Part shown: one piece after another, positions 1 to 64,000 of the stretch
How the letters are laid out: every line of letters starts with the position of its first letter
How positions within the stretch are numbered: position 1 is the stretch's first letter
NCBI GenBank assembly: GCA_002049455.2
Contig: KV918939.1
Coordinates: 91,226 to 155,225 of the forward strand
Source of the DNA: Porphyra umbilicalis
Taxonomy: Eukaryota > Rhodophyta > Bangiophyceae > Bangiales > Bangiaceae
Direction: 5' to 3'
DNA: 64,000 bases
Translations under genes and position numbers: made by a program
Notes under the pieces: model-generated
What the model was told of the DNA's origin: nothing
Database searches by the model: none
What the model saw: the letters and a program-made list of their open reading frames with translations, nothing else

Positions 1-188
1 GTTGTCAGTGTCCAACTTGGTGACGCGCGGGACGCCGTCACCCGTCATTGCGCCGACCGGTTGATCTCGTTGGCCACTTCGTGCCCGGTCCACCGGCCGC
101 CACGTGCGCCAAACGACTTGACCTCACGCCTCGTCCCGGCGAGATCTTTCCGGATGCGCCGCTCGTGGCCTTGCCTCGCCGCCACGCC

Positions 189-422
189 TTACTGACGCCG
201 CGGCACCGTCGCTCCTTCGGTGGCGTCGTCCGCCTCCGCCGACTGCTCCGCCGCCTCGGTCCGCGAGCGCGTAGGTCCCGGTGTGGGCAGCATGAGGATG
301 TTGTCCACGTACACCACCCACGTCTCCCCGGTGCACCCCGGATCGCCGGCCGCCTGAGAAAGCGCCGGCGGCAGCGGGGTCCCAGGGGCAGATGCCAAGC
401 CAAATGTAAAGGCTGGGCCCAC
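189..422 (-). pseudogene. Reverse transcriptase fragment (degenerate)
   Basis: The reading frame on the minus strand contains TWVVYVDNILMLPTPGPTR, which resembles the catalytic 'YVDD' box of retroelement reverse transcriptases followed by the usual histidine/thumb-proximal region; here the second aspartate of the box is Asn. The frame stops at about 189 and no flanking RT motifs (LPQG, FLG) are visible within the window edge. It is best read as a decayed scrap of an LTR or DIRS-like element. Chance similarity is possible because only one motif is present. Confidence 0.3.
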
Positions 423-451
423 AACCTGTTGTGAGAGGCTAGATTGCTCAC

Positions 452-1708
452 GCGCGCGCCCGCCTAGAGTGCGTGCGCGTGTGTTTGTTCTCCCCCGCCG
501 TAGCTAGACGCAGATGAGAAAAAAGTAAACGCTCTGTCCTCTCTCCTGCGCCTGGGGCTAGCCCCCGAGGCGCGTCCTTCTTTACCCTGTCAGGCGGCGC
601 CCGCTCTTCTCACAGCACCCCGCCCCCTACCTACGCTCCCCCAGCACGCCCTGCCCGCGCGCCCCGTGCGGGCTCACTCTCCCCGGTGCGGGCCCCCCAC
701 GCCCGTCCCGGTTTGCATCCCGCCAGGAGCGGTGCCCAGGCATGGGCGCCTCTGCCCTCTTGAAGCCGCTCCGCGCCTGCCCTCCCGCGCCTGCCAGGAC
801 TCCCCCACATCCTGGCCGGCGGCGACCCCTCGTCGTCGGCGCGGCTGGCCACTCAGCCCAGCCGTCTGCTGTGGGTCGCGGCTGCCCTGGGTTGCCCCGA
901 GACGGGGACACCCACGGCGGCTGCCACCTGTAGGAGGACTTGACCGGAGTGCCGTTGGCGCGGGGAGCACTTAGTAGTTGCTCCCCCCGCCCTCACAACA
1001 GTCCGCAAATTACCTGACAAGCCCTGATGGGCTGTATACGCTCCTGTTGTATCGGACCGCGCCGCTCAGCAGGCAAGGGCCTCCCGCCTCCCCTGTCCAA
1101 CATCACGAGTGGTTCTGTTTTTTCATGCGGGCCTCGGCTCCGCGGGTGCCTCAGGGGCGCAGCATGAAATCTGCTTGTGGCCCGTATCGGGGGACTGTCT
1201 CCGGGCGAAAGAGCGGGTTGTGAGTTAGCAGCGTCGTGCGTCGCTCAGCGGGTGCGGCCTACGCGCGGGCTGCCATGAGACGGTGACGCACGCAGCGCTG
1301 TCAAGCGTACAGCTGGCTGCAGCCATCAATCCCCACGCTCGTGCTCTGCCGCGCGCTCGACCAGCGCGCCCGCGGGGTTCCCCGTGCTTCCTCTGTGAGT
1401 GGCGCCTCGTCAAACGTGCCGGGGGCAATTGCAAGGCCCTGCAGCGCGGGGCGTAGGCCGGGCAGTGGGGCAGTATCATCTTCAGCCTCCCCTTTGTGCT
1501 CCAGCTGCACATCTTTGTTGCATACCCAGCAGCGGTGGTCCGGTCGACTTGCTCATAAGAGCGTCAGCCATCCTGGCGAGCTGCACAAGATGGCCCACCT
1601 ACAAAACAGGTGTGGGCAGCTTCCGACGACAAGGAAGCCGCCGCACGTCATCCAGCTGCTGCCGGTGGATGCGGGCCCCCTTTGCTCGACCCCTTCTGGG
1701 AGTCCACC
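452..1708. other. Non-coding region, nothing recognised
   Basis: No open frame here has recognisable motifs or a protein-like composition. The stretch from about 540 to 960 is C-rich, and a less GC-rich part follows at 960-1230. No inverted or tandem repeat of note was seen. Confidence 0.4.
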
Positions 1709-3488
1709 ATGCCGTGCCGGGCCATTCTCACCCGCGGCGTCCTTCTCAGCGCCGCCGCTGCCGCCGTCGCGGCGGCAGCCGCCCTCCCCTCCGACGCGGT
1801 CAAAGAGCTCCTCCCCTAGACGCCCGCCGAGGTGGCAAACTTTGTCTCCTCCTCTATGAACGCGTCGGTCAACCGGTGCGATGACGCCTACGAGTGGGCG
1901 TGCGGCGGGCGGTATGCCGCGAATCCAGGCTCGCGCAACTATGGGGCAATCGCCGACCGCGTCGAGGTCACCTGGACAAGCTGCTCCGTGTGGCGCCGCT
2001 CAAAAACACCAATCCGGGCATCCTGTACAACGATTACCTCAACCTCGACAGCCGCCCGCACGATGTGTCCATGCTGGCGCGGTTTGGGCCTGTGCTGCGC
2101 GCGGTCAGCGCCAACAGCACGTACGCGTCGGTCGTCGCGGCGCTGGCAACGATGCACAGCAACAGCGGCGGGGAGCCACTGTTTAAGACGGGCACTATTC
2201 GCGACAGCCGCACCGAGTACGGCGTTAAGGTGCTCAAGGTGCACCGGCCTACGTTGGGGATGTTCAAGAGGGGCTTCCACGGGAGTTCCTGCCGCGACAA
2301 GGAGGTTCAGGCTGCCTTTAAGACGATGCTTGTGGCTTTTATGCGCTACGCCAACGAGGCTGAGCTGCTGGGTGGTGCGGCCGATCGGGGGATGGCGGCA
2401 TCGGGGTGGGCAAGCGCGGAGGAGGTCACCGAGGCGGTCTACGCGTTTGAGGAGCGCATCCAAGTGTTCAAGACCGCCGGCTACCGCGCGTACAAGGACG
2501 CCAAGAATCATCCAAAGATGAACTACCTGTCACTGGCGACGACCAAGGAGCTGGAGCTGATCGCCGGCACGTTTGCGATATTCGGTGTGAAGGTGCCGAC
2601 CGGCCTCGCCGTCATCAAGTACCCCGTCTACTTTGGGTCGCTCAACGATTGGATCCGCGCCGACGTTGTCGGTAACGCTAACAATGGGCGCGCCATCCTT
2701 CAAGCGTATCTCGCCTACAAGGTCACCCGCTCGTTTGGCGCCAAGTAGCTCGTCGTCCCAGACGTACAGGCCGCGTACTGCGCGTACAAGGCGGTGTCGA
2801 CGAACGGGAGCAGGTTCAAGCCCCGCGCGGAGCGCTGCTTTTCCCGTGTTGCCAAGCGCTTCTCGGTAGAGATGTCGGAAGCGTTTATGGACAACTTTTT
2901 CGGGCCGGACACGGTCGCCTTCGCCAAGGGGATGGCCAAGGACATCCGAGTGGCGTACGATGCCCGCCTCAAGGCGTCGGCGTGGCGTTACGCGCCGACC
3001 AAGGCGGCTGCTGTCTCGAAGCTCGCGGCAATGAAGCTGGTGGTCGCCGACAACACCCCCAGCGGCCCCGAAGACAACATGGCCGACGTGGTTTGCACCA
3101 AGGACGACTACGCGTCGTCCTACCTGTCGGCCAACGTTCACCTTTGGCGGGTGCAGTGGCATCGGCTGGTCAACCCGCGCGCGCCGCACCAGGCGAGCCT
3201 CCGCATCTGGAGGACCAACGAGCGGCATGATGGGTACCGCAACGAGATTTACATCCCAGCGGCGACCCTCTCTTTGCCCACCTTCAGCTCTCTTTCCTTG
3301 GCGCGGCACAGATTTGGTGCAAGCGCCTCGACGTGGAGGAGCTGGCCGACGACCTGCGCAATGACGTGCACTCGCCCAAGCGGTACCGCGTCGAGGGCAC
3401 CCTCTCCCAGTTTGGCGAGTTTGCCAAGGCCTTCAACTGCCCGGCCGGCTCGCGGTACAACTCGGCGAACAAGTGTTCCCTCTACTGA
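1709..3488 (+). pseudogene. M13 (neprilysin-like) metallopeptidase pseudogene, catalytic core deleted
   Basis: Fragments match M13 zinc peptidases in order. An ATG at 1709 opens a hydrophobic Ala/Val signal or anchor segment that hits an in-frame TAG at 1817. The same frame resumes with VNRCDDAYEWACGGRY, the family's N-terminal 'CDDFYxxACGGW' signature. A +1 shift near 1965 leads into about 260 residues ending at a second in-frame TAG (2746), then on to NEIYIPAATLSLPTF (family NEIVFPAxILQPPFF). Immediately after, in a third frame, comes LSFLGAAQIWCKRL and HSPKRYRVEG, the C-terminal end of the family, closing with a conserved Cys and TGA at 3486. The intervening HExxH and GENIAD zinc/catalytic segment, about 150 residues, is missing. 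With two nonsense codons, two frame changes and a core deletion, it cannot be an active peptidase. Confidence 0.8.
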
Positions 3489-4343
3489 GGGGGGTGAGGG
3501 GGAGGGAGCATGACATGCCGAGGGGGTGCCGTCGAGGCGGCGTGTCGGCGGGGCGGGGGCGACACGGCGGGTGTCGGTCGCTGCGAGGGCGATTTTCGTA
3601 TTGCCAGCTGCCATTGACCGATAGCGAGAGAACCATGTCCCACTCCAGCACACATGTGGCGCTTTACAGCCGTTCTCTGAAGAATCCCGCACTACAACTG
3701 TCCCAAAAGTGTTCCAAATCGGCCTCGGCGGCGTCGTAGAGGCGGATTTGGAACTCTTTTGCAACAGTTGGAGTGCGGGATATTTGGGAGAGCGGCTGTA
3801 AAGCGCCACAACTCTTCGTCTCAAGAGGGCTCGCTCGCCTATTTCGCTGGTTGGCTTGCTTACGCGAGCCGCGGCAGCTGCTCCGCTGGAGATCGCGCCC
3901 CGCCCCACTCTGGTGGCCCGGGGCGCTATGGCAGATGCCAGTTGTCAAAGTGTATGGCCTCCCGGGCGGGGAACTCCTCAGGCGCCCAGCTTTGTGGCAG
4001 CCACCCATCCATTGTGTTGTGGGTGCGTGAGCGCGGTGCGAGCGCTGTGGTGCCGCCACGGTGTGGAGAGAGCACGCAGGCGCTGTTGCAGAGCCGCCTC
4101 AGCAGGGCTCCTGGGACCCGTCGCAAACCCAGCTGAAACAGTCACGCCGTGCTTGCGTCTTGCAGCTCCCGCACGCATGCAGGTGGAGGGCTCCTTTCGT
4201 TTGTTCAGGCGGAGGAGACCGCGGCCCGCTCCGCCCTTGGTTTCAACCGTTTTCGCAGTCAAGCGTGCTCGCTCCTCGCACCCCACGCGACCACTGTTCC
4301 CCTGCCGCCTACGTCCGAAGTCCTTTGGCAGCCATTGCCCTAG
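3489..4343. other. Intergenic region with one foldback element
   Basis: Holds the palindromic MITE at 3655-3810. The remainder (3811-4343) has no recognisable coding content and is the likely 5' region of the gene starting at 4344. A short G-rich patch (G6, G5) directly follows the M13 pseudogene stop. Confidence 0.45.
3655..3810. mobile_element. Foldback MITE, 156 bp
   Basis: The left end TGTGGCGCTTTACAGCCG and the right end CGGCTGTAAAGCGCCACA are perfect inverted repeats, and the pairing continues imperfectly for almost the whole length (left arm about 3655-3726, right arm about 3739-3810). The element would fold into one long hairpin. No convincing target-site duplication was found. Its first bases after TG (TGGCGCTT) also begin the ends of the large element at 11244-23033, which could mean a related transposase or may be chance. 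Confidence 0.7.
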
Positions 4344-6233
4344 ATGGCATCCTCTCCTGGCCCCCCGCCGCCGACGAGTCCGTCCGCCCCCGACGACGAG
4401 GGTAACAACGAGTCAACGTCGAGCACAGCCTCCACCGCCTCCCTGGACGGCCTCCGCCCCGAGGACGTGGACAAGGGGTCCAGGCCCTTCCGTCGCATCG
4501 ATAGCGACGATGTCGATCCGCCGGCCGGCCGCCGCGTGTCTGTCGCCGGCTCGGCGGCCACCGACCGGACGGCCCGCGACGGCCGCGGCGGCACCGACGG
4601 CGACGGTGGTGCGCGCACCACCGGCCGGTGGCGTCGCTCCTCTGCCGCCGGCGACCGGCGGTCCTCCGCGTCCCGCACGGACCGCCGCGAGGCGCGGCTG
4701 CTCGCGTCGAGCCGCGGGCGCGTGCGGGCGGCGCTGCTCGCGCGGGATCCCGGCGGGTACAAGCGGGCGCTCGCCGAGAAGCACGACCTCGAGGCGGTCT
4801 TTACGGGCTTGGCCAAACTTGGCGAAGCCGTGACGTCGGCGCGTGGGCGGGGGCTGGCGGACATTGCGTTTGTGCTCGACGAGGAGCGCCGCGACGTGCG
4901 GCGGGCGCTCGACGCGGCGCTCAGCGAGGCCGACGAGGACGTGGCGTTGACGGGCGTGGCGGCCGCCGGCAAGCGGATGGAAGAGGCGTTTGCCATTTGG
5001 GAGGGCTTTGAAGCCGAGGAGCGGACGGCCAAGGCGTCGGCGCACGCGGCGCTACCGTGGTACGCCCGCTGGGCAGACATGGACGGGGATGGGGAGGTGA
5101 GCTACCGGGAGAAGCGGCTGTGGATCACGCTCGGGCTCCTCGGCATTATCACCATCACGTGCGTGGTGCTCGTCGGCCTCTTGACGCGTGATTTCGTCCT
5201 TGACGTGCGGCATCCGCTGACGCATGCGCGCTTTGAAGACGTGACCGTCCTCGAGGTGCCCCGCCTCAGCTTTTGCGTCGAGGGGCCCGCCTTCTCCACC
5301 GCCCTCCGTGGCGACCGCACCTTTCCCGGGCCGGACCTCTTTAATGTCACCTATGTGCAGCTGCCGCCTGGGGAGGACGCGAAACAGCCGGGCAAGCAGG
5401 AATTCAAACCCATTGAGGAGGGCCTCATGCGCGAGTTGGAGAATGGGCCTCCCGACTGCTCTGACGCCCAAGGCCTCTTGTCGGCGACGGTTACGGGCAT
5501 CACCTGCGTCTACTGCTACGAGCTCATCGCCGAGCAGCTCGAGCTCCACCGCGGCGTCTCCGTGGCGGAAAATGCGCGGCACAACGTGCAGGTGCACTTT
5601 CAGTCCTACGCTCCGTTCGCGCAGTGCATGGTCGCGCCGACCAACACCAACGACGAGAGTGTGGAGGACCTGCGAAAACTTATCAACACGACGACCGCGT
5701 TGGCGGGGCTGATCGACTCCCTAGCGCTGACCGCCGCGCCGACGGCCACGTCGCCCATCACCGCGGCGGCGGTGGCGGCCATGTCGTCCGAGGAGCTGTG
5801 CAACACCGCCTTCTTTTCGGGCTACTTTTACCCGACGCCCGCGGGGGAGGCGACCCCCCGGTATGTTTGGGACGGGTCCGCCTGGACCTTTGACACAAGC
5901 CGCATCCGCTTCTCCTCCGCCATCACAGAGCATGACCCGGGGGTGGACGTGCACGTGCTCGATAAGCTGGTGGTGGCGGATAACCGGGCGGCGCACGATC
6001 ACGACTCGATTTCGGGGGTGCCGCTCGGCCGCGTCGCCGCCAACAGCCTCACGCAGATGCTGCTATCAAAACGCACCATTGAACACGACATTCGCCGTGG
6101 CGCCGACATCCAGCGGGTCAACGAGGAGCAGTACGCCGCCAAGGTCGAATTTTACCCGCGCTTTGAGGCGCGCCAGCCCGGCTTGCAGTTTTTCCACCTG
6201 TCCCTCGCCTTCCTCTCCTACACCGTTGAGCAC

Positions 6234-7214
6234 TAGGGTTGTGCAACACGCCCGGGGCGTGCTAAATTGCACGCCTGGGGCGTGCAATTTCACGTGTTTT
6301 GGGCGCGTCACGCCCTGCACGCCCAGAGTTTTAGGGGCGTGATTGGGGCGTGCTTGAAAAAAAACTACATAATTTCAAATGCGCTCTTGGTGCGCCAGTC
6401 CACCGAATATTTTTCGGTGCAGTTCCGTGCCACCTTCGTTACTTTTTCAGGGCGCGGTGTCTTACTGCTCCGTCGAGCGTCCACAAACAAGGTGGTCGAC
6501 GCTATGAGGCGTGGGGACAATTTTTCCGTCGTGTGCCCACAAACAAGGTGCTCGACGCCATGATGCGCGGGCGCCATCTGTGCGGGATGGGCACAGCAAC
6601 GGCCACCTGCTGTCATCAGCCAGGGAGGACGCAGAGGGGCTCCTCGACACGGGCGCCAATGAGGACGTTGAATGCGACGCATCGCGCGCCAGCCATGACC
6701 AGGCCGATGGCAGTGATGGAGAGGGCGCCGGCGGCGAGCTACGCGCCTCCTGAACGAGGATGTCGCCCGATGCCACGGCTGGCGCCGGCGTCCCTGGACA
6801 GGACGTTGGTCGTCCCGGCGACGAGGACGCCCCCGCGGTCGTGACCGAGAATGATTTGATGACCATCTGCTCTGGCTTTGTGCGCGGTGAGATGGGTGGG
6901 ACTGCGGGCGGTGGGGCAGCCGGTGGAGGCCAGGCGAGCCGACGTCCCGTGATGCTGCAATGCATCCTTGACGCAGACTGGCAGAGGCCAAGAGAGTGTA
7001 TCGCGTGTTTTCTGGCATTTTTGTGGTCCTTTGAAGCATCCAAATTGCAAGAATATTGGGTACTTTGAATCGCCTATCAAGTAAGTGTCAAAACATGGGG
7101 GCTACATTAAGGGCGTGAAGAGGGGCGTGCCAATGTTGGAGGCGTGCAGAAGGGCGTGATTAGGCGTGCATCGCCCACCCCGCCACCCAAAAAGGGGCGT
7201 GATGCACAACCCTA
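6234..7214. mobile_element. hAT-type non-autonomous element, 981 bp
   Basis: The ends are TAGGGTTGTGCA and its reverse complement, extending to about 20 bp with one mismatch, and fit the hAT terminal consensus YARNG. It is flanked by a perfect 8-bp direct duplication TTGAGCAC at 6226-6233 and 7215-7222, the length expected of hAT transposases. Subterminal sequence is enriched in GGGCGTG repeats at both ends. Inside there is a 35-bp sequence repeated with a 57-bp offset (6481-6515, 6538-6572). No transposase is encoded, so it depends on a copy elsewhere. It interrupts a coding exon. Confidence 0.88.
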
Positions 7215-7222
7215 TTGAGCAC

Positions 7223-7770
7223 TACTCGAGCCGCTCGACTTACACGGTGCCGCAATTCTTGGAGCAGGTAATTGGCTATGCGGGCAACTTCCTCGGCATG
7301 TCGGTATTTACCTTTGTCGTGGCGCCGCTGCTCTTTTTCCTCGGCCGCCGTGACGCGGCGCGCTCCGTGTCGGCCGCGGCGGCGGTCGCCGCCGCCGACG
7401 CCGAGGCGGGCGACGCGGGCGCGTCGGGGGGAATCACCGCCGGGGCGCGCGGCGGCGGCGGTGGCCCCGGCTCGTCGGGCGACCCAGGCGCCATGGCGAT
7501 GCTCGTGCGCATGTCCCCCCGCACGAGCGCCGTCGGGGTGCTCTCCCGGGAACACCACGCGCCGGGCCGAGGGCAGGGGAGGGGGGAGCAGGCCGCCTTT
7601 TGGCGCCCGCGGGAGATGAGCGGTTGGTCCCTGCCGACGTTTCTGCGGCCGCGGGAGGAGGGGGGGGGGGGGGGGGGGGTCGGCGCCCCGGCCGGGGGGG
7701 GGACGCCTCGCGCCGCGGCAACGCGTCTGTGTCGTGGGACACGATCGAGCGGGTGGACAGTGGCGCCTAG
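7223..7770 (+). CDS. C-terminal part of the disrupted two-pass membrane protein
   Basis: This is the downstream half of the gene that starts at 4344. It encodes YSSRSTYTVPQFLEQVIGYA, then the second transmembrane helix and a Gly/Ala-rich cytoplasmic tail. The direct frame runs into low-complexity sequence after the long G run around 7661-7678. The alternative frame after the run gives a compact ending and a TAG at 7768-7770. A run of ten G begins 8 nt after that stop, like the ends of several other genes in this window, which supports 7770 as the true end. Confidence 0.6.
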
Positions 7771-8684
7771 CGCTGCGCGGGGGGGGGGTGGGTGGACGGA
7801 AACAACGGAGGGGGGGGGGGGGGCAAGTGTGGCGGTGGCTGCGGCGGCGGCGACGGTAGCCGGCGCGGCGCGGGGACACTGCGCGGGATGCTGTGAGCCC
7901 AGAGCACGGGGGCGAGGCCTTGATCGTGCGATCATCCGTGCGTGCGGTGCGCGGTGCCGGAATCGATGAATGGCTACGGGCCTGTTTCGCGTCGATGGTA
8001 CGGGCGGACCGTGGCGGCCGTCGCGCGAGTGGCGCCCCGCCCGACCGCCGCCCCGGCCGCAACGGCAGGCCGCACGACAGTGAGAGGCACACCGTGGCCT
8101 GTTTGCAGCAGACAGCATCCGTCCTGCGCGGAGGCGCACGACGTTGTGTGCCGTCGGGCTCGACGGCCGCGCGAGCGGACGGGGGCTTGGTCGCCGATGT
8201 GAGGGCGATCACCCGCGACAGGGTGTGGAAAGAGCGCGAAGCAGGCCGCAGAGCGCGTCACACCGCCGCGGAGGGTGCGACCGACCCGGACGTGGCGGGG
8301 TCACGCGGGCCACGCCCAACTGCCGCCGTGAGTGGGCACACGGCGGCGCGCCGACCGCCCGCAACTCCGCCCCCGCCGCCGACACGGCGATGCGAGGGCG
8401 TGTGCCCTCGTGCACGCGCGCGGCGCACACGCTGGCAGTCGTTGGCACGCCGGCACCCACCCGGAGCCGGTCGGCTGTTGCGACGGCGGCGGCCGCCACC
8501 CCGTCGACGGCCGCCCCCGCGCCGCCAACGGCCGACGCCCCAGCCGCCGCCACGGCGTCGCCCGCCGCCAGCAGCGGCACGCGCTCGGTTCGAACGGCGC
8601 TCGCCGCCGCCGCCGCCGCCGCTGCCGCCGCTGCCGGCCGTCGGTGCCGTCACGCCCCACCGCCGCCCCGTCGGCCGCCGACGC
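7771..8684. other. GC-rich intergenic region
   Basis: Opens with a G10 run 8 nt after the preceding stop and has a second long G run near 7811-7822. Long open frames here are low-complexity Arg/Pro/Ala translations on every strand and show no domain. No gene can be supported. Confidence 0.45.
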
Positions 8685-10065
8685 CCCTATGGGAACAGAA
8701 CCAGGATAAAACCGGGATATTGCCAGGATGTGGCAGGATCTGAGGACTTCGCCATGAGAAGGGAGGCCTCTCCCACTGAGGCTTGTGCTTACAGATACAC
8801 TATGCTTGCCAGAAGGGCTCCACGCCACCTTCCGGAATTGCATGACAGCAACGAAGAGTTTCCGACCACTTGATTGGTCAGATGAACCGACTCGGGTGCT
8901 CCTGACCAGCAGCCCAAGGACTTGGCATGTCGGGGTCATCGTCGCAACGGCTCGTCGACCACCCGCCATCGTCGTCGCCGTGCTGTCGTCGTATGTGCAC
9001 GATACTGCTTGACTCGCCTATCCGCTCTGTGTTCTTTAGCAGGTATGGCCTCATGTCTCTTGTTTCGAAGGTGACAACGAGGGTTTGCAGTGGTCCGCCC
9101 CGGTGTCCTGCTTCTCGGGTTGGCCTGGAGGTGCGTGACATATCTCTCCCCCCTCCCATGCCCGTCGATTCTCTGCTCCCTCTCTTCCTGTGTGCTTTCC
9201 ATTTGTTATCACTCATCCTGTGTGCTTTCTCTGTGTTATCTCTCTTCCTGTTTGCTTTCTTTTTGTTTTGCTAGCGAACCACCAACCTTCTCACACGTTT
9301 GGCCGCGCGTGGAGCTGAGTCCCTGTTTGCGGAAGCGGGGAGGGGGGTTGTGTTATTGGGGCTTTTTGCACGATGGGGATGGATGGAATTCGTCTGTGTT
9401 CTTGCGTTGCAATAGTGGCGCTCGGATCGTGGTGTGATGCCCATTCTTCCGGCGAGCTGTATGTTCTCTCGTGACCTTCGTGACTGCGTTGCTCTGCTCC
9501 TGTCTGCCGCGTTGCTCAGCTCGTCTCTGCTCCTCTGCTTGCTTATCTGGCTGCCTTATGTCGTGCGCCTCCTTTTGCTTGTAGTGTGCAAGTTGGAGGG
9601 GTGAGGAGTGAGAGAGGGGGTGTGTTGGCCGCGGTTTGTGGGAGGCGAGTGGACGGTGTCATGTCGTGTGCGGCTCTTTTGCGGGGCCATACGTTGGCGC
9701 TGAGTGGTGCTGGGTGAGTGCCTTAACCTCCTGGACTTGGGCGACGTCATCGCGCATGGGTTCGCCGAGATGGCGGTCGTCATGGCGGCCGTCTTTTTCC
9801 CACTTCTTTTTTCCCGTTGGGAAGAAGACGGCCACGAGCGTCTGTAGTGTCAAATCAGTATTACTACAATTCACATGCTGGCATGAAATTGCTGTAATGT
9901 AGCCGGCCGCGCTCAGGCACCCGGCTGCTGTCGGCGGCCCGTGAGGGCGATTGTGAGCCAATCAAAGTCCAGCCGATCCCGGTTTTATCCTGGTCTTGCC
10001 CCTGCCCAGGGCCGATGAGCCTGCGATGGCGATCCCGGTTTTATCCCGGTTCTGTTCCCATAGGG
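8685..10065. mobile_element. Non-autonomous DNA transposon with 35-bp inverted ends, 1.38 kb
   Basis: The left end CCCTATGGGAACAGAACC continues to 8719 (…GATAAAACCGGGAT) and is matched by an inverted copy at 10031-10065 with one substitution. The flanks show the same three bases CGC on both sides (8682-8684 and 10066-10068), a possible 3-bp target duplication. A second partial copy of the right-end sequence (GATCCCGGTTTTATCCTGG) lies at about 9977-9995, a subterminal repeat. No transposase or other protein is recognisable inside; base composition is lower in GC than the surroundings. Superfamily unknown. Confidence 0.75.
9179..9269. repeat. Pyrimidine-rich tandem repeat, about 30 bp x 3
   Basis: Three degenerate copies of a unit of the form CTTCCTGTGTGCTTTC-N6-GTTAT follow each other inside the 1.38-kb element. 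They are T/C-rich on the plus strand. Confidence 0.65.
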
Positions 10066-11243
10066 CGCTCACGGCGGGCGCCGTCGCACACGCCACGGCC
10101 GAGGATGGCCGCTGCGGCGTCGCGGGGGGGGGGAGCGCTGGCGCGCGCGGAGCGCGCCGCCGCCGTCTGAGTGGCGGCCGCATAGCCGCCTGTCGACGCA
10201 GGCGCGGCGCGCGGGGCTATCGCGCGGGTGGGGAGCGCCGCCCGCCGCTGCCCGACCGGTCGCCGCGGCCACCTCTGCCGGCGACGGGAGGGGTGACGAC
10301 ACGTGGACGGGCGGAGAAGGAGACCACCAGCACCCAAAGGAGGAGACGGGAGGGAGCATGGAGAAATATACAGGCGTGTCGGGGGCAGGGCTACGGAAAC
10401 AAACTGGGGGCACGCCACGTCCACCAAGAAACACGCCGTCCAACCTCCCCCCTCGCCGAAATACACAGTGGAGCGGATGGTAGTGCAAATCCGGCCATCC
10501 ATTGGTGTAGATTCGTGATTCTGGCCATCTATTGGCCCTTATTCGTGCTGTCAGGTTGACGTTCAATGTGAAGGGCTTCCGAGCCAGATCTGGCACGAAA
10601 ATAACGCGGCGGCTCTCGCGTACAGCGCCCAGGGTTGCAAGTTTACGGTGTACTCATCGGCTGAAGGTTTCATTTCAGTATAATTATAGAAAGGCTGACA
10701 GTGTAGTTTTAGTAAGCATTTATGGAAGACTTATGCCCACCACGTTCCAACATATATAAAACTTCATTCCGACAGTTTCGCCTGGCGATCTACCTCGTCA
10801 CCGGCAATGGCGCGAGCTTACGGTGGCGCTGGGGGCAATGCCAGGCAGCCGTTTCGCGGGGGGGGGAGCTGCAGGCAATACCAGGCAGCCATTTCGCTGG
10901 GGGGGCGGCGCTGCGGGCAGTGCCAGGCAGTCATTTCCCGGGGGGCGGCGGCACTGGCTGTGTCGCCAGAGCGCGTTGTGGCTGGAGCCGAATGTTCAAT
11001 TACAGTATTTAAATGAAACTTTACATGAGTAAATGGAAAGCGACTACCAACACGTGGTGCACACGTTGCATAATTATAGTCTGCCGATTCATGGTTTGCA
11101 TTAATACAGTGAAAATTTCAGGTGTATTAATCCGACTATAATTATCCCCTCTCAACCCTGACAGCGCCCCCCCCCACGGCCGCCGCTCCGAATTGATGCC
11201 AGTAAGGCAATCGGGCCTGCAGTACATGAAATTTAGCCTAGTA
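10066..11243. other. Non-coding region left of the large transposon
   Basis: Contains a 41-bp tandem repeat (10822-10950). An AT-richer part from about 10600 to 11150 contrasts with the GC-rich genome and includes a 12-bp inverted repeat (ATAATTATAGTC near 11068 and GACTATAATTAT near 11132). No supported gene. Confidence 0.45.
10822..10950. repeat. 41-bp tandem repeat, three copies
   Basis: The core CCAGGCAGCCGTTTCGC recurs at 10841, 10881 and 10923 with small changes, each followed by a G run. The period is 40-42 bp. Confidence 0.75.
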
Positions 11244-11267
11244 TGGCGCTTCCCCCTTTTCTGATGG
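11244..11267 (+). repeat. Left terminal inverted repeat (24 bp)
   Basis: A perfect inverted match to 23010-23033, flanked on its outer side by TA at 11242-11243. The match stops precisely at base 25, so this is a short, sharply bounded terminal repeat. Confidence 0.85.
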
Positions 11268-11459
11268 CGATCGCTTTTTTGGTTACAGTGAGGAGGGGTA
11301 GTCGCCTTTTTTTTTTTCTAGCCCAATTGACCAATGGCATGCCTGGAGCGCTGGTCCGCCGTTGACTCAGCAGACAGCTCGAACGCACGAGTTGGTGCAA
11401 GCCTCCATCACCAAATCCGCACACTACAGGACCCGAATCTCCCATTTTCTCGCGCAGTG

Positions 11460-12155
11460 TCGTGCTCGCGCTCGTCCTCGTCGGCGCCGAAACAGTCGCG
11501 ACGTCCTCGTCGGCGGCAACGCGCTGGTGCTGGTGGTGTGCGGCAACGTGCTCGTGTTTGTGTCGGGCCTGTGCGTCGTCCTCGTCGGCAGCAGCGCGCT
11601 GGTGTTGGTGCACGGCAAGGCGCTCGTGCTCGTGTCGGGCTTGTGCGTCGTCCTCTTCGGCGGCGACGCGCTGGTGGTGGTGCACGTCAACGTGCTTGTG
11701 CTCGTGTGTGGCACGGACGGCGTCCACGTCGGGGGCGACGTGCTTGTGCTGGTGGTGCACGGCAAGGTGCTCGTGTTTGTGTCGGGCTTCCGCGTCGTCC
11801 TCGTCGGCGGCGACGCGGTGGTGGTGGTGCACGTGAACGTGCTCGTGCTCGTGTGCGGCACAGACGGCGTCCACGTCGGGGGCGACGTGCTGGTGCTGGT
11901 GGTGCACGGCAAGGTGCTCGTGTTTGTGTCGGGCTTCCGCGTCGTCGTCGTCGGCGGCGACGCGGTGGTGGTGGTGCACGTTAACGTGCTCGTGCTCGTG
12001 TGCGGCACGGACGGCGTCCACGTCGGGGGCGACGTGCTGGTGCTGGTGGTGCACGGCAAGGTGCTCGTGTTTGTGTCGGGCTTGCGCGTCGTCCTCGTCG
12101 GCGGCGACGCGGTGGTGGTTCACGACAACGTGCTCGTGCTCGTGTCGGGCAAGAA
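11460..12155 (+). repeat. 147-bp coding minisatellite
   Basis: The anchor GGCACGGACGGCGTCCACGT recurs at 11710, 11857 and 12004, a constant period of 147 bp (49 codons), with more divergent copies upstream. Because the period is divisible by three, all frames stay open. The plus strand reads as Val/Leu-rich strands such as GDVLVLVVHGKVLVFVSG; the minus strand reads as a His/Asp/Glu-rich repeat such as DDAEARHKHEHLAVHHQHQH. The plus frame is continuous with the transposase. Whether any of it is translated is unknown. Confidence 0.8.
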
Positions 12156-12165
12156 ACGGGGCAGG

Positions 12166-13206
12166 ATGTATGTTCCGGCTCTACGGTATGCAGCATTGGC
12201 GATGGTGCACCACGGGGTTCCGAGGCAAACCATCACGGCTGTTATCGGAGTCCGTTCCGCACAACTTGAGCGGTGGCTAAGGTATTGGAGGAGGAGCGAA
12301 AGCGTGTGGCGAGTTCCAGAGCGGCAAAACCGTCACGAAGACTCCTGTTGGGAGAATGATACGCTGCTGCGAGCGATCATCGCGCTGGTCCAGGAACATC
12401 CACTAGCACTGCTGAAAGAGCACACTGCCATGATGACGGCCATGCGTGCGCTGCCATCGGGGGAGTTTGCTCATTTGCGTGTTTCGAGGAGCACGGTGGA
12501 CCGTGTGCTTCGACGGCTCGGCTTCACTCGGAAGGTCATCATTCGCTTGTATCGAGCGGCCAACCGGGAGCGTCGCCGTGAGCATGCTGTGCTACGTCAG
12601 ATGGACGGTAGCGGCTGCCTCGTATCCGTGGACGAAACCCATACGGACGGCCGTGACGTCCTCCGCAGGTACGGGTGGGCGCTGAGACAAGAGCGTGTTG
12701 ACATGCTCGACATCAGCCCTCGGCACGTCGAGCGCGTGAGCACGACAATGGCGGTGTCGTCAGACGGGCGCATCCTCGGCTTGCACTCGGTCACATGTGA
12801 GCGGGCTCTGACCAGTAACGACTGGCGCCTGTTCTTGGGCCGTGTCATCCAAAAGATGGGCCGGTACACACCTGGGGTCCCTTGGGACCTACAAGCCCCG
12901 GCCTGTGTCTTGCTTTTTGACAATGCGCCAATCCACGACGCTGCTGGCGACGCCTTCTTGGAGAACAATGGCATCCCGTTCATCCGTCTACCCCCCTACT
13001 CTCCCGACTTGCAGCCCATCGAGGGTGTGTTCAACGACTTGAAAGTCATCGTTCGGAACCTGGTGTACTTCAACCCTCACTTCCTCGAAGACGGCGTTCG
13101 TTTGCAGGCGCTGGCGGCAAGCCTCATCACGCGACGACAGATAGTAGGGCAGTTTTCTAGAGTCGAAGTCAAACTGGCGCGTGTAGCGACCGGGCAGTGC
13201 TTCTAA
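12166..13206 (+). CDS. IS630/Tc1-mariner-type DDE transposase
   Basis: Cuts and rejoins DNA at terminal repeats. From ATG 12166 the protein has an N-terminal helix-turn-helix (ALAMVHHGVPRQTITAVIGV), a second HTH-like segment (RVSRSTVDRVLRRLGFTRKV), then the DDE catalytic domain: D in LVSVDETHTDGRDVLRRYGW (Asp codon 12631), D in LLFDNAPIHDA (12919) and E in PPYSPDLQPIEGVFNDLK (13021), with 33 residues between the last two. DExH…R..GWA and SPDLxPIE are hallmark motifs of the superfamily. All three catalytic residues are present and the frame is uninterrupted to TAA at 13204, so it may be active. The open frame extends upstream to 11362 through the minisatellite; 12166 is chosen because conserved sequence begins there. 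It sits about 0.9 kb inside the left end of the large element. Confidence 0.9.
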   Translation: MYVPALRYAALAMVHHGVPRQTITAVIGVRSAQLERWLRYWRRSESVWRVPERQNRHEDSCWENDTLLRAIIALVQEHPLALLKEHTAMMTAMRALPSGEFAHLRVSRSTVDRVLRRLGFTRKVIIRLYRAANRERRREHAVLRQMDGSGCLVSVDETHTDGRDVLRRYGWALRQERVDMLDISPRHVERVSTTMAVSSDGRILGLHSVTCERALTSNDWRLFLGRVIQKMGRYTPGVPWDLQAPACVLLFDNAPIHDAAGDAFLENNGIPFIRLPPYSPDLQPIEGVFNDLKVIVRNLVYFNPHFLEDGVRLQALAASLITRRQIVGQFSRVEVKLARVATGQCF

Positions 13207-14734
13207 AGCTGATGACATCCTCCAAACTGGGATGACCTCGTCGAAACAGAAACGCAGACACCTCATGCACACGAACACGTCCTGTCAGGCGCGTCTTGGA
13301 TGTGAAACCAATGCAGAATAGGGTGAGCCAGCGGATGCCTCTGGCACAAAAGCGGTACGGGTGGCGGCGCACTCCACCATTCCCGAGTATGACTGCCCTG
13401 CAGCGTCTCCCGCCGGGCGCCTGCGAAGGAAATAGTGGTTGCCTTGTGCGACGCAACAGGTGCTCCCGGCGAAGCCTGCCATCTGAGACTTCGCCAAGGA
13501 GCTGCCGACGGTGGTGGGCGGAGCCTGCTGATGCATGCGAAAAACTTACATATGGCACTCTTTCGGAATAGAAATTCCCGCACCATCGACGCCGAAGCTT
13601 CGACTCGAAAGTCGAGTTTATTTCAACTCTTTGATATCGGTCAACGAAGAAGCTTATTCGAGATTGGTAGAAGTCGACGCTATCGGGATCCGTCGACAAC
13701 ATCTCTGCGTCCTTCGTTGCTGAAGGCAGCTTGAAGAGACATCGCTACATCATTTGGGCACCAGTGTCTTTGCATGGTACACAGTCGGTGCTTCTTTCAG
13801 CTAGAAAAGGGACAGGACGCAGGATAAGCTGCAGTGCTGGCCATGTGGTGGCCGGTGCATCGGCAACTGGCCAGTGAGGTGCTTAGGAGCCGTTGTAGTG
13901 CATGTTCGTGTCCTTCAGATGAACATGACCAACATGCTTTGGTTACATTGGCCGCGGAGACGAGGGATTACTCCCATGTCAGTGCCACGGTGACCTTTTC
14001 TGCTTCTCCTTGTAGAGGAGGTTCAGAGCGCGGGGTGGCTCTGATGCGCACCACATTGGTGGCCCTCTAGGTTTCCATCACCCGAGAGGTCCCGGACATG
14101 GCAGCCCGGTCTGATGTTCGCTGCATTAGAAACGCGCGCCGTGCCAGCAGATATAATCGCTGCTCTAAGGTGTTCGTGTGTCTCTGGAAGCATAAATCTA
14201 GTTGGTGGAGCGGGTCGAGCGTGGCGCCGTGGGGGTCTGTGCAAACGCTATGACTCTGCCCGATGTTCGAAGCACCATCCGAGGTCCAGTGGCAGGAGAT
14301 GCGCGCGCGACGCGCGGCGCGCCGCAAGGACTCTGGCAGCGTAGTAGTGACAGCGGAGCGCGGACTCCTGCCACAGATGCACCTCGGCAGTGAGACACTA
14401 TAATAACTTCGTGACCTGAGCGCAGGGCAGGCACAGCGGGGTTGCCATCTCACAGCTGAGCGGCTGCCACCGAGTGCAAGCGAGTGCGTCAGCATTGCAA
14501 CACAAACCACGACGCACGTACTGCCAGACAGTAAATACAACAGCTACGCCTTGCAATACTTGTCTCAGACGCTTCTCATTGGTCCACGCCCCTATCTCGC
14601 AGAACACTCGGTCGCGGCATTGACGCGATTTGAGGAATCTATCGACGAAGTAATGAGGTCATGTCACCCACTGAGGTGCCTCGGGGGGAACCGGTCAGCT
14701 GTCGGCATCTCATGCTGACATCTCGCTGCGGTGG
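13207..14734. other. Non-coding spacer inside the large transposon
   Basis: No protein family recognised on either strand. It separates the transposase from the E(z) gene and likely holds the latter's promoter. GC content is moderate, and small inverted repeats (for example CGACTCGAAAGTCG near 13602) are the only structure seen. Confidence 0.45.
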
Positions 14735-17722
14735 ATGCCGTCTCGCCTCACCACCATGGCGGCATTGCGCTGCGCCCCCGAGGACAACTTTGTGGAGGAT
14801 TGGCCCAACGAGGAGGGGCCTTTGTCAGATGTGGACGCCGATGATGAAGCCGCAGACCTTGCGGCTGCCGCTGCTGGCGACAATGTTATCCTGAAGCGCG
14901 TCATCCTTCGAATTTATGGACGAGCGGGGCGCCGCGCTCGCCAGCGCCGTCGCGCCGAAGGTCGCATCGCCATTGCTGTGAATCGTGCCGCGGCTACGCG
15001 CTACTTCCGTACCGCGGCGGCGGTGCCTGTTGGAGTTGGCTCCCGTCCCATTGAGCAATCGCCCACATCGTCTGCCGTGCCCGTGCGCGGTGCTGCCCCC
15101 CTCGACGACATTGGTCGCTACGCTGTTGCTCCCGGTAATGCCCTGGCGTCAACAAGCGGCATTGGTGCAAGTGACTCTCGCGAGGACCTGTTGAGAAGGG
15201 GGGAGCTGGTTGGCGGAAGCCCTTGTGAGAAGAGCGGCCGCAGGAAAGAGGGACGTGTCGTGCAGCCCGACGACGGGGGGAGACGCGTTTCCCGCGAGGG
15301 TCAACGAACGATGTTTGATTACATGCGCTCCTCGCGGCAAGCGCGGGCGGCGCGGACGGGTGCTGCGTCGCTGCCAGATGCGTGTGTGCACGAAAGAGGC
15401 ACTGCGGACGCCTCTAGGCACGGCCATCCCGTCTTGTCCGCGACAGCTCCGCAGAGTGGCTCGGTGACGCCATCTTTCTCTTCCGCAGCCGTGGAAGACG
15501 GTGTCCACGTAACGGTTTTGCCAGCAGCTGAGCGCCTCCCATCGGTGACGGCGTACACGTCATTGCGGCGGTCGTGGCGAAGGGTTGAGGGCGTGACTCC
15601 CGTCAAGTTCACTCCTTATCTGGGCCCTTCTGACGAGGCGCACGCGACGGCGGCAAAGATTATGTGCAAGAACGGGTGGGTGCCCCCCGAGTGGAACAGT
15701 GACGGGAGCGACGCGTCTGACCCGGACACTTATCATCACGACAATCAATACCGATCGCTCTCGTCGCAAACGCTTCGGCTGGCGCAGCGCGCGGGCGTGG
15801 CAGCTGTCGTCGATGCCTTGGGCGAGTCATCTGTGGTGGTGAGCGCCATGAGCAGCGCGTTAGGCGAGACCATCCCGTTCCTAACTCACGTCATCCACCT
15901 CATCCATCGCAGAGCGGCGGACCACCGTCGGGCTCATGCGCATCGAGCGGCGCACGCCACTCGCCGATCCGCGATCGAGCGCTTGACGGGCGGTGCGAGC
16001 CTCGCCGTCGTTCTCGGAGCTGGAGCTGTGAGGGAACAAGTCGTGTGTCCGCCGGCGGGTGAGTGTGTCCTTGAAGTCGGCGGCCTGGTGCATGAACATG
16101 ATCGAGCTGGTACAGCCACGGCTGTTGCATGCGCTGTGGCGGCAACGGCAGCTGGATCGGACGCGCTGGCTGCGGGACTTCCCCCCGCGAGTCGCGCTTG
16201 GGCAGCGCAGAACGCCGCACTTGTGAGAGGGTCGCACGCCGACAGCGACGCCCTGCGGGCCGATGCTGCTGCCTTGCGGTCCGTTCACGCTGTCCTCCGT
16301 GCTCCCGACGGCCCAAACAAGGCCACTCTCCTGCCGTGTATGGGCACTCTTTTCTCTGCAGACCATGTGGAGGAGCACGCCGGCGCTGACGCTCCCGACT
16401 CTCGGTCGGTGTCCAACTCGTACGCGTCACGGAGAGACGTCTTCATGCGTCTTTTGTGCCGAACGTGCCTGCGCTACGCTTGTCGCATCCACCGGATGCC
16501 CACGGTGGAGCCGTCGTCAACCGATTCACACGCCCTCGCGGACGCGGACCTGGCTGAAAGCCTCGTCCCCGGTGTGAGGAGCGGCTCTAAGAACACTGCC
16601 TCAGGAGGCGCCCTGCCACCTCCTCTGCCACTTCGCGGCTGCGTGGGCGTCGACGCGGCTGTTGCTGTCGCCCCGGTGGCGAAACACCCCGGGCACGTGC
16701 CACCTACTGTCAATGACGGTGAGGGCGAGGGTGCCGGCTCAGCATCTGATCATTCTTCCTCTGTTCCGGCGCGTTTGCCGGCAGAGTCGGTGTCGGCCGC
16801 ACCAAGCACGTCTGTCAACGTGCTAGACGCAGAGCCTGGGGGTCTATCACTCGGGGAGTTCCACGCGGCGTCTTCCACGCTCCGCGAGCGAGCTCGCCAT
16901 GGCAGGCTGCTCAGCGACAGTGGCAGTGAGGCGGAAGGTGTCGGGGCGGGCAGCGCTCTGTCTGCTGCTGTTCGTGATGGCCTGTATCGTGGCAGTAAGG
17001 GACTTCCAGCTGCAGCTGCCAACCTCAGTGGCGGTAGCAGTGGTGTTTTGGACCTGTTACGTGGAGGTCTGGACAGCCTTTCTGTCCATGACGGGGTCGA
17101 GGAGGTGCCTGACAGCGATGTACCCGTATGCTCACGCCCCTCTACTCTGGATGCTCGCCGCGGACGTCACGCAAGGAACCTGCATGCTGCCATTGCCTCG
17201 GCAGCCAGCGGGTGCCTCGAGTGTTGCCACGATGCCCGCGTGAAGGCTGCGATGACATATGAGAAGCCCACCATCGGTGGCTGGAGTGAAGGCCAGGTGG
17301 CGCTTCTTCATCTTGGTGCGGACATTTTTGGGGCAGACGACACCTGCCGCCTCGCCAGGTTTGTGCGTGGCAAGACGTGTCGCGGCATTGCTGACTTCAT
17401 TTTAACGGGAGGGTGGAATGGGAGGGACGTGTCACTCCCGCAGCCCCCTGATCAAGATGTTGATGTGGAGGCCCCTGCACGTGTTTGCCGCGCGCCCGTG
17501 GCAGCTCCCGGGGCCGCGGATGCGCACGTTTTGCAGCTGCCAGACTCGTCGCAGGCCTCGCCGCCGTTGTCGCTGGGCGAGTTGTCGTCATCTGGGAGAA
17601 TTGCGAACGCCAGCAGTCAGGAGGACCCCGACGCGCCTGAGGAGGTGCACGACTTTGTGCCGTGCTTCCACATTGGTGCGTGCACCGTGGAGCGCTGCAG
17701 ATGCGCAAAGGCCAACCTTTAG
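14735..17722 (+). CDS. E(z): Enhancer-of-zeste-like protein, N-terminal 995 residues up to an in-frame TAG
   Basis: E(z) is the catalytic subunit of Polycomb repressive complex 2, which methylates histone H3 Lys27 in chromatin. This part starts at ATG 14735 (a second ATG follows at 14756). Features in order: a basic Arg-rich stretch (about 60-85); a conserved-looking segment TPVKFTPYLGPSDEAH (about 288); the pre-CXC signature RDVFMRLLCRTCLRYACRIH (about 566-585), matching the 'LFCRRCFxYDCxxH' of E(z); a SANT-type domain GWSEGQVALLHLGADIF…RGKTCRGIADFIL (about 848-890); and the first CXC cysteines in CFHIGACTVERCRC just before TAG 17720. The TAG is in the same frame as the downstream SET part, so the two are one gene. 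Long low-complexity linkers make it larger than animal E(z) (about 750 residues). It lies inside the TA-flanked transposon. Confidence 0.82.
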   Translation: MPSRLTTMAALRCAPEDNFVEDWPNEEGPLSDVDADDEAADLAAAAAGDNVILKRVILRIYGRAGRRARQRRRAEGRIAIAVNRAAATRYFRTAAAVPVGVGSRPIEQSPTSSAVPVRGAAPLDDIGRYAVAPGNALASTSGIGASDSREDLLRRGELVGGSPCEKSGRRKEGRVVQPDDGGRRVSREGQRTMFDYMRSSRQARAARTGAASLPDACVHERGTADASRHGHPVLSATAPQSGSVTPSFSSAAVEDGVHVTVLPAAERLPSVTAYTSLRRSWRRVEGVTPVKFTPYLGPSDEAHATAAKIMCKNGWVPPEWNSDGSDASDPDTYHHDNQYRSLSSQTLRLAQRAGVAAVVDALGESSVVVSAMSSALGETIPFLTHVIHLIHRRAADHRRAHAHRAAHATRRSAIERLTGGASLAVVLGAGAVREQVVCPPAGECVLEVGGLVHEHDRAGTATAVACAVAATAAGSDALAAGLPPASRAWAAQNAALVRGSHADSDALRADAAALRSVHAVLRAPDGPNKATLLPCMGTLFSADHVEEHAGADAPDSRSVSNSYASRRDVFMRLLCRTCLRYACRIHRMPTVEPSSTDSHALADADLAESLVPGVRSGSKNTASGGALPPPLPLRGCVGVDAAVAVAPVAKHPGHVPPTVNDGEGEGAGSASDHSSSVPARLPAESVSAAPSTSVNVLDAEPGGLSLGEFHAASSTLRERARHGRLLSDSGSEAEGVGAGSALSAAVRDGLYRGSKGLPAAAANLSGGSSGVLDLLRGGLDSLSVHDGVEEVPDSDVPVCSRPSTLDARRGRHARNLHAAIASAASGCLECCHDARVKAAMTYEKPTIGGWSEGQVALLHLGADIFGADDTCRLARFVRGKTCRGIADFILTGGWNGRDVSLPQPPDQDVDVEAPARVCRAPVAAPGAADAHVLQLPDSSQASPPLSLGELSSSGRIANASSQEDPDAPEEVHDFVPCFHIGACTVERCRCAKANL

Positions 17723-18526
17723 TGTGAGAGGTCATGCTGGTGTGCTCGTGGTTTTTTGAAAGAAGCAGGGGGGCCGGCGTCGTCCGGCGGCACCGCGTCG
17801 GCGCTCATCGAGGCCACACCCGCGTCGGAGTCGCGGCTCTGCGACCGCCGTACGCGGTGCGCATGCGTGCCGCCGTCCCGGTGCGCGACGGACGAGTGCC
17901 CGTGCTTCGGCGTCGACAGGGAGTGCGACCCCGACGCTTGTGTCACGTGCGGTGCACACTGGCACCCAGACACTGGTGTCGACGGGCTGCCATCACCATC
18001 CGGTCATCCTCGCTCACGTGGTGGTGTGCCGCCTCTGCGTGGTGCTGGGCTCGTCACTGCAGCCGACGTAGCGAGCGGCGGCGTCGCTGCTGGAGAAGTG
18101 GCCGGACGGCGTCGCTGCCGGAATGTTCAGCTACAGATCGGTGCCCGAGTACGTTGCGTGCTTGGTCGCTCAGGAGCACACGGCTTTGGGGTCTTCGCTG
18201 CGGAGCCGGCGGCTGCCGGGGATTTCGTCGGTGAGTATGTCGGCGAGCTGGTTTCCAATGAGGAGGCACGTGCGCGGGGCCGCGTCTACGACGCTATGGG
18301 CGTCAGCTTCCTGTACTCCATCACGAAGACTGTTAACATCGATGCAAAGTACATGGGAAACCGGACGAAGTTCATCAATCACCGCGGAAAGGAGCTCGCC
18401 AACGTTGAGGCGAAGCTGCTTAACGTAAGCGGTGAAATCAGAGTGGGATTGTTCGCCAAGACGTCGGTGACTCCTGGGGAGGAGCTCTTCTTCGATTACG
18501 GCTATGATGTGCCGGGGTGGGTGTGA
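17723..18526 (+). CDS. E(z): E(z)-like CXC and SET domains, downstream of the in-frame TAG
   Basis: Directly in frame after TAG 17720-17722 the sequence reads CERSCWC (E(z): CEKFCQC), then after an insert of about 30 residues CDRRTRCACVPPSRCATDEC and RECDPDACVTCG, the second half of the CXC zinc cluster. The SET domain follows: GFGVFAAEPAAAGDFVGEYV, SFLYSITKTVNIDAKYMGNR, KFINHRGKE and GEELFFDYGYD, ending at TGA 18524. The substrate-pocket NH of 'NHS' and the GEELFFDY motif are kept, but NHS is NHR and the usual Cys of NHSC is absent. Without readthrough, a revertant copy or correction of the TAG, the methyltransferase domain would not be joined to the rest. An internal ATG at 17756 exists but would lose CXC cysteines. 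Confidence 0.82.
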   Translation, partial: CERSCWCARGFLKEAGGPASSGGTASALIEATPASESRLCDRRTRCACVPPSRCATDECPCFGVDRECDPDACVTCGAHWHPDTGVDGLPSPSGHPRSRGGVPPLRGAGLVTAADVASGGVAAGEVAGRRRCRNVQLQIGARVRCVLGRSGAHGFGVFAAEPAAAGDFVGEYVGELVSNEEARARGRVYDAMGVSFLYSITKTVNIDAKYMGNRTKFINHRGKELANVEAKLLNVSGEIRVGLFAKTSVTPGEELFFDYGYDVPGWV

Positions 18527-19250
18527 GGACCCACTCGCCATCAAAGACGGCGCGGCGGCCGGCCGCGTCGCCGACGACGTGCTCGGGTTGTTTTGGGACA
18601 AGGTCACGCACGGTGCGCGTGTCCTCGGTGGCGGCGACGAGGCCGTGGTGGTCTCGGCTCAAGGGCGAGCGCTCGTCTGCCTCAACGAACACGCCGTCGC
18701 CGAGACCGAACTGGACAATGTGGCGCGCAGCAAAAAGCGCCTGCTGGTGCTCGTGCTCCTGTACGGCAGCGAGGTCGCCGTCGTGAGCGGGGACATGCTT
18801 GCGGTGATGGTGCACGACGCGCGCGCGTTGGGGGGCGTGGACAAGGTCGCAGTCGTGAACAAGGTTGCGGTAGCTGTCGTGAACAACGCCGCGGTCATGC
18901 CTTCCTCGCGGGCGTTCGTTGGGTTCGTGGCGCGTGACGGTTTGTGACAGCCATGTCATCCTCGTCGGCATCGAGTGTTGTCGTGTTGGTAGAGTCATCG
19001 AGTGTTGTCGTGTTGGTGTAGGTAACGGTTCTCATACTTGTGCCTGGCAACGAGGTTGTTGTTGTCGGCGGCGTCGCAGTGGTACTGGTGGAAAGCAAAG
19101 GAGTTTTACTCTGACTGCTGGAAGGGGTAGCTGCGTGGTGGACCAGGCAGTCAATGGGCCGTCGGCTCTTTTGAAGGGTGCAAGCGACGGAAACAACTAG
19201 AGATGATATTTCTTCTCGCGCGCATCTGAAGCACATACAGCAGAGCAGTC
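18527..19250. repeat. Degenerate V-x-V / Thr-rich coding-like repeat island
   Basis: From about 18570 to 18905 the plus strand reads as Val-rich strand-like peptide (LLVLVLLYGSEVAVVSGDML, VDKVAVVNKVAVAVVNNAAV) like the 147-bp minisatellite. A 26-bp unit containing ATCGAGTGTTGTCGTGTTGG is duplicated at about 18968-19018. The minus strand at 19000-19110 reads TTATPPTTTTSLPGTS. No independent gene is supported. Confidence 0.5.
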
Positions 19251-20406
19251 AAGTACCACTGTAAATGACAGCAAGGGAAAGTGAGAGTCCTACCGAGCCA
19301 CGCGCTTGCCCTTTCCTTTGTAGGCGTTGAACACATGAGCGATGAAGTCTTCAGCAGTGGAGTCCTGGCAGAGGCACACCCGACACTCAAACCAAACACA
19401 AGCCCCGAGCGGGACCACCACGGCGTGAGGGGCGTGCAGCGACTGCGGGGCACCGCACGCCGCGGCCACGCGGCCACGCGTGCCACAGTGCGTGTGCGGT
19501 CATTGTGCCCACAGAAGAGCGGCGTAGAGCTCGACGCGCCACCGCTACCGGTGCAGGCAATAACTTGCCCCACGTCACGATGATGAACGTCATTGCCGTC
19601 GCGGGCATGAACCTCGCAACAGACGGAGGCTCGCGCCACGCCCTCACAATCCCGTCAGTCAATACACGCGCCACAGTTTGCCCTTCTACGACTGCCAGCT
19701 GCGGACCACGTCAAGCCAGAGGAAAACCTTTCGTACGGAGTGGGATTTCAGATGCCTGGCGATGAAAGTGTTTGGCAGTGTCAACTATTGTTCAATATCG
19801 TTCGATGACATGCATCCTCGTGGTGCTGATGGCTCTGCCTTCGATCAACTGTTTTGGAAGGCTCTGTGGACATTGAAAGTGTTTCAAGAGACATGGCCTC
19901 TCCGTGCAGTGTGCGCCATGACCGGAAAAAGATCCCACCTTGACAGCTAATCTCGAAGTGTTTGATGTGACATTTGGTATTGTCCGACGGGCAGTGAGGG
20001 ACTTACGCGAATATGACCCAGTGTGCTTTTGGAATCGATCGACTTGGGACAGAGAGCACGTGTGGTGACCATCGACTTGGAGCATCCCCGCAGCAGCTGT
20101 GGTGCTGCCTCTTCCTTCTCGTGCCGATGAGACTTGCAGGCCCGTTAGGCGCGGGAGTCGCGTGGTGCCTGTGTCTCTCTGTCTATCATGCGGGCGTGTC
20201 CCTAGATCCCACAGGCGGTGGTGGTTTTGAGGTTGCTACGGGGCACTTGTTGCTGACTCCGTATGCCATCGACCGTGGTCGTACGCACGTCGTGCCTGAA
20301 GTGCACTCGCTGTCGCCGAGCTTTGTCGGGTGCACGAGTGGGTGGTGGAACAAGTGAGACACGAGGTCACCCAAACTAGCTGTGTATTCTAAAGAGTCAA
20401 CCACCG
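19251..20406. other. Spacer inside the large transposon; one weak candidate frame
   Basis: Mostly non-coding. A frame at 19678-19950 (+) reads VNYCSISFDDMHPRGADGSA and QLFWKALWTLKVFQETWPLR, which is protein-like in composition but matches no family I recognise. It could be a remnant of another cargo gene. Confidence 0.35.
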
Positions 20407-21879
20407 TCAAACGTGGGGTGGAACCTCGTCTACGTCAAAGGGTCCTTCTCCATCGGGACTATCGTCTCCACTACCGTTCACGCTGCTGGAACCACCCAAA
20501 ACGTCACCGGGCCGCGACCGCTTGCGGGAGGGCCCTGCGTCCGCCACTGACACGACCGCGTCCTTGTGCATGTTCACCATCCAGACAGCAAGCATCATCA
20601 ACAAGTTCGTATGCGGCTTCTGCAGCCGCGTCGAGCACAACTGCTCAGCGAAGCGCGCCGGCGTCACGACACCGCACGTGAGCATTACACCCAGCAGCAT
20701 GTTGTTATGAGCGCCATCGATGAAGTCCGCTTTCACCTCCGGCAACTTGGACGCCATGGCGTCGCCAAGAGAGCCCTTGTGCGCCGCCACTGCCAGCTCT
20801 TCGGATGTCATGCTGCTGAGCGAGGGCAGCTCGAATGCACCGAGGGACTCTTCGAAACGCTGGCGCTCGCCGGGTGGCCACGCAAAGGGGCTCGCCGGTG
20901 CGTCGGACAACCGCGTCGCACTACCCGAGCCCGCGCCCGCAGTCGCGTTGGCAGTTCTTGACCCTGTCCGAGTCGAAACAGACCCCGTCAATGAGAGGCG
21001 TCGAGCGGTGTCGAGGCCGGCTTGCGCCATTGACAAGTTGTTGGCGCCAAAGAGCGTCTGTGCGCTTACGACGGAGCTCCCTCGCGACGCATGCCCGCCG
21101 CGTGACGGCGGCGTCGCCTGACGTCCTGACGGTCGTCCGTCACCGGCAGCGGCGGCCGCAGTAGCAGACGGCGCGGCCCGAGCCGCTGCTCGAACGGCAC
21201 CCGCCACGCCCTGCGCCGAGGGTACGCCCACCAACCGTCCCGTCGAAGAAGCAGCGCCCACCACCGACGAACGCGGCGAACCGACGTACACACCGCAAGC
21301 ACCCAAGGCTGCGTCCACAGCCGAAACCTTCGGGTCTTCCAGGAGACGCGAAGACTCGTTGAAATGCGTGCGGTTAGATGGGTCCAGAGTAGCGGCCTTC
21401 ATGCCCATCTCCTCCATCCGAGCCACGCTCGCCGCTGGGTCCATTCCCGACTGCGCCGCGTTGCCGACCAGCTCCTCCGCCGCACCAGCCAAGCGAGTAG
21501 ACTCGTCTAACTTCTTCTTGTAGTGGGCGATGGCGGCAATGCGAAAGCCCTCGGCGTGTGCGTCGAGAATCAGGCTACATACGTAGTCCGTGCCGCACAA
21601 TGGCGGCGCGCTCTCCTTCCGCAGAATACTGCCACCAGTGCCGCTGCGGTAGTGCGTGCCGTTGACTGCGAGTGTCCGGTTTGAATGCCCCACGATGTCG
21701 CAAGATGGGCACTTCTCCTTACAAACGCACGCCAAGTCAGTACAATGTGTGGCATGGCGCTTGAAGGGATTACCGACGGGCAGCGTACGGCGACAAGGGA
21801 GTTTGCGCAGGTCACAAGACACCTGGCCATGACCGGTCTTGCCCTTTGAGTCGAAACCGCACAGGAGGCACCGAGTCAT
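20407..21879 (-). CDS. Unrecognised Cys-rich, nuclear-type protein of the large transposon
   Basis: From ATG 21879 the frame encodes about 490 residues (open upstream to 22008). The N-terminus carries a dense Cys/His cluster: RCLLCGFDSKGKTGHG, SCDLRKLPC, HATHCTDLACVCKEKCPSC, DIVGHS, arranged as a plausible multi-zinc module. A central Ala/Ser/Gly-rich linker follows, then a more ordered C-terminal part (FEESLGAFELPSLSSMTSEE; MLLGVMLTCGVVTPARFAEQ) and a basic GPSRKRSRPGDV patch that looks like a nuclear localisation signal before an acidic tail. It is convergent with the E(z) gene on the same element. A DNA-binding accessory or regulatory protein is plausible but is only inferred from the cysteine cluster and basic patch. 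The family is unknown to me. Confidence 0.65.
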   Translation of the reverse strand: MTRCLLCGFDSKGKTGHGQVSCDLRKLPCRRTLPVGNPFKRHATHCTDLACVCKEKCPSCDIVGHSNRTLAVNGTHYRSGTGGSILRKESAPPLCGTDYVCSLILDAHAEGFRIAAIAHYKKKLDESTRLAGAAEELVGNAAQSGMDPAASVARMEEMGMKAATLDPSNRTHFNESSRLLEDPKVSAVDAALGACGVYVGSPRSSVVGAASSTGRLVGVPSAQGVAGAVRAAARAAPSATAAAAAGDGRPSGRQATPPSRGGHASRGSSVVSAQTLFGANNLSMAQAGLDTARRLSLTGSVSTRTGSRTANATAGAGSGSATRLSDAPASPFAWPPGERQRFEESLGAFELPSLSSMTSEELAVAAHKGSLGDAMASKLPEVKADFIDGAHNNMLLGVMLTCGVVTPARFAEQLCSTRLQKPHTNLLMMLAVWMVNMHKDAVVSVADAGPSRKRSRPGDVLGGSSSVNGSGDDSPDGEGPFDVDEVPPHV

Positions 21880-21959
21880 GGTGTGTGCGACCCCCACTTC
21901 AAGCAGAGCACGCACGCGCTGAGGGAGACAGCACGATTGATTGGCCGACCGCAGCCGCG

Positions 21960-22330
21960 TGCTCAACGAAGGGTTCCTTGCCACCCACGACGACGACAAC
22001 GTTGCCACCGACGGGCACGAGCTCCTTATCGCTCACGCCGATGACGACCACGAGCACGGGGACGAGCAGAAGAAGGGGAACGAGGAAGAGCACAAAGAAG
22101 AGCACGAGGAAGAGGACGAGGAAGAGCACGAGGAAGAGCACGAGGAAGAGCACAAGGAAGAGCACAAGGAAGAGCACGACGACGAGCGCACGCACGAGCG
22201 CCGCGCCGTACACAGCGACCGCCACCTCGTTGCCAAGGACGACGATCGCCTTGCGCCTTACGGCCGACCGAAACGAGCCCAAGCGCGAGCACGACGACGA
22301 GCGCACGCACGAGCGCCACGAGAACAAGCT
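21960..22330. repeat. 12-bp purine-rich tandem repeat and flanking Thr/Val-rich island
   Basis: Copies of GAGGAAGAGCAC repeat about nine times from 22083 to 22186, giving EEHEEEHKEEH on one frame, TRKSTRKS on another and VLFLVLFLVL on the minus strand. The adjoining 21965-22060 reads LPPTTTTTLPPTGTSS on plus and LVPVGGNVVVVVGGKEPFVE on minus, echoing the 19.0-kb island in inverted orientation. Confidence 0.7.
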
Positions 22331-23009
22331 GGGAAGTGAAGTGCCTGCAAGGCGACTTCACGAAAAAGAGCGCGTATGACAACAGACCCCTGGTGCAGCC
22401 CTGCTGCTCGTCGCGAGACGCGGTGGAGGGGCGTCCTGCAAGAACACCCCCCGTCTGAGGCATCCGCACAGGACCGGTCTGCTGACCGTGGCGGGCGACG
22501 GGAGAACTGCCCGGCTGCAGCGATCCACACAGGTGGGGGCAAGAGCCGTCGCTGAGGAATGACCTCCTTGCCCGAACGTTCCGGGGTGCCAGATGCCCAA
22601 TGAGGGCGTTCAGGTCAGCACAGAAACGAGGAGGCCATGTGAGCTTCTGAGCTTTTTTTCGGATGAGGCCCCAATTGAGCACACATTGCAGGACGTCGGT
22701 TTAGCAGCACCTGCCTCTGGAACACCGCAGGGGGATGCGTGAAAAAAATCCGAGTACCGACTAGGGAAGAACTAAGCTTATTTCAGATGGCGGTTGACAG
22801 CGGCTCTCAGCGCACCCCAAATTGAAGCACCGGACCCCCAGAGTCGCTCCAATCGGCGCATTTTCTCGTGACTGGCTCAAAAATTAAATACTTTGCCACA
22901 CGAGTGCAGCAAAAAGCTGCAGAAGCCCAGCCCAGAGCGTCTCCGATCGCCCCCCGCTGGCCTCCTGGGAGGGGTAAACAAAAAACTGGTGCCAGAAGCT
23001 CAAGGTGTC
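22331..23009. other. Non-coding right arm of the large transposon
   Basis: No coding potential recognised. Composition is moderate in GC. This is the subterminal region leading to the right end. Confidence 0.5.
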
Positions 23010-23033
23010 CCATCAGAAAAGGGGGAAGCGCCA
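23010..23033 (-). repeat. Right terminal inverted repeat (24 bp)
   Basis: A perfect inverted copy of 11244-11267, bordered outside by TA at 23034-23035. Confidence 0.85.
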
Positions 23034-23609
23034 TACGCGTGTTAGTACACGTCTAGAATGCGCCCCACTTTCCGGACGATGTTGTTCGAACAACATCACC
23101 TTTTCTCACACAGAACAGTTCCATCAACAGGTTGAAAGAAGCTTCGCTACGAGCCCACCGTCTCCACTGTTCATGACGGATGAAAAATTGTATCGCGATA
23201 CAATATCTTCTCGGCCATCCAGCTTTTGTTCGCAGAACAGTTTTCGTAGGCCAGGTGTAATGCGCAGAGCTCCTGAACCCACCAACTCGGCGTTTGGCCG
23301 GGCGTAGGCGGTGGACCACCGGGGCTGTGGCACGCGCACGCGGCCGCGGCGCCGCGCCACGGCGGCGCCACCACGGAGACGGCGTGCGGCCGCGACGCAC
23401 GTGCCGCCCAACGGCCGCGCGGCCGACGCTGGCCTCGGCGCGCGCCGCCCCCTGCCTCCCCGAGGGTGGCCGACGACAAGACACTGTCGGAAAAAGTCCC
23501 CCGCGCCTCCCCCGCTGCTGCCCTGGACGCGCGGTCCCGCGTCCCCCCCCTCCCCCCCCGGGCCGTCCTCATCCCCGCCCCCCCCCCCCCCCCCCCCCGG
23601 CCAGACACG
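23034..23609. other. Intergenic region with two perfect palindromes and a C21 run
   Basis: Palindromes: 23078-23097 (GATGTTGTTC/GAACAACATC) and 23187-23204 (ATTGTATCG/CGATACAAT). A run of 21 C at 23578-23598 ends 11 nt from the VPS33 stop; on the sense strand of that gene it is a G run in the 3' flank. Confidence 0.6.
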
Positions 23610-24172
23610 TTACGCCCACGCGGCCTCCGCCTCCGCGTCGACGAGCTGCTCGATGAAGGCGTCCCCCCCCATCATGGCCGTCGTCAGCAGCAGCACCCGC
23701 CGCCCCGACGCCGCGGCCGCCGCGCGCACACCCGACGCTTCCGCCCGCGCGAGGCCCCCCACGTACAAGACGAGGGCGTCAAAGGCGGGGGCCGCCGCCG
23801 CGGGCGCGGCGGGCGCCCCAGCGGCGGGGGTGGGGGCGGGGGCGGGGGCGGGGGCGGGGGCGGGGGCGGCGCCCCCCCCCCCCACCGCCGCCCCCACCCG
23901 GTGCTCGAGCGTCACGTGCCCCGGCGGCAAAATGGCCGTGTGCGCCGACACGGGCGGCAGCGCCGCCCACCCCGCCGGGGACAGCGCCGCGTCGACGAGG
24001 CGCACGGAGAGTGGGGTGTAGCCCGAGTAGGGGGCGGCGAGGCGGCGCTCGCGGCGCCGCGCGGCGGCGCGGCGGCGGGTCCCCGCGTCGGGCGGCGGCG
24101 GCGGCGGCGGCGGGCCGCCCCGCCGCCGCCCGCCACCGCCGCCCCGCCGCGACCAGCCGTCGCCGTCGGTCG

Positions 24173-24207
<35 letters not shown>

Positions 24208-24341
24208 CCGTCGCCATCCCCATCGTCCGGGTCGTAGGGGGAGACGAGGCGCAGCGCGGCGCGGGCAAACTGCCACGAGTAGGGCGCGTCGGCATCGCCG
24301 CCGTCGGCGTCCCACTCCCCGCCGCCGCCGTCGGCGCCACG

Positions 24342-24376
<35 letters not shown>

Positions 24377-26527
24377 GGCCGTCGGCGCTCCCGCCACCGC
24401 CACCGCCACTGCCGCCGCCGCCGCCGCCGCCGCCGCTGCCGCCGCCGGCGCGCCCCCCATTCATGGCCGACGCGCGGCCGCGGCCGCCCTTGCCGTCGCT
24501 CCCCCCCGACGCGACGGAGCGGCGGCCATCCCCCCCGTCGCGGGGGTCCCCCCCCCCCCCCCCCCCCCTGGGGCACGCCCGCCAAACTCCCCGCCGCGTC
24601 GGCCAAACTCCCCGCCGCGTGGAGGACGGTGGACCAGGAGACGAGCCCCCCCACCCCCCCCTCCCGCACGGCGGGGACGCACAGGCGCGCGCGCTCCGCC
24701 GCCGCCAGCAGCGGCAGCGCCGCCGTCCCCGCCGCCGCGAGCAGCTCGCCGCGCACGCCCGCCAGCGCCTCTGCCTCCACCCCCCCGCCCGTGAGGGAAA
24801 AGAGGCACAGGAGGCGCGTTAGGCGGGGGAGGGGCACCCCCGACGCGGCCGCGTCGCCGAGCGCCGCGGGCCGCCGCCGCGACGACGACGAGCCGTCGAG
24901 CGCCGACCGCTCCGCCGCGGACCACGCCGCAAACGCGGGGTCGGCAAACGTCAAGGCCGACACGGCGCCCGCAATGGCCGTGTGGGCGGCCACCGCCGCG
25001 CCCGACGTGGCCAGGGCGGGGAGGCCCCGCACAAAGGCGGCGACGCGGGAGAGGTCCCCGCCGCTCCCGTGCCACTCCCCGTCGCCGCCGCCGTTGGCGT
25101 CATCCTCATACGCGCGGCCGCGGCCGCCGCCGCGGCTGCTGCTGCCGCGGCCGCCGCCGCCGCCGCCGCCGCCGGCGTCGGCGGCGGCGGCGGCGCCCCC
25201 CCCCCGCCCGGGCGGGCGGCGTACCGCGCGCGCACTTGCGCGGCGGTCACCGCCAGCCGCCGCGCGGCGGCCGTGTAGTTCAAGTCGCGGAGGCCCGCAA
25301 ACACCGCATCGTCGGTCGTGAGCAGCCGCCGCACGGGGGCGTGCGGCGGCGGCCCTGGGCGGCGGCCGCCGCCACCCGCCTCGGGCGGGGGCGTCAGGTC
25401 GGCCCCGACGCCCGGCGGCGGGGGCGCCCCCCCGCCCGCCGCCGGGTCCCCCTCCCCGCGCACCGCCGCCGCGTCGGGCGGGGAGAGGACCCCGGCGGGC
25501 ACCTCGAGCACCGCGTTGCTCATGCCGAGCGCCTCCTCCGCGAGGCCCTCGTACGTCCACTGGGTGAGGAGGGGGGTCACCAGGTCCACCGCCCGGTCAA
25601 TGACAATCAGCGTGACGGGGCGGGGGGGCGGGGGGGGGGGGGGCACCCCTCGGCGGCCGTCGACGCGCCCCCGTCGCCGCCGCTGCCCGCCGCCGCCCAC
25701 GGCGGCACCAGCCCCCCGAGCACCGCCAACGACAGGTCATTGACGGAGCGGGCGGGCGGGCGGTCTGCGGGGGCCACCCCCACCCCCCCCCCCACCCCCC
25801 CCCCCCCCCCCCCGCGCCGTCTGGGTGGTCCGCAAGCAGCGCCGCCACGACCGCCGCCGCCGCCGCGCCCGCGGTGCGGATCAAGTCAAAGCGCAGGCGG
25901 CCCGCCGCGCGGAGCGCCGCGAGCGCCGCCGCGGAGGCGGCGAGGGCGGAGCGGTCCCCCTCCAGCGCCGCCTCCCGAAAGGCGCCCGGCCAGTCGAGGG
26001 ACCCCACGTCCGCGTCGAGGGGGAGGAACCCCAACCGCAGCGGCGCAACCGCCACGCACGCCCCCACGCCGGCGGCCGCGAGCGCCCGCTCAACAACCCC
26101 CGACGGGCGGGGGAGGACGAGGACCGTGGCGCGAAAGGCCAGCGGGGGGGGGGCGCCGCCCGCCGCCGCACCCGCCGCGGGGGCGCCGTCTGCTGCCCCC
26201 CCCCACGGCCACCCCCCCTGCCGCGCGTCGGCACGGGTGCGCTCCCCCCCCCCCCGCCGCCCCCGCCGTCCCCCCCCCCCGCCGCCGCTGCCGCGGCGGT
26301 CGCCGCCGCCCACCGCGCGCGCGCGTCGGCAATCACCGCCGCCGCCGCGGCCGCCGAGTGTTCCCGCCCCGCGCGCACCACAAACACCAAACTCCCCGCG
26401 TACGCCGGGGTGGCCGACGACGGCCGGTGCGGGGACAGCGGGCCGTCGGTAGACGGGCGGCTCCGCCCACGGCGGCGCGGGAAGGTGGCCGCCGACGCAG
26501 CGTCACCGCCACCGCCACCGCCGCCGC

Positions 26528-26571
<44 letters not shown>

Positions 26572-27048
26572 GCGGCGGCCGCGGCGCCCGACGCGACCGC
26601 TGCCGCCGCCGCCGCCGCAGCCGCGCCGCGCCCCGGGCGGGGGATGGGCACAACGGCAACGACGCCGAGGGAGCGGAGGAATGGGGCGTCGGCAAACAAG
26701 TCGAGCGTGCGCGGGGAGGAGCGGTCCCCATTCCAACACCCGCCGTCGAGGAGGAGCGTCTTGGGGCCCCCCACGGGCGCGAGCGCGTCGGCGAGCGCGC
26801 CGCGTGCCGCATCGCGGAGGAGGTGGTGGATGGGGGGGGGGGCATGCTGGGCGCGTGTGAGGATGAGGGGGGGGGGGGGGGGGGGGGGGTCGGCGCGGCC
26901 GCGGCGGCCGCGGCGCGGCGCGGCGCGCCCGTCCGCCACCGCGGCGGGCAAAGCGGGCGCGGTGGCAGAGGCCGGCAAGCAAAGCGGGGAAGGTGGCGGC
27001 ACAGACGTCCACGAGCAGGTCCGCGTGGGCGGAATTGTCAGCCGACAT
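23610..27048 (-). CDS. VPS33: VPS33, Sec1/Munc18-family subunit of HOPS/CORVET
   Basis: VPS33 templates SNARE assembly in vacuole/late-endosome fusion. Recognisable in order on the minus strand: a likely start MSADNSAHADLLVDVC at 27048; GGPKTLLLDGG near 26780; SLVFVVRAGREH; LGFLPLDADVGSLDWPGAFR and ALEGDRSALAASAAALAAL near 26030-25940; the family signature IDRAVDLVTPLLTQWTYEGL near 25600-25550; a central helical domain; and the diagnostic C-terminus YSGYTPLSVRLVDAAL (near 24020), ALVLYVGGLARAEASGVRAA and LLLTTAMMGGDAFIEQLVDA before TAA 23612. Homology moves between frames several times, at G/C runs (for example 26869-26890) and low-complexity insets such as (DG)n, so the listed span is the envelope and not one open frame. 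Length after repair, about 1,100 residues, exceeds the usual 600-700 because of Ala/Gly/Pro insets. An unrecognised intron at some breaks is possible. Confidence 0.85.
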
Positions 27049-27327
27049 TGTCTGCTGTTCACAGTCCATCGCCAAATGGTTGGCACAGGACCACAGATCC
27101 ACTACAGTCGCGCCTCCAACTCTCACCAAAATGCGGTACCATGCGTGAGATACAGTCGATAGGATACCCGGTGGTTGTAACCTGATATTGACTGTACACC
27201 TTTCGACATGAGTCGAGTTCACGACTCTGGTAATTGGGGTGTTGAAAACACTGTACGATTTAGTCTTCAATCTCATCCAGCTGTGACGGAGTTGGTTGGG
27301 TTTGCAGCGGTCAGCACGACATCTGGT

Positions 27328-27410
27328 GGGCCGCCGCGAGGGGCAGCACACCGCCCGTGGGCTGCCGCGAGGGGCAGCACACCGCCCGTGGGCTGCCGCG
27401 AGCGGCAGCT
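27328..27410. repeat. 31-bp tandem repeat, about 2.7 copies
   Basis: Two full units (27328-27358 and 27359-27389) and one partial unit of a sequence with core CCGCGAGGGGCAGCACACCG are arranged head to tail. Confidence 0.8.
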
Positions 27411-27460
27411 CTGGGGACCACGAGGAACCCCCGTGCCACGGGGGTCCTCGTGGTCCCCAG
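27411..27460. repeat. 50-bp near-perfect palindrome
   Basis: The left half CTGGGGACCACGAGGAACCC pairs with the right half GGGTCCTCGTGGTCCCCAG with a single-base offset; the two halves abut with no loop. It directly follows the 31-bp repeat. Confidence 0.8.
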
Positions 27461-27846
27461 TGCTGCCACGGCGTTCCTCTCTCACGGTGGCAGGGGAGAA
27501 GGCGCACGCGGCCGACGGATACAGTAGCCGCAGGTCGTGCTGCCGAGACGGGCAACTTTCGCCTTGAAGGCGTGCGGCGCCACGCGGCTCGTCCACGGGG
27601 GCTGCGTCAGGCAGGGCGGCACGTGTACGGGGCGGGCAACGGTCAACGCGCGCCGCGGTCACAGGACGCTCTCCCTCTCTCCACCCGTTGCGCACCGCCC
27701 TCGGTCGCCTCAGTCTCGCCAGAGGCCACACGCCTCGAGCGTGGCGCGCCGTCGCGGGTGCCGCCACCCGCCCCGTGCCGGCGCTTGCCTCCCCCCCCCC
27801 CCCCGCGTCCGTTCCCTGGTCGCAGCACCCGCTCGTGGCTCCTGCC

Positions 27847-29777
27847 ATGACATCGCCGGCGGCGGCCGCCGCCGCTGCCCCCCCGGCGGCGGGCGGTGGC
27901 GGTGCGGCACTCGCGGCACTCCCCACCCTCGGCTTGGGGGACCTCCCCACGGAGCTCCTCGACGTGATTGTGGCGTCGGTCTTTGCCGCCGCCGACGCGC
28001 GCCTGCGCGCAGACCCGACGCTGGGCCCCCCCCGGGTGCGCGGGTGGGGGTGGGTGCCCCCCGGCGACGCGCCGCCGGCGGGCTTTGCGGTCGACGCGGC
28101 GCTGTGGGCGGCCGCCGGCGCGCCGCTCGTATGCGTCAACGCCGCCTTTGCCGCCGCCGCCTACCGCCAAGTCGGCACGCTCCTCGTCGAGGCGCCCGGC
28201 GCGGAGCGCCACGACGCGGGCCGCCCGCCGCCGCGCGGGCTGTCCGAGGCGGCCGCGGCGGCGGCGGCCGCGTCGTCGCTGTGCGGCTTTGTCCGCCGCT
28301 GCGCGGCCTTGACGGGCGTGCAAGTCGACTGGATCGACGACGCCGAGGGCGGGTGGACGGCGGCCGCGCACGAGGCGCCGCTGCTGGCCGCCGCCGCCGC
28401 GGGCGGCACCGTCAAACGCCTCGTGCGCGTCGGCGGGGACCTCACCGACGCCCTCGTCGACGCGGTGCGGCCGCTCGGGTTGACCTCCCTCGCCCTGCAG
28501 CCGATTGTCGTTGGCGACGGCGGCGCCGACGGGGGCGCCGCCGGGGACATCCCCCCCAAGCCCTGTTTGCCCCAATCCCGGGCCTCCTCTCCTCGCTGCT
28601 GCCGCCCGGGTCCTTGCCCCCGGACTTTGGGGGGTGGGCCCCCGGCCCGCCGCCCGCCCGTCGCGACGGCGGGGACGGCGGGGCGGCGCGGCACGCGCCG
28701 CTGTGGCGCCTCCTCGCGGCGGTGGCGCCGACGCTGACGCGCCTGCGGCTGCTCGCCATCCCGGGCATGAGCGGCGACGTGTCGGCGGATGTGTGGCTCG
28801 GCGGGCCACCGACGCTGCCCGCCCTCGAGGTGCTCGTGCATCCGCTCCTCGACGTCGACGTGGCGACCGTGGCGGGCGTGGCGGGCGCGTGCCCGGCGCT
28901 CCGGCGCCTGGACGTGGCGTGCTGGCGGTGGCCCGAAAATTACGAGCCCGCCGACTTGGATCGGGGGCTCACCTGGCCGCCCATGGACGGGCGGCGGTTC
29001 GCGGCGGCGGCGCGGCTGGCGGGCCTCGAGTCCCTCGCCGCGGGGCCGTTTGACGCGCTGCCGCCGGCGGGGTTGGCGGCCGCCCTCGGCGGCGGCACCC
29101 TCAACGCCCTGTACCTCGTGGGCGGGCCCGACGGGGGGGACATATCGGGCGCGGGGGTGGCGTTTGGGGGCGCCACCGCGCCGCTGCCGGCGACCATCCA
29201 CTGGGAGACGCCGCTGACCGTCGCCGCCGCCACGGGGCTGATGGCGCTGCCGCCCGCGACGCGCGCGCCGCTGTCGCGCCTCAAAACCACCATTGCAGAT
29301 GGGCGGGTGTGGGGCGCACTCGCGGGCCTCCCCCTCCGCTGGCTGTACGCCTCCGTGGCGGCAGGCGCCGTCGCACGCCTCGGCGACGCGCGGCTGCCGG
29401 CGCTCGACACCCTCACCCTGCGGCTCGTCGACGCTGACGCGGACGCCACGGGGGTGCCGTGGGCGCGCCTCGCCGCCGCCGCGCCGGCGCTCACGTCCTT
29501 GACGGTGACGGCGCCCGACGGGGTGGCGCCCGCGGTCGTTGACGCGGCGCTCGCGGCGCTGCCGCGCCTCACCGCCTTTGCGTACGTGGGCGCCGTTGGG
29601 GTGGACCGCCGCGACGAGGCGGCCGTCGACGCGGCGGTGCGGCGCAACGCGGCGTACGCGCGGGGGGTGGCAACGTCCCGCCGCACCGTGCGGCTGCTGC
29701 ACGAAGGCGTCGAGGTCGACCCGTGGTGCGTGCCGCTGCTGGGGGAGCCGAGCGCGTATGAAGAGGCGGCGGCGTGA
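27847..29777 (+). CDS. F-box-like / leucine-rich repeat protein
   Basis: Starting at ATG 27847, residues about 30-100 contain LGLGDLPTELLDVIVASVFA and APLVCVNAAFAAAAYRQVGT, an F-box-like pattern (L-P-x-E-L-L-x-x-I … C-x-x-F). The rest is a series of short irregular leucine repeats (LTRLRLLAIPGM, LPALEVLVHPLLDVDV, CPALRRLDVACWRW, LTSLTVTAP), ending HEGVEVDPWCVPLLG and TGA 29775. It would be a substrate-recruiting subunit of an SCF-type ubiquitin ligase if the F-box is real. The homologous frame changes once, at a C7 run near 28550-28556. A G7 run starts 7 nt after the stop. Confidence 0.6.
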
Positions 29778-30706
29778 CGTCGGTGGGGGGGCGGCACGGT
29801 GGGTTCGCGCGGCGCGGGGGGGGCGGGTGTGGGGTGGGGCTGGGTGGGCCACGTGTCGGGCGGGGGCCCCGCGCTGCACGGTTGTCTTGTACATGATGTT
29901 TTTTGTTGCGGTCGAGCCCTGCCGGCGTGCCGGCGCGCGACGCCGACGGCCTGGGCGGCCGCCGGCCGCCTGCCCGGCTACCAGAGGGGCCGCCACGGCA
30001 CCGCCGCCAGGGGGATGCCGTCGGCCCCCTCCACGGCGGCCATGTGTGGCGGCGCCACCACGGCGCCCGCCGCCCTCCGCGCAGCCGCGCGGGAGCCGCC
30101 CCGCCGCGCGGTCGTGCCGCCGTGCAACACGCAGCGGCGGCGGGAGGGGCGGCAGGCAGGCGCCCGCGGCTGCGCCGCGGCCGCCCCGCACCCAACGTCG
30201 TCGGCGGCAGCGGCAGCCGCGCGGCGGCGCCCGCGCAGCCACCGTCGGCCACCCCAGCGCCGCCGGGCGTGCCCGACGGCGCGCGCGCGCGGGACGCCAC
30301 CGCGCGCCGCACGGTCGGGCGCCTCGGTGCGCGCAGCGGGGAACAAAAGTGGCTTTGCCCGTCGGGCCCGCGGTGGGAACACCCCCCCGGCGCCCCCGCC
30401 GCGGCGCGCCGTCGCCGCGTCGGGTGCGGGGCGGCCGCACCGGGCGGCGCGGCCGCCCCCACCCCCCCGGCGGGGCGCGCACGCCCCCCGACCCCCGGGT
30501 GGCCACACCCCCACACCCATGCCCACCAAACCGAGGGCGGCGCGCACCCGCCGGCGCGGCCGACGCGCGGGCCACCCGCCGTCACGGGCGGCGGCCGCGC
30601 CCGCCACAGCCCGCGCAGACGGGGTGCCGCCCCTACCCCCCCGACGGCGCCTCCCCACACGGGTACCCCGCCCCCCTCCCGCAGCGGCCGTGCGGGCCGT
30701 CGACCG

Positions 30707-30742
<36 letters not shown>

Positions 30743-30744
30743 CG
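29778..30744. other. Convergent intergenic region ending in a 35-C run
   Basis: Sits between the 3' ends of two convergent genes. GC-rich, with only low-complexity frames. Positions 30707-30741 are 35 consecutive C, the longest homopolymer in the window, 3 nt from the stop codon of the minus-strand PLP enzyme. Confidence 0.6.
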
Positions 30745-32543
30745 TCACTGGAGCGCGTGCACGTACTTTGCAAGGACGCCCATCTTGTCGAGGGCCACCC
30801 CGTCGGCGGCGAGCGCCGCGTCCAGCCCCCCCGCCCCGAGCAGCTGCCCGACGAGCGCCGCAGAGGCGGCGAGGCGCAGCACCCCACCCGCGCCGCCGAG
30901 GGCGACGGGCTGGCCAATGTAGGCGACGCGCGAGGCGGCCGCCCGCTCGGCGGCGGTCGCGCCCGCGGGGAGCGCCGCCGACGCGTCAACGGCCATGCGC
31001 GCGTGGATGGCTTTGAGGGGGGCCACCCCGAGCCACGGGGCGCCGCCGTCGGCGCCGCTGCCGCCGGGGGGCCCCCAGCCGCACGCTCACCACCGTGTTG
31101 ACGCCCCCGACGCGCCTCGCGTCGGCGCCCGCCGGGGCGTCGGCGGCGGTCGGGCCCCCACCCCCCCTCGGCCGCCCCGAGCACCGCCATCCCGGGCGGG
31201 CCGCCACGGCGTCGACGACGCCCGCCACCCACGCGGCCACAGCGGCGGTCACGGCGTCCCCCCCCAACCCCCCGAGGCCGCCCGGCACCACCCGCCCGAG
31301 GGCGTCCATCTCGGCGAGCCCCGCCGCCCAGCGGAGGAGCAAGCCGACATTCCCGCCGGGCGCCGCCACCGCCCGCAACGCGGGCACCGCCGGATCAATG
31401 TCGGCGGCGGTGAGGTAGTCGCGCAGGCCCGCCGGCGGCGGCGGACCGCCGCCACCCGCCGCGCCCGCCGCCCACAGCGCCGCCACACGCGGCGGCAGCG
31501 CGGCGGCGCCACAAAAGGCGGGCGCGCCCCAAAACTTGGAGGCGGTCACGAGCACCACCGCCCCGCGGGCAGCGTACCAGGCGAGCCCCCGGCGGTCGTG
31601 CGCCCCTGACACGCGTCGGCAACGAGGAGGCAGCGGTCGCCGAGGCGCCCGAGCAGCCCGTCTAGGGCGCCGGGGGAGGGCACCGCGAGGCCCGTCTTGG
31701 ACCCGTCGACGGCGTGGAGGATGAAAAAGGGGGGGGGGGACCCCGCCGCCGCCGCCGCCGCCTCGGCGTCGGCCACCGCGGCGCCGACGGCCGCGTCATA
31801 GGCGGCGGGGGGGAGGAGCGCGCCGTCGGGGTCGCGCGCGGGGAGGGCCACCACCCGCACGCGGGTGGCGTCAAAGCCCGCCACACGCCCGCCCGGGGTG
31901 GCGGGCGTCGCCTCCTCCCCCCCCCCCTCCCGCGCCCGCGCCGCCGGCGGCGGTCGGCAGCACCGCCGAAAAGTGGGCGCCGCCCGCCGCGTCGGCGGTG
32001 CCCGACCCAACCTCCCCCGCCGCCGTCACGATCGACACGACGGTCGCGGCGGGCGCCGCGAGGGCGAGCGCCGCCGCGAGCGGCAGCAGCTCCGCGTCGC
32101 TACCACTCGGGTGCAACACCAGCGGCACCCGTGCGTCCATGCCGAGCGCCGCCGCGAGGCGCGCGCGCGTCGACGCGGCAACGCCCTCGGCGGTGGACCC
32201 CCCCCCCACAGCGCCCGCAGCGTGGCCGCCGCGGCGGCAAAGCCACCCACCGACACGGGCGACGCCGTACACGCAGAGCGGAGGACGGCGCCCGGCGGCG
32301 CGGGCGCCGGCGGCACGTGGTACTTGTTGACGCTCGGCGTCAGGTGCAGGCGGTCGTCCCCGCCCGTCGTCAGGTGCACCGACGTGGCGGCGACGGTGGC
32401 GGCCGACGCGAGCGCAGATACAGACGCCGCCAAGGCGGACCGCGTGGCGGCCGTCCCCGCCGGCGTGCACCCGCCGACCGCCCACGTGGCGGTGGCGGGG
32501 GTCCACGTCAGGTCCGCCACCCCGCCGTCGCCGCCGTCGCCGT

Positions 32544-32574
<31 letters not shown>

Positions 32575-32826
32575 TTTGCGCCACCCGCGTGTGGCGGCGG
32601 CGGCCACCTCCGCCGCTTGCGCCGGGGAGAGCGTCGGCGTGCAGAGGCCAATGTGGGGGAGCACCGCGGGCGCCGCGCCACCCGCGGGGGGGGGGGGGGG
32701 GCCACGACCACAGGCGGGCCCGCGGCGGCAACGGCGGCGGCCACGGCGGCCGCGTCGAGGGCGTCGGCGGTGGGGGGGGGGGAGGGGGGGGAGACGCCCA
32801 CAGACACGGTGGGGGGGGGGGCGCCA
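30745..32826 (-). CDS. PLP-dependent fold-type I enzyme (aminotransferase/decarboxylase-like)
   Basis: Minus-strand segments in order: NKYHVPPAPAPPGAVLRSAC; LVLHPSGSDAELLPLAAALA (the SGSDAE pattern is typical of the PLP-phosphate-binding turn); VVSIVTAAGEVGSGTADAAG; PFFILHAVDGSKTGLAVPSP; CLLVADACQGR (the Asp that pairs with the PLP ring nitrogen); VVLVTASKFWGAPAFCGAAA (probable Schiff-base Lys, codon 31535-31537); and a C-terminal domain SRVAYIGQPVALGGAGGVLR … KYVHALQ ending at TGA 30745. Substrate unknown. At least three frame changes occur at G/C runs. The 5' end is uncertain: low-complexity Pro-rich sequence precedes the first conserved segment, and 32826 is an ATG in that region. Confidence 0.68.
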
Positions 32827-33905
32827 TGGCCGCGGACGACGCGGTGGGGGTGGCGACACAGAAAAAAAAAAAAAAAAAAAAGGGGGGCGAGGGGCGGCGT
32901 CACAGCAGCGGGGCGGGGAGGCAGTCGACGCGGGGCGGGGCGGCACAGGGCGGGGCGGCACGAGCGGGGGCACGCGCACAAGGGACGGCGGAGACGACGG
33001 GGGGGGCGTGGCGGCGCGCAGGGACGGCCGGGGCGCCTGTGGCCGCCGCTCAAGACGCGTGCGCCCGTCGTCGCCGCCCCACAGGCGCGACCGCCGGCGC
33101 GCCGTGGCCGGCCACGCCGCCCGCGTGTCACAGCGTCGTCGGCGGCGGCGCCGCGGGCCCGCCAGCGCAGGCCCGCCACGGCCGCCGTACGGGGCGCCGC
33201 CGGCGGCGGCCGCCGCGTGCGCGCCCCACGCAACCGACAGCGGCGCTGCGCCGCTGCCGCCGTTGCGGCGCGTGGGGAGGGCGGCGCCCCCCGGCCGACG
33301 GCGGCTCCCCGCCATCCAATGCTTCGACACGCCAATCAGGGGCGCCGGGCGCGTCGGGCACGCTGCCGTTTTGTCCATCGCGGCGGCCGGCGATGCCGGG
33401 CGGATTGGATCCGCCGCCGAGAGCCCTGAGAGCCCTGCGCGAGATTCGAGCCGCCACCTCCACCCCATCTCTCGGGCTGCCGAGTATGGACTTGCTGCTG
33501 TTCTTTACCCAATTGATGGGGGGAGTCGCTTAAAGTCCAAAACCGACACCCTGGCCAGCGCATGACGTGGCAGCTTCCACATGGTGTAGCGGCCGCGCCG
33601 CGCCCCCCCGCCCCGCACCGAGCTCGGAAGGCACCGCCCACGTTTGTGCCAGCGCCGCCGCGCACCACACGCGCGCCGCCCTACGGTCTTTATCTTTCTT
33701 GTTCTGTCCCGACTTTTCCCTGCCACTCGGCCCCCGCCTCTGCTTTTACTGATTCTGTTTTTCGCTCTCTTTTCCTCCCCGCTCCCCCCCATCACCCCCC
33801 ACCCCACCCGCTCCCGACTCCCACCCACGCAACCACCCCACCCGCTTTCCACCCCCCCTCCCCCGCCGCTCCGTCTTCCCCCCCCCCCCTGCGGCCGTCG
33901 CGGCC
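32827..33905. other. Divergent intergenic region with A20 and C12 runs
   Basis: Between the PLP enzyme (-) and PEX5 (+). Contains A20 at 32862-32881 and, before PEX5, a pyrimidine-rich leader (33680-33890) with C12 at 33878-33889, 16 nt before the ATG. Low-complexity frames only. Confidence 0.5.
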
Positions 33906-36368
33906 ATGTCCTTCCGCGATGTCGTCAGCGGCGCCACGTGCACCGGCGGCGGCGGCGGCGGCTCCTCGGGCGCGGGCACCTCCCGCCTCGCCGCCGCGCC
34001 GGGGGGCGGCGGCTCGGCCAACCCGCTGTCTGCGCTCAGCCGCACCCTCCTCGGCGGCGCCCTGCCAGCAGCGGCGGCGGGCGCGGCGGCCGCGTCTGCC
34101 GTCCCCACGGCCGCGCCGCGCGGTGCGCCGCCGCCGGCCGCGTCGGCGCGGCCGACGGGCGCCGACGCGGACGTGGCGCTCCCGCCGGGCGCCGAAGCGG
34201 CGTGGTCGGCGGCCGGCGGGGGCGGCGGCGGCGGCAGTGGCGGCGGCGGAGAGGGTGTGGCAGCGGCGGCGGCGGCGGCGGCAGCGTGGCGTGGCTCGTT
34301 TTTGGGCGCCGCCCCGCCGCGGGCGGGCGGGCGCGGCGCGGCCCCAGGTGGCGTCGGGGGGGATCTGTTTGCGTCCCGCTGGGCGGCGGCGGCGAGCCCC
34401 GCCGTGCCCGCCACGGCGGGTGGCGAGGCGGCGGCGGCGGTGGCGGCGCGCGGGGCGCCGCCCGCGGCGGCGTGGGCGCCCCCGCCCTACGTGGCCGCCC
34501 CACCGCCGGCGGTCGCCTACCCACCACCCCCACCGCCCTTGTATGCGCCGCTACCGCCATTGCTGTATGCGGCGCCGGCGGTCGCGCCGCCACCGCCGTC
34601 GCTGTATGCGCCGCCGGCTGTTGCGCCGCCGGCAACGGCCGACGCGCTGCAGGCGGTATGGGGCGTGGGCGGCGTGGGCGGCGTGGGCGGCGGGGGGGGT
34701 TGGGCCGCCGAGTTTACCGCTGCCTCCCTGACCGCCGCCGCCGCCACGAGCGTGGCGCCTGCGACTGCCGCTGCCGCCGTGGTCAACGCGCACGCGGCGG
34801 CGGCGCCCGCGGACGCAGCGTCGGGCGCGATGGACGCCAACGTTGAGTCCCTCGTCGACGCCTTTCGGGACCTGCAGGCGGGGGGCGACGCCTTGGCCGA
34901 GACGACGTCGGGGTTGCCCCCCGGCGGCGCTTCGCTGGTGGGGCACGGCGCCGACGCGGCGGCGGCGGCTGACGTGGCCGGCATGGCCGAGGACTGGTCC
35001 GACCACTTTGCGGGGTTGGACTCGCCGGGCTTGTGGTGGGACGACGAGGCGCGCGTCCATGCGCTCGACGCGGGCGAGCGAGCGGCCGCCGACGCGGCCG
35101 AGGGGGCGGCGCAAGCGGCCGCCGCCCACGACCCGCCGGCGACCGGAGGGCACCTGTTGCCCTACCTATTTGTCACGCCGCCGGGTCAGACCGCGGCGGC
35201 GGCGGCGGCGGCGGGGGTGGCGTCCACGGTGGCGGCCGCCGCCGCGACCCCCACCGCCGAGGAGCTCCTCGCGCGGGGCGAGTCGGCGCTCGCCGCCCGC
35301 GCGCACGCGGCGGCCATCCGCTGGCTTGAAGCCGCCGTGCGGGTGACCGACGCGGTCGCCCTGCCGGCGGAGCGGGCGGCGACGGCGTGGCTGCTCCTCG
35401 GCCGCGCCCACGCCGAGTGCGACGCGGACACGCATGCGATTGCGGCGCTGCAGCGGTGTTTGCTGTCGGCCGACCGGGTGGAGGGGGGGGGGGCCGCCGC
35501 CGACGCGGTGGCGGCGACGCGGCAGCAGGCGCTCCTCGCCCTCGGCGTCAGCTGCACCAACGAGCTCGACGCGCCCCGCGCGACCGCCTACCTGAGCCAA
35601 TGGCTCGACCGCCACCCGGTGCACGGGGCGGGTGCGGCGGCGGCGGGTGCGGCGGCGGCTGCCGCGCCCGCCTCGACGGCGGCGGGCGCGGGCGCAGCCA
35701 ACCCCGCGGCGGCGCTCTTCACCGCCACGACGGGCATGGCGCCACTGACCGACGCGCCCGCCCTCCTCCGCCGCTACGGGGACCTGGTGGGGGCCTCCCC
35801 CGCCGCCGCCGCCGACGTGTCGGTGCACGTGGTCATGGGGGTGCTCCACCACCTCGTCGCCGACTACCCCGCCGCCGCCGACGCGCTCCGCGCGGCGGTC
35901 GTGCTGTCCCCCACCGACGCGCGGTTGTGGAACAAGCTCGGCGCGACGCTCGCCAATGGGGGCGCCGGCCGCGACGCCCTCCGCGCCTACCGCAAGGCCG
36001 TGTCCCTCGACGGTGGTTTTATCCGCGCGTGGGTCAACGTCGGCACCGCGTACGCCAATGAGGGCGACGGCGCCGCGGCGGTGCGGTACTACCTCAAGGC
36101 GCTGTCGCTGTTGGCGGCCAAGGAGCGGTCGGGGGCGGGGGAGCCGGGCGTGGACGCACCGGCAGCGACAGCGGCGGCGGCGGCGGTGGTGGACGTGCCC
36201 GGCGGCGGCTACGCAGGGCGCGGGGGCTTTGGGGGGAATGCCGGCGAAGCGCCCCACGTGTGGGAGTACCTGCGGGCCAACCTCATTGCCTCGCGGCGGG
36301 AGGACCTGCTGCCCCTCGTCGAGGCGGGGGATGTGGATGCGTTCCGGCCACACGTGCGGGTGCCTTGA
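33906..36368 (+). CDS. PEX5: PEX5, peroxisomal targeting signal 1 receptor
   Basis: A cytosolic receptor that binds C-terminal SKL-type signals through TPRs and docks cargo at the peroxisome. The 820-residue frame is intact from ATG 33906 to TGA 36366. Residue 12 is a Cys near the N-terminus, the position used for mono-ubiquitin recycling in PEX5. A long Ala/Gly/Pro-rich region contains WAAEF (about 266) and WSDHF (about 364), WxxxF/Y motifs for PEX13/PEX14. The TPR array covers about 450-810: AATAWLLLGRAHAECDADTH, LGVSCTNELDAPRATAYLSQ (PEX5-typical), DARLWNKLGATLANGGAGRD, GFIRAWVNVGTAYANEGDGA and a final VWEYLRANLIASRREDLLPL. This is one of the few long genes here with no frame break. No G run follows its stop. 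Confidence 0.93.
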   Translation: MSFRDVVSGATCTGGGGGGSSGAGTSRLAAAPGGGGSANPLSALSRTLLGGALPAAAAGAAAASAVPTAAPRGAPPPAASARPTGADADVALPPGAEAAWSAAGGGGGGGSGGGGEGVAAAAAAAAAWRGSFLGAAPPRAGGRGAAPGGVGGDLFASRWAAAASPAVPATAGGEAAAAVAARGAPPAAAWAPPPYVAAPPPAVAYPPPPPPLYAPLPPLLYAAPAVAPPPPSLYAPPAVAPPATADALQAVWGVGGVGGVGGGGGWAAEFTAASLTAAAATSVAPATAAAAVVNAHAAAAPADAASGAMDANVESLVDAFRDLQAGGDALAETTSGLPPGGASLVGHGADAAAAADVAGMAEDWSDHFAGLDSPGLWWDDEARVHALDAGERAAADAAEGAAQAAAAHDPPATGGHLLPYLFVTPPGQTAAAAAAAGVASTVAAAAATPTAEELLARGESALAARAHAAAIRWLEAAVRVTDAVALPAERAATAWLLLGRAHAECDADTHAIAALQRCLLSADRVEGGGAAADAVAATRQQALLALGVSCTNELDAPRATAYLSQWLDRHPVHGAGAAAAGAAAAAAPASTAAGAGAANPAAALFTATTGMAPLTDAPALLRRYGDLVGASPAAAADVSVHVVMGVLHHLVADYPAAADALRAAVVLSPTDARLWNKLGATLANGGAGRDALRAYRKAVSLDGGFIRAWVNVGTAYANEGDGAAAVRYYLKALSLLAAKERSGAGEPGVDAPAATAAAAAVVDVPGGGYAGRGGFGGNAGEAPHVWEYLRANLIASRREDLLPLVEAGDVDAFRPHVRVP

Positions 36369-37765
36369 CCATGGTTTGGGACTGTGGAGAGGGAAGGAAA
36401 GTAAAGGGATCAGGGGGTCCACCGTGCTTGTCCCTATTATATGTGTTTTCTTTCACCTTCAGGCGCGTCGGCCATTCTGCTCTATTGCGCAGGACGCGCT
36501 CTCGTCTGTTCACGCCCGGTTTGGGTGGCCTTGCCGCGTTGTGTCGTCGTCGCCCAGCGCGCATCTTCTCATGAACAAAGGCGCCGCGTCGATAAACGAC
36601 AGCACAGTGCTTTTTCAAAAGCACGCGTGCTTTAGTGAGTTTTGTCTGCCAGGCAAACACCGAGGACAAAAATGCCCCCGAGTCTTCGTCGCGAAAATGT
36701 ACCACGTACTGAGAACGTGCCTGGGGAGTTGGCCAGCAGTATTGTAGGTTGATCTGAAACGGTCCCAAATGGGCCCCCAGTACGATATTTGCCGAGATTT
36801 GTCGCGTACTGGACCCCTGTTCTCCACAGTGTTCTTCCAAATGGGTAAGGTCCCATATTCGCATTTTAGATCCCCAGTACGATCTGACACTGCTCAAAGT
36901 CGTGTCTGGGAGCCATGTGCGCACCTTGCGCACACCCCAGTAGGCATTCTGGAGGCACCCAGAGGCACCCGGAGGCCCCCAGAGGCACCCTGCAGGACGT
37001 CCTGTGGGATTTACCGAGGAGTTACGTGACACCCTCTTGCGGCGATTCGTGGCCGCGCGGCAAAACGACTACGCATCGCACGCGGGAGCTCTGTCGTATG
37101 GGGCAGCAGTGGCGCCACGTTATTCCGCACGGATAGAGAACGTGGTAGTGAAGCGTACGTTTTACATTGCGCTCTCACGCCTCCCGGGGGAGAGAGACCT
37201 GGTGGGAAGCGGCCGTATGGGCCTGATAGTCCTATCTGACTGCTCGCCCACCCCGCCCCGCCCCTCCCGCCCGTCCCGCCGACCCCGCCCTGCCCCTCCC
37301 GCCCGTCTCGCCCACCCCGCCTCGCCCCTCCCACCCAAGTCGGGCACCTGAAGAAGTATACACGACGACCACCGTAAGCAGGAGAAGCGCAAGAAAGAAA
37401 ACAAACACACAGACGAAAGCACAAGCAAGAGTAAACAGCGAACACATCACCCCAAGTTAGACTCGGCCCCCACAGCGAAAAGAAGCAGGTCTGTACGCCC
37501 CCCCACTCCTGTGCCCGACCAGCGCAACGCAGCGGTAGTCGCGGCAGACAGACGCCGATCAGGCATCGCGCGCTCCCGATGGATAGAGCCGAAACAGCCC
37601 CGCCGTCGACACTCTCCGCACTGGCGCCATCTCCCCCCGCTTCGACCACCACGCACCCTCCACCACTCGTCCAAGTCCGTGCGCAAGTCGCGCCGCTACC
37701 GCCTTTGCCACCATTCACATCACCTTCATGGATACCCACAGCACGGGACAGGAAAGGGGAAATAT

Positions 37766-37850
37766 GGGCAGTACGGGGCAGTACGGGGCAGTACGGGGCA
37801 GTACGGGGCAATACGGGGCAGTACGGGGCAATACGGGGCAGTAATGGGCA
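37766..37850. repeat. 10-bp tandem array
   Basis: About eight copies of GTACGGGGCA, two of them with A for G at one position (AATACGGGGC). Confidence 0.9.
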
Positions 37851-39392
37851 GAAGGGAGAAGCACGGGACAGCACCACAAAGAAAAAGCGAGCAGTTTTTC
37901 CAGACGAGGACGCAGAAAGACGTCCTACGTGTAAAAACGGCAAGCACCCTCCAACAGCACTCCAGGTCGTCACCGCATGCACGGCAAGAGATCAAAAGGG
38001 CGCTATGGTATACACAACACGACAACATACGCGTGTGTAAAGTTGAAAGTGATGCTCCAGGTGCACTTCGTGGCGGGAGGGCGGGCTGATCCGGCCACCG
38101 TAGAGGCAGTGCGGGCCGATCTGCGATCGCCAGACTTGGGTGCGCTCGGCTCACAGGATGTGCTGCTGCCAGGCACCCACTCTGAGTAAGAAAGGGCCGT
38201 GTGGGAAGGGTCAGGAGGACCCAGCCGTTGGGAACGGGACAGACGGTGGGCGGGGGGGTGGACCGGAGCGGGTGGGGGTCCCTGAGGGGCGCGTGATGAG
38301 GCAAGGTGGTACTGGTCACGAGACGACCACTTGCGCTACACAAACGGACGATAGACCAATACGAGGTGGTGGAAGGGATCCTCGTCCAAGCAAGGCCCTC
38401 GTTTAAGATTTGCCCGGCCACGAAAGCCCCCTGCCAGACGTGCTGCCGGCCCCTCACTTGTGGTACGCTCGGCCAAGCGGTTTCTGTTCAGAGGTTGTTC
38501 GGCTCCCGTGGCACGAGCCAGAGGAAGGCGGTTGTCAGAGGTGCAGCCCTGGCGTTCGTCTCCACCACACAGACTGGACAATACCTAGGAAGCCTTCCTC
38601 GCCACCGACGAGGCGCCCTCGCAGTACCAGTCATTGCGCGTCAATAGATCTCAGCCTGCCACAGGCTGACCGAGATGAGCTATACTCAGGTGACTCCTGA
38701 CCGGTAAGGGCCCTCACAGTGCCCCAAAATGAGGATCACGGTGCCTGCGCGGGGCCGACTACGTTTCAGTGCTTGGCGGTACGTGACATGGGCGCGGCTT
38801 AGCGGTTGCGGGCCACAGGATCTGTGTCCTCGTTGCGAGGTGTGACCAACCGGTCACACCATCGAGGATCAATAAGGGCCACTTACGTTCTAGATAGTCG
38901 AGCCCCCCAGAATCCAGCGATCAGCGAACGCAGTTGATCTGTGACCAGTCCGCTGTTGGAGGCATTGAATCGTCCGAAGAGCAGCAATTATCCCTCAAGC
39001 CGACCGACTTGTAGCCTGCTTTTTGGGAGGCTACATCATGCAGCTTCCCTCCGCGGCGTCGTAGATTGATGAGGGCTCCGCTTGTAGCCCACGTTTCCTC
39101 GTGGCCAGCACAGGGCCGTCTGGGCCAGCAACAATTTCAGATCAGGGGTACAAATTTCGGCCCGCAGCACGCCCGCAGCACGCGCAGCACGCCGAGCACA
39201 CCCCCAGTAGAGTGGTACATTTTCGCGACGTTCCAGCTCCGCGCTGAATACGCCCAATGTTTTTTCCTAGTCACCAGGAACCCCACAAATTGTCGCGATT
39301 TTCTCGGCGGTTGGTGGTTGCAAGCCGACACCGGTGGCAGGCGGAGTGGAAGGGGTGGCGGCCGCGGCCGCGGCCACACCTGCAGGCCTGCA

Positions 39393-39426
39393 CGCCGCGC
39401 CGCCAGCTGCAGCTGGCGGCGCGGCG
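39393..39426. repeat. 34-bp perfect palindrome
   Basis: Two 17-bp arms (CGCCGCGCCGCCAGCTG and its complement) meet without a loop. It encloses overlapping CAGCTG sites. Confidence 0.9.
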
Positions 39427-40100
39427 ACCTCGCCAAAATTCTCCTCGGGGGGCGGCGGGGGGGAGCCATCCATGTGTCTGTGGGGCATTTTCCCAAAGAA
39501 GCGAGGCTCCCTGCCCACAAGATGACGACGCACACCGAGGGGGGATCCGGGAGACGCCCGAGGCGGCTTCAGGCCGACACTAAGACTGCTGCCGTCCACG
39601 TGACGGCTGCGTGGATACGTCCGCACATTGGACTGGGCGCAGCGTTCCCGGCACGCTGACGTCGGCGGGGCCCGGATTAGCCGGCGCTTCTCGCCCGACA
39701 CGGGCTGTCAGATACACATGGCGCCCCGACGCCCGCCTCAGGGGCCCGGTTTGGGGCGCTGCCGCGCCCCCGCCGCGGTGTCGCACGATGTCGGCCGCCG
39801 CGGCCGCTGCCTGCGGCTTGGCCACCAGTACCCGCCGTGCGCGGCATGGACTCGACTCCACCCCACCCTGCCACATACTCGGTTTCCCACTTTTGGTACT
39901 CCGCGCCCGGCCGCCTGCGCGCCGACTTGCAACGTGCATGGTGAGGCACGCGGGCATTGGCTGGCTCTTCTTCCCCCTCTTGTTCATCGGCCGTGGCGGC
40001 GGTCGTTGGGTGGGCGCCGGGACGGGGGGCTGAGGCCGACGAGCTTGAGCAGCGGGGAAGGGGGCGGTGGGGGCATCGTGGAGCGGGGCACGGCCAGAGA

Positions 40101-41629
40101 ATGGGTGGTGCCACCCTACTTTGTGGCCATGGTGTCCACTGCCGCCGCTTTGCTACCACGGCCGCGCTGCTTGCTGTTGCGCTTGGCATGTGGGTGCTGC
40201 TGCTACACGCGGGCGCGCCACCGTCAGAGGCGGACGGCCGTGGCTCCATCGGCGGTACGGCTCTCGGCGCCCGCCTCTCGGCCGCCGTTGGGGCGCCCGC
40301 CCGTCCCGTCGACGGCAGCAGCTCGTGTCGCTGCAGCAACGGCACCGACCGGGGTTCCCCTCCCCCCGACACCCCCACCGACGGCGGCGTCGCCATTGCC
40401 TATTTCATCCAGGTGAGCGCGAGCAACTTGCCGATGCTCCCCCGCCTCCTCCGTGCCATCCACCACCCCGCCAACACCGTCGGCGTCCACTTTGACCGCA
40501 AAATCCGCGACGGGGCCCTCGCGCCCATCGTGGCGGCCATCCGGGCCGACGCCGCTCACGCCAACGTGCGCTTCCTCCCCCGTGAGGCGGTCACCTACCG
40601 GGGCATCACGATGGTGCTCAACACGCTCTCCGCCATGGAGGCCCTCCTGGGCGCCGAGCGGCCGTGGACCTACTTTATCAACCTGTCGGCCGCCGACTAC
40701 CCGCTCGTCTCCCCGGCCGACGTGCAGCGGCTGCTCGGGCGGCCGGGCGTGGCCGGCGCGGGCGCCATTTTTGTCTCTGAGTCCTACACCGGCGTCGCCG
40801 TGGCGTTTCACCAGCGGATGGAGGAGCGCCTGTGGATCGACACGGCGTTGTGGGACGCGGACAATTCGACCGTCGCCGAAGTCGACCGCCCCCACCCGGC
40901 GTTTCCGACGGCGGCGTGGACGCCGCGCAAAGCCGAAGCGTGGATGGTGCTGCACCGGGACTTTGTGACGGCCGCCACGCGCTCGCCCGCCGCGCGGGCG
41001 CTGCTCACCGCCTTTGCGTCGACGCGCTCCGCGCCCGAACACTACTTTGTGACGCTGTTGACCAACACCGCGCGCTGGCGGGCCACCCACGTGCCCGCCC
41101 ACCTCCGCTGCATCGTGTGGCGGTACAAGGGCGTGCGCTCCCGCCAACACCCGTACTGGGTCGACGACCGGGAGGGCAACGTGGCCGCCGCCCAAGACCG
41201 CCGCGCCGGCGTGGGGGGGTGGGGGGGGGGGCACCCGCCGCCGGGGGCGGCGGCGGCGGCGGCAGCGGCGACGGCGGCGCGTTTGCGTTTGCGCACGACC
41301 TTGCGACGTCGAACGGGTGGTTTGCGCGCAAGTTCCGGGTGCCCGACTCGGCGCTGCTCGCCACCCTCGACGCGACGCGCAGCGGCGTCGCGCCGCCCGC
41401 CAATGCGGCAGAGGCGGCGGCCGTGGCGGCCGCCGCCGCGCGGATGGAAAACCACTTGGACGCCCTCCTCGTTGGCGCGCGGCGGCGGGCAGAGGCGTGG
41501 CGGCGGCGGGTGGCGGCGGCGGCGGCGGCGGGGGTGGCGGCGGACAAGGCGGACCGCACGCCGTTGGATGAGGTGGAGGTGCGTGCGGCCGCCGGGGGGG
41601 GGGGGGGGGGGGGTGAGGGAGCGCTTTGA
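40101..41629 (+). CDS. Family 14 (core-2/I-branching, xylosyltransferase-like) glycosyltransferase
   Basis: A type II Golgi membrane enzyme that adds sugars to glycans. From ATG 40101 a single N-terminal membrane helix (TAALLAVALGMWVLLLHAG, about 20-38) is followed by a stem and the 'Branch' domain: GVAIAYFIQVSASNLPMLPR, HHPANTVGVHFDRKI, VTYRGITMVLNTLSAMEALL, WTYFINLSAADYPLVSPADV, PRKAEAWMVLHRDFV and SAPEHYFVTLLTNTARW, all in family order. Homology then changes frame at the G runs 41214-41230 and continues as AFAFAHDLATSNGWFARKFR, typical of the family end, with a helical tail to TGA 41627. The end is uncertain because an 18-G run (about 41596-41613) lies just before that stop. An in-frame upstream ATG at 39957 exists but precedes non-conserved sequence. 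Confidence 0.85.
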
Positions 41630-42451
41630 CTTTTTTTTGCGCCGACGCGCACGGTCCCGCAACGGTTACACGGAGCGCGCGCAAAAGGCACTGCCAAGCA
41701 AGCAACGTCGCGTACGCGGGGGGCGGCGGCGGACACGACCGGCTGCTCATCAGGTGGGGTGGTGGAGCGGCGCAGCCGTATCCCCCTCCCCCTCCCCCTT
41801 CCCCCCCAACAAACCAGGCGCGGTGTGTCCCGACGACACCCGCGCCTAGAGACACGACCGCCACGGGCGCGTCGGTCCCAGGGATGCCCCCCCCCCCCCT
41901 CCACAGGCCACCGCCACCGCGTCCGCGGCGGGCCCCCGCCCCAGCGCCGCCCGTGAATGTGGTTGGCAGCCCCCCCCCGGTGGCGGTGGCGGCTCTTGCG
42001 GCGCGGGGCGCCCACGGCGGCGACGCGGCAACAAACGCGCCGGCGGGCGCCGTCGCGGCGCCCCCCCCTCTGGTCGTCGGCAACGCACCGGCCGCCGCGC
42101 GCCGCGCGCCGCGCGCGCGTGCGCGGGGGGGCGGCGGGCGCCCCCAGGCGACACGCAGGTGGGCGCCGCCCCAACGGTGCGGGCGTCACCCCGTTGCCCC
42201 CGCCGGCCGGGGAGGGCACCCGCCCCCCCGCTCCCCGCCCGCGGCCGCCCGCGGTTGCGGGCCCGACGCGCCGCCCGCCGCGACGACGCGGTCGACGGCG
42301 GCCGCGGCGGGCGCGCGAGCGGCGGGGGGGTGGCACTGCGGGAGGCGGGAACGTGGACGAGGCGCCCGCACGCCGCGGCCGTGGCGAGTTGTGCGTGCCA
42401 GACGCCAGGTCGAGGCGCACGCGCGCGGCCCGGTTCGCCACGCTCCGCACC

Positions 42452-42488
<37 letters not shown>

Positions 42489-43388
42489 GGGCGGTCGCCG
42501 TCGGGCCGGCGGCGGCGGGGGTTGGGGCGCCTTTGCTCTGCCGGCAGCTAGACGACCGGCGGTCGGCGGCGGCGCGGGCAGAGTCACGCGGGGCGCCGAC
42601 ATTCGCTCGAGGCCCGACGGGCGGCCGCTGAGCGTCTCGTGGTCCTCCTCCCCGGCGCGCCGCTGCCACGCGGAGGGGGGAGCGAGCGCCGGCGCGCCCG
42701 CGCGGCGGTCGGGTCGCCTGCGGTCGGCGGTGGCGTCGGCTCCACCGTGGGCGCGCGCGGGGGAGAGACCCGGGGGGGGGATGGCGCGCACCGGGCGCCC
42801 GTGCCGACGCCGGCGGGCGGGTGTGTGGCGCCCCCCGCCGTTGCCACGGACGGGGCGCGGGTGCCGTTGCGGGGGCGCGCCGCGCGCGCGGCGCGCCCGC
42901 GTCGTGGGAGCCCCGCCTCAACGAGCGCCCACTGATGGGTGCGGGGTGCCGACGCCCCGTCGGATCGCGGTGCCGCCGCGGCCGTGACGGGGGCGGCGGC
43001 GGTGCCGCGCAAGGGGGGGGGGGGGGGGGGGCCGCCGCCAACGGGGCGGGTGGGGGCGCCCCCGCGCCGCGTGGCGGACCCCCCGACGCCGGTCGCCCGT
43101 CGGCACGCGCCGCGGCCGACGGGCGGGGGCGGGGGCGGCGGCGGCGGCGCGGCGGGGCGGGGACGCTCGCACGCCCGCCGGGGCGGCGCACCCCGAGCCG
43201 CGCGTGGGGCGCTGCTCCGCCGCGCCGCCCGGTCGAGGGGAACCACAAGAATAAAAATGTTAAGTTACGATACACCCGACGGGCGCAGGCGGGCGGCGCC
43301 GACGCGGACGGCCACGCAACCGCGCGGCCGGCCGGCGTGCGGCGGCTGCGCGCACCCGACGCCTACCCCAACCCCCCCCCCCCTATGT
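41630..43388. other. GC-rich convergent intergenic region
   Basis: All open frames are Arg/Pro/Gly/Ala low complexity without motifs. Contains a G18 run around 43013-43030, and C12 at 43372-43383, which lies 5 nt beyond the stop of the minus-strand gene. Confidence 0.5.
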
Positions 43389-44510
43389 TTAGTACTTCTT
43401 CTCAGCGACGCCGCACACGCGCTTGGTGCACAGCTTGTCGGTGCACACCTTGACATTCTCCGTCTCGGCGCAGCACTTCTTGTCGACGGTCGTGCGCTTG
43501 CACAGCGCGTCGACCTTGACCGTCTTGGTGCAGCCGCCCTTGATGACCTTCTTGATGGTGCAAGGGGCCTTGACGACGACCGCCTTTTGGCACGTTGCCG
43601 CCTGCTTGACCGACTTGGTGCACCCGGTCTTGACTTGGACGTCGGCAGAGCAGCCGGCGGGCGCCCACTGCGACTTGGTGCACGGCACCGACACAAGGCT
43701 CGTCGTTGCGCACATGCCCTTGACCGTCATCGCGCACGTGGCGTCGACGGTCTTGGTGCAGTCGCGCTTGGCCGTGTACGAGCAATCGTAGGGCGTCTTC
43801 ACCTCTTCCGGGCACGTGCTGGGGTAGGCAATGGTCTCAAAGCACGGCTTGCCATCGCGCCCATACGCCTCCGAGCCGGTGCACTTGACCTCCTTCTTAT
43901 ACGTCTTGGTGCACGGGCCCGTCTTTTTGACGACCTTGACGCACTGCTTCTCCACCTTGTGGTCGCACTTGGCCGCCACCTGCTTCTTGCACGGCATCTG
44001 GACGGTCTTGTCGCACAGCTTGGTCGACGCGCGCTCCTCCTTGCACGTCGTCTGGACCTTGACGTTGCAGCCGACCGGCTTCTTCACCGTCTCGACGCAG
44101 CCGTCGGGGACCCACGCCTTGACAAACTTTTCACACGCGTACGCCTTGTACACCCGCTTGTCGCACGTCGCCTTGACGTCCTTGACGCAGTCGACCTTGA
44201 CGCCCTGCGCCTTGGTACACTTGTACGCGGCGGTCTTGGCGCACCCAAACCGCACGCACTGCTTGGTCGTCTTGCAGTCCGACCCGCACTTTTCCCGGAC
44301 GGAGCGGCACTCGGTGCGCGCGCCGGCCGCGGGCTTGGCGGGCGGCGGCGGCGCCGCGCCGCCAAAGACGTACTGCTTGGCCGACGCGGCGGCCGCCACG
44401 TCCCCAACGGTAGCGGGGGGGGCGTCGGGCGCCCCCGGGGACGCGGCCGCGGCGGTGGCGGCGGCGGCGGCGGCGACGGCGGCGAACGCGGCAATCTTGG
44501 ACAGCGCCAT
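43389..44510 (-). CDS. Secreted Cys/Lys/Thr-rich repeat protein
   Basis: The frame is intact from ATG 44510 to TAA 43391, 373 residues. Residues 1-23 form a clean Ala-rich signal peptide; a short Pro/Ala spacer follows; then from about residue 66 to the end cysteines recur every 5-15 residues in a loose KxCxKTVKxxC pattern, for example CTKTVDATCAMTVKGMC and CDKTVQMPCKKQVAAKC. The sequence is basic and has no membrane helix after the signal. An extracellular-matrix or cell-wall protein held by many disulphides fits the composition; this is inference and I recognise no named family. Sense-strand context is striking: 23 C end 6 nt before the ATG and 12 G start 5 nt after the stop. Confidence 0.85.
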   Translation of the reverse strand: MALSKIAAFAAVAAAAAATAAAASPGAPDAPPATVGDVAAAASAKQYVFGGAAPPPPAKPAAGARTECRSVREKCGSDCKTTKQCVRFGCAKTAAYKCTKAQGVKVDCVKDVKATCDKRVYKAYACEKFVKAWVPDGCVETVKKPVGCNVKVQTTCKEERASTKLCDKTVQMPCKKQVAAKCDHKVEKQCVKVVKKTGPCTKTYKKEVKCTGSEAYGRDGKPCFETIAYPSTCPEEVKTPYDCSYTAKRDCTKTVDATCAMTVKGMCATTSLVSVPCTKSQWAPAGCSADVQVKTGCTKSVKQAATCQKAVVVKAPCTIKKVIKGGCTKTVKVDALCKRTTVDKKCCAETENVKVCTDKLCTKRVCGVAEKKY

Positions 44511-46284
44511 CGTAGCGGGGGGGGGGGGGGGGGGGGGGGCAGGGGGGAGGGCGTGGAGGAGGATGGATGAGCGACGGGTGGCGAGCGCGGAAGAGCGTGG
44601 TCGGCGGTACGGGCGGCGGCGGCGGCGGCGGGCGGGGCGGAAAGGGCAAGGGAGCGGCTGGTCGTGTGGTGTGTTGGAAGCAGCCGCTGCGTGTGTGCGG
44701 GGGATGAGGGTGAGATGGGGCCCCCACCGCCGCGCCCACCCGCCCCTATGTACTCCCCCGGCGGCGACCACGCGCGGCGGCGGCCGCCCCTCCCGCGCCG
44801 GCAGCTGCGGCCCCGCCGGGAGCCCCCCTGCGTCGGACGGCATCCGCGCACCGAGCCCGCGCCCCCGCCCGCGGCGGCCACGGTGGGAGCCGCGCGGCAG
44901 CCGCACATTACGGGTGTCAGAGGCGTCCGCCGCCGTCTTCGCCCACCCTGCCCCCCCCCCCACCCCCCCCCCCCCCTCCCCCCCCCATCGGAAACCCCCC
45001 CCCCGCGCGCCGGGCGGGGGTCGGCTACCCGCCGCCGACGCACCGCGCCGGCGGCAGCGGGGCGCTGCAGCCCCCCCGTGTGCGGCCGCGGCGGCCGCTG
45101 CAGCGGGGCAACGGTACACACGGCGGGCGGCGGCGGCGGCGGGGACGGGGCGGCGGCGGCGGCGGTGCCGCCGCGGCCACGCGCCGCGCCGCACGCGGGC
45201 ATTGGGCGGGGGTGGCGCCATCAGGGGGGGGAGGGGGAGGGCAGACGACCGGCAGACGGCGGCCGCCGGCAGGCCGGTGGTGGGTGCGGCGGCGGCGCCG
45301 GCGGCGGCGCCGCGGCGGCGCCGCGGGGCGGGCGGGACGGCAGCGCCGCTGCGCGGCGCGCGCCCGCGGCGGCGCCGGTGCAAGCGCCCGCGCGCGCGCG
45401 GCGGGGCCGGCAACAAGGCCGGGCAGCGTGGCCGCGTGGCCGCGCGTCGGGCGGGGCTCGCCCGCGGCGGCGCTTCCGGCGGTCGCGGGTCAGAGCTGTC
45501 AAGCAGACGCCGCTGCCCCAGTCCCGGCCCCGACGTCAAAAACAATTGTGTGCGACTTGACCCCCCCACAATTCTTCCTGGCACCGTCTCTCCTGTCGTC
45601 CACGACCGGTTGCGCGTCGGGTCATTCGTCAATGGGCGGCGCCAGGCGGATGGTCTAGATTCTACGCGGAACCGGCGTGCGTCAGCAGGTGACGGGCGCA
45701 GGCGCGACACTTGGACCGACACAAACAGTACACGACCGCTCGCGCGGGGCGGGGCCTCAATCTCGCCAGCGTCGTCCAAACGGGTGCCAGGGAATCCAAG
45801 CGTACCGTGGACCTCCTTTGAGTGTAACGCACGCGCTCATTGCGCGCGGTCTCTGCCAACCACACCGTCGGTGTCGCGGTGATTGGCCCAGCACGCCCGT
45901 TGTTGTGCGAAATGCTAGGATTGAGGGCGGCACCACACGCCTACAGGTCTGGCAACGCTGCAGCTGCTGTCGCCGCCCCTGGCTCTGGGCGGAGGAGGTG
46001 ACCACCGCGTCACCCGCGCTTTCCCCGTTCTTCGCCTTTCCACCCAGACGCCTGGGCACGGCTGCGATTGCTACTCTAGCGGGGGCCACCGTCGGGCTCT
46101 CGCCGGCGCCCTCAAGAGCGGCTGCGGTGCGTAGCGGGGTGCCCACACTGCCCGCACAGCCCCCCGCCAAGGCGGCGCACGCTCGCTCAGCGGACGCGCC
46201 AAAGAGCAGCGCCCGCTGGCGCGCGCGGCGGACCTCCCTCGCGCAGGCACTGGCGTCACCGCCGCGCCGGCGGCGGTCCTCACC
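44511..46284. other. Divergent intergenic region
   Basis: Contains the G23 run at 44517-44539 and further C and G runs at 44946-45003. No gene recognised in 45100-46284, although low-complexity frames are open on both strands. Likely holds promoters for the Cys-rich gene (-) and the PI-PLC gene (+). Confidence 0.5.
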
Positions 46285-47475
46285 ATGGCGCCTCGGGGGC
46301 TCGTCCCCCTCCTAGCAGCCGCCGCGCTCGCCGTTGCCGCCGGCACGCTTCCCCCCCCCGCGGCCGCGGTCGCGTGCGCCAGGCTGGTGGCGACCCCCCC
46401 CCCCCGCCCCGTGTGCACGGCGCCCCTGACCAACGCCACGGCCATCAACGATGCCCAGTTTTTGGGGACGCACAACAGCTACCACCTGGCGCCGGCCGAC
46501 TCCATCCTCACCCTCATCCGCGGGCTCCTCGGCGACGCCACTGCCAACACGTTTACGGTTTCGCAGGCGCCGCTGGCGGAGCAGCTCGGCCCCCTCGGCG
46601 TGCGGCAGCTCGAGTTGGACGTCATGGCCGACCCCGCCGGCGGGGAGTACGCGGTGCCCAAGCTCATTGGCGCCGACTTGCTCGGCCTCGTCACCAAGGC
46701 GGGGCGTGGCCTGCCCCCCCGCCCCGCCGCTGAAGTTGCGGCGCTGCGGGAGCCCGGCCCCAAGGTCCTCCACGTGCGCGACGTGGACTATTGGGCGACC
46801 GTCCTGACCTTCCGCGCGGCCATAGCCCAAGTGGCGTCGTGGAGCGCCTCGCTCGGCCGCCGCCACTCCCCCGTGGCGGTGCTGGTCGAGGTGATCGAGC
46901 CGCGCACAGACATCCCCGTCATCCGGCAGCCGCTGGCGTGGACAGCGGCGGATTTTGGGGCGCTCGAGGCGGCCATCCTCGCCACCGTCGGCCGCGCCAA
47001 CGTGCTCATCCCCGCCGACGTGCGTGGGGCGGCGCCGACCCTCCGCGCGGCCGTCACGACCAAGGGGTGGCCGACGCTCGCCGCCGCGGCGGGCAAGTTC
47101 CTCTTCTTCCTCGACAATGGCGGGGCGCTGCGGGACACGTACGCGCGGCTGCCGGCGGGCGGCACGGAGCGGCTCTTCTTCACCGACCGCGCGGATGAGA
47201 CGGGCCACCCCGACGCGGCCTTTGTCAAACTCAACAACCCGTCGTCACCCGCCGCGGCGGCGCGCATCACCGACGCGGTGCGGGCGGGCTTCCTCGTGCG
47301 CACGCGCGCCGACCGGGACGCGGTGACGGGCGACACGGCGCGGCGGGCGGCGGCGCTCGACAGCGGCGCCACGTTTGTGTCGACCGACTTTCCGGGCGTG
47401 GGGCGGGACGGCTACAGCGTGAGCGTGGGGGGGGGGGAGGGCCGCGTCAACCCCGTGCGCTGCGTGCCCGCCTAG
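46285..47475 (+). CDS. Secreted PI-PLC-like phosphodiesterase (PI-PLC-C1 type)
   Basis: 396 residues from ATG 46285 to TAG 47473, unbroken. Residues 1-29 are a signal peptide. The catalytic-fold motifs of the TIM-barrel phospholipase C family follow: FLGTHNSYH (about 59-67, with the first catalytic His at 63), LGVRQLELDVMADP (metal-binding E/D), KVLHVRDVDYW (second His), VAVLVEVIEP, GKFLFFLDNG and TFVSTDFPG near the end. This arrangement resembles the calcium-dependent PI-PLC-C1 family, mostly known from bacteria and fungi. The enzyme should act outside the cell or in the secretory lumen on phosphoinositides or GPI-type substrates; substrate not shown. A run of 20 G starts 11 nt after the stop. 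Confidence 0.85.
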   Translation: MAPRGLVPLLAAAALAVAAGTLPPPAAAVACARLVATPPPRPVCTAPLTNATAINDAQFLGTHNSYHLAPADSILTLIRGLLGDATANTFTVSQAPLAEQLGPLGVRQLELDVMADPAGGEYAVPKLIGADLLGLVTKAGRGLPPRPAAEVAALREPGPKVLHVRDVDYWATVLTFRAAIAQVASWSASLGRRHSPVAVLVEVIEPRTDIPVIRQPLAWTAADFGALEAAILATVGRANVLIPADVRGAAPTLRAAVTTKGWPTLAAAAGKFLFFLDNGGALRDTYARLPAGGTERLFFTDRADETGHPDAAFVKLNNPSSPAAAARITDAVRAGFLVRTRADRDAVTGDTARRAAALDSGATFVSTDFPGVGRDGYSVSVGGGEGRVNPVRCVPA

Positions 47476-48869
47476 GGCACGCGGTTGGGGGGGGGGGGGG
47501 GGGGGGCTCTCGCTGCCGCGCGCCGCTCGATGGGCGGCTGCCGGGGAGTCACCCCCGCGTACGCATTTTTAACTGGTCTCGGCTGCGGTGGGGCGGCTGC
47601 TGTCCAACCGCCGGCGTGGTCGACCTTGGCTTGCATGCCCGTGGCGTCGACAGGCGCACTGCCCGGGCGGCGGCCGTTTTTGTTTTAAACAAGGCGCGGA
47701 GCGCAATGAAACAGCCTCGGAGCGTGTCACCCCAGTGTACTGGGCTAGTAGAGGAGCAGCATTGAGAATCCATACAAGCAACAACACGGGCACTCCCGTG
47801 CAGGTGCGCCTCCGCCTTCCCAGCTCAGGAAAAGCCATCAGACTCGCTAGGACCCCCACCCTGCCAGGACCGCCACTTTTTTTTTCTTTTCTTTTTTTGT
47901 TTAAAGTTTGCAACGACTGCTGACGGGGTTGCACATCCCGTCCAACGCGCACCCGCCAGACGCACGCCGTCGTGCGGCCCGCGCGAACTCCAAGTCAAGA
48001 AAGCCTCGGGCCAGGAAGGGATGGCCGGAACTTTCCAGCTCCACATGCACGCACGCCGGGTGGAAGCAAGAAACTCGAATCGAGATATGGATCCGCCTTA
48101 ACGGTCAATCGAGGACGAGAAATCTGTATGAACTTGAGGTGCACGTGATTTTCGAAAGTGAAGCGGGGTGCGCTCGGTTCGAGACTGTGAACAACGCTGT
48201 AATGACTCCCACATGGTGTTGCGTCACTCTCACAAGAAGTAGCCGCCCCACATTGCCAAAGGTGTTGCGCATATTCACAGTATTCTAAGCCGTAAGAGCA
48301 GCAGATTTCATTCTATCATCATAATATAAATAAATATGTGAATATATGAATATGGGGTTCCAATTTTGACTAATTCAAGTTGGAAAGAATTTCCCAGGTA
48401 CCACGCTGTGCCAGGACATAGCCTTGGCCGTGATTCGAGCGGGCCTTCAACTGTCACGTGCTGGGCCCCCCCGCGCGAGGTCGAACTTGTTTGGCGGCGG
48501 TTGCTGGCCAGCAACCACGTGGTCATGGCCACGCGCCGGCGCGCCAGCTGCGTCGAACTTGCTTTTGAGAAGCCGCTCGCGTCCGTTCCTTCCCAGTGTG
48601 CCGGCCACCTGCGTTGAGTCACCGCCGTGACCGCCCCTACGTCCCTGCTTCTCTGACTGTCCGTCGGCGTGCCCGTGTCGACGGCGCTGCACGGAGCGAT
48701 TGACCGGCCGGTCGACGGCGGTTCGACGCGGACGGCTGCCGACGGCAGCTGCGCGCGCGGCGGGACGTCGGCCGACGACGACGGCGCGGGTTGTGCGCGT
48801 TCCGAGAACGTTTCATCCGCCCCGACCCCGGCCCCCCGCGGATGGAATGCGCCCACCCGCACCGCAGTG
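47476..48869. other. Intergenic region
   Basis: Begins with G20 at 47487-47506. 47877-47904 is T-rich, and 48311-48356 is an unusually AT-rich patch. No supported gene. Sequence 48600-48869 is open in the frame of the next gene but has no ATG before 48870. Confidence 0.5.
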
Positions 48870-50618
48870 ATGGACACGCCGGTCGCGGATGAGGCGTTTG
48901 TGGCGCTGCTGGCGGGCATGCGCCCCCGCCGGATGGGCGTGGCCGACGTGCAGGCGCTGCCCGAGATGGCCATCCTCCGCCGCTCCCCGCTGGCGGCGCG
49001 GTGGATGGCGCCCATGTCCCCCTTCCTTTCTGCCGAGGCCGCCGCGGCCGCCACGCACGCGGCGGTGGGCGTGGCAGACGTTGACGGCGCGGGCGGCGGC
49101 ATGTTCCCGGGGCTAACGCCCGACGCGCTGGCGGCAGCGACACCCCTGGACTCGGTACTGCGACGGCTCCAGTTAGACACGGACGCGACGGGGAGCGCCA
49201 CCAGCAACGGCGGCACCAGCAGCAGCAGCGGGTGTGGCGGCAGCGGCGGCGGCTACCCGTGTGCCGACACGCCTGTCCTCCTCGTCTCCTCCATGTCCGT
49301 CCCCATCCACACTGACGGAACGGTCATTGTTGGGTACACCATCAGTGACGTGCATGTCGACGCGGTGACGCCGGCCTTTCTCCGATCCGACCCCTACCCG
49401 CGCATCTGCCGCTTTGCCATGGACACGCACACGCTGCAGGGGCTGGAGATGTGCTCCCGCCACGACGGGCGCGTCGTCCTCTTTAACTCTCTGCGCCAAG
49501 CGGGGCTACCGCTGGAGCACTTGCAGTGGATCATGTCGGCGTTTACGCGGCCGCCCGCCGGGGTCAGCGCGGCGTCGGGGCCGCCCTTCACAACCCTCCA
49601 CGCGCGCAAGTCGACGCTCTGCCACCGCACCGAGGCGGTCAATGCGGCAGCGTCGCGGCTGCTGAGAGGCGGTAACGGGCCCGAGCGGGTGCTCGACGAC
49701 TTTCGCGCCCTACACGATTGCCTCGGCTCGTTTGGCGGTGCTGCCGTGGCGGATGACGGGGCGGATGGGGACGGGGGAGGGGAGGGGGGCGCCCCCACCA
49801 CCGCCGCGTCGTACGCCCCGGGGGCCCTCGTCACGGTGCCGCCCGCGGCGGCCGGTGGCAGCGGGGGTGCGCGCCCGCGGCTGCCCGCCGCCGCCGCCGC
49901 CGCCGCCGCGCCCGTGCGGATGGTTTCCTCTGTCTTTTCGTGCACCCGGTCGGGGGTGGTCGGCGCGGAGCGCCTGCGCATGTTGGCACTCTCCCTGCAG
50001 GCGGTCAACCCGCTGCGCTTGCGCTTGCGCACGGGGCCCGCGGCGCTCGAGGGCGCGTTGGGGGCGGCGCCCTCGGCGCCCGCGTCCGCGTCAGGGGGGG
50101 GGGTGGCGGCCTCGACGACGCCCCCGTGGCTGCCCCGCCAGCGGCCCATTGCGCCGGCGCCGCGGCTGTCGCCCCCGGCGCCGCGGCCATCGCCGCCGGC
50201 CGCCGCGGCGGCGGCGAGCGCGTCGACGAGCGGCGACTCGGCGGCGGGGGCGGCGGGGGCGGCGGGGGCGACGGGGGCGGCGGGGGCGGGGGCGCCTGCG
50301 GCGGCGTGCCTCGGCCCCGCCCGGCGGCGGCCGCGCCGCAAAGTCACCCTCGCCGACGTGACGGACGCGGCGGCCGCCGCGCGCATCCTCCGCAACCGCT
50401 CCGCTGCGGCGCGGTCCAACGCCAAGCGCAAAGCCGCCCGCCTCGGCGCGCTCGCCGCCGCCGCCGTGGTGGCGGTGCCGCCGCTGCCGCCGCCGCTGCC
50501 GCCGCCGCCCACCGTGGGGGCCGTGTCAGTGCCGCTCGCCGTAGCGGCGCCCGCGTCGGCGGCGGCGCCATTGGATGGGGGGGGCGACGGGCGCGCACCG
50601 AATCCATTGCCACCATGA
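48870..50618 (+). CDS. bZIP-like basic-region protein
   Basis: First ATG of the frame is 48870; the frame runs unbroken to TGA 50616 (582 residues). The N-terminal half holds a well-structured segment, TPVLLVSSMSVPIHTDGTVI, VGYTISDVHVDAVTPAFLRS, PRICRFAMDTHTLQGLEMC and LVFNSLRQ-like LFNSLRQAGLPLEHLQWIMS, of no family I recognise. Near the C-terminus RRRPRRKVTLADV is followed by ARILRNRSAAARSNAKRKAA, matching the bZIP DNA-binding signature N-x7-R with a preceding basic cluster. No leucine heptads follow; the sequence becomes Ala/Pro-rich, so the zipper is absent or replaced. A G13 run starts 11 nt after the stop. A role as transcription factor is inferred from the basic region only. Confidence 0.72.
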   Translation: MDTPVADEAFVALLAGMRPRRMGVADVQALPEMAILRRSPLAARWMAPMSPFLSAEAAAAATHAAVGVADVDGAGGGMFPGLTPDALAAATPLDSVLRRLQLDTDATGSATSNGGTSSSSGCGGSGGGYPCADTPVLLVSSMSVPIHTDGTVIVGYTISDVHVDAVTPAFLRSDPYPRICRFAMDTHTLQGLEMCSRHDGRVVLFNSLRQAGLPLEHLQWIMSAFTRPPAGVSAASGPPFTTLHARKSTLCHRTEAVNAAASRLLRGGNGPERVLDDFRALHDCLGSFGGAAVADDGADGDGGGEGGAPTTAASYAPGALVTVPPAAAGGSGGARPRLPAAAAAAAAPVRMVSSVFSCTRSGVVGAERLRMLALSLQAVNPLRLRLRTGPAALEGALGAAPSAPASASGGGVAASTTPPWLPRQRPIAPAPRLSPPAPRPSPPAAAAAASASTSGDSAAGAAGAAGATGAAGAGAPAAACLGPARRRPRRKVTLADVTDAAAAARILRNRSAAARSNAKRKAARLGALAAAAVVAVPPLPPPLPPPPTVGAVSVPLAVAAPASAAAPLDGGGDGRAPNPLPP

Positions 50619-50899
50619 CGTGTGGCGGTGGGGGGGGGGGGGAACGTCAGCTGCTGGTCACCCCATGGGAGCGCGTGGGTGGCGGCACCACCTCCCTCCT
50701 GCTCGTCACAAACTAATAGCGGCATGGTTGCTGTACAAGAGGATACACGCGAGACGCTGGAAGGCCGGCCGTCCCGCGCGCATCCCGCCCGCCCGCGGGC
50801 AGGGCGACTATCCAAACCGCTCCTCTCTGTGCAGCACGAGTATTAACAGTACCCGAGACAGAGGGTGGGGCGCCGCGGGGGTCAGCGGCCTGCCACTGG
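50619..50899. other. Short convergent intergenic region with G13
   Basis: Lies between the bZIP-like gene (+) and the lipase gene (-). G13 at 50630-50642. Nothing else recognised. Confidence 0.55.
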
Positions 50900-53632
50900 T
50901 CACTCAGGCACCCGCCCCGACCGCCTCGTAAACGCCGGCCGCAGCACGCTTGCCCCCCTCGGGGCACTCGCTCGGACGACGGCCCCCGTGACCCCCCCGC
51001 TGCTGGCTGCCCCCCCACCTCCCCCCTCGGCAGCCGCAACGTCCCCGCTAGGCGGCTCCTGGTCCGCCCCCAAAAAGTTGGACCGCCCAAACACCACCCC
51101 CCAGCGCCGCTCAAGCACCCGCTGGAGCAACCAACAGTAGTGCCCCGTGCGGTGCGCACGCAGCGCAGCGCCGGCCGACCAGTAGCGGGCCGGCTCGGCC
51201 ACTGGCGCCGGCGTCGGCACCTCCCACACACCCCCATCGTCATGCAGCAGGATGGAGCGACCAAAGTGGCGGTAGCGCACGCCCGGCGGCAGCGTCCGCA
51301 CCACGTCAGCATAGGCGGCGATGCGGAGGAGGCCGGGGAGGGCGTCGGCGAGCACCGCCGCGCCGGCGGGGTCGGTGAGCCGCGGCGCGCCGACAGCCGT
51401 GACCGCGTCGACGGTGTAGCCGTCGGCTTGGAGGAGCAGCGCGAGGAGGATGCCCGCGGCGCCGCCGAGGGAGTGGCCGACGATGCGCAGCCGCCCGCCA
51501 GGCGCAAGCAGAGGCGGCGCGGTGGCGGCCGCCCCGCCAACGGCGGGCAGGGTGGGAGGGGGAGTTGGCGGACCCGACTGTGCTGACCCCGAAGACGCTG
51601 CGCTGCCCGCGCTCCCACGGTCGCCGCTGGTGGCAGGCCTCTCCAATGGGGTGACCTCGGCCGACGGCGGGACGCCCTCGGGCAACCCCACCCTCGCCCC
51701 CGCCCCCGCCCCCGTCCCCGCCGCAGGCGTGGGCGCGGGCGCGGGCGCGGCGGCGGCTCCGCCTCCCCACGGATTCCGCCCCGTCAGCGTGTGGTACAAC
51801 TCGTATCCCGCTTCGCGGAAGCCGCGGTGCAGACGGACGCCCAGCCGCTCGTCAGGCTCGAGGCGCGTCGCCAGGTCCATAGCAATGTGCTTGAAGTTCC
51901 GAAAGTCGGTGCCACGGACGACAATGTAGGTGACCGGCGTCCTATCACCCGGGGGGGAGCGACTACTCCCGCAGGCGCCGCCGCCCCAACCGTGACGGCC
52001 GCCCCGCCTCCCGCCGCCGCCGCCGTCGTCACCCCCGCCGCCGGCACTGTGGGCGCGCGGCCCAGTGCCGCCACGGCCGACGCCCTTGCCACCGCGCCAG
52101 CTGCTAGCTCGGCCGAGGCGGGAGCGACGGCTGACAGCGCCGCCGTCGCCGCCAGCCGCCCCATTGTCGCCGCTCCCGTTGCCGCTACCACGCCGGCGGA
52201 CGCGGTCGCGCAAGCGCCGCGAGTCCTCCCTCCCTCTGCTAGCGGGGAGCTCGCCGTCAGAGAAGCTGCCGCCCACAGGCGAGGCCACCCGCCGCCGGCT
52301 GAGGGCGGAGCGAAGGCGCGCACGGTTGCTGCTGCCGTCGCCGGCCGCTCCTGTACCGGGCGCAGGGCTGCCGGGGCCCCGCCACGCCGCCTCACCCGCG
52401 TCCGTAGCGGTTGGGGATGAAACGGGTGACGGGCTGCTACCGCCGACCATATCGCCCGCCCGCCGGCGGCCACGGTCGAGTTTGGACCGCAGCGCCGCGC
52501 GGCGGCTCACGGCTGCGGCGGTGCCCGCGCCGACCGCATCCGTGGTCCGCGGGCGGCCAACCGTCGCCAGCGCTGGCGTCCACCCAGCAATGCCCGCCGA
52601 CAGCGGCGCGGCTGGGTAGGCGCCGATGACAGACGACGGCCCGTCGGGTGGTAGAGACTGCTGCGAGGTGACGCTGTTGGTCGCTTGCGAGTAGGCGTCA
52701 GAGAGAAGGGGCGGCAATTCCGCACTGGACAGGGACGTCACAGCGGGGGGGGTGCCGGAGGGGGGGGAAGTCGGCGACGGCGTCGGTGGCGGGCGACCCG
52801 GCGTGGTGGCGACAGAGGCGGGCGGTGCCACAGAGGGCGGGTGGTCGCCGCTCTCAGCCCGGACAGCGTCCATCGCACCGCCATCGGCGTTGGTCGCCCG
52901 GACGTGCGAGGCGGCCTCCTCTTCCCGACGACCGCCCGCTGACAGGTACTGCAGCTGGGGGTCCGACGTGTACCCCCCCTCGAGCGGGCTCCCCTCGCAC
53001 GCCTCCTCGGCCGGGGACGTCAACACCATGTATCGCAGCTGCGTGCGAGGCAGCAGCGCCGGGCGGGCAGCCGGGTACCGGGTCGCCAAGAAGGCGTCGT
53101 CTTGCTTGAGGTCAGCAACGAGCGCCAGTTCATCAGCCAAGCGCACCCAATCCACGCCGGCCGGCTCGGTGGGGTGGGGGGTGGGCGAGAGAGAAGACGT
53201 GTCACTCTCCGATCCAATCGTCGCCGAGTATTCCGCGAAACTGTCGGATGTGTCGGGGCTAGTGGCGGCGCCATCGGTGCTGCCGCCGCTGTCGCTGTCG
53301 TCACCCCCGTCGTCGTCCACTTGGGTGCCATCCGCATCCTCATTGGCAGCGGCGCCCTTGACGTCGTGCGCGAGCCGTTGGTGAATCGCCGGCAGTTGCG
53401 ACCGAGGCACCCCACCGGCGTGCGCAGACTCCCCGCCCGACTCGTCGGACAAGATGTCGACAGACGTCACAGAGGGCGCCACCTCCCCCACCGCCGCCGC
53501 TGTCGCCACCGCCTCCGCCGCCCCATTTCCAACTACTTCCACCGCCTCCACGGCCTGCGCCCGCAGCCGCGTCGACGGCTGCGACGCGGCTCGGTCGGCG
53601 TCCCCCCCTGCACCAGAACCGCGGCGCCGCAC
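50900..53632 (-). CDS. Class 3 (alpha/beta-hydrolase) lipase
   Basis: Hydrolyses acyl esters of glycerolipids. The 910-residue frame ends at TGA 50900. A long disordered acidic and Ser/Arg-rich N-terminal region is followed by the lipase_3 core: VTYIVVRGTDFRNFKHIAMD (oxyanion strand), VRLHRGFREAGYELY, LRIVGHSLGGAAGILLALLL with the nucleophile Ser in GHSLGG (near 51470), AVTAVGAPRLTDPAG, YADVVRTLPPGVRYRHFG (acid Asp) and RTGHYCWLLQRVLE supplying the likely His. Upstream, in other frames, lies a helical BAR-like region (53660-54940) that may be its true N-terminus; the two are separated by C-run-rich sequence. If fused, the product would be a membrane-curvature-sensing lipase of about 1,300 residues. 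Confidence 0.82.
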   Translation of the reverse strand: MRRRGSGAGGDADRAASQPSTRLRAQAVEAVEVVGNGAAEAVATAAAVGEVAPSVTSVDILSDESGGESAHAGGVPRSQLPAIHQRLAHDVKGAAANEDADGTQVDDDGGDDSDSGGSTDGAATSPDTSDSFAEYSATIGSESDTSSLSPTPHPTEPAGVDWVRLADELALVADLKQDDAFLATRYPAARPALLPRTQLRYMVLTSPAEEACEGSPLEGGYTSDPQLQYLSAGGRREEEAASHVRATNADGGAMDAVRAESGDHPPSVAPPASVATTPGRPPPTPSPTSPPSGTPPAVTSLSSAELPPLLSDAYSQATNSVTSQQSLPPDGPSSVIGAYPAAPLSAGIAGWTPALATVGRPRTTDAVGAGTAAAVSRRAALRSKLDRGRRRAGDMVGGSSPSPVSSPTATDAGEAAWRGPGSPAPGTGAAGDGSSNRARLRSALSRRRVASPVGGSFSDGELPASRGREDSRRLRDRVRRRGSGNGSGDNGAAGGDGGAVSRRSRLGRASSWRGGKGVGRGGTGPRAHSAGGGGDDGGGGGRRGGRHGWGGGACGSSRSPPGDRTPVTYIVVRGTDFRNFKHIAMDLATRLEPDERLGVRLHRGFREAGYELYHTLTGRNPWGGGAAAAPAPAPTPAAGTGAGAGARVGLPEGVPPSAEVTPLERPATSGDRGSAGSAASSGSAQSGPPTPPPTLPAVGGAAATAPPLLAPGGRLRIVGHSLGGAAGILLALLLQADGYTVDAVTAVGAPRLTDPAGAAVLADALPGLLRIAAYADVVRTLPPGVRYRHFGRSILLHDDGGVWEVPTPAPVAEPARYWSAGAALRAHRTGHYCWLLQRVLERRWGVVFGRSNFLGADQEPPSGDVAAAEGGGGGAASSGGVTGAVVRASAPRGASVLRPAFTRRSGRVPE

Positions 53633-53659
53633 CCGCCGGCGGCGGCGTCGGCGCGCCGA

Positions 53660-54940
53660 CCCCCCCCCCCCCGCCCCCTCCCCTCACGCCGCCGCCGCTG
53701 CCGCCGACGCGCCGCCACCGCCGCCTGGTACACGCGGCCGGCGGCGTCGACCTCGGTGGCGACCCCCCCCACGTGGCCGACAATGCCGCCGACGATGGTG
53801 CCGAGCCCCCCACCGTGCACCGACGCTTCCGCGTCGACCGCCGCGGCAGCGGCCGCCACAAACGCGTCGCGGGCGACCGCGTACGCCGCCGCCGCGTCGG
53901 CCGACCGCTTTTGGTCTTTGCGCACCTCCTCGTCGTACGAGGCGGCGGCGGCTTCGACAGACGACGGAAGGGGGGCGCCCGTCGAGGGGAGAGCCGCGAC
54001 GGTGGAGGCGGCGACGGGCGTGCCGCCGCCAGAGGCGCCAGCCGACGCCGGCGGGGGCGTCACCGACGCCGTGCCGACCGACGATGCCAGCGCCACCATG
54101 CCCCATATCCGAGACGTTGTGGGCGGCGCAGCGCCGCCGCCTCCGTCTGTCGGCGCGCGTTCCCCCCAGGGCGTCGGCGCAAAGCCCGGCACCGGGGACG
54201 CCCCCCCCCGGGGGGAGCCGAGCCGTGAGGCCCCCGCCGCGCCACCCCCCGAGCCGAGCAGCTCCGCGGCGTGCCGCCGCTTGGCGCGCGCCAACCGCAG
54301 GTCCCACCCGTCGCGTACGGCTTTGAGGCGGTCGATGCGGGGGATGTCCGTGAGGAGCGGGCGGAGGTGCGTATCCGCAACGCACGCGAGGAGGCCCTTG
54401 TAGTTGGTGAGGGAGAGGTGCAACCACGGCGCGCCGGCGCCACCGGCGGCACCCCCGCCGCCGCCACCGCTGCCGCCGCTGCCGCCGCTGCCGCCGCCGC
54501 TGCCACCACCCCCACTCGTGCCGGCTAGGGCGTCCAACACCGCCGCCGACCGCACAAGGTCCGCCCCAAATCCGTCGGGCGCGCCGCCCCCTCTACCCCA
54601 TCGCTCCGTCCACCCCGGGAGTCTGCTCTACCGTCCGGCGCCGCCGCACCCCCCCCCGCGCGACCCCCCCCGCCTCCACGTCACGCCCATAAGCCGCCAT
54701 AGCGCCCGCGAGGCCGCCTATGGCCGCAGCCGCGGCGGCGACTGCCGCAGCCGCCTCAGACGCGCGACCCTCCAGCCGCCCGTACGCGGCGGCCATGGCG
54801 CGCACGTCCGCCTTGGCGGCCTCCCACACCCGGTCTGGCGGCGGGGGTGGCGCCGCCCACGGCAGCGCGGTGCGGGATTTCAGGTCCTGCATGCGGTTGG
54901 CGAGGCGGGACCAAGGGTTGGGGGGCGGGGGGGATGCCAT
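53660..54940 (-). CDS. BAR-like helical protein, or N-terminus of the lipase gene
   Basis: From an ATG near 54940 the frame reads NPWSRLANRMQDLKSRTALP, DRVWEAAKADVRAMAAAYGR and a long Ala-rich helix to about 54600. A second frame then gives TNYKGLLACVADTHLRPLLT, IPRIDRLKAVRDGWDLRLAR and, near the end, AAAASYDEEVRKDQKRSADA … RVYQAAVAARRRQRRR. Three long helices with 'D-x-W-x-R' and 'Y-x-x-E' features are reminiscent of BAR domains of the amphiphysin/sorting-nexin type, but the match is by pattern only. Gly-rich and Pro-rich insets break the helices. It ends without a convincing stop close to the start of the lipase frame, favouring a single gene. Confidence 0.5.
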
Positions 54941-56741
54941 TGTGGCGCGCTTAGGATGGGGGGAGGGCGGGAGCGGGAGGGCCACCGCAAGGAAGCGACA
55001 CCAGCGGTAGGGCTACCAGAGGGGGGGGAACGTGCACGACAAGAGGGCGGCGGTTGACGCGGGTGATGGTGGGGAGTGAGTGCGTCCGCCGAGGAGCGTC
55101 TGTCGAGGCACGAGCGTGAAAAAAAAAAAACAGCAGGGATTGAAGGGGACCAGGCAAGACAACTCCGTGACCTGTCCGAACGCCGCCGGTCAGCGTCGGT
55201 GAGAGGCCGGTAGGCGGGGCGACGGGCCACCGCCGTTGCTCCACGTGGGAACCCCCACCACCCCAACCGGAGACCGCAGCCGCGGCGGGGCTCGGCCGCC
55301 GCCCCCGCCGAAGGCAACGGTGGTGGCGCTCCCAGTCCCAGCCGCCGATGCGGCCAACCGCCAGCCCAAATGGGCGGCGGCGCCACGGGCCGGCGCCGCG
55401 CAATAAGCGCCGCCGTCGCGCCGAGCACCGCGCGGGAGACACGGCGACTGGTGGCCGTGACGGAGCGGGCGGGAGCGCGCAGAGACGGGAGGATGCGGGG
55501 GGGGCCCCCACCAGCACCGCGTGGAGACGGGTGTGCACAATTGCGTAGGGAAGAGGCAGCGCTGGCAATTGGAAGGGTGGGGGGGTGAGGGCGGGGAGGG
55601 GACGGGGTGTGGCGGGCGGCCTCACAAATATTGGCCACCGAGACCCGCTCGGCGGACGGTTGGTGCGCGACGAGCCGACGCGGACACCGGCGCGTGTCTC
55701 GCGCGGCAACTCGGGAAGCCGGGAAGCGATGCCCGTGACCCGCGGCCCGCGGCCCGCGGCGCTGTCGGCGGTCTCTTGAACGCTTGGCGCGGCGACAGCG
55801 ATTGGCCGACCACTCAAGAACACAGTCGCATGGGCAATTGGGTGGCGCCAGCGGTTGTGCCATCACACATCCGTTGACAAGACGCACGCCCAGACGGGTG
55901 AGTCGAGCCGGCCCACCCCCCGCACTTGACGGCTCGAGGGTGGGGTGCGGCCAGGTTTCGGTCCCGGCGGTGCGCCCGAGCCTCCGTGTCCGGAATACAG
56001 TTTGGCGCGGCACGCCGCCCCCCGGCCGTCATCATGATAAATATGCGGTTGTTCATACCCTGCCCTGGGGGGTCCGCCCGCCGCGACGTTGCTTTGCTTG
56101 GCCGGCGGCCACCGCGGTGTGTGTGCCGGCGTCAAAGCGGGGCCTGCGTCACGTGCGATATGGGTGGCGACTCTGCTCGCCCGTGTCTCTGCCCAGACGT
56201 AGTCTACCGCGGGGTGCCGAGGCGTGACGGGGCCAACCGGGCACGTCCATGGCGGGCGCCGCAGCGGAGGCGTCCCGTGTCCAGCAACTGGGCAGGGCGT
56301 GTGTCCCTCGACGGGCGGTGGGCGGCCCGCTGTTTCTATTTCGCCTCCCTAGGCAAGCAGACACTGCCAGTAAAGCTCCTGTATTTAGATGCTCCATCAC
56401 GGGAAACAAAACGGCTGCCAACGTTACACAGTCCGCAGTCATCACGGCCGCACCGACACCCGATGGTGAGCGCAGCAGCGTAGACAGTAGCGTCAAAGAT
56501 GACTATCTCCGAACCCCTAGTTGCCGCACCGCCATATTCGCTGGCGCAAACACCGCCCCATGCGCAGGAGAAAGCTGATGACCAGCGAGCTTGGTATCTT
56601 TCGCTCTCTTGCCATTCTCATGCTCGAACCCTGCTCGTGCTCGTATTACACATACTCAACCAAACGCCCTCCCGCTCTCGCATGCGTGCGCAGCCGTCCC
56701 TTTGCCCCTCCTCTTCCGCTCTCGGCCGGCCACAATCCATG
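54941..56741. other. Intergenic region
   Basis: No gene recognised. Includes A10 at about 55120-55130, GC-rich Arg/Ala low-complexity frames (55180-55560) and less biased sequence from 55600 on. 56742 is the end of SNF8. Confidence 0.5.
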
Positions 56742-57493
56742 CTACGCCCCCTCCAGTTCGTCTCCTCCCCCCTCCAGGAGCCCTAAAAACCAGTATGACC
56801 GCTCCTTCCCCCCCGCGTCCACCCACGCAAAACCCCCCTCCACGCATCCCCGCAGCCCCGCAACGGTGCGTTCACGGCCCCACCCCGTCGCCGCCGCCAC
56901 CCCCCCGACGTGATGACCCCCCCCCGGTCGGCGGCGAGCCCCGCCACCACCCCCACATCCCGGCTCATTTCCCCCGGCACGCTGCGCACAGCGTCAACGC
57001 CGCCGACACGCTCGACAGCGTAGCCGCCGCCAAGCGCCGACAGCCGCTTCACCGCCCGCCGAACGTCCTCAGCCGTGACGGTTGAGTGGGGTGGCGCGCC
57101 GCCGACGCGGCGGTTGAGTCGGGACACCAGCTCGTTCATGCGGATGAGGCCGCCATTGACGCTCCGCGTCGCGCCGCACACGGCCACGAGGCGGACGGAG
57201 AGTTCGGCGTAAAAGGCGCCGACGCCGAGGAGGCGCCCCCACACCCCCTTGGTCGACGTCAGCGGGTCAACGCCAACAGAGCCGCAAAGGGCGTGGAAGC
57301 GCTCCCGAAACTCAGGGTTGGACTCAATGTCGGCCCGGTGGGCGGCCGCAAACTCGGCGAGCTGGGTGGTGAAGGTCTTGCAGTGGGAGGCGAGGGCAGC
57401 CGCTGAGTCCGCCGCGGACGTCGCGCCAGTGGCGGAGAGGGCGGCGCGGCGGGCGGCAGCGGCGCGGAGGCCAGCGATACCCACTCCGTTCAT
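56742..57493 (-). CDS. SNF8: SNF8/VPS22, ESCRT-II subunit
   Basis: ESCRT-II sorts ubiquitinated cargo into multivesicular endosomes. From ATG 57493: MNGVGIAGLRAAAARRAALS, LASHCKTFTTQLAEFAAAHR, IESNPEFRERFHALCGSVGV, DPLTSTKGVWGRLLGVGAFY, ELSVRLVAVCGATRSVNGGL (first winged helix), VTAEDVRRAVKRLSALGGGY, and VGGVDAVRSVPGEMSRDVGV, all in family order. After the C9 run near 56929 the frame must change; an alternative frame then gives ERTVAGLRGCVEGGFAWVDA and GGKERSYWFLGLL, matching the family ending (GLAWLD … YWxPxLF), with TAG at 56744. The total of about 250 residues equals the usual length. So the gene is complete apart from one homopolymer frame break. Confidence 0.92.
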
Positions 57494-57842
57494 GGCAGGA
57501 GGTGGGGGGCGGGGTGGGATGCATGTAACGGCATGCCAGCAACAGAGACAGCAGCAACAGCGACGCGGGAGGTTAACAGAAGGCCACACGCAGACACGCT
57601 GGCATGCAAATGACCAAGTTATGAGCAAGATCCGCGTTGACTACTTATGAATAGCTCAGCACTCGAACGAAAACGTTTTCGGAGCTGAAAGCGGCGATCG
57701 ATCTCTTCACTATTGCTGGTGAACACAGACCAAGCATAGGCTTCAACCGAGAGTTTGTTCAGCCATCCTATACCCACCTGCCGTTTGCAGGAGGTTTGTG
57801 GGGTCTTCATCCGGTGTGCCGGATCTCATGATTCGTGATTGG

Positions 57843-57862
57843 TCGCAGCTCGAGCTGCGACG
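57843..57862. repeat. 20-bp perfect palindrome
   Basis: GTCGCAGCTC/GAGCTGCGAC, no loop; only 8 bp from the next, larger palindrome. Confidence 0.9.
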
Positions 57863-57870
57863 GTACAGTG

Positions 57871-57910
57871 TCCTACTCTCTGCCTGGAGCGCTCCAGGCA
57901 GAGAGTAGGA
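57871..57910. repeat. 40-bp perfect palindrome
   Basis: Two 20-bp arms, TCCTACTCTCTGCCTGGAGC and its exact reverse complement, meet with no spacer. Confidence 0.92.
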
Positions 57911-58452
57911 TACCGGGGCACCAGGCCGGTCCTGAGCCTGGCAGGCCCATGATGGGCCATTGGTGGATGGTCGCCACGAGTATCCGGCTTACATAGTGAA
58001 TTAATGAAACTGGCCATCCGGCCAAAAATTACGGATATCCCACAAACGTCTTGGCATTACGCTAAAGATTCCATGATATAGGTCCCACAGAACTCTTGCG
58101 CCATTTCCACAACTATCCGGTCCAGACGTCACCAAGCCATCTGGGCACAAACGGACAAGATGGGCAACATGTTCTGTGATTCTAATGTAGATCCAACACC
58201 AACACGACAAGCAGTGTTGGAGCCGCCGCGCCACAGCGCTAGCCAGAGACGGAGCGCTTTTCCCGGCATGCTCCTTAGCCGAACGTACTTCTGTCCACCG
58301 CCATGGGTGCGTGCGTGGTTGGCTGTACCAACGCCAGTTTCGCTGGAGCACTCGGAGTGCGTCTAGTGGAAGCCCTGCCGCAGCCATGGCTCTGCCGCAG
58401 TTTTTCCATTCTCCGCAGCAGTGCGTGCAACGGTCTCCCCACCTGCGCAGCG

Positions 58453-58795
58453 GTGACTAACCGGGGGTGGGACACAAATGCCATTATGGGCCATGTGGAC
58501 CCACATTCGGTCACGGAATCGGCGTGTGCGGGGTCACACACGCAGACTTTTTCCACAAACGTTTGTGGATGATACTTCCTGTCTTCTTGGGTTGGATGTC
58601 TTTACACCGCCAGAAGCGTCTCGACGAGAGGAAGAGCATGGCGCCGAGTCTGGCCGCCCAAGTGGACAGGAAGTGCGCTTCACAAAAGTTTGTGGGAAAA
58701 ATCTGCGTGTGTGACCCCGCACACGCCGATTCCGTGACCGAATGTGGGTCCACATGGCCCATAATGGCATTTGTGTCCCACCCCCGGTTAGTCAC
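58453..58795. mobile_element. Foldback element with 117-bp inverted arms, 343 bp
   Basis: Arms 58453-58569 and 58679-58795 are nearly identical inverted copies starting GTGACTAACCGGGGGTGG. The first 92 bases or so are perfect; differences appear toward the centre. The spacer itself shows further weak pairing (CTTCCTGTC with GACAGGAAG). No coding content and no clear target duplication. It looks like a long-TIR MITE. Confidence 0.8.
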
Positions 58796-59216
58796 TGGTG
58801 GGGGCGTTCTCCGATGTTCGTGGGCGTCGACCGAGTGATCGATTCGATCGCATGTTCCATCCAGGCCAAGGGTAAGTGACACCTCGAGCACCCGTACAGA
58901 CATAAACAGTTCGTCGGGCCGTGCTTTTGTCCCTCCGACCTGAAATCACTGAGCCGCACACCAGTCTTTCCCAAGGACGTGCTCAGAACTGAGGCCCACT
59001 CTTGACGACGGGCTCTCCGCGACTGATGGCAAGATGTCATGCAAGAGTCTTGTATTAGGCAGGAAGGACGAACCATACACATGAAAACTGCCCGTGGCAA
59101 TATAGAAGCCGTCAGCACTTCCGCGGCCCGGGTTCCGAAATTTGACAAAGCAAAGCGACCGACAAACACAAACAACAGGTATAGGATGAAGTTTCCACAG
59201 GACATTGCCGAGCATA

Positions 59217-59316
59217 TCTTCCATAGTATAGTGGTCATATAGTTCGAAATCGAACGTAACACCCAGTATGCCCGCCTGTCACGCGGGAGACCCGGGTTCA
59301 ATTCCCGGTGGGAGAG
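59217..59316 (+). tRNA. tRNA-Asp: tRNA-Asp (anticodon GTC) with an intron in the D-loop
   Basis: The acceptor strand TCTTCCA (59217-59223) pairs with TGGGAGA (59309-59315, one G-U), discriminator G at 59316. TA and the D-stem GTAT with loop AGTGGTCA precede a 28-nt insertion; the 3' D-strand GTAT resumes at 59266. The anticodon arm is CCCGC-CTGTCAC-GCGGG with GTC at 59278-59280; variable AGAC; T-arm CCGGG-TTCAATT-CCCGG. Joined, the parts form a standard 72-nt eukaryotic tRNA-Asp, including box A (TAGTATAGTGG) and box B (GGTTCAATTCC) promoter elements. CCA is not encoded. Confidence 0.92.
59238..59265 (+). other. Ectopic tRNA intron, 28 nt, in the D-loop
   Basis: The insertion between the D-loop and the 3' strand of the D-stem contains GTTCGA-AA-TCGAAC, a stable hairpin. 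The exact boundaries can slide by two bases because CA is repeated at both edges (GGTCA and ACCCA). Position and hairpin suit a bulge-helix-bulge substrate of tRNA splicing endonuclease and not the usual intron site after anticodon +1. Confidence 0.85.
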
Positions 59317-61092
59317 TGATTCCTTGCTTTTGCAGGTCGTAGGGCTCGCTTTGGCGGTGCGGGGGGGCGGGGGAACGTCCCCGCCACCCTTGCGCTTCTT
59401 TTGGTGCGCGGGGGGGGCGTGTGGGTGGAGATCGGGGCGTTGGGGGGGCGTGGAAGCGGGCGGCGGTGGAGGACGCCGGGGCGGCGCGCGGGCGCGCCGC
59501 GGCGGCGGCGGCGCGAGACTTTTTGGGCGGATCGGGGACGGGGGGCATCGAGACTCTTTGTTTGTGCGGTTGGAGGGAGGGGGGGGGCGTGTGTGATGGC
59601 GGGAGGGGGGGCAGAGGTGGTGGCGGCGGGGACCGCTGTGGCGGCGGTGCTGGATCTGGTGAGCAAGACGCCGACGCCGGGGGCGCGATTGGAATTACTG
59701 GATCGCGTAATTTGCGCAATCCAGTCCAATCGCGTCCCCGCGTTTGTGACCGGCGCCGGGTCTTGCAACGCGCCACCACCACCCGCCCGTATGGGGGTGA
59801 GAGAGGGGGTTGCGCGCCCGCCCGCCCCTGGGGAGCGTGCTGTTTGCTACCTCGCGGGGGGACCCGGGGGGATGTCCGTCCCCCCTCCCCCCCCGCATGC
59901 TCGTGTGCGTTTTACGGCGGGGGACGCCCCTGATCGCGGTTTCGCGTCGGGGGGCCCGCGTCCCCTTGTCGCCGCGCCCCCTACGGGGGGCGGTCTGGCG
60001 GCGGCGCCGTCTGACGGCCTTCCAACCTCGGGGGGGGGGTCAGCGTGTGTGTCCTGGCCGGGGGGGCGGCGGGGGACGACCAGGGTGCCGGCGGTGAGGG
60101 TGTCGGCCGTGCGTCGGGGCGTGCTCTTCCTGTCGCTGTGGGTGCGGACGAGGCTGCTGTTCGGGCGGACGGGGCGGTCGGCGGTGCCTTGTCTTCGCGT
60201 GCGGGAGGGGCATGTGCTTCCTCTTCTCGCCCTGGGGGAGATCTTTCTGTGCGCGGGCGGTCTGTCGGGGGGGGGGGGGGTGGTGCGGCGGGGGTGGCTG
60301 TGGGGCGTGGCTCTTCCGGGGGGGCTCTGGGTGGAGGGGACCGGTACTTACCGCCGCGTGTGGCAGCGCGCGGGGGTACCGCGTCCCCAACCCATCCCTC
60401 ACCGGCAGGCGGCCGCGTCGCATGCGTCACTCCTGCCGCCGAAGGGGCCGCACGCGCGGGGGGACCTGCGGGGGTGGCGTTGGGGGGGGGCATCGCTGGT
60501 GTGGCTACGTGCCGGGGGGGAGTGGGGTACAGCCGGGCGCTGACCAGCCCGGTGACCCCACCAACCCCGGTTCTGCTGCACCGGCGGGAGGCCACCCTCC
60601 AGGTACCACCGCCGCGGGAAACCTCGCTGGCGTGTGGACCCTGGTGCGGCCCCGCCGTCGGAGCGATGCTCGGCGGGGGGGGGGGTAGGCGTTGACCAGC
60701 CTGCCGCTCCCCCCCCGCTCGTGCAAGGCTCTGTCGGCGGGGCCCGCCGATCCCACCCCGACCCCGATCTGGACCGCCCTATCACCGCCGGCCAATCGGC
60801 CGGCGAGCATGACGCTGACGACGGCGGCGACCGTCCCGACGGCCGCGAGGACGGAAAAATTTCGACCGAGCGCGGGGACAAGGACGGCGCCGCGGCGGCG
60901 GCCGCGGACAAGGACGGCGGCGACGGCGGTGCGCGGGGGGGGTGGCTCGGTGCTGTGTTGCGTGGTGGTCGTCGCAGGGGGGGCGGTGCTCGTGCCTCGC
61001 GTGCTGCTGCCGGTGGGGTTGCGGGCGGTGTCGCCCGGGCGTCGCGTGTCGGGCCGTCGGCGTGGGTCGTCAACGGCTCCGTCGACGCCGAC
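59317..61092 (+). other. Leader of the non-LTR retrotransposon (presumed), no certain gene
   Basis: The sequence becomes G-rich immediately downstream of the tRNA. A hairpin-forming repeat lies at about 59687-59738 (GCGATTGG … ACTGGAT / ATCCAGT … CCAATCGC). A frame at 59596-59770 (+) reads AAVLDLVSKTPTPGARLELL, DRVICAIQSNRVPAFVTG and then degenerates; it could be a short protein but is unsupported. The frame of ORF1 is open from about 60556 with no ATG until 61093. Confidence 0.4.
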
Positions 61093-63123
61093 ATGCGCGC
61101 CGCCGCCGCCGCCGCGGAACTTTCTCGGCGGCGGCCACGGCCGCCCCCGACGCTCACCCTCGAGACAGTGTATGTCTCGGGGGTGTCCCGCGACGTCCGC
61201 CAGCACCACCTTCGGGCGATGCTGGCCGACGTCACGGGGGTCGGCGTCCACGCATTCGTGGACGCCGACCGCTTCGGCACGACGACCGCCGTCACGCTGG
61301 TCGCCGACGCGGCGCCAGCGTTTCGCGTCGCCGTCGGTCGCGGGCGCGCGGCTACGGTGCTGCGCCTGCTGCCAATCGCCGACCCGTGGTCGCCGGCGCT
61401 GCTGGGCGCGGCGCGCCGCCGAGCGCTTGGCGGTGGCGCGCTCGCCGCGGACGTGGCGGCGGCGTACTGCCGCCGCCGCCTGACCGCCAAGCTGGGGCAG
61501 CTGTCCGGGCGGGCGGCCATGCCCCCCCACTTGCGTGCGGCGCTGCATGCCCACATCCAGGGCATGCTTGCAGCGCACGCGGGGGGGCCGGTCGCCGGCA
61601 CCACGCCCCCAACCGGCGCCGACACGCGATTGCGTGGCGCCGCCGCCGACGTGGCGGCCCGGCGAGCGGGCGGTGTAAGCCACCCGCAGGATTTCGTCGG
61701 CCGCGCGGGCGTTCTCGACCCTGGCCAACCACGTGCAGCAGTGCCGCGGCCGCCGATTTCGGCTGGGCCGGTTTCGGTGGCCGCGAGCACGACGGTCACG
61801 TCGACGACGTCGGCCACTGTCGCCGGCGCCGCCGACGCGGCAAATTCTCCGTTCTCGGCGGCTGTCGCCCGCGCCCCCCCCATGGCTCGGCTATCCCGGA
61901 CCCGCGCACGCTCCCCGCCGTCTCTGAACGCGGTGGGGGAGCGTGAGGCCCGGCCTGCCACCGGGTTCACGGCGCCGCCCACGTCGTCGGGGGCTTCCCT
62001 TTGCCCGTCCTTGTCGTCGCCGCCCCCATCGGCGGCCACTGCTGCTGCCGCCTGTGCTGACTCCGTCGCGTCTGCTGCGGCCCTTCCGCGCTCGCCGCCG
62101 CCTCCGAGCGCGGTTGGGGCTGGCGGGGAGAACTCGCGCGCCGGACGCACGTCGCTCTCGGTGGTGCGGGCGTCACTGCTGACGTCGACATCGGCGTCGA
62201 CGTCAACGTCGGCCTCTTCGTCGACGTCGGCGGCGTCGTCGTCTTCGGTGGCGACGACGTCCGCGCCGACGTCGTCTGTTTCATCCGTGTCCACGTCTAC
62301 GTCGGCTTCGACGTCGACGTCGTCGTCGGCGTCGACGTCGATTTCGGCGGACACGACGTCGTCGTTGTCGTCGGCAGCGCCGCAGTCCTCGCCACCGCCC
62401 AAGCCCGCGCCGCTGCCGGTCGCTGTGGACCCGGCGCCGGCGGCGGCTGCCAGCTGCTCCCCGTCGCTGCGGCGGCTGCTGGGCGCGATGCCCGCTGCAC
62501 CCAACCCCCCGGCGCTGTTCGCGTGGCCAGCAGCGTCTGGATCGGGTCGCCGCCGACGCCGCCGAGGAGTCCCCTGTGGCCCCCTGGCGTCGGCCGCGGT
62601 TCCCGCGGTTGCTGGGGGCGTGTGGCCGCCCCCACCGCTGGGGAACCGCCCGCCTTCCGCGGCGGTGCGCGCGTTGACCGTGGCGGCGGCTACGGTGCCT
62701 CTTCCGTCGCCGGGGGGGGGGCGCAAGCGCCGCACCGCTGTGCGTGTTCCGTCGGTGGCGGGCACCGGCACCCCGCCGTCTCGGCCGCGGGGGTCGCCGC
62801 GGCGACCACCCGTCGCCCTGGCCGTGGCGCGACTTGGCGCTCCGCCGGTCTCACCGAGTCGGCCGGCCGGACAGCGCACGCGCGCGGCCCGTGCCACTGT
62901 GCGGCCGCGCCCGGTGTCGCCAACGCCGTCCGCGCCGTCCGCCAAGCGGCGCCGCCTGCCCGGCTCGCCCCCATCGGCGTCGGTACCGCCGGCGGTGCCC
63001 GCCGGCGGCCCCCTCGCGACGACAACGCGCACTCGCGCCCGCTCGTCGGCCATCCCTGCGTCGCCCGGGTCTCCCCGCCCGGGCGCTGCGGCCCGCGTCA
63101 GCGACGAGGGTCGTCATGAGTGA
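61093..63123 (+). CDS. LINE ORF1-like protein
   Basis: The first in-frame ATG is 61093, though the frame is open upstream and its true start may be frame-shifted across the G9 run near 60670. Soon after the start lies LTLETVYVSGVSRDVRQHHL, RAMLADVTGVGVHAFVDADR and FGTTTAVTLVADAAPAFRVA, a beta-alpha-beta pattern like the RRM-type core of some LINE ORF1 proteins. A helical stretch to about 61560 follows, and then a very long disordered Ser/Thr/Pro/Arg region with basic clusters (KRRRLPGS, GRRRRRRG). It likely coats element RNA. No zinc knuckle is seen. Identification rests on the core pattern and on the adjacent ORF2. Confidence 0.55.
   Translation: MRAAAAAAELSRRRPRPPPTLTLETVYVSGVSRDVRQHHLRAMLADVTGVGVHAFVDADRFGTTTAVTLVADAAPAFRVAVGRGRAATVLRLLPIADPWSPALLGAARRRALGGGALAADVAAAYCRRRLTAKLGQLSGRAAMPPHLRAALHAHIQGMLAAHAGGPVAGTTPPTGADTRLRGAAADVAARRAGGVSHPQDFVGRAGVLDPGQPRAAVPRPPISAGPVSVAASTTVTSTTSATVAGAADAANSPFSAAVARAPPMARLSRTRARSPPSLNAVGEREARPATGFTAPPTSSGASLCPSLSSPPPSAATAAAACADSVASAAALPRSPPPPSAVGAGGENSRAGRTSLSVVRASLLTSTSASTSTSASSSTSAASSSSVATTSAPTSSVSSVSTSTSASTSTSSSASTSISADTTSSLSSAAPQSSPPPKPAPLPVAVDPAPAAAASCSPSLRRLLGAMPAAPNPPALFAWPAASGSGRRRRRRGVPCGPLASAAVPAVAGGVWPPPPLGNRPPSAAVRALTVAAATVPLPSPGGGRKRRTAVRVPSVAGTGTPPSRPRGSPRRPPVALAVARLGAPPVSPSRPAGQRTRAARATVRPRPVSPTPSAPSAKRRRLPGSPPSASVPPAVPAGGPLATTTRTRARSSAIPASPGSPRPGAAARVSDEGRHE
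62171..62360. repeat. GACGTC-rich hexamer repeat
   Basis: About 190 bp dominated by GACGTCG units with TCGGCG variants. It encodes the Ser/Thr stretch STSASTSTSASSSTS of ORF1, while the minus strand reads as an Asp/Val repeat (DVDVDADVDV). Each GACGTC is itself palindromic. Confidence 0.75.
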
Positions 63124-64000
63124 CACCCACGGCACTGACGCGGGCGCGGGCGAGGGCACGGTGCCTTCCCGCACGGTGTCCTCGTTCGAGGGGGGGGGAC
63201 GTGGCCGCCCTATGGGCGCTGGGCGGCCACCCGGGGGCGCCGCGGCCGACGGGCCGCCGGCCAACGGCGGCGAGTCGCCGGCTGGGAGCGCGGCTGCGGC
63301 GGCGGCAGGGTCGGCCACCCCCGCGGCGGCGGATGCAGGACCGCAGACGTGCCCTGCAAAGGGTTGCAACGTCGTGCTGCCAGACGGCGTGCGGTCGAAG
63401 CGGGGCTACGAGCACCTGGCGCGCGCCCACGTCGTGGGGGAGGAGGACCTGCCGCCGTCGGCGGCAGCTCTGTACGGGGTGGCGGGGTGCCGCTGGTGCC
63501 AGCGGGCATACCGCTCGGCGCGTGGGCCTCGTGGCCGGAGCTCTCTCTCTGCCCACGAGGCCCTCTGCCGGGGCAACCCGCGGCGCCAGCGCTCGCGCGC
63601 TGCTCCCGCGCCGGCGGCGGCCGGTGCGGCCACGCCCGCCGAGGACGCGGCGGACGCAGCCGACCTTTTCGCGGCGACCATAGCGCCTGGGTGGCGACGC
63701 GTTCTGCATTTTTGCAGCGTGTCGCACCGGCCGACGCTGACTGGGCGCCACTGGTGGCGTCTGGGGCGCGGACGGCCAAACACGTGCCGTCCGCGCTGCT
63801 CGGGGCGTGGCGGGTGCTCGCGGCGGACGCCTTGGACTGGGTCCGCCGCGAGCCTGAGCACGCACGCGCGTGGTTGTGGCTGTTGCTTCTTCCCACGCTG
63901 CTGCTTCACTCCCCGCGCGCGCGCCCGCCGACGCGCCCGATCGACCGCGCCCGCCGCTGCTGCACGCCGAGCGTGCTACGGTGGTAATGCGCGGCGACTT
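63116..64000 (+). CDS. LINE ORF2 N-terminus (partial, with frame breaks)
   Basis: ATG 63116 overlaps the ORF1 stop in ATGAGTGA. After a Gly/Ala-rich start, residues about 80-150 carry paired Cys/His motifs: CPAKGCNVVLPDGVRSKRGY-EHLARAH and CRWCQRAY … SLSAHEALCRG, two zinc fingers as in the N-termini of several LINE ORF2 proteins. Near 63690 the homologous frame changes to read AWVATRSAFLQRVAPADADW, VPSALLGAWRVLAADALDWV and ARAWLWLLLLPTLLLHSPRA, a 'VP…W…LLLLPxLLL' segment that precedes reverse transcriptase in many elements, and it shifts again close to the window end (LLHAERATVVMRGD). The breaks suggest a decayed copy or homopolymer errors. The protein continues beyond the window. Confidence 0.55.
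   Translation, partial: MSDTHGTDAGAGEGTVPSRTVSSFEGGGRGRPMGAGRPPGGAAADGPPANGGESPAGSAAAAAAGSATPAAADAGPQTCPAKGCNVVLPDGVRSKRGYEHLARAHVVGEEDLPPSAAALYGVAGCRWCQRAYRSARGPRGRSSLSAHEALCRGNPRRQRSRAAPAPAAAGAATPAEDAADAADLFAATIAPGWRRVLHFCSVSHRPTLTGRHWWRLGRGRPNTCRPRCSGRGGCSRRTPWTGSAASLSTHARGCGCCFFPRCCFTPRARARRRARSTAPAAAARRACYGGNARRL

Follow-up and report, generated by a model that had tools for sequence, protein, structure and literature searches.

A family of giant IS630/Tc1-mariner transposons in Porphyra umbilicalis carrying an E(z)-type methyltransferase gene, with a proposed mechanism of self-marking

The TET-positive DNA transposons of fungi, as summarized by Kojima (2025, PMC12730594), carry TET/JBP dioxygenases as cargo that is passed between lineages, and these enzymes are thought to help the transposons escape silencing. 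A passage of the same paper cites HarbingerS and MuDR transposons of Phytophthora that carry a SET histone methyltransferase (Kojima and Jurka 2014). Chromatin-enzyme cargo is therefore already known from fungal (TET) and Phytophthora (SET) transposons. SETMAR/Metnase of primates, in the description given in PMC9062482, is a mariner transposase joined with a SET methyltransferase.

The window, that is the whole stretch of 64,000 nucleotides analysed here, is part of contig KV918939.1 (C179 in the following) of Porphyra umbilicalis; the genome searched comprises 83.8 Mb in 665 contigs. An earlier note on this DNA had proposed that a single transposon at 11244-23033 carries its own Polycomb-type methyltransferase gene. 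An enzyme of this type ordinarily places a mark on chromatin by which genes are silenced. The finding is confirmed as real and is larger than that note reported. We read the element as a member of a giant IS630/Tc1-mariner family in which the mobile unit combines a transposase with an E(z)-type methyltransferase and a Cys-rich protein, and we assign a probability of roughly 0.55 to this reading inclusive of the self-marking mechanism proposed below. The features of the element are:

11244..11267, plus strand: left terminal inverted repeat, 24 bp, with the TA target-site dinucleotide at 11242-11243 (whole-genome end search)
11497..12150, no strand: subterminal tandem array, 72/147-bp period, about nine copies of the 72-bp unit
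12166..13206, plus strand: IS630/Tc1-mariner-type DDE transposase (Pfam DDE_3, 9.6e-17; start codon inferred)
14735..18526, plus strand: histone methyltransferase gene of the E(z) family, its frame interrupted by a single TAG (17720-17722)
16388..16498, plus strand: MCSS-like Cys cluster of E(z) (PF21358, 0.0048, below the cut-off; C41 copy aligned to EZH2)
17654..17956, plus strand: CXC region, made up of the pre-CXC half, the TAG and the preSET_CXC half (PF18264, 1e-6 for the second half)
18182..18502, plus strand: SET domain (PF00856, 5e-18)
20407..21879, minus strand: Cys-rich companion protein of about 490 aa (start taken from P0118)
22052..22187, no strand: right subterminal tandem array, 12-bp
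23010..23033, minus strand: right terminal inverted repeat, 24 bp, with TA at 23034-23035 (whole-genome end search)

Transposase, element ends and insertion sites

The transposase has all three catalytic residues, as had been claimed from the sequence: besides the DDE_3 match, the catalytic D, D and E codons are found at 12631, 12919 and 13021 (residues 159, 255 and 289 when translated from 12157), the second D and the E being 33 residues apart. The enzyme is thus of the DDE_3/IS630 type and not of the Harbinger type. A relative in Pyropia yezoensis is 52% identical (among 82 transposase matches). A size of 1-3 kb with a transposase as the only gene is typical of, though not defining for, Tc1/mariner elements; the elements with all three genes span 11.8-27 kb and carry cargo. 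The open frame that runs through the array at 11497-12150 into the transposase is probably fortuitous. A single array motif was tested as a shared subterminal protein-binding site and rejected: left-end enrichment is confined to two elements, C179 and C50, and three others (C21, C115 and C138) have a few copies of it at the right end.

The two arms of the element (11241-11267 and 23010-23036) are 100% complementary, the repeat proper being 24 bp. When all 83.8 Mb were searched with this end, allowing up to 3 mismatches, 20 matches were obtained, and the reversed-pattern control gave 0; the correct pairing of the 24-bp ends is not a product of chance. This first search yielded six correctly oriented pairs, spaced by 11.8 (the window), 12.1, 18.4, 21.8, 22.0 and 25.5 kb, all six having the same 24-mer at both ends and TA on both outer sides. 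The perfect inverted ends with outer TA described in the earlier note are thereby borne out by both the arm alignment and the genome search, and the window family possesses the terminal inverted repeats and TA target-site duplication that characterize IS630/Tc1-mariner elements. Partnerless end matches lie on C14, C253, C61, C144, C433, C19, C128 and C251, of which C19 was paired later.

Empty sites were sought by joining both flanks of an element via one TA and searching the genome with the product. With the joined flanks of the window element, 40 of 160 candidates were scored, yielding 40 matches. Apart from two that represent the flanks of the element itself, all of them (38) cross the junction with 94-98% identity over approximately 122 bp of a dispersed repeat. 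For the 25.5-kb element on C41 there are 43 matches (40 of 410 candidates scored), 40 of them covering nearly all 298 bases at 96-97% identity and 3 partial. The element on C50 gave 11: three near-full matches (84-92%) and five weaker ones (69-70%) that cross the junction, two that are its own flanks and one that stops short. Because of these empty sites, each of the three elements is one mobile unit that inserted with duplication of TA, and all three insertions lie in repeated sequence. The C41 element and that on C138 have a common left flank, a dispersed repeat, and different right flanks; the elements on C57 and C86, which belong to a second end family, differ in both flanks, each with TA.

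Tc1/mariner elements being usually 1-3 kb long, the window might instead have held two unrelated short elements around a host locus, or a chimeric assembly. This explanation, the first half of which the earlier note had named as its own refutation, is refuted by the empty sites, which represent one insertion at each of three places. Ten three-gene elements at ten places, and the differing flanks of the C41/C138 and C57/C86 elements, speak against it as well, and we give it practically no weight. The description of 11244-23033 as a single transposon is borne out by the 38 uninterrupted copies of its target repeat.

Recurrence of the three genes and selection on them

A CXC-SET search of the genome, in which all 112 candidates were scored, gave 114 matches; the transposase search gave at least 116 (116 of 385 candidates scored) and the Cys-rich protein search at least 109 (82 of 253); the latter two are lower bounds, since their candidates were scored in part. 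These merge into 92 SET and at least 115 transposase loci, numbers that may include duplicated or haplotype contigs. The 92 SET loci also include non-transposon genes, namely a likely host E(z) on C76, a SET1-like gene on C352 and a few weak ones. A transposase is found within 30 kb of 68 of the 92 SET loci and within 10 kb of 45, where the rough chance expectation per locus is 8% and 3%, respectively; a Cys-rich gene lies within 40 kb of 58. Such distances correspond to element boundaries only for end-paired copies. Several arrangements of gene order and orientation recur around the SET loci. The idea, also put forward in the earlier note, that elements of this kind spread E(z) paralogs receives direct support from the 68 loci.

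The second end family contributes four further pairs (C57, C86, C33 and C23), 20.5-27.2 kb long, in which all three genes are matched, some of these matches containing stops; C113 and C117 have one end each. Ten of the resulting 11 end pairs, 11.8-27.2 kb in length and at ten places, enclose matches to all three genes, the copies not all being intact, which answers in the affirmative whether E(z) and the Cys-rich gene recur between the same ends. The eleventh pair, on C19, is 3.7 kb long and encloses the transposase and part of the Cys-rich gene, with no E(z) match.

The scored transposase loci were also sorted by identity to the window transposase, down to 40%. A SET locus is present within 30 kb of 63 of the 90 loci that are at least 47% identical, and of none of the 25 at 40-47%. 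One locus of the latter class, on C268, combines the transposase with the Cys-rich protein and has no match in the E(z) search, from which we surmise that these two genes may represent the older core. The stretch examined for ends of the C482/C313 family consists largely of tandem repeats.

The Cys-rich protein has a CCHC-like N-terminus (as judged by eye), and a Pfam search placed it in no family. Its relative P0132 occurs in the EukProt transcript set, so a relative is transcribed somewhere. A fourth gene between E(z) and the Cys-rich gene was considered and rejected, two spacer blocks having no coding-like substitution (ratios 0.57-1.14); six spacer ORFs of the C41 element gave no Pfam match.

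Purifying selection is evident in all three genes. Of 13 comparisons for CXC-SET, ten exceed a dS of 0.1, and dN/dS is 0.13-0.24 in nine of these and 0.34 in the tenth (C249/C73); in the three recent pairs (dS up to 0.03) the ratio is 0.40-0.60. Constraint is weaker in the N-terminal part of E(z), with 0.37-0.38 for C50 versus C21 and C41. The transposase has a dN/dS of 0.05-0.11 in seven of eight comparisons with dS above 0.05, the exception being C449/C31 (0.35); the pair C50/C57 is saturated (dS 3.0), and for C50/C19 no ratio could be calculated. In two diverged comparisons of the Cys-rich gene, C50 versus C21 and C41, dN/dS is 0.15-0.16. Recent pairs of all genes range from 0.40 to 2.31 on few changes (window versus C50, 0.52-1.35), and the high values of very recent copies suggest that copies decay after insertion. 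The pattern is that of genes which are needed during spread and can decay once inserted.

The E(z) gene, its descent and its association with Su(z)12

The E(z) gene of the window has the full-length extent that had been claimed for it; its frame is not intact, the TAG at 17720-17722 falling in the CXC region. Among the domains named in the earlier note, SET and preSET_CXC are recognized in the window copy itself, and for the SANT2-like and pre-CXC stretches the alignment to EZH2 was made with the C41 copy and with a profile of 13 relatives (ENA and JGI entries that probably represent metagenome contigs). The MCSS of the window copy is matched weakly. The C50 copy is 98.97% identical to the window element over 11.5 kb, and its E(z) frame is open (1283 aa). 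E(z) of the C138 copy is also split, and C144 and C14 are among the other copies in which it is interrupted.

Human EZH2 is the best solved relative of the 13-relative profile (3.5e-56 over MCSS, SANT2, CXC and SET), versus 1.6e-22 for the best non-E(z) SET protein. The profile places MCSS and SANT2 upstream of CXC (EZH2 262-537, i-Evalue 3e-9). CXC followed by SET, with EZH1/2 nearest among solved SET proteins, is the arrangement found by Pfam in the window, by the C41 copy and by the profile. The NH motif of SET is retained in 25 of 25 copies compared; the residue after it is Arg instead of Ser in the window and C482 families, and 6 of the 25 have an altered FFDYGY motif. The position of Tyr641 in EZH2 is not Tyr here. 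Because of these three differences, the activity or product specificity of the element enzyme may differ.

Of the 92 SET and 115 transposase loci, the main trees include 25 and 26, respectively. E(z) groups the window family with the C482 family (97/98), and the transposase groups it with the C57 family (100/100). Grouping the window and C57 families is rejected on E(z) (p 0.00017), as is grouping the window and C482 families on the transposase (p 6e-12); the conflict had been seen in pairwise identities before the trees, and the exact test groups were fixed after them. E(z) and transposase have therefore been re-paired. In a wider tree, all 21 transposon-type E(z)s (11 from this genome and 10 of the 13 relatives) form one clade (100/100). 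The likely host E(z) on C76 falls outside it, on a very long branch and with its place unsure (p 0.37 in a test of C76 as sister of the transposon clade), and its contig has none of the scored transposase loci. The transposon copies sampled are thus a clade apart from the likely host gene, and the possibility that the window E(z) is merely the single-copy host gene, the other refutation named in the earlier note, fails with the separate likely host gene at C76.

The window element has no detectable partner for E(z) of the kind found elsewhere in the genome: a search for the VEFS-box of Su(z)12, a protein with a Cys2-His2 zinc finger upstream of that box, detects no Su(z)12 in the window lineage. 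Weak matches downstream of E(z) there look repeat-encoded and were rejected as a hidden VEFS. The same search gives 26 loci above the family cut-off in this genome and 0 in 14 control genomes. Twenty-four of the 26 lie within 30 kb of a SET locus, at 0.7-22.7 kb (the exceptions are C6 and C478), so that some lineages carry two PRC2 core subunits. In the C57 family, all four end-paired elements enclose a VEFS locus. On the E(z) tree, whose deepest split is weakly supported (66/48), VEFS accompanies eight of nine loci on one side, the lone miss (C449) being on a short contig; the window belongs to the other side, where none of 16 loci has it. The translated VEFS region of C184 matches at 1.3e-12 and is 50% identical to the C6 copy; that of C57 matches at 8.4e-11 and is 45% identical to the same copy, which is taken as the host gene for the sole reason that no E(z) is nearby. 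The best solved relative of the VEFS is SUZ12, a weak match (E 0.013).

One could suppose that E(z) was captured a single time and has since been carried along as a passenger from which the element gains nothing. The broken copies (the window TAG, C144, C14 and others) and the short end-paired derivative on C19 without E(z) would suit such a passenger, which the dN/dS of 0.13-0.24 in nine of ten diverged CXC-SET comparisons, the re-association of E(z) with different transposases and its linkage to Su(z)12 make improbable.

A search for ESC/EED, with a human sequence as the query, gave good matches only at C20 and C527 and five weak ones of the WD-repeat type; the C20 match is approximately 20 kb from the E(z) of that contig. 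With only two good matches, ESC is probably supplied by the host. That these two stand apart from the repeated E(z) loci also fits a different reading, in which element E(z), with or without Su(z)12, would be an anti-silencing decoy: by competing for ESC/EED of the host, or for histone tails, it would weaken the silencing of transposons by host PRC2. PRC2 is described as repressing transposons in several eukaryotes (PMC10638273, PMC9018016), and the fungal TET/JBP dioxygenases are presented as a presumed aid to escape from silencing (PMC12730594). The purifying selection on CXC-SET and the retained NH motif exceed what a pure decoy would need, and we hold this reading to be possible but doubtful.

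Proposed function and comparison with known systems

In the self-marking mechanism that we favor, element E(z) would be a working lysine methyltransferase, which is quite likely. It would join host ESC/EED together with host or element-encoded Su(z)12; the use of host ESC is somewhat likely. E(z) would then be recruited to the transposon copies. The Cys-rich protein, by binding to the subterminal arrays, might be the tether, a guess that we would not bet on. The copies would gain a Polycomb-type chromatin state, and action of the enzyme on the element's own chromatin may be put at even odds. Such a state would limit damage and copy number, or exclude harsher silencing, with reactivation still possible. 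The window copy would have inserted recently; with the frame of its own E(z) interrupted, it would rely on the enzyme made by other copies.

An enzyme that works in trans is not bound to the copy that encodes it, and domesticated transposases, ALP1/ALP2, are described as linked to PRC2 in Arabidopsis (PMC8788455); E(z) might accordingly act mainly on host genes, or steer integration to Polycomb chromatin, instead of marking copies. No such targeting signal was found, and the three tested insertions lie in repeated sequence; we consider this unlikely.

Self-marking can be extended, tentatively, to a portable PRC2, in which element E(z), host ESC and, in part of the family, an element Su(z)12 would form a private complex that marks transposons. 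The module would have entered once and then moved between transposase lineages, and mobile elements and Polycomb would have traded parts both ways. This broader picture is somewhat less probable than not.

Transposons thus carry the catalytic subunit of PRC2, and some of them two core subunits, as selected and exchangeable cargo. This explains the multiplication of E(z)-like genes to dozens within one genome, and E(z) counts in such genomes may be counts of transposon genes. It also poses a testable question, that of mobile elements controlling, imitating or disarming their own silencing system.

The core subunits of host PRC2 (E(z), Su(z)12 and ESC) are of the same families as the element cargo. 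Unlike in host PRC2, E(z) and VEFS are here multi-copy and mobile, and good ESC matches occur at two loci. A study of giant eukaryotic transposons (PMC6431247) reportedly deals with large DNA elements as well; its listed description includes no PRC2 cargo. SETMAR/Metnase differs in being a single fused host gene that is not mobile, and the account consulted (PMC9062482) does not call its SET part E(z)-type. The HarbingerS and MuDR elements of Phytophthora share with the present family a transposon-encoded SET methyltransferase and differ in transposase superfamily and host; the passage citing them, on which this comparison is based, makes no mention of Su(z)12. There is also a likeness in behavior to the fungal TET transposons, in which an enzyme that modifies chromatin or DNA is likewise carried by several DNA-transposon lineages, with passage of this cargo between them. 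They differ in the enzyme (TET/JBP), in their fungal hosts and in the superfamilies given in the abstract, which do not include IS630/Tc1-mariner (PMC12730594). Among the matches listed in a search of the open literature, none reports IS630/Tc1-mariner elements that carry E(z) or Su(z)12. What is new in the present family is that giant IS630/mariner elements harbor a PRC2-type E(z), in some cases together with Su(z)12.

Target repeat and neighbouring gene pieces

The giant IS630/Tc1-mariner-type transposon of the window interrupts a dispersed repeat of ~122 bp, of which at least 38 uninterrupted copies are found elsewhere in the genome.

Window 11167-11243 and 23034-23084: flanks of the element, parts of the interrupted repeat
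Window 23779-25700, (-) strand: Sec1-family gene pieces

The frames holding the Sec1-family pieces are highly abundant in Gly, Arg and Ala.

Relatives of the element

C268:21900-30400 (stretch L083): E(z)-less relative, with transposase and Cys-rich gene
C41, L026:4205-6811, (-) strand: 869-aa ORF in a nested insert

The C268 relative carries, between its transposase and Cys-rich gene, a 665-aa ORF for which no Pfam match was found. None of the 25 transposase loci with 40-47% identity to the window transposase has a match to the E(z) CXC-SET piece within 30 kb. The 25.5-kb end-paired relative on C41 contains a nested insert of ~3.5 kb, the ORF of which matches DUF1280 weakly (5.6e-5, slightly below the curated cut-off).

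Other candidate PRC2-subunit loci

C478:12126-12476, (-) strand: VEFS-box (Su(z)12 domain) locus, 970-aa open frame
C20:216857-218265: ESC/EED-like locus
C527:8913-9836: ESC/EED-like locus

The CXC-SET search of the genome revealed no SET locus on the contig of the C478 VEFS-box locus. On C20, a transposon E(z) is located ~20 kb from the ESC/EED-like locus.
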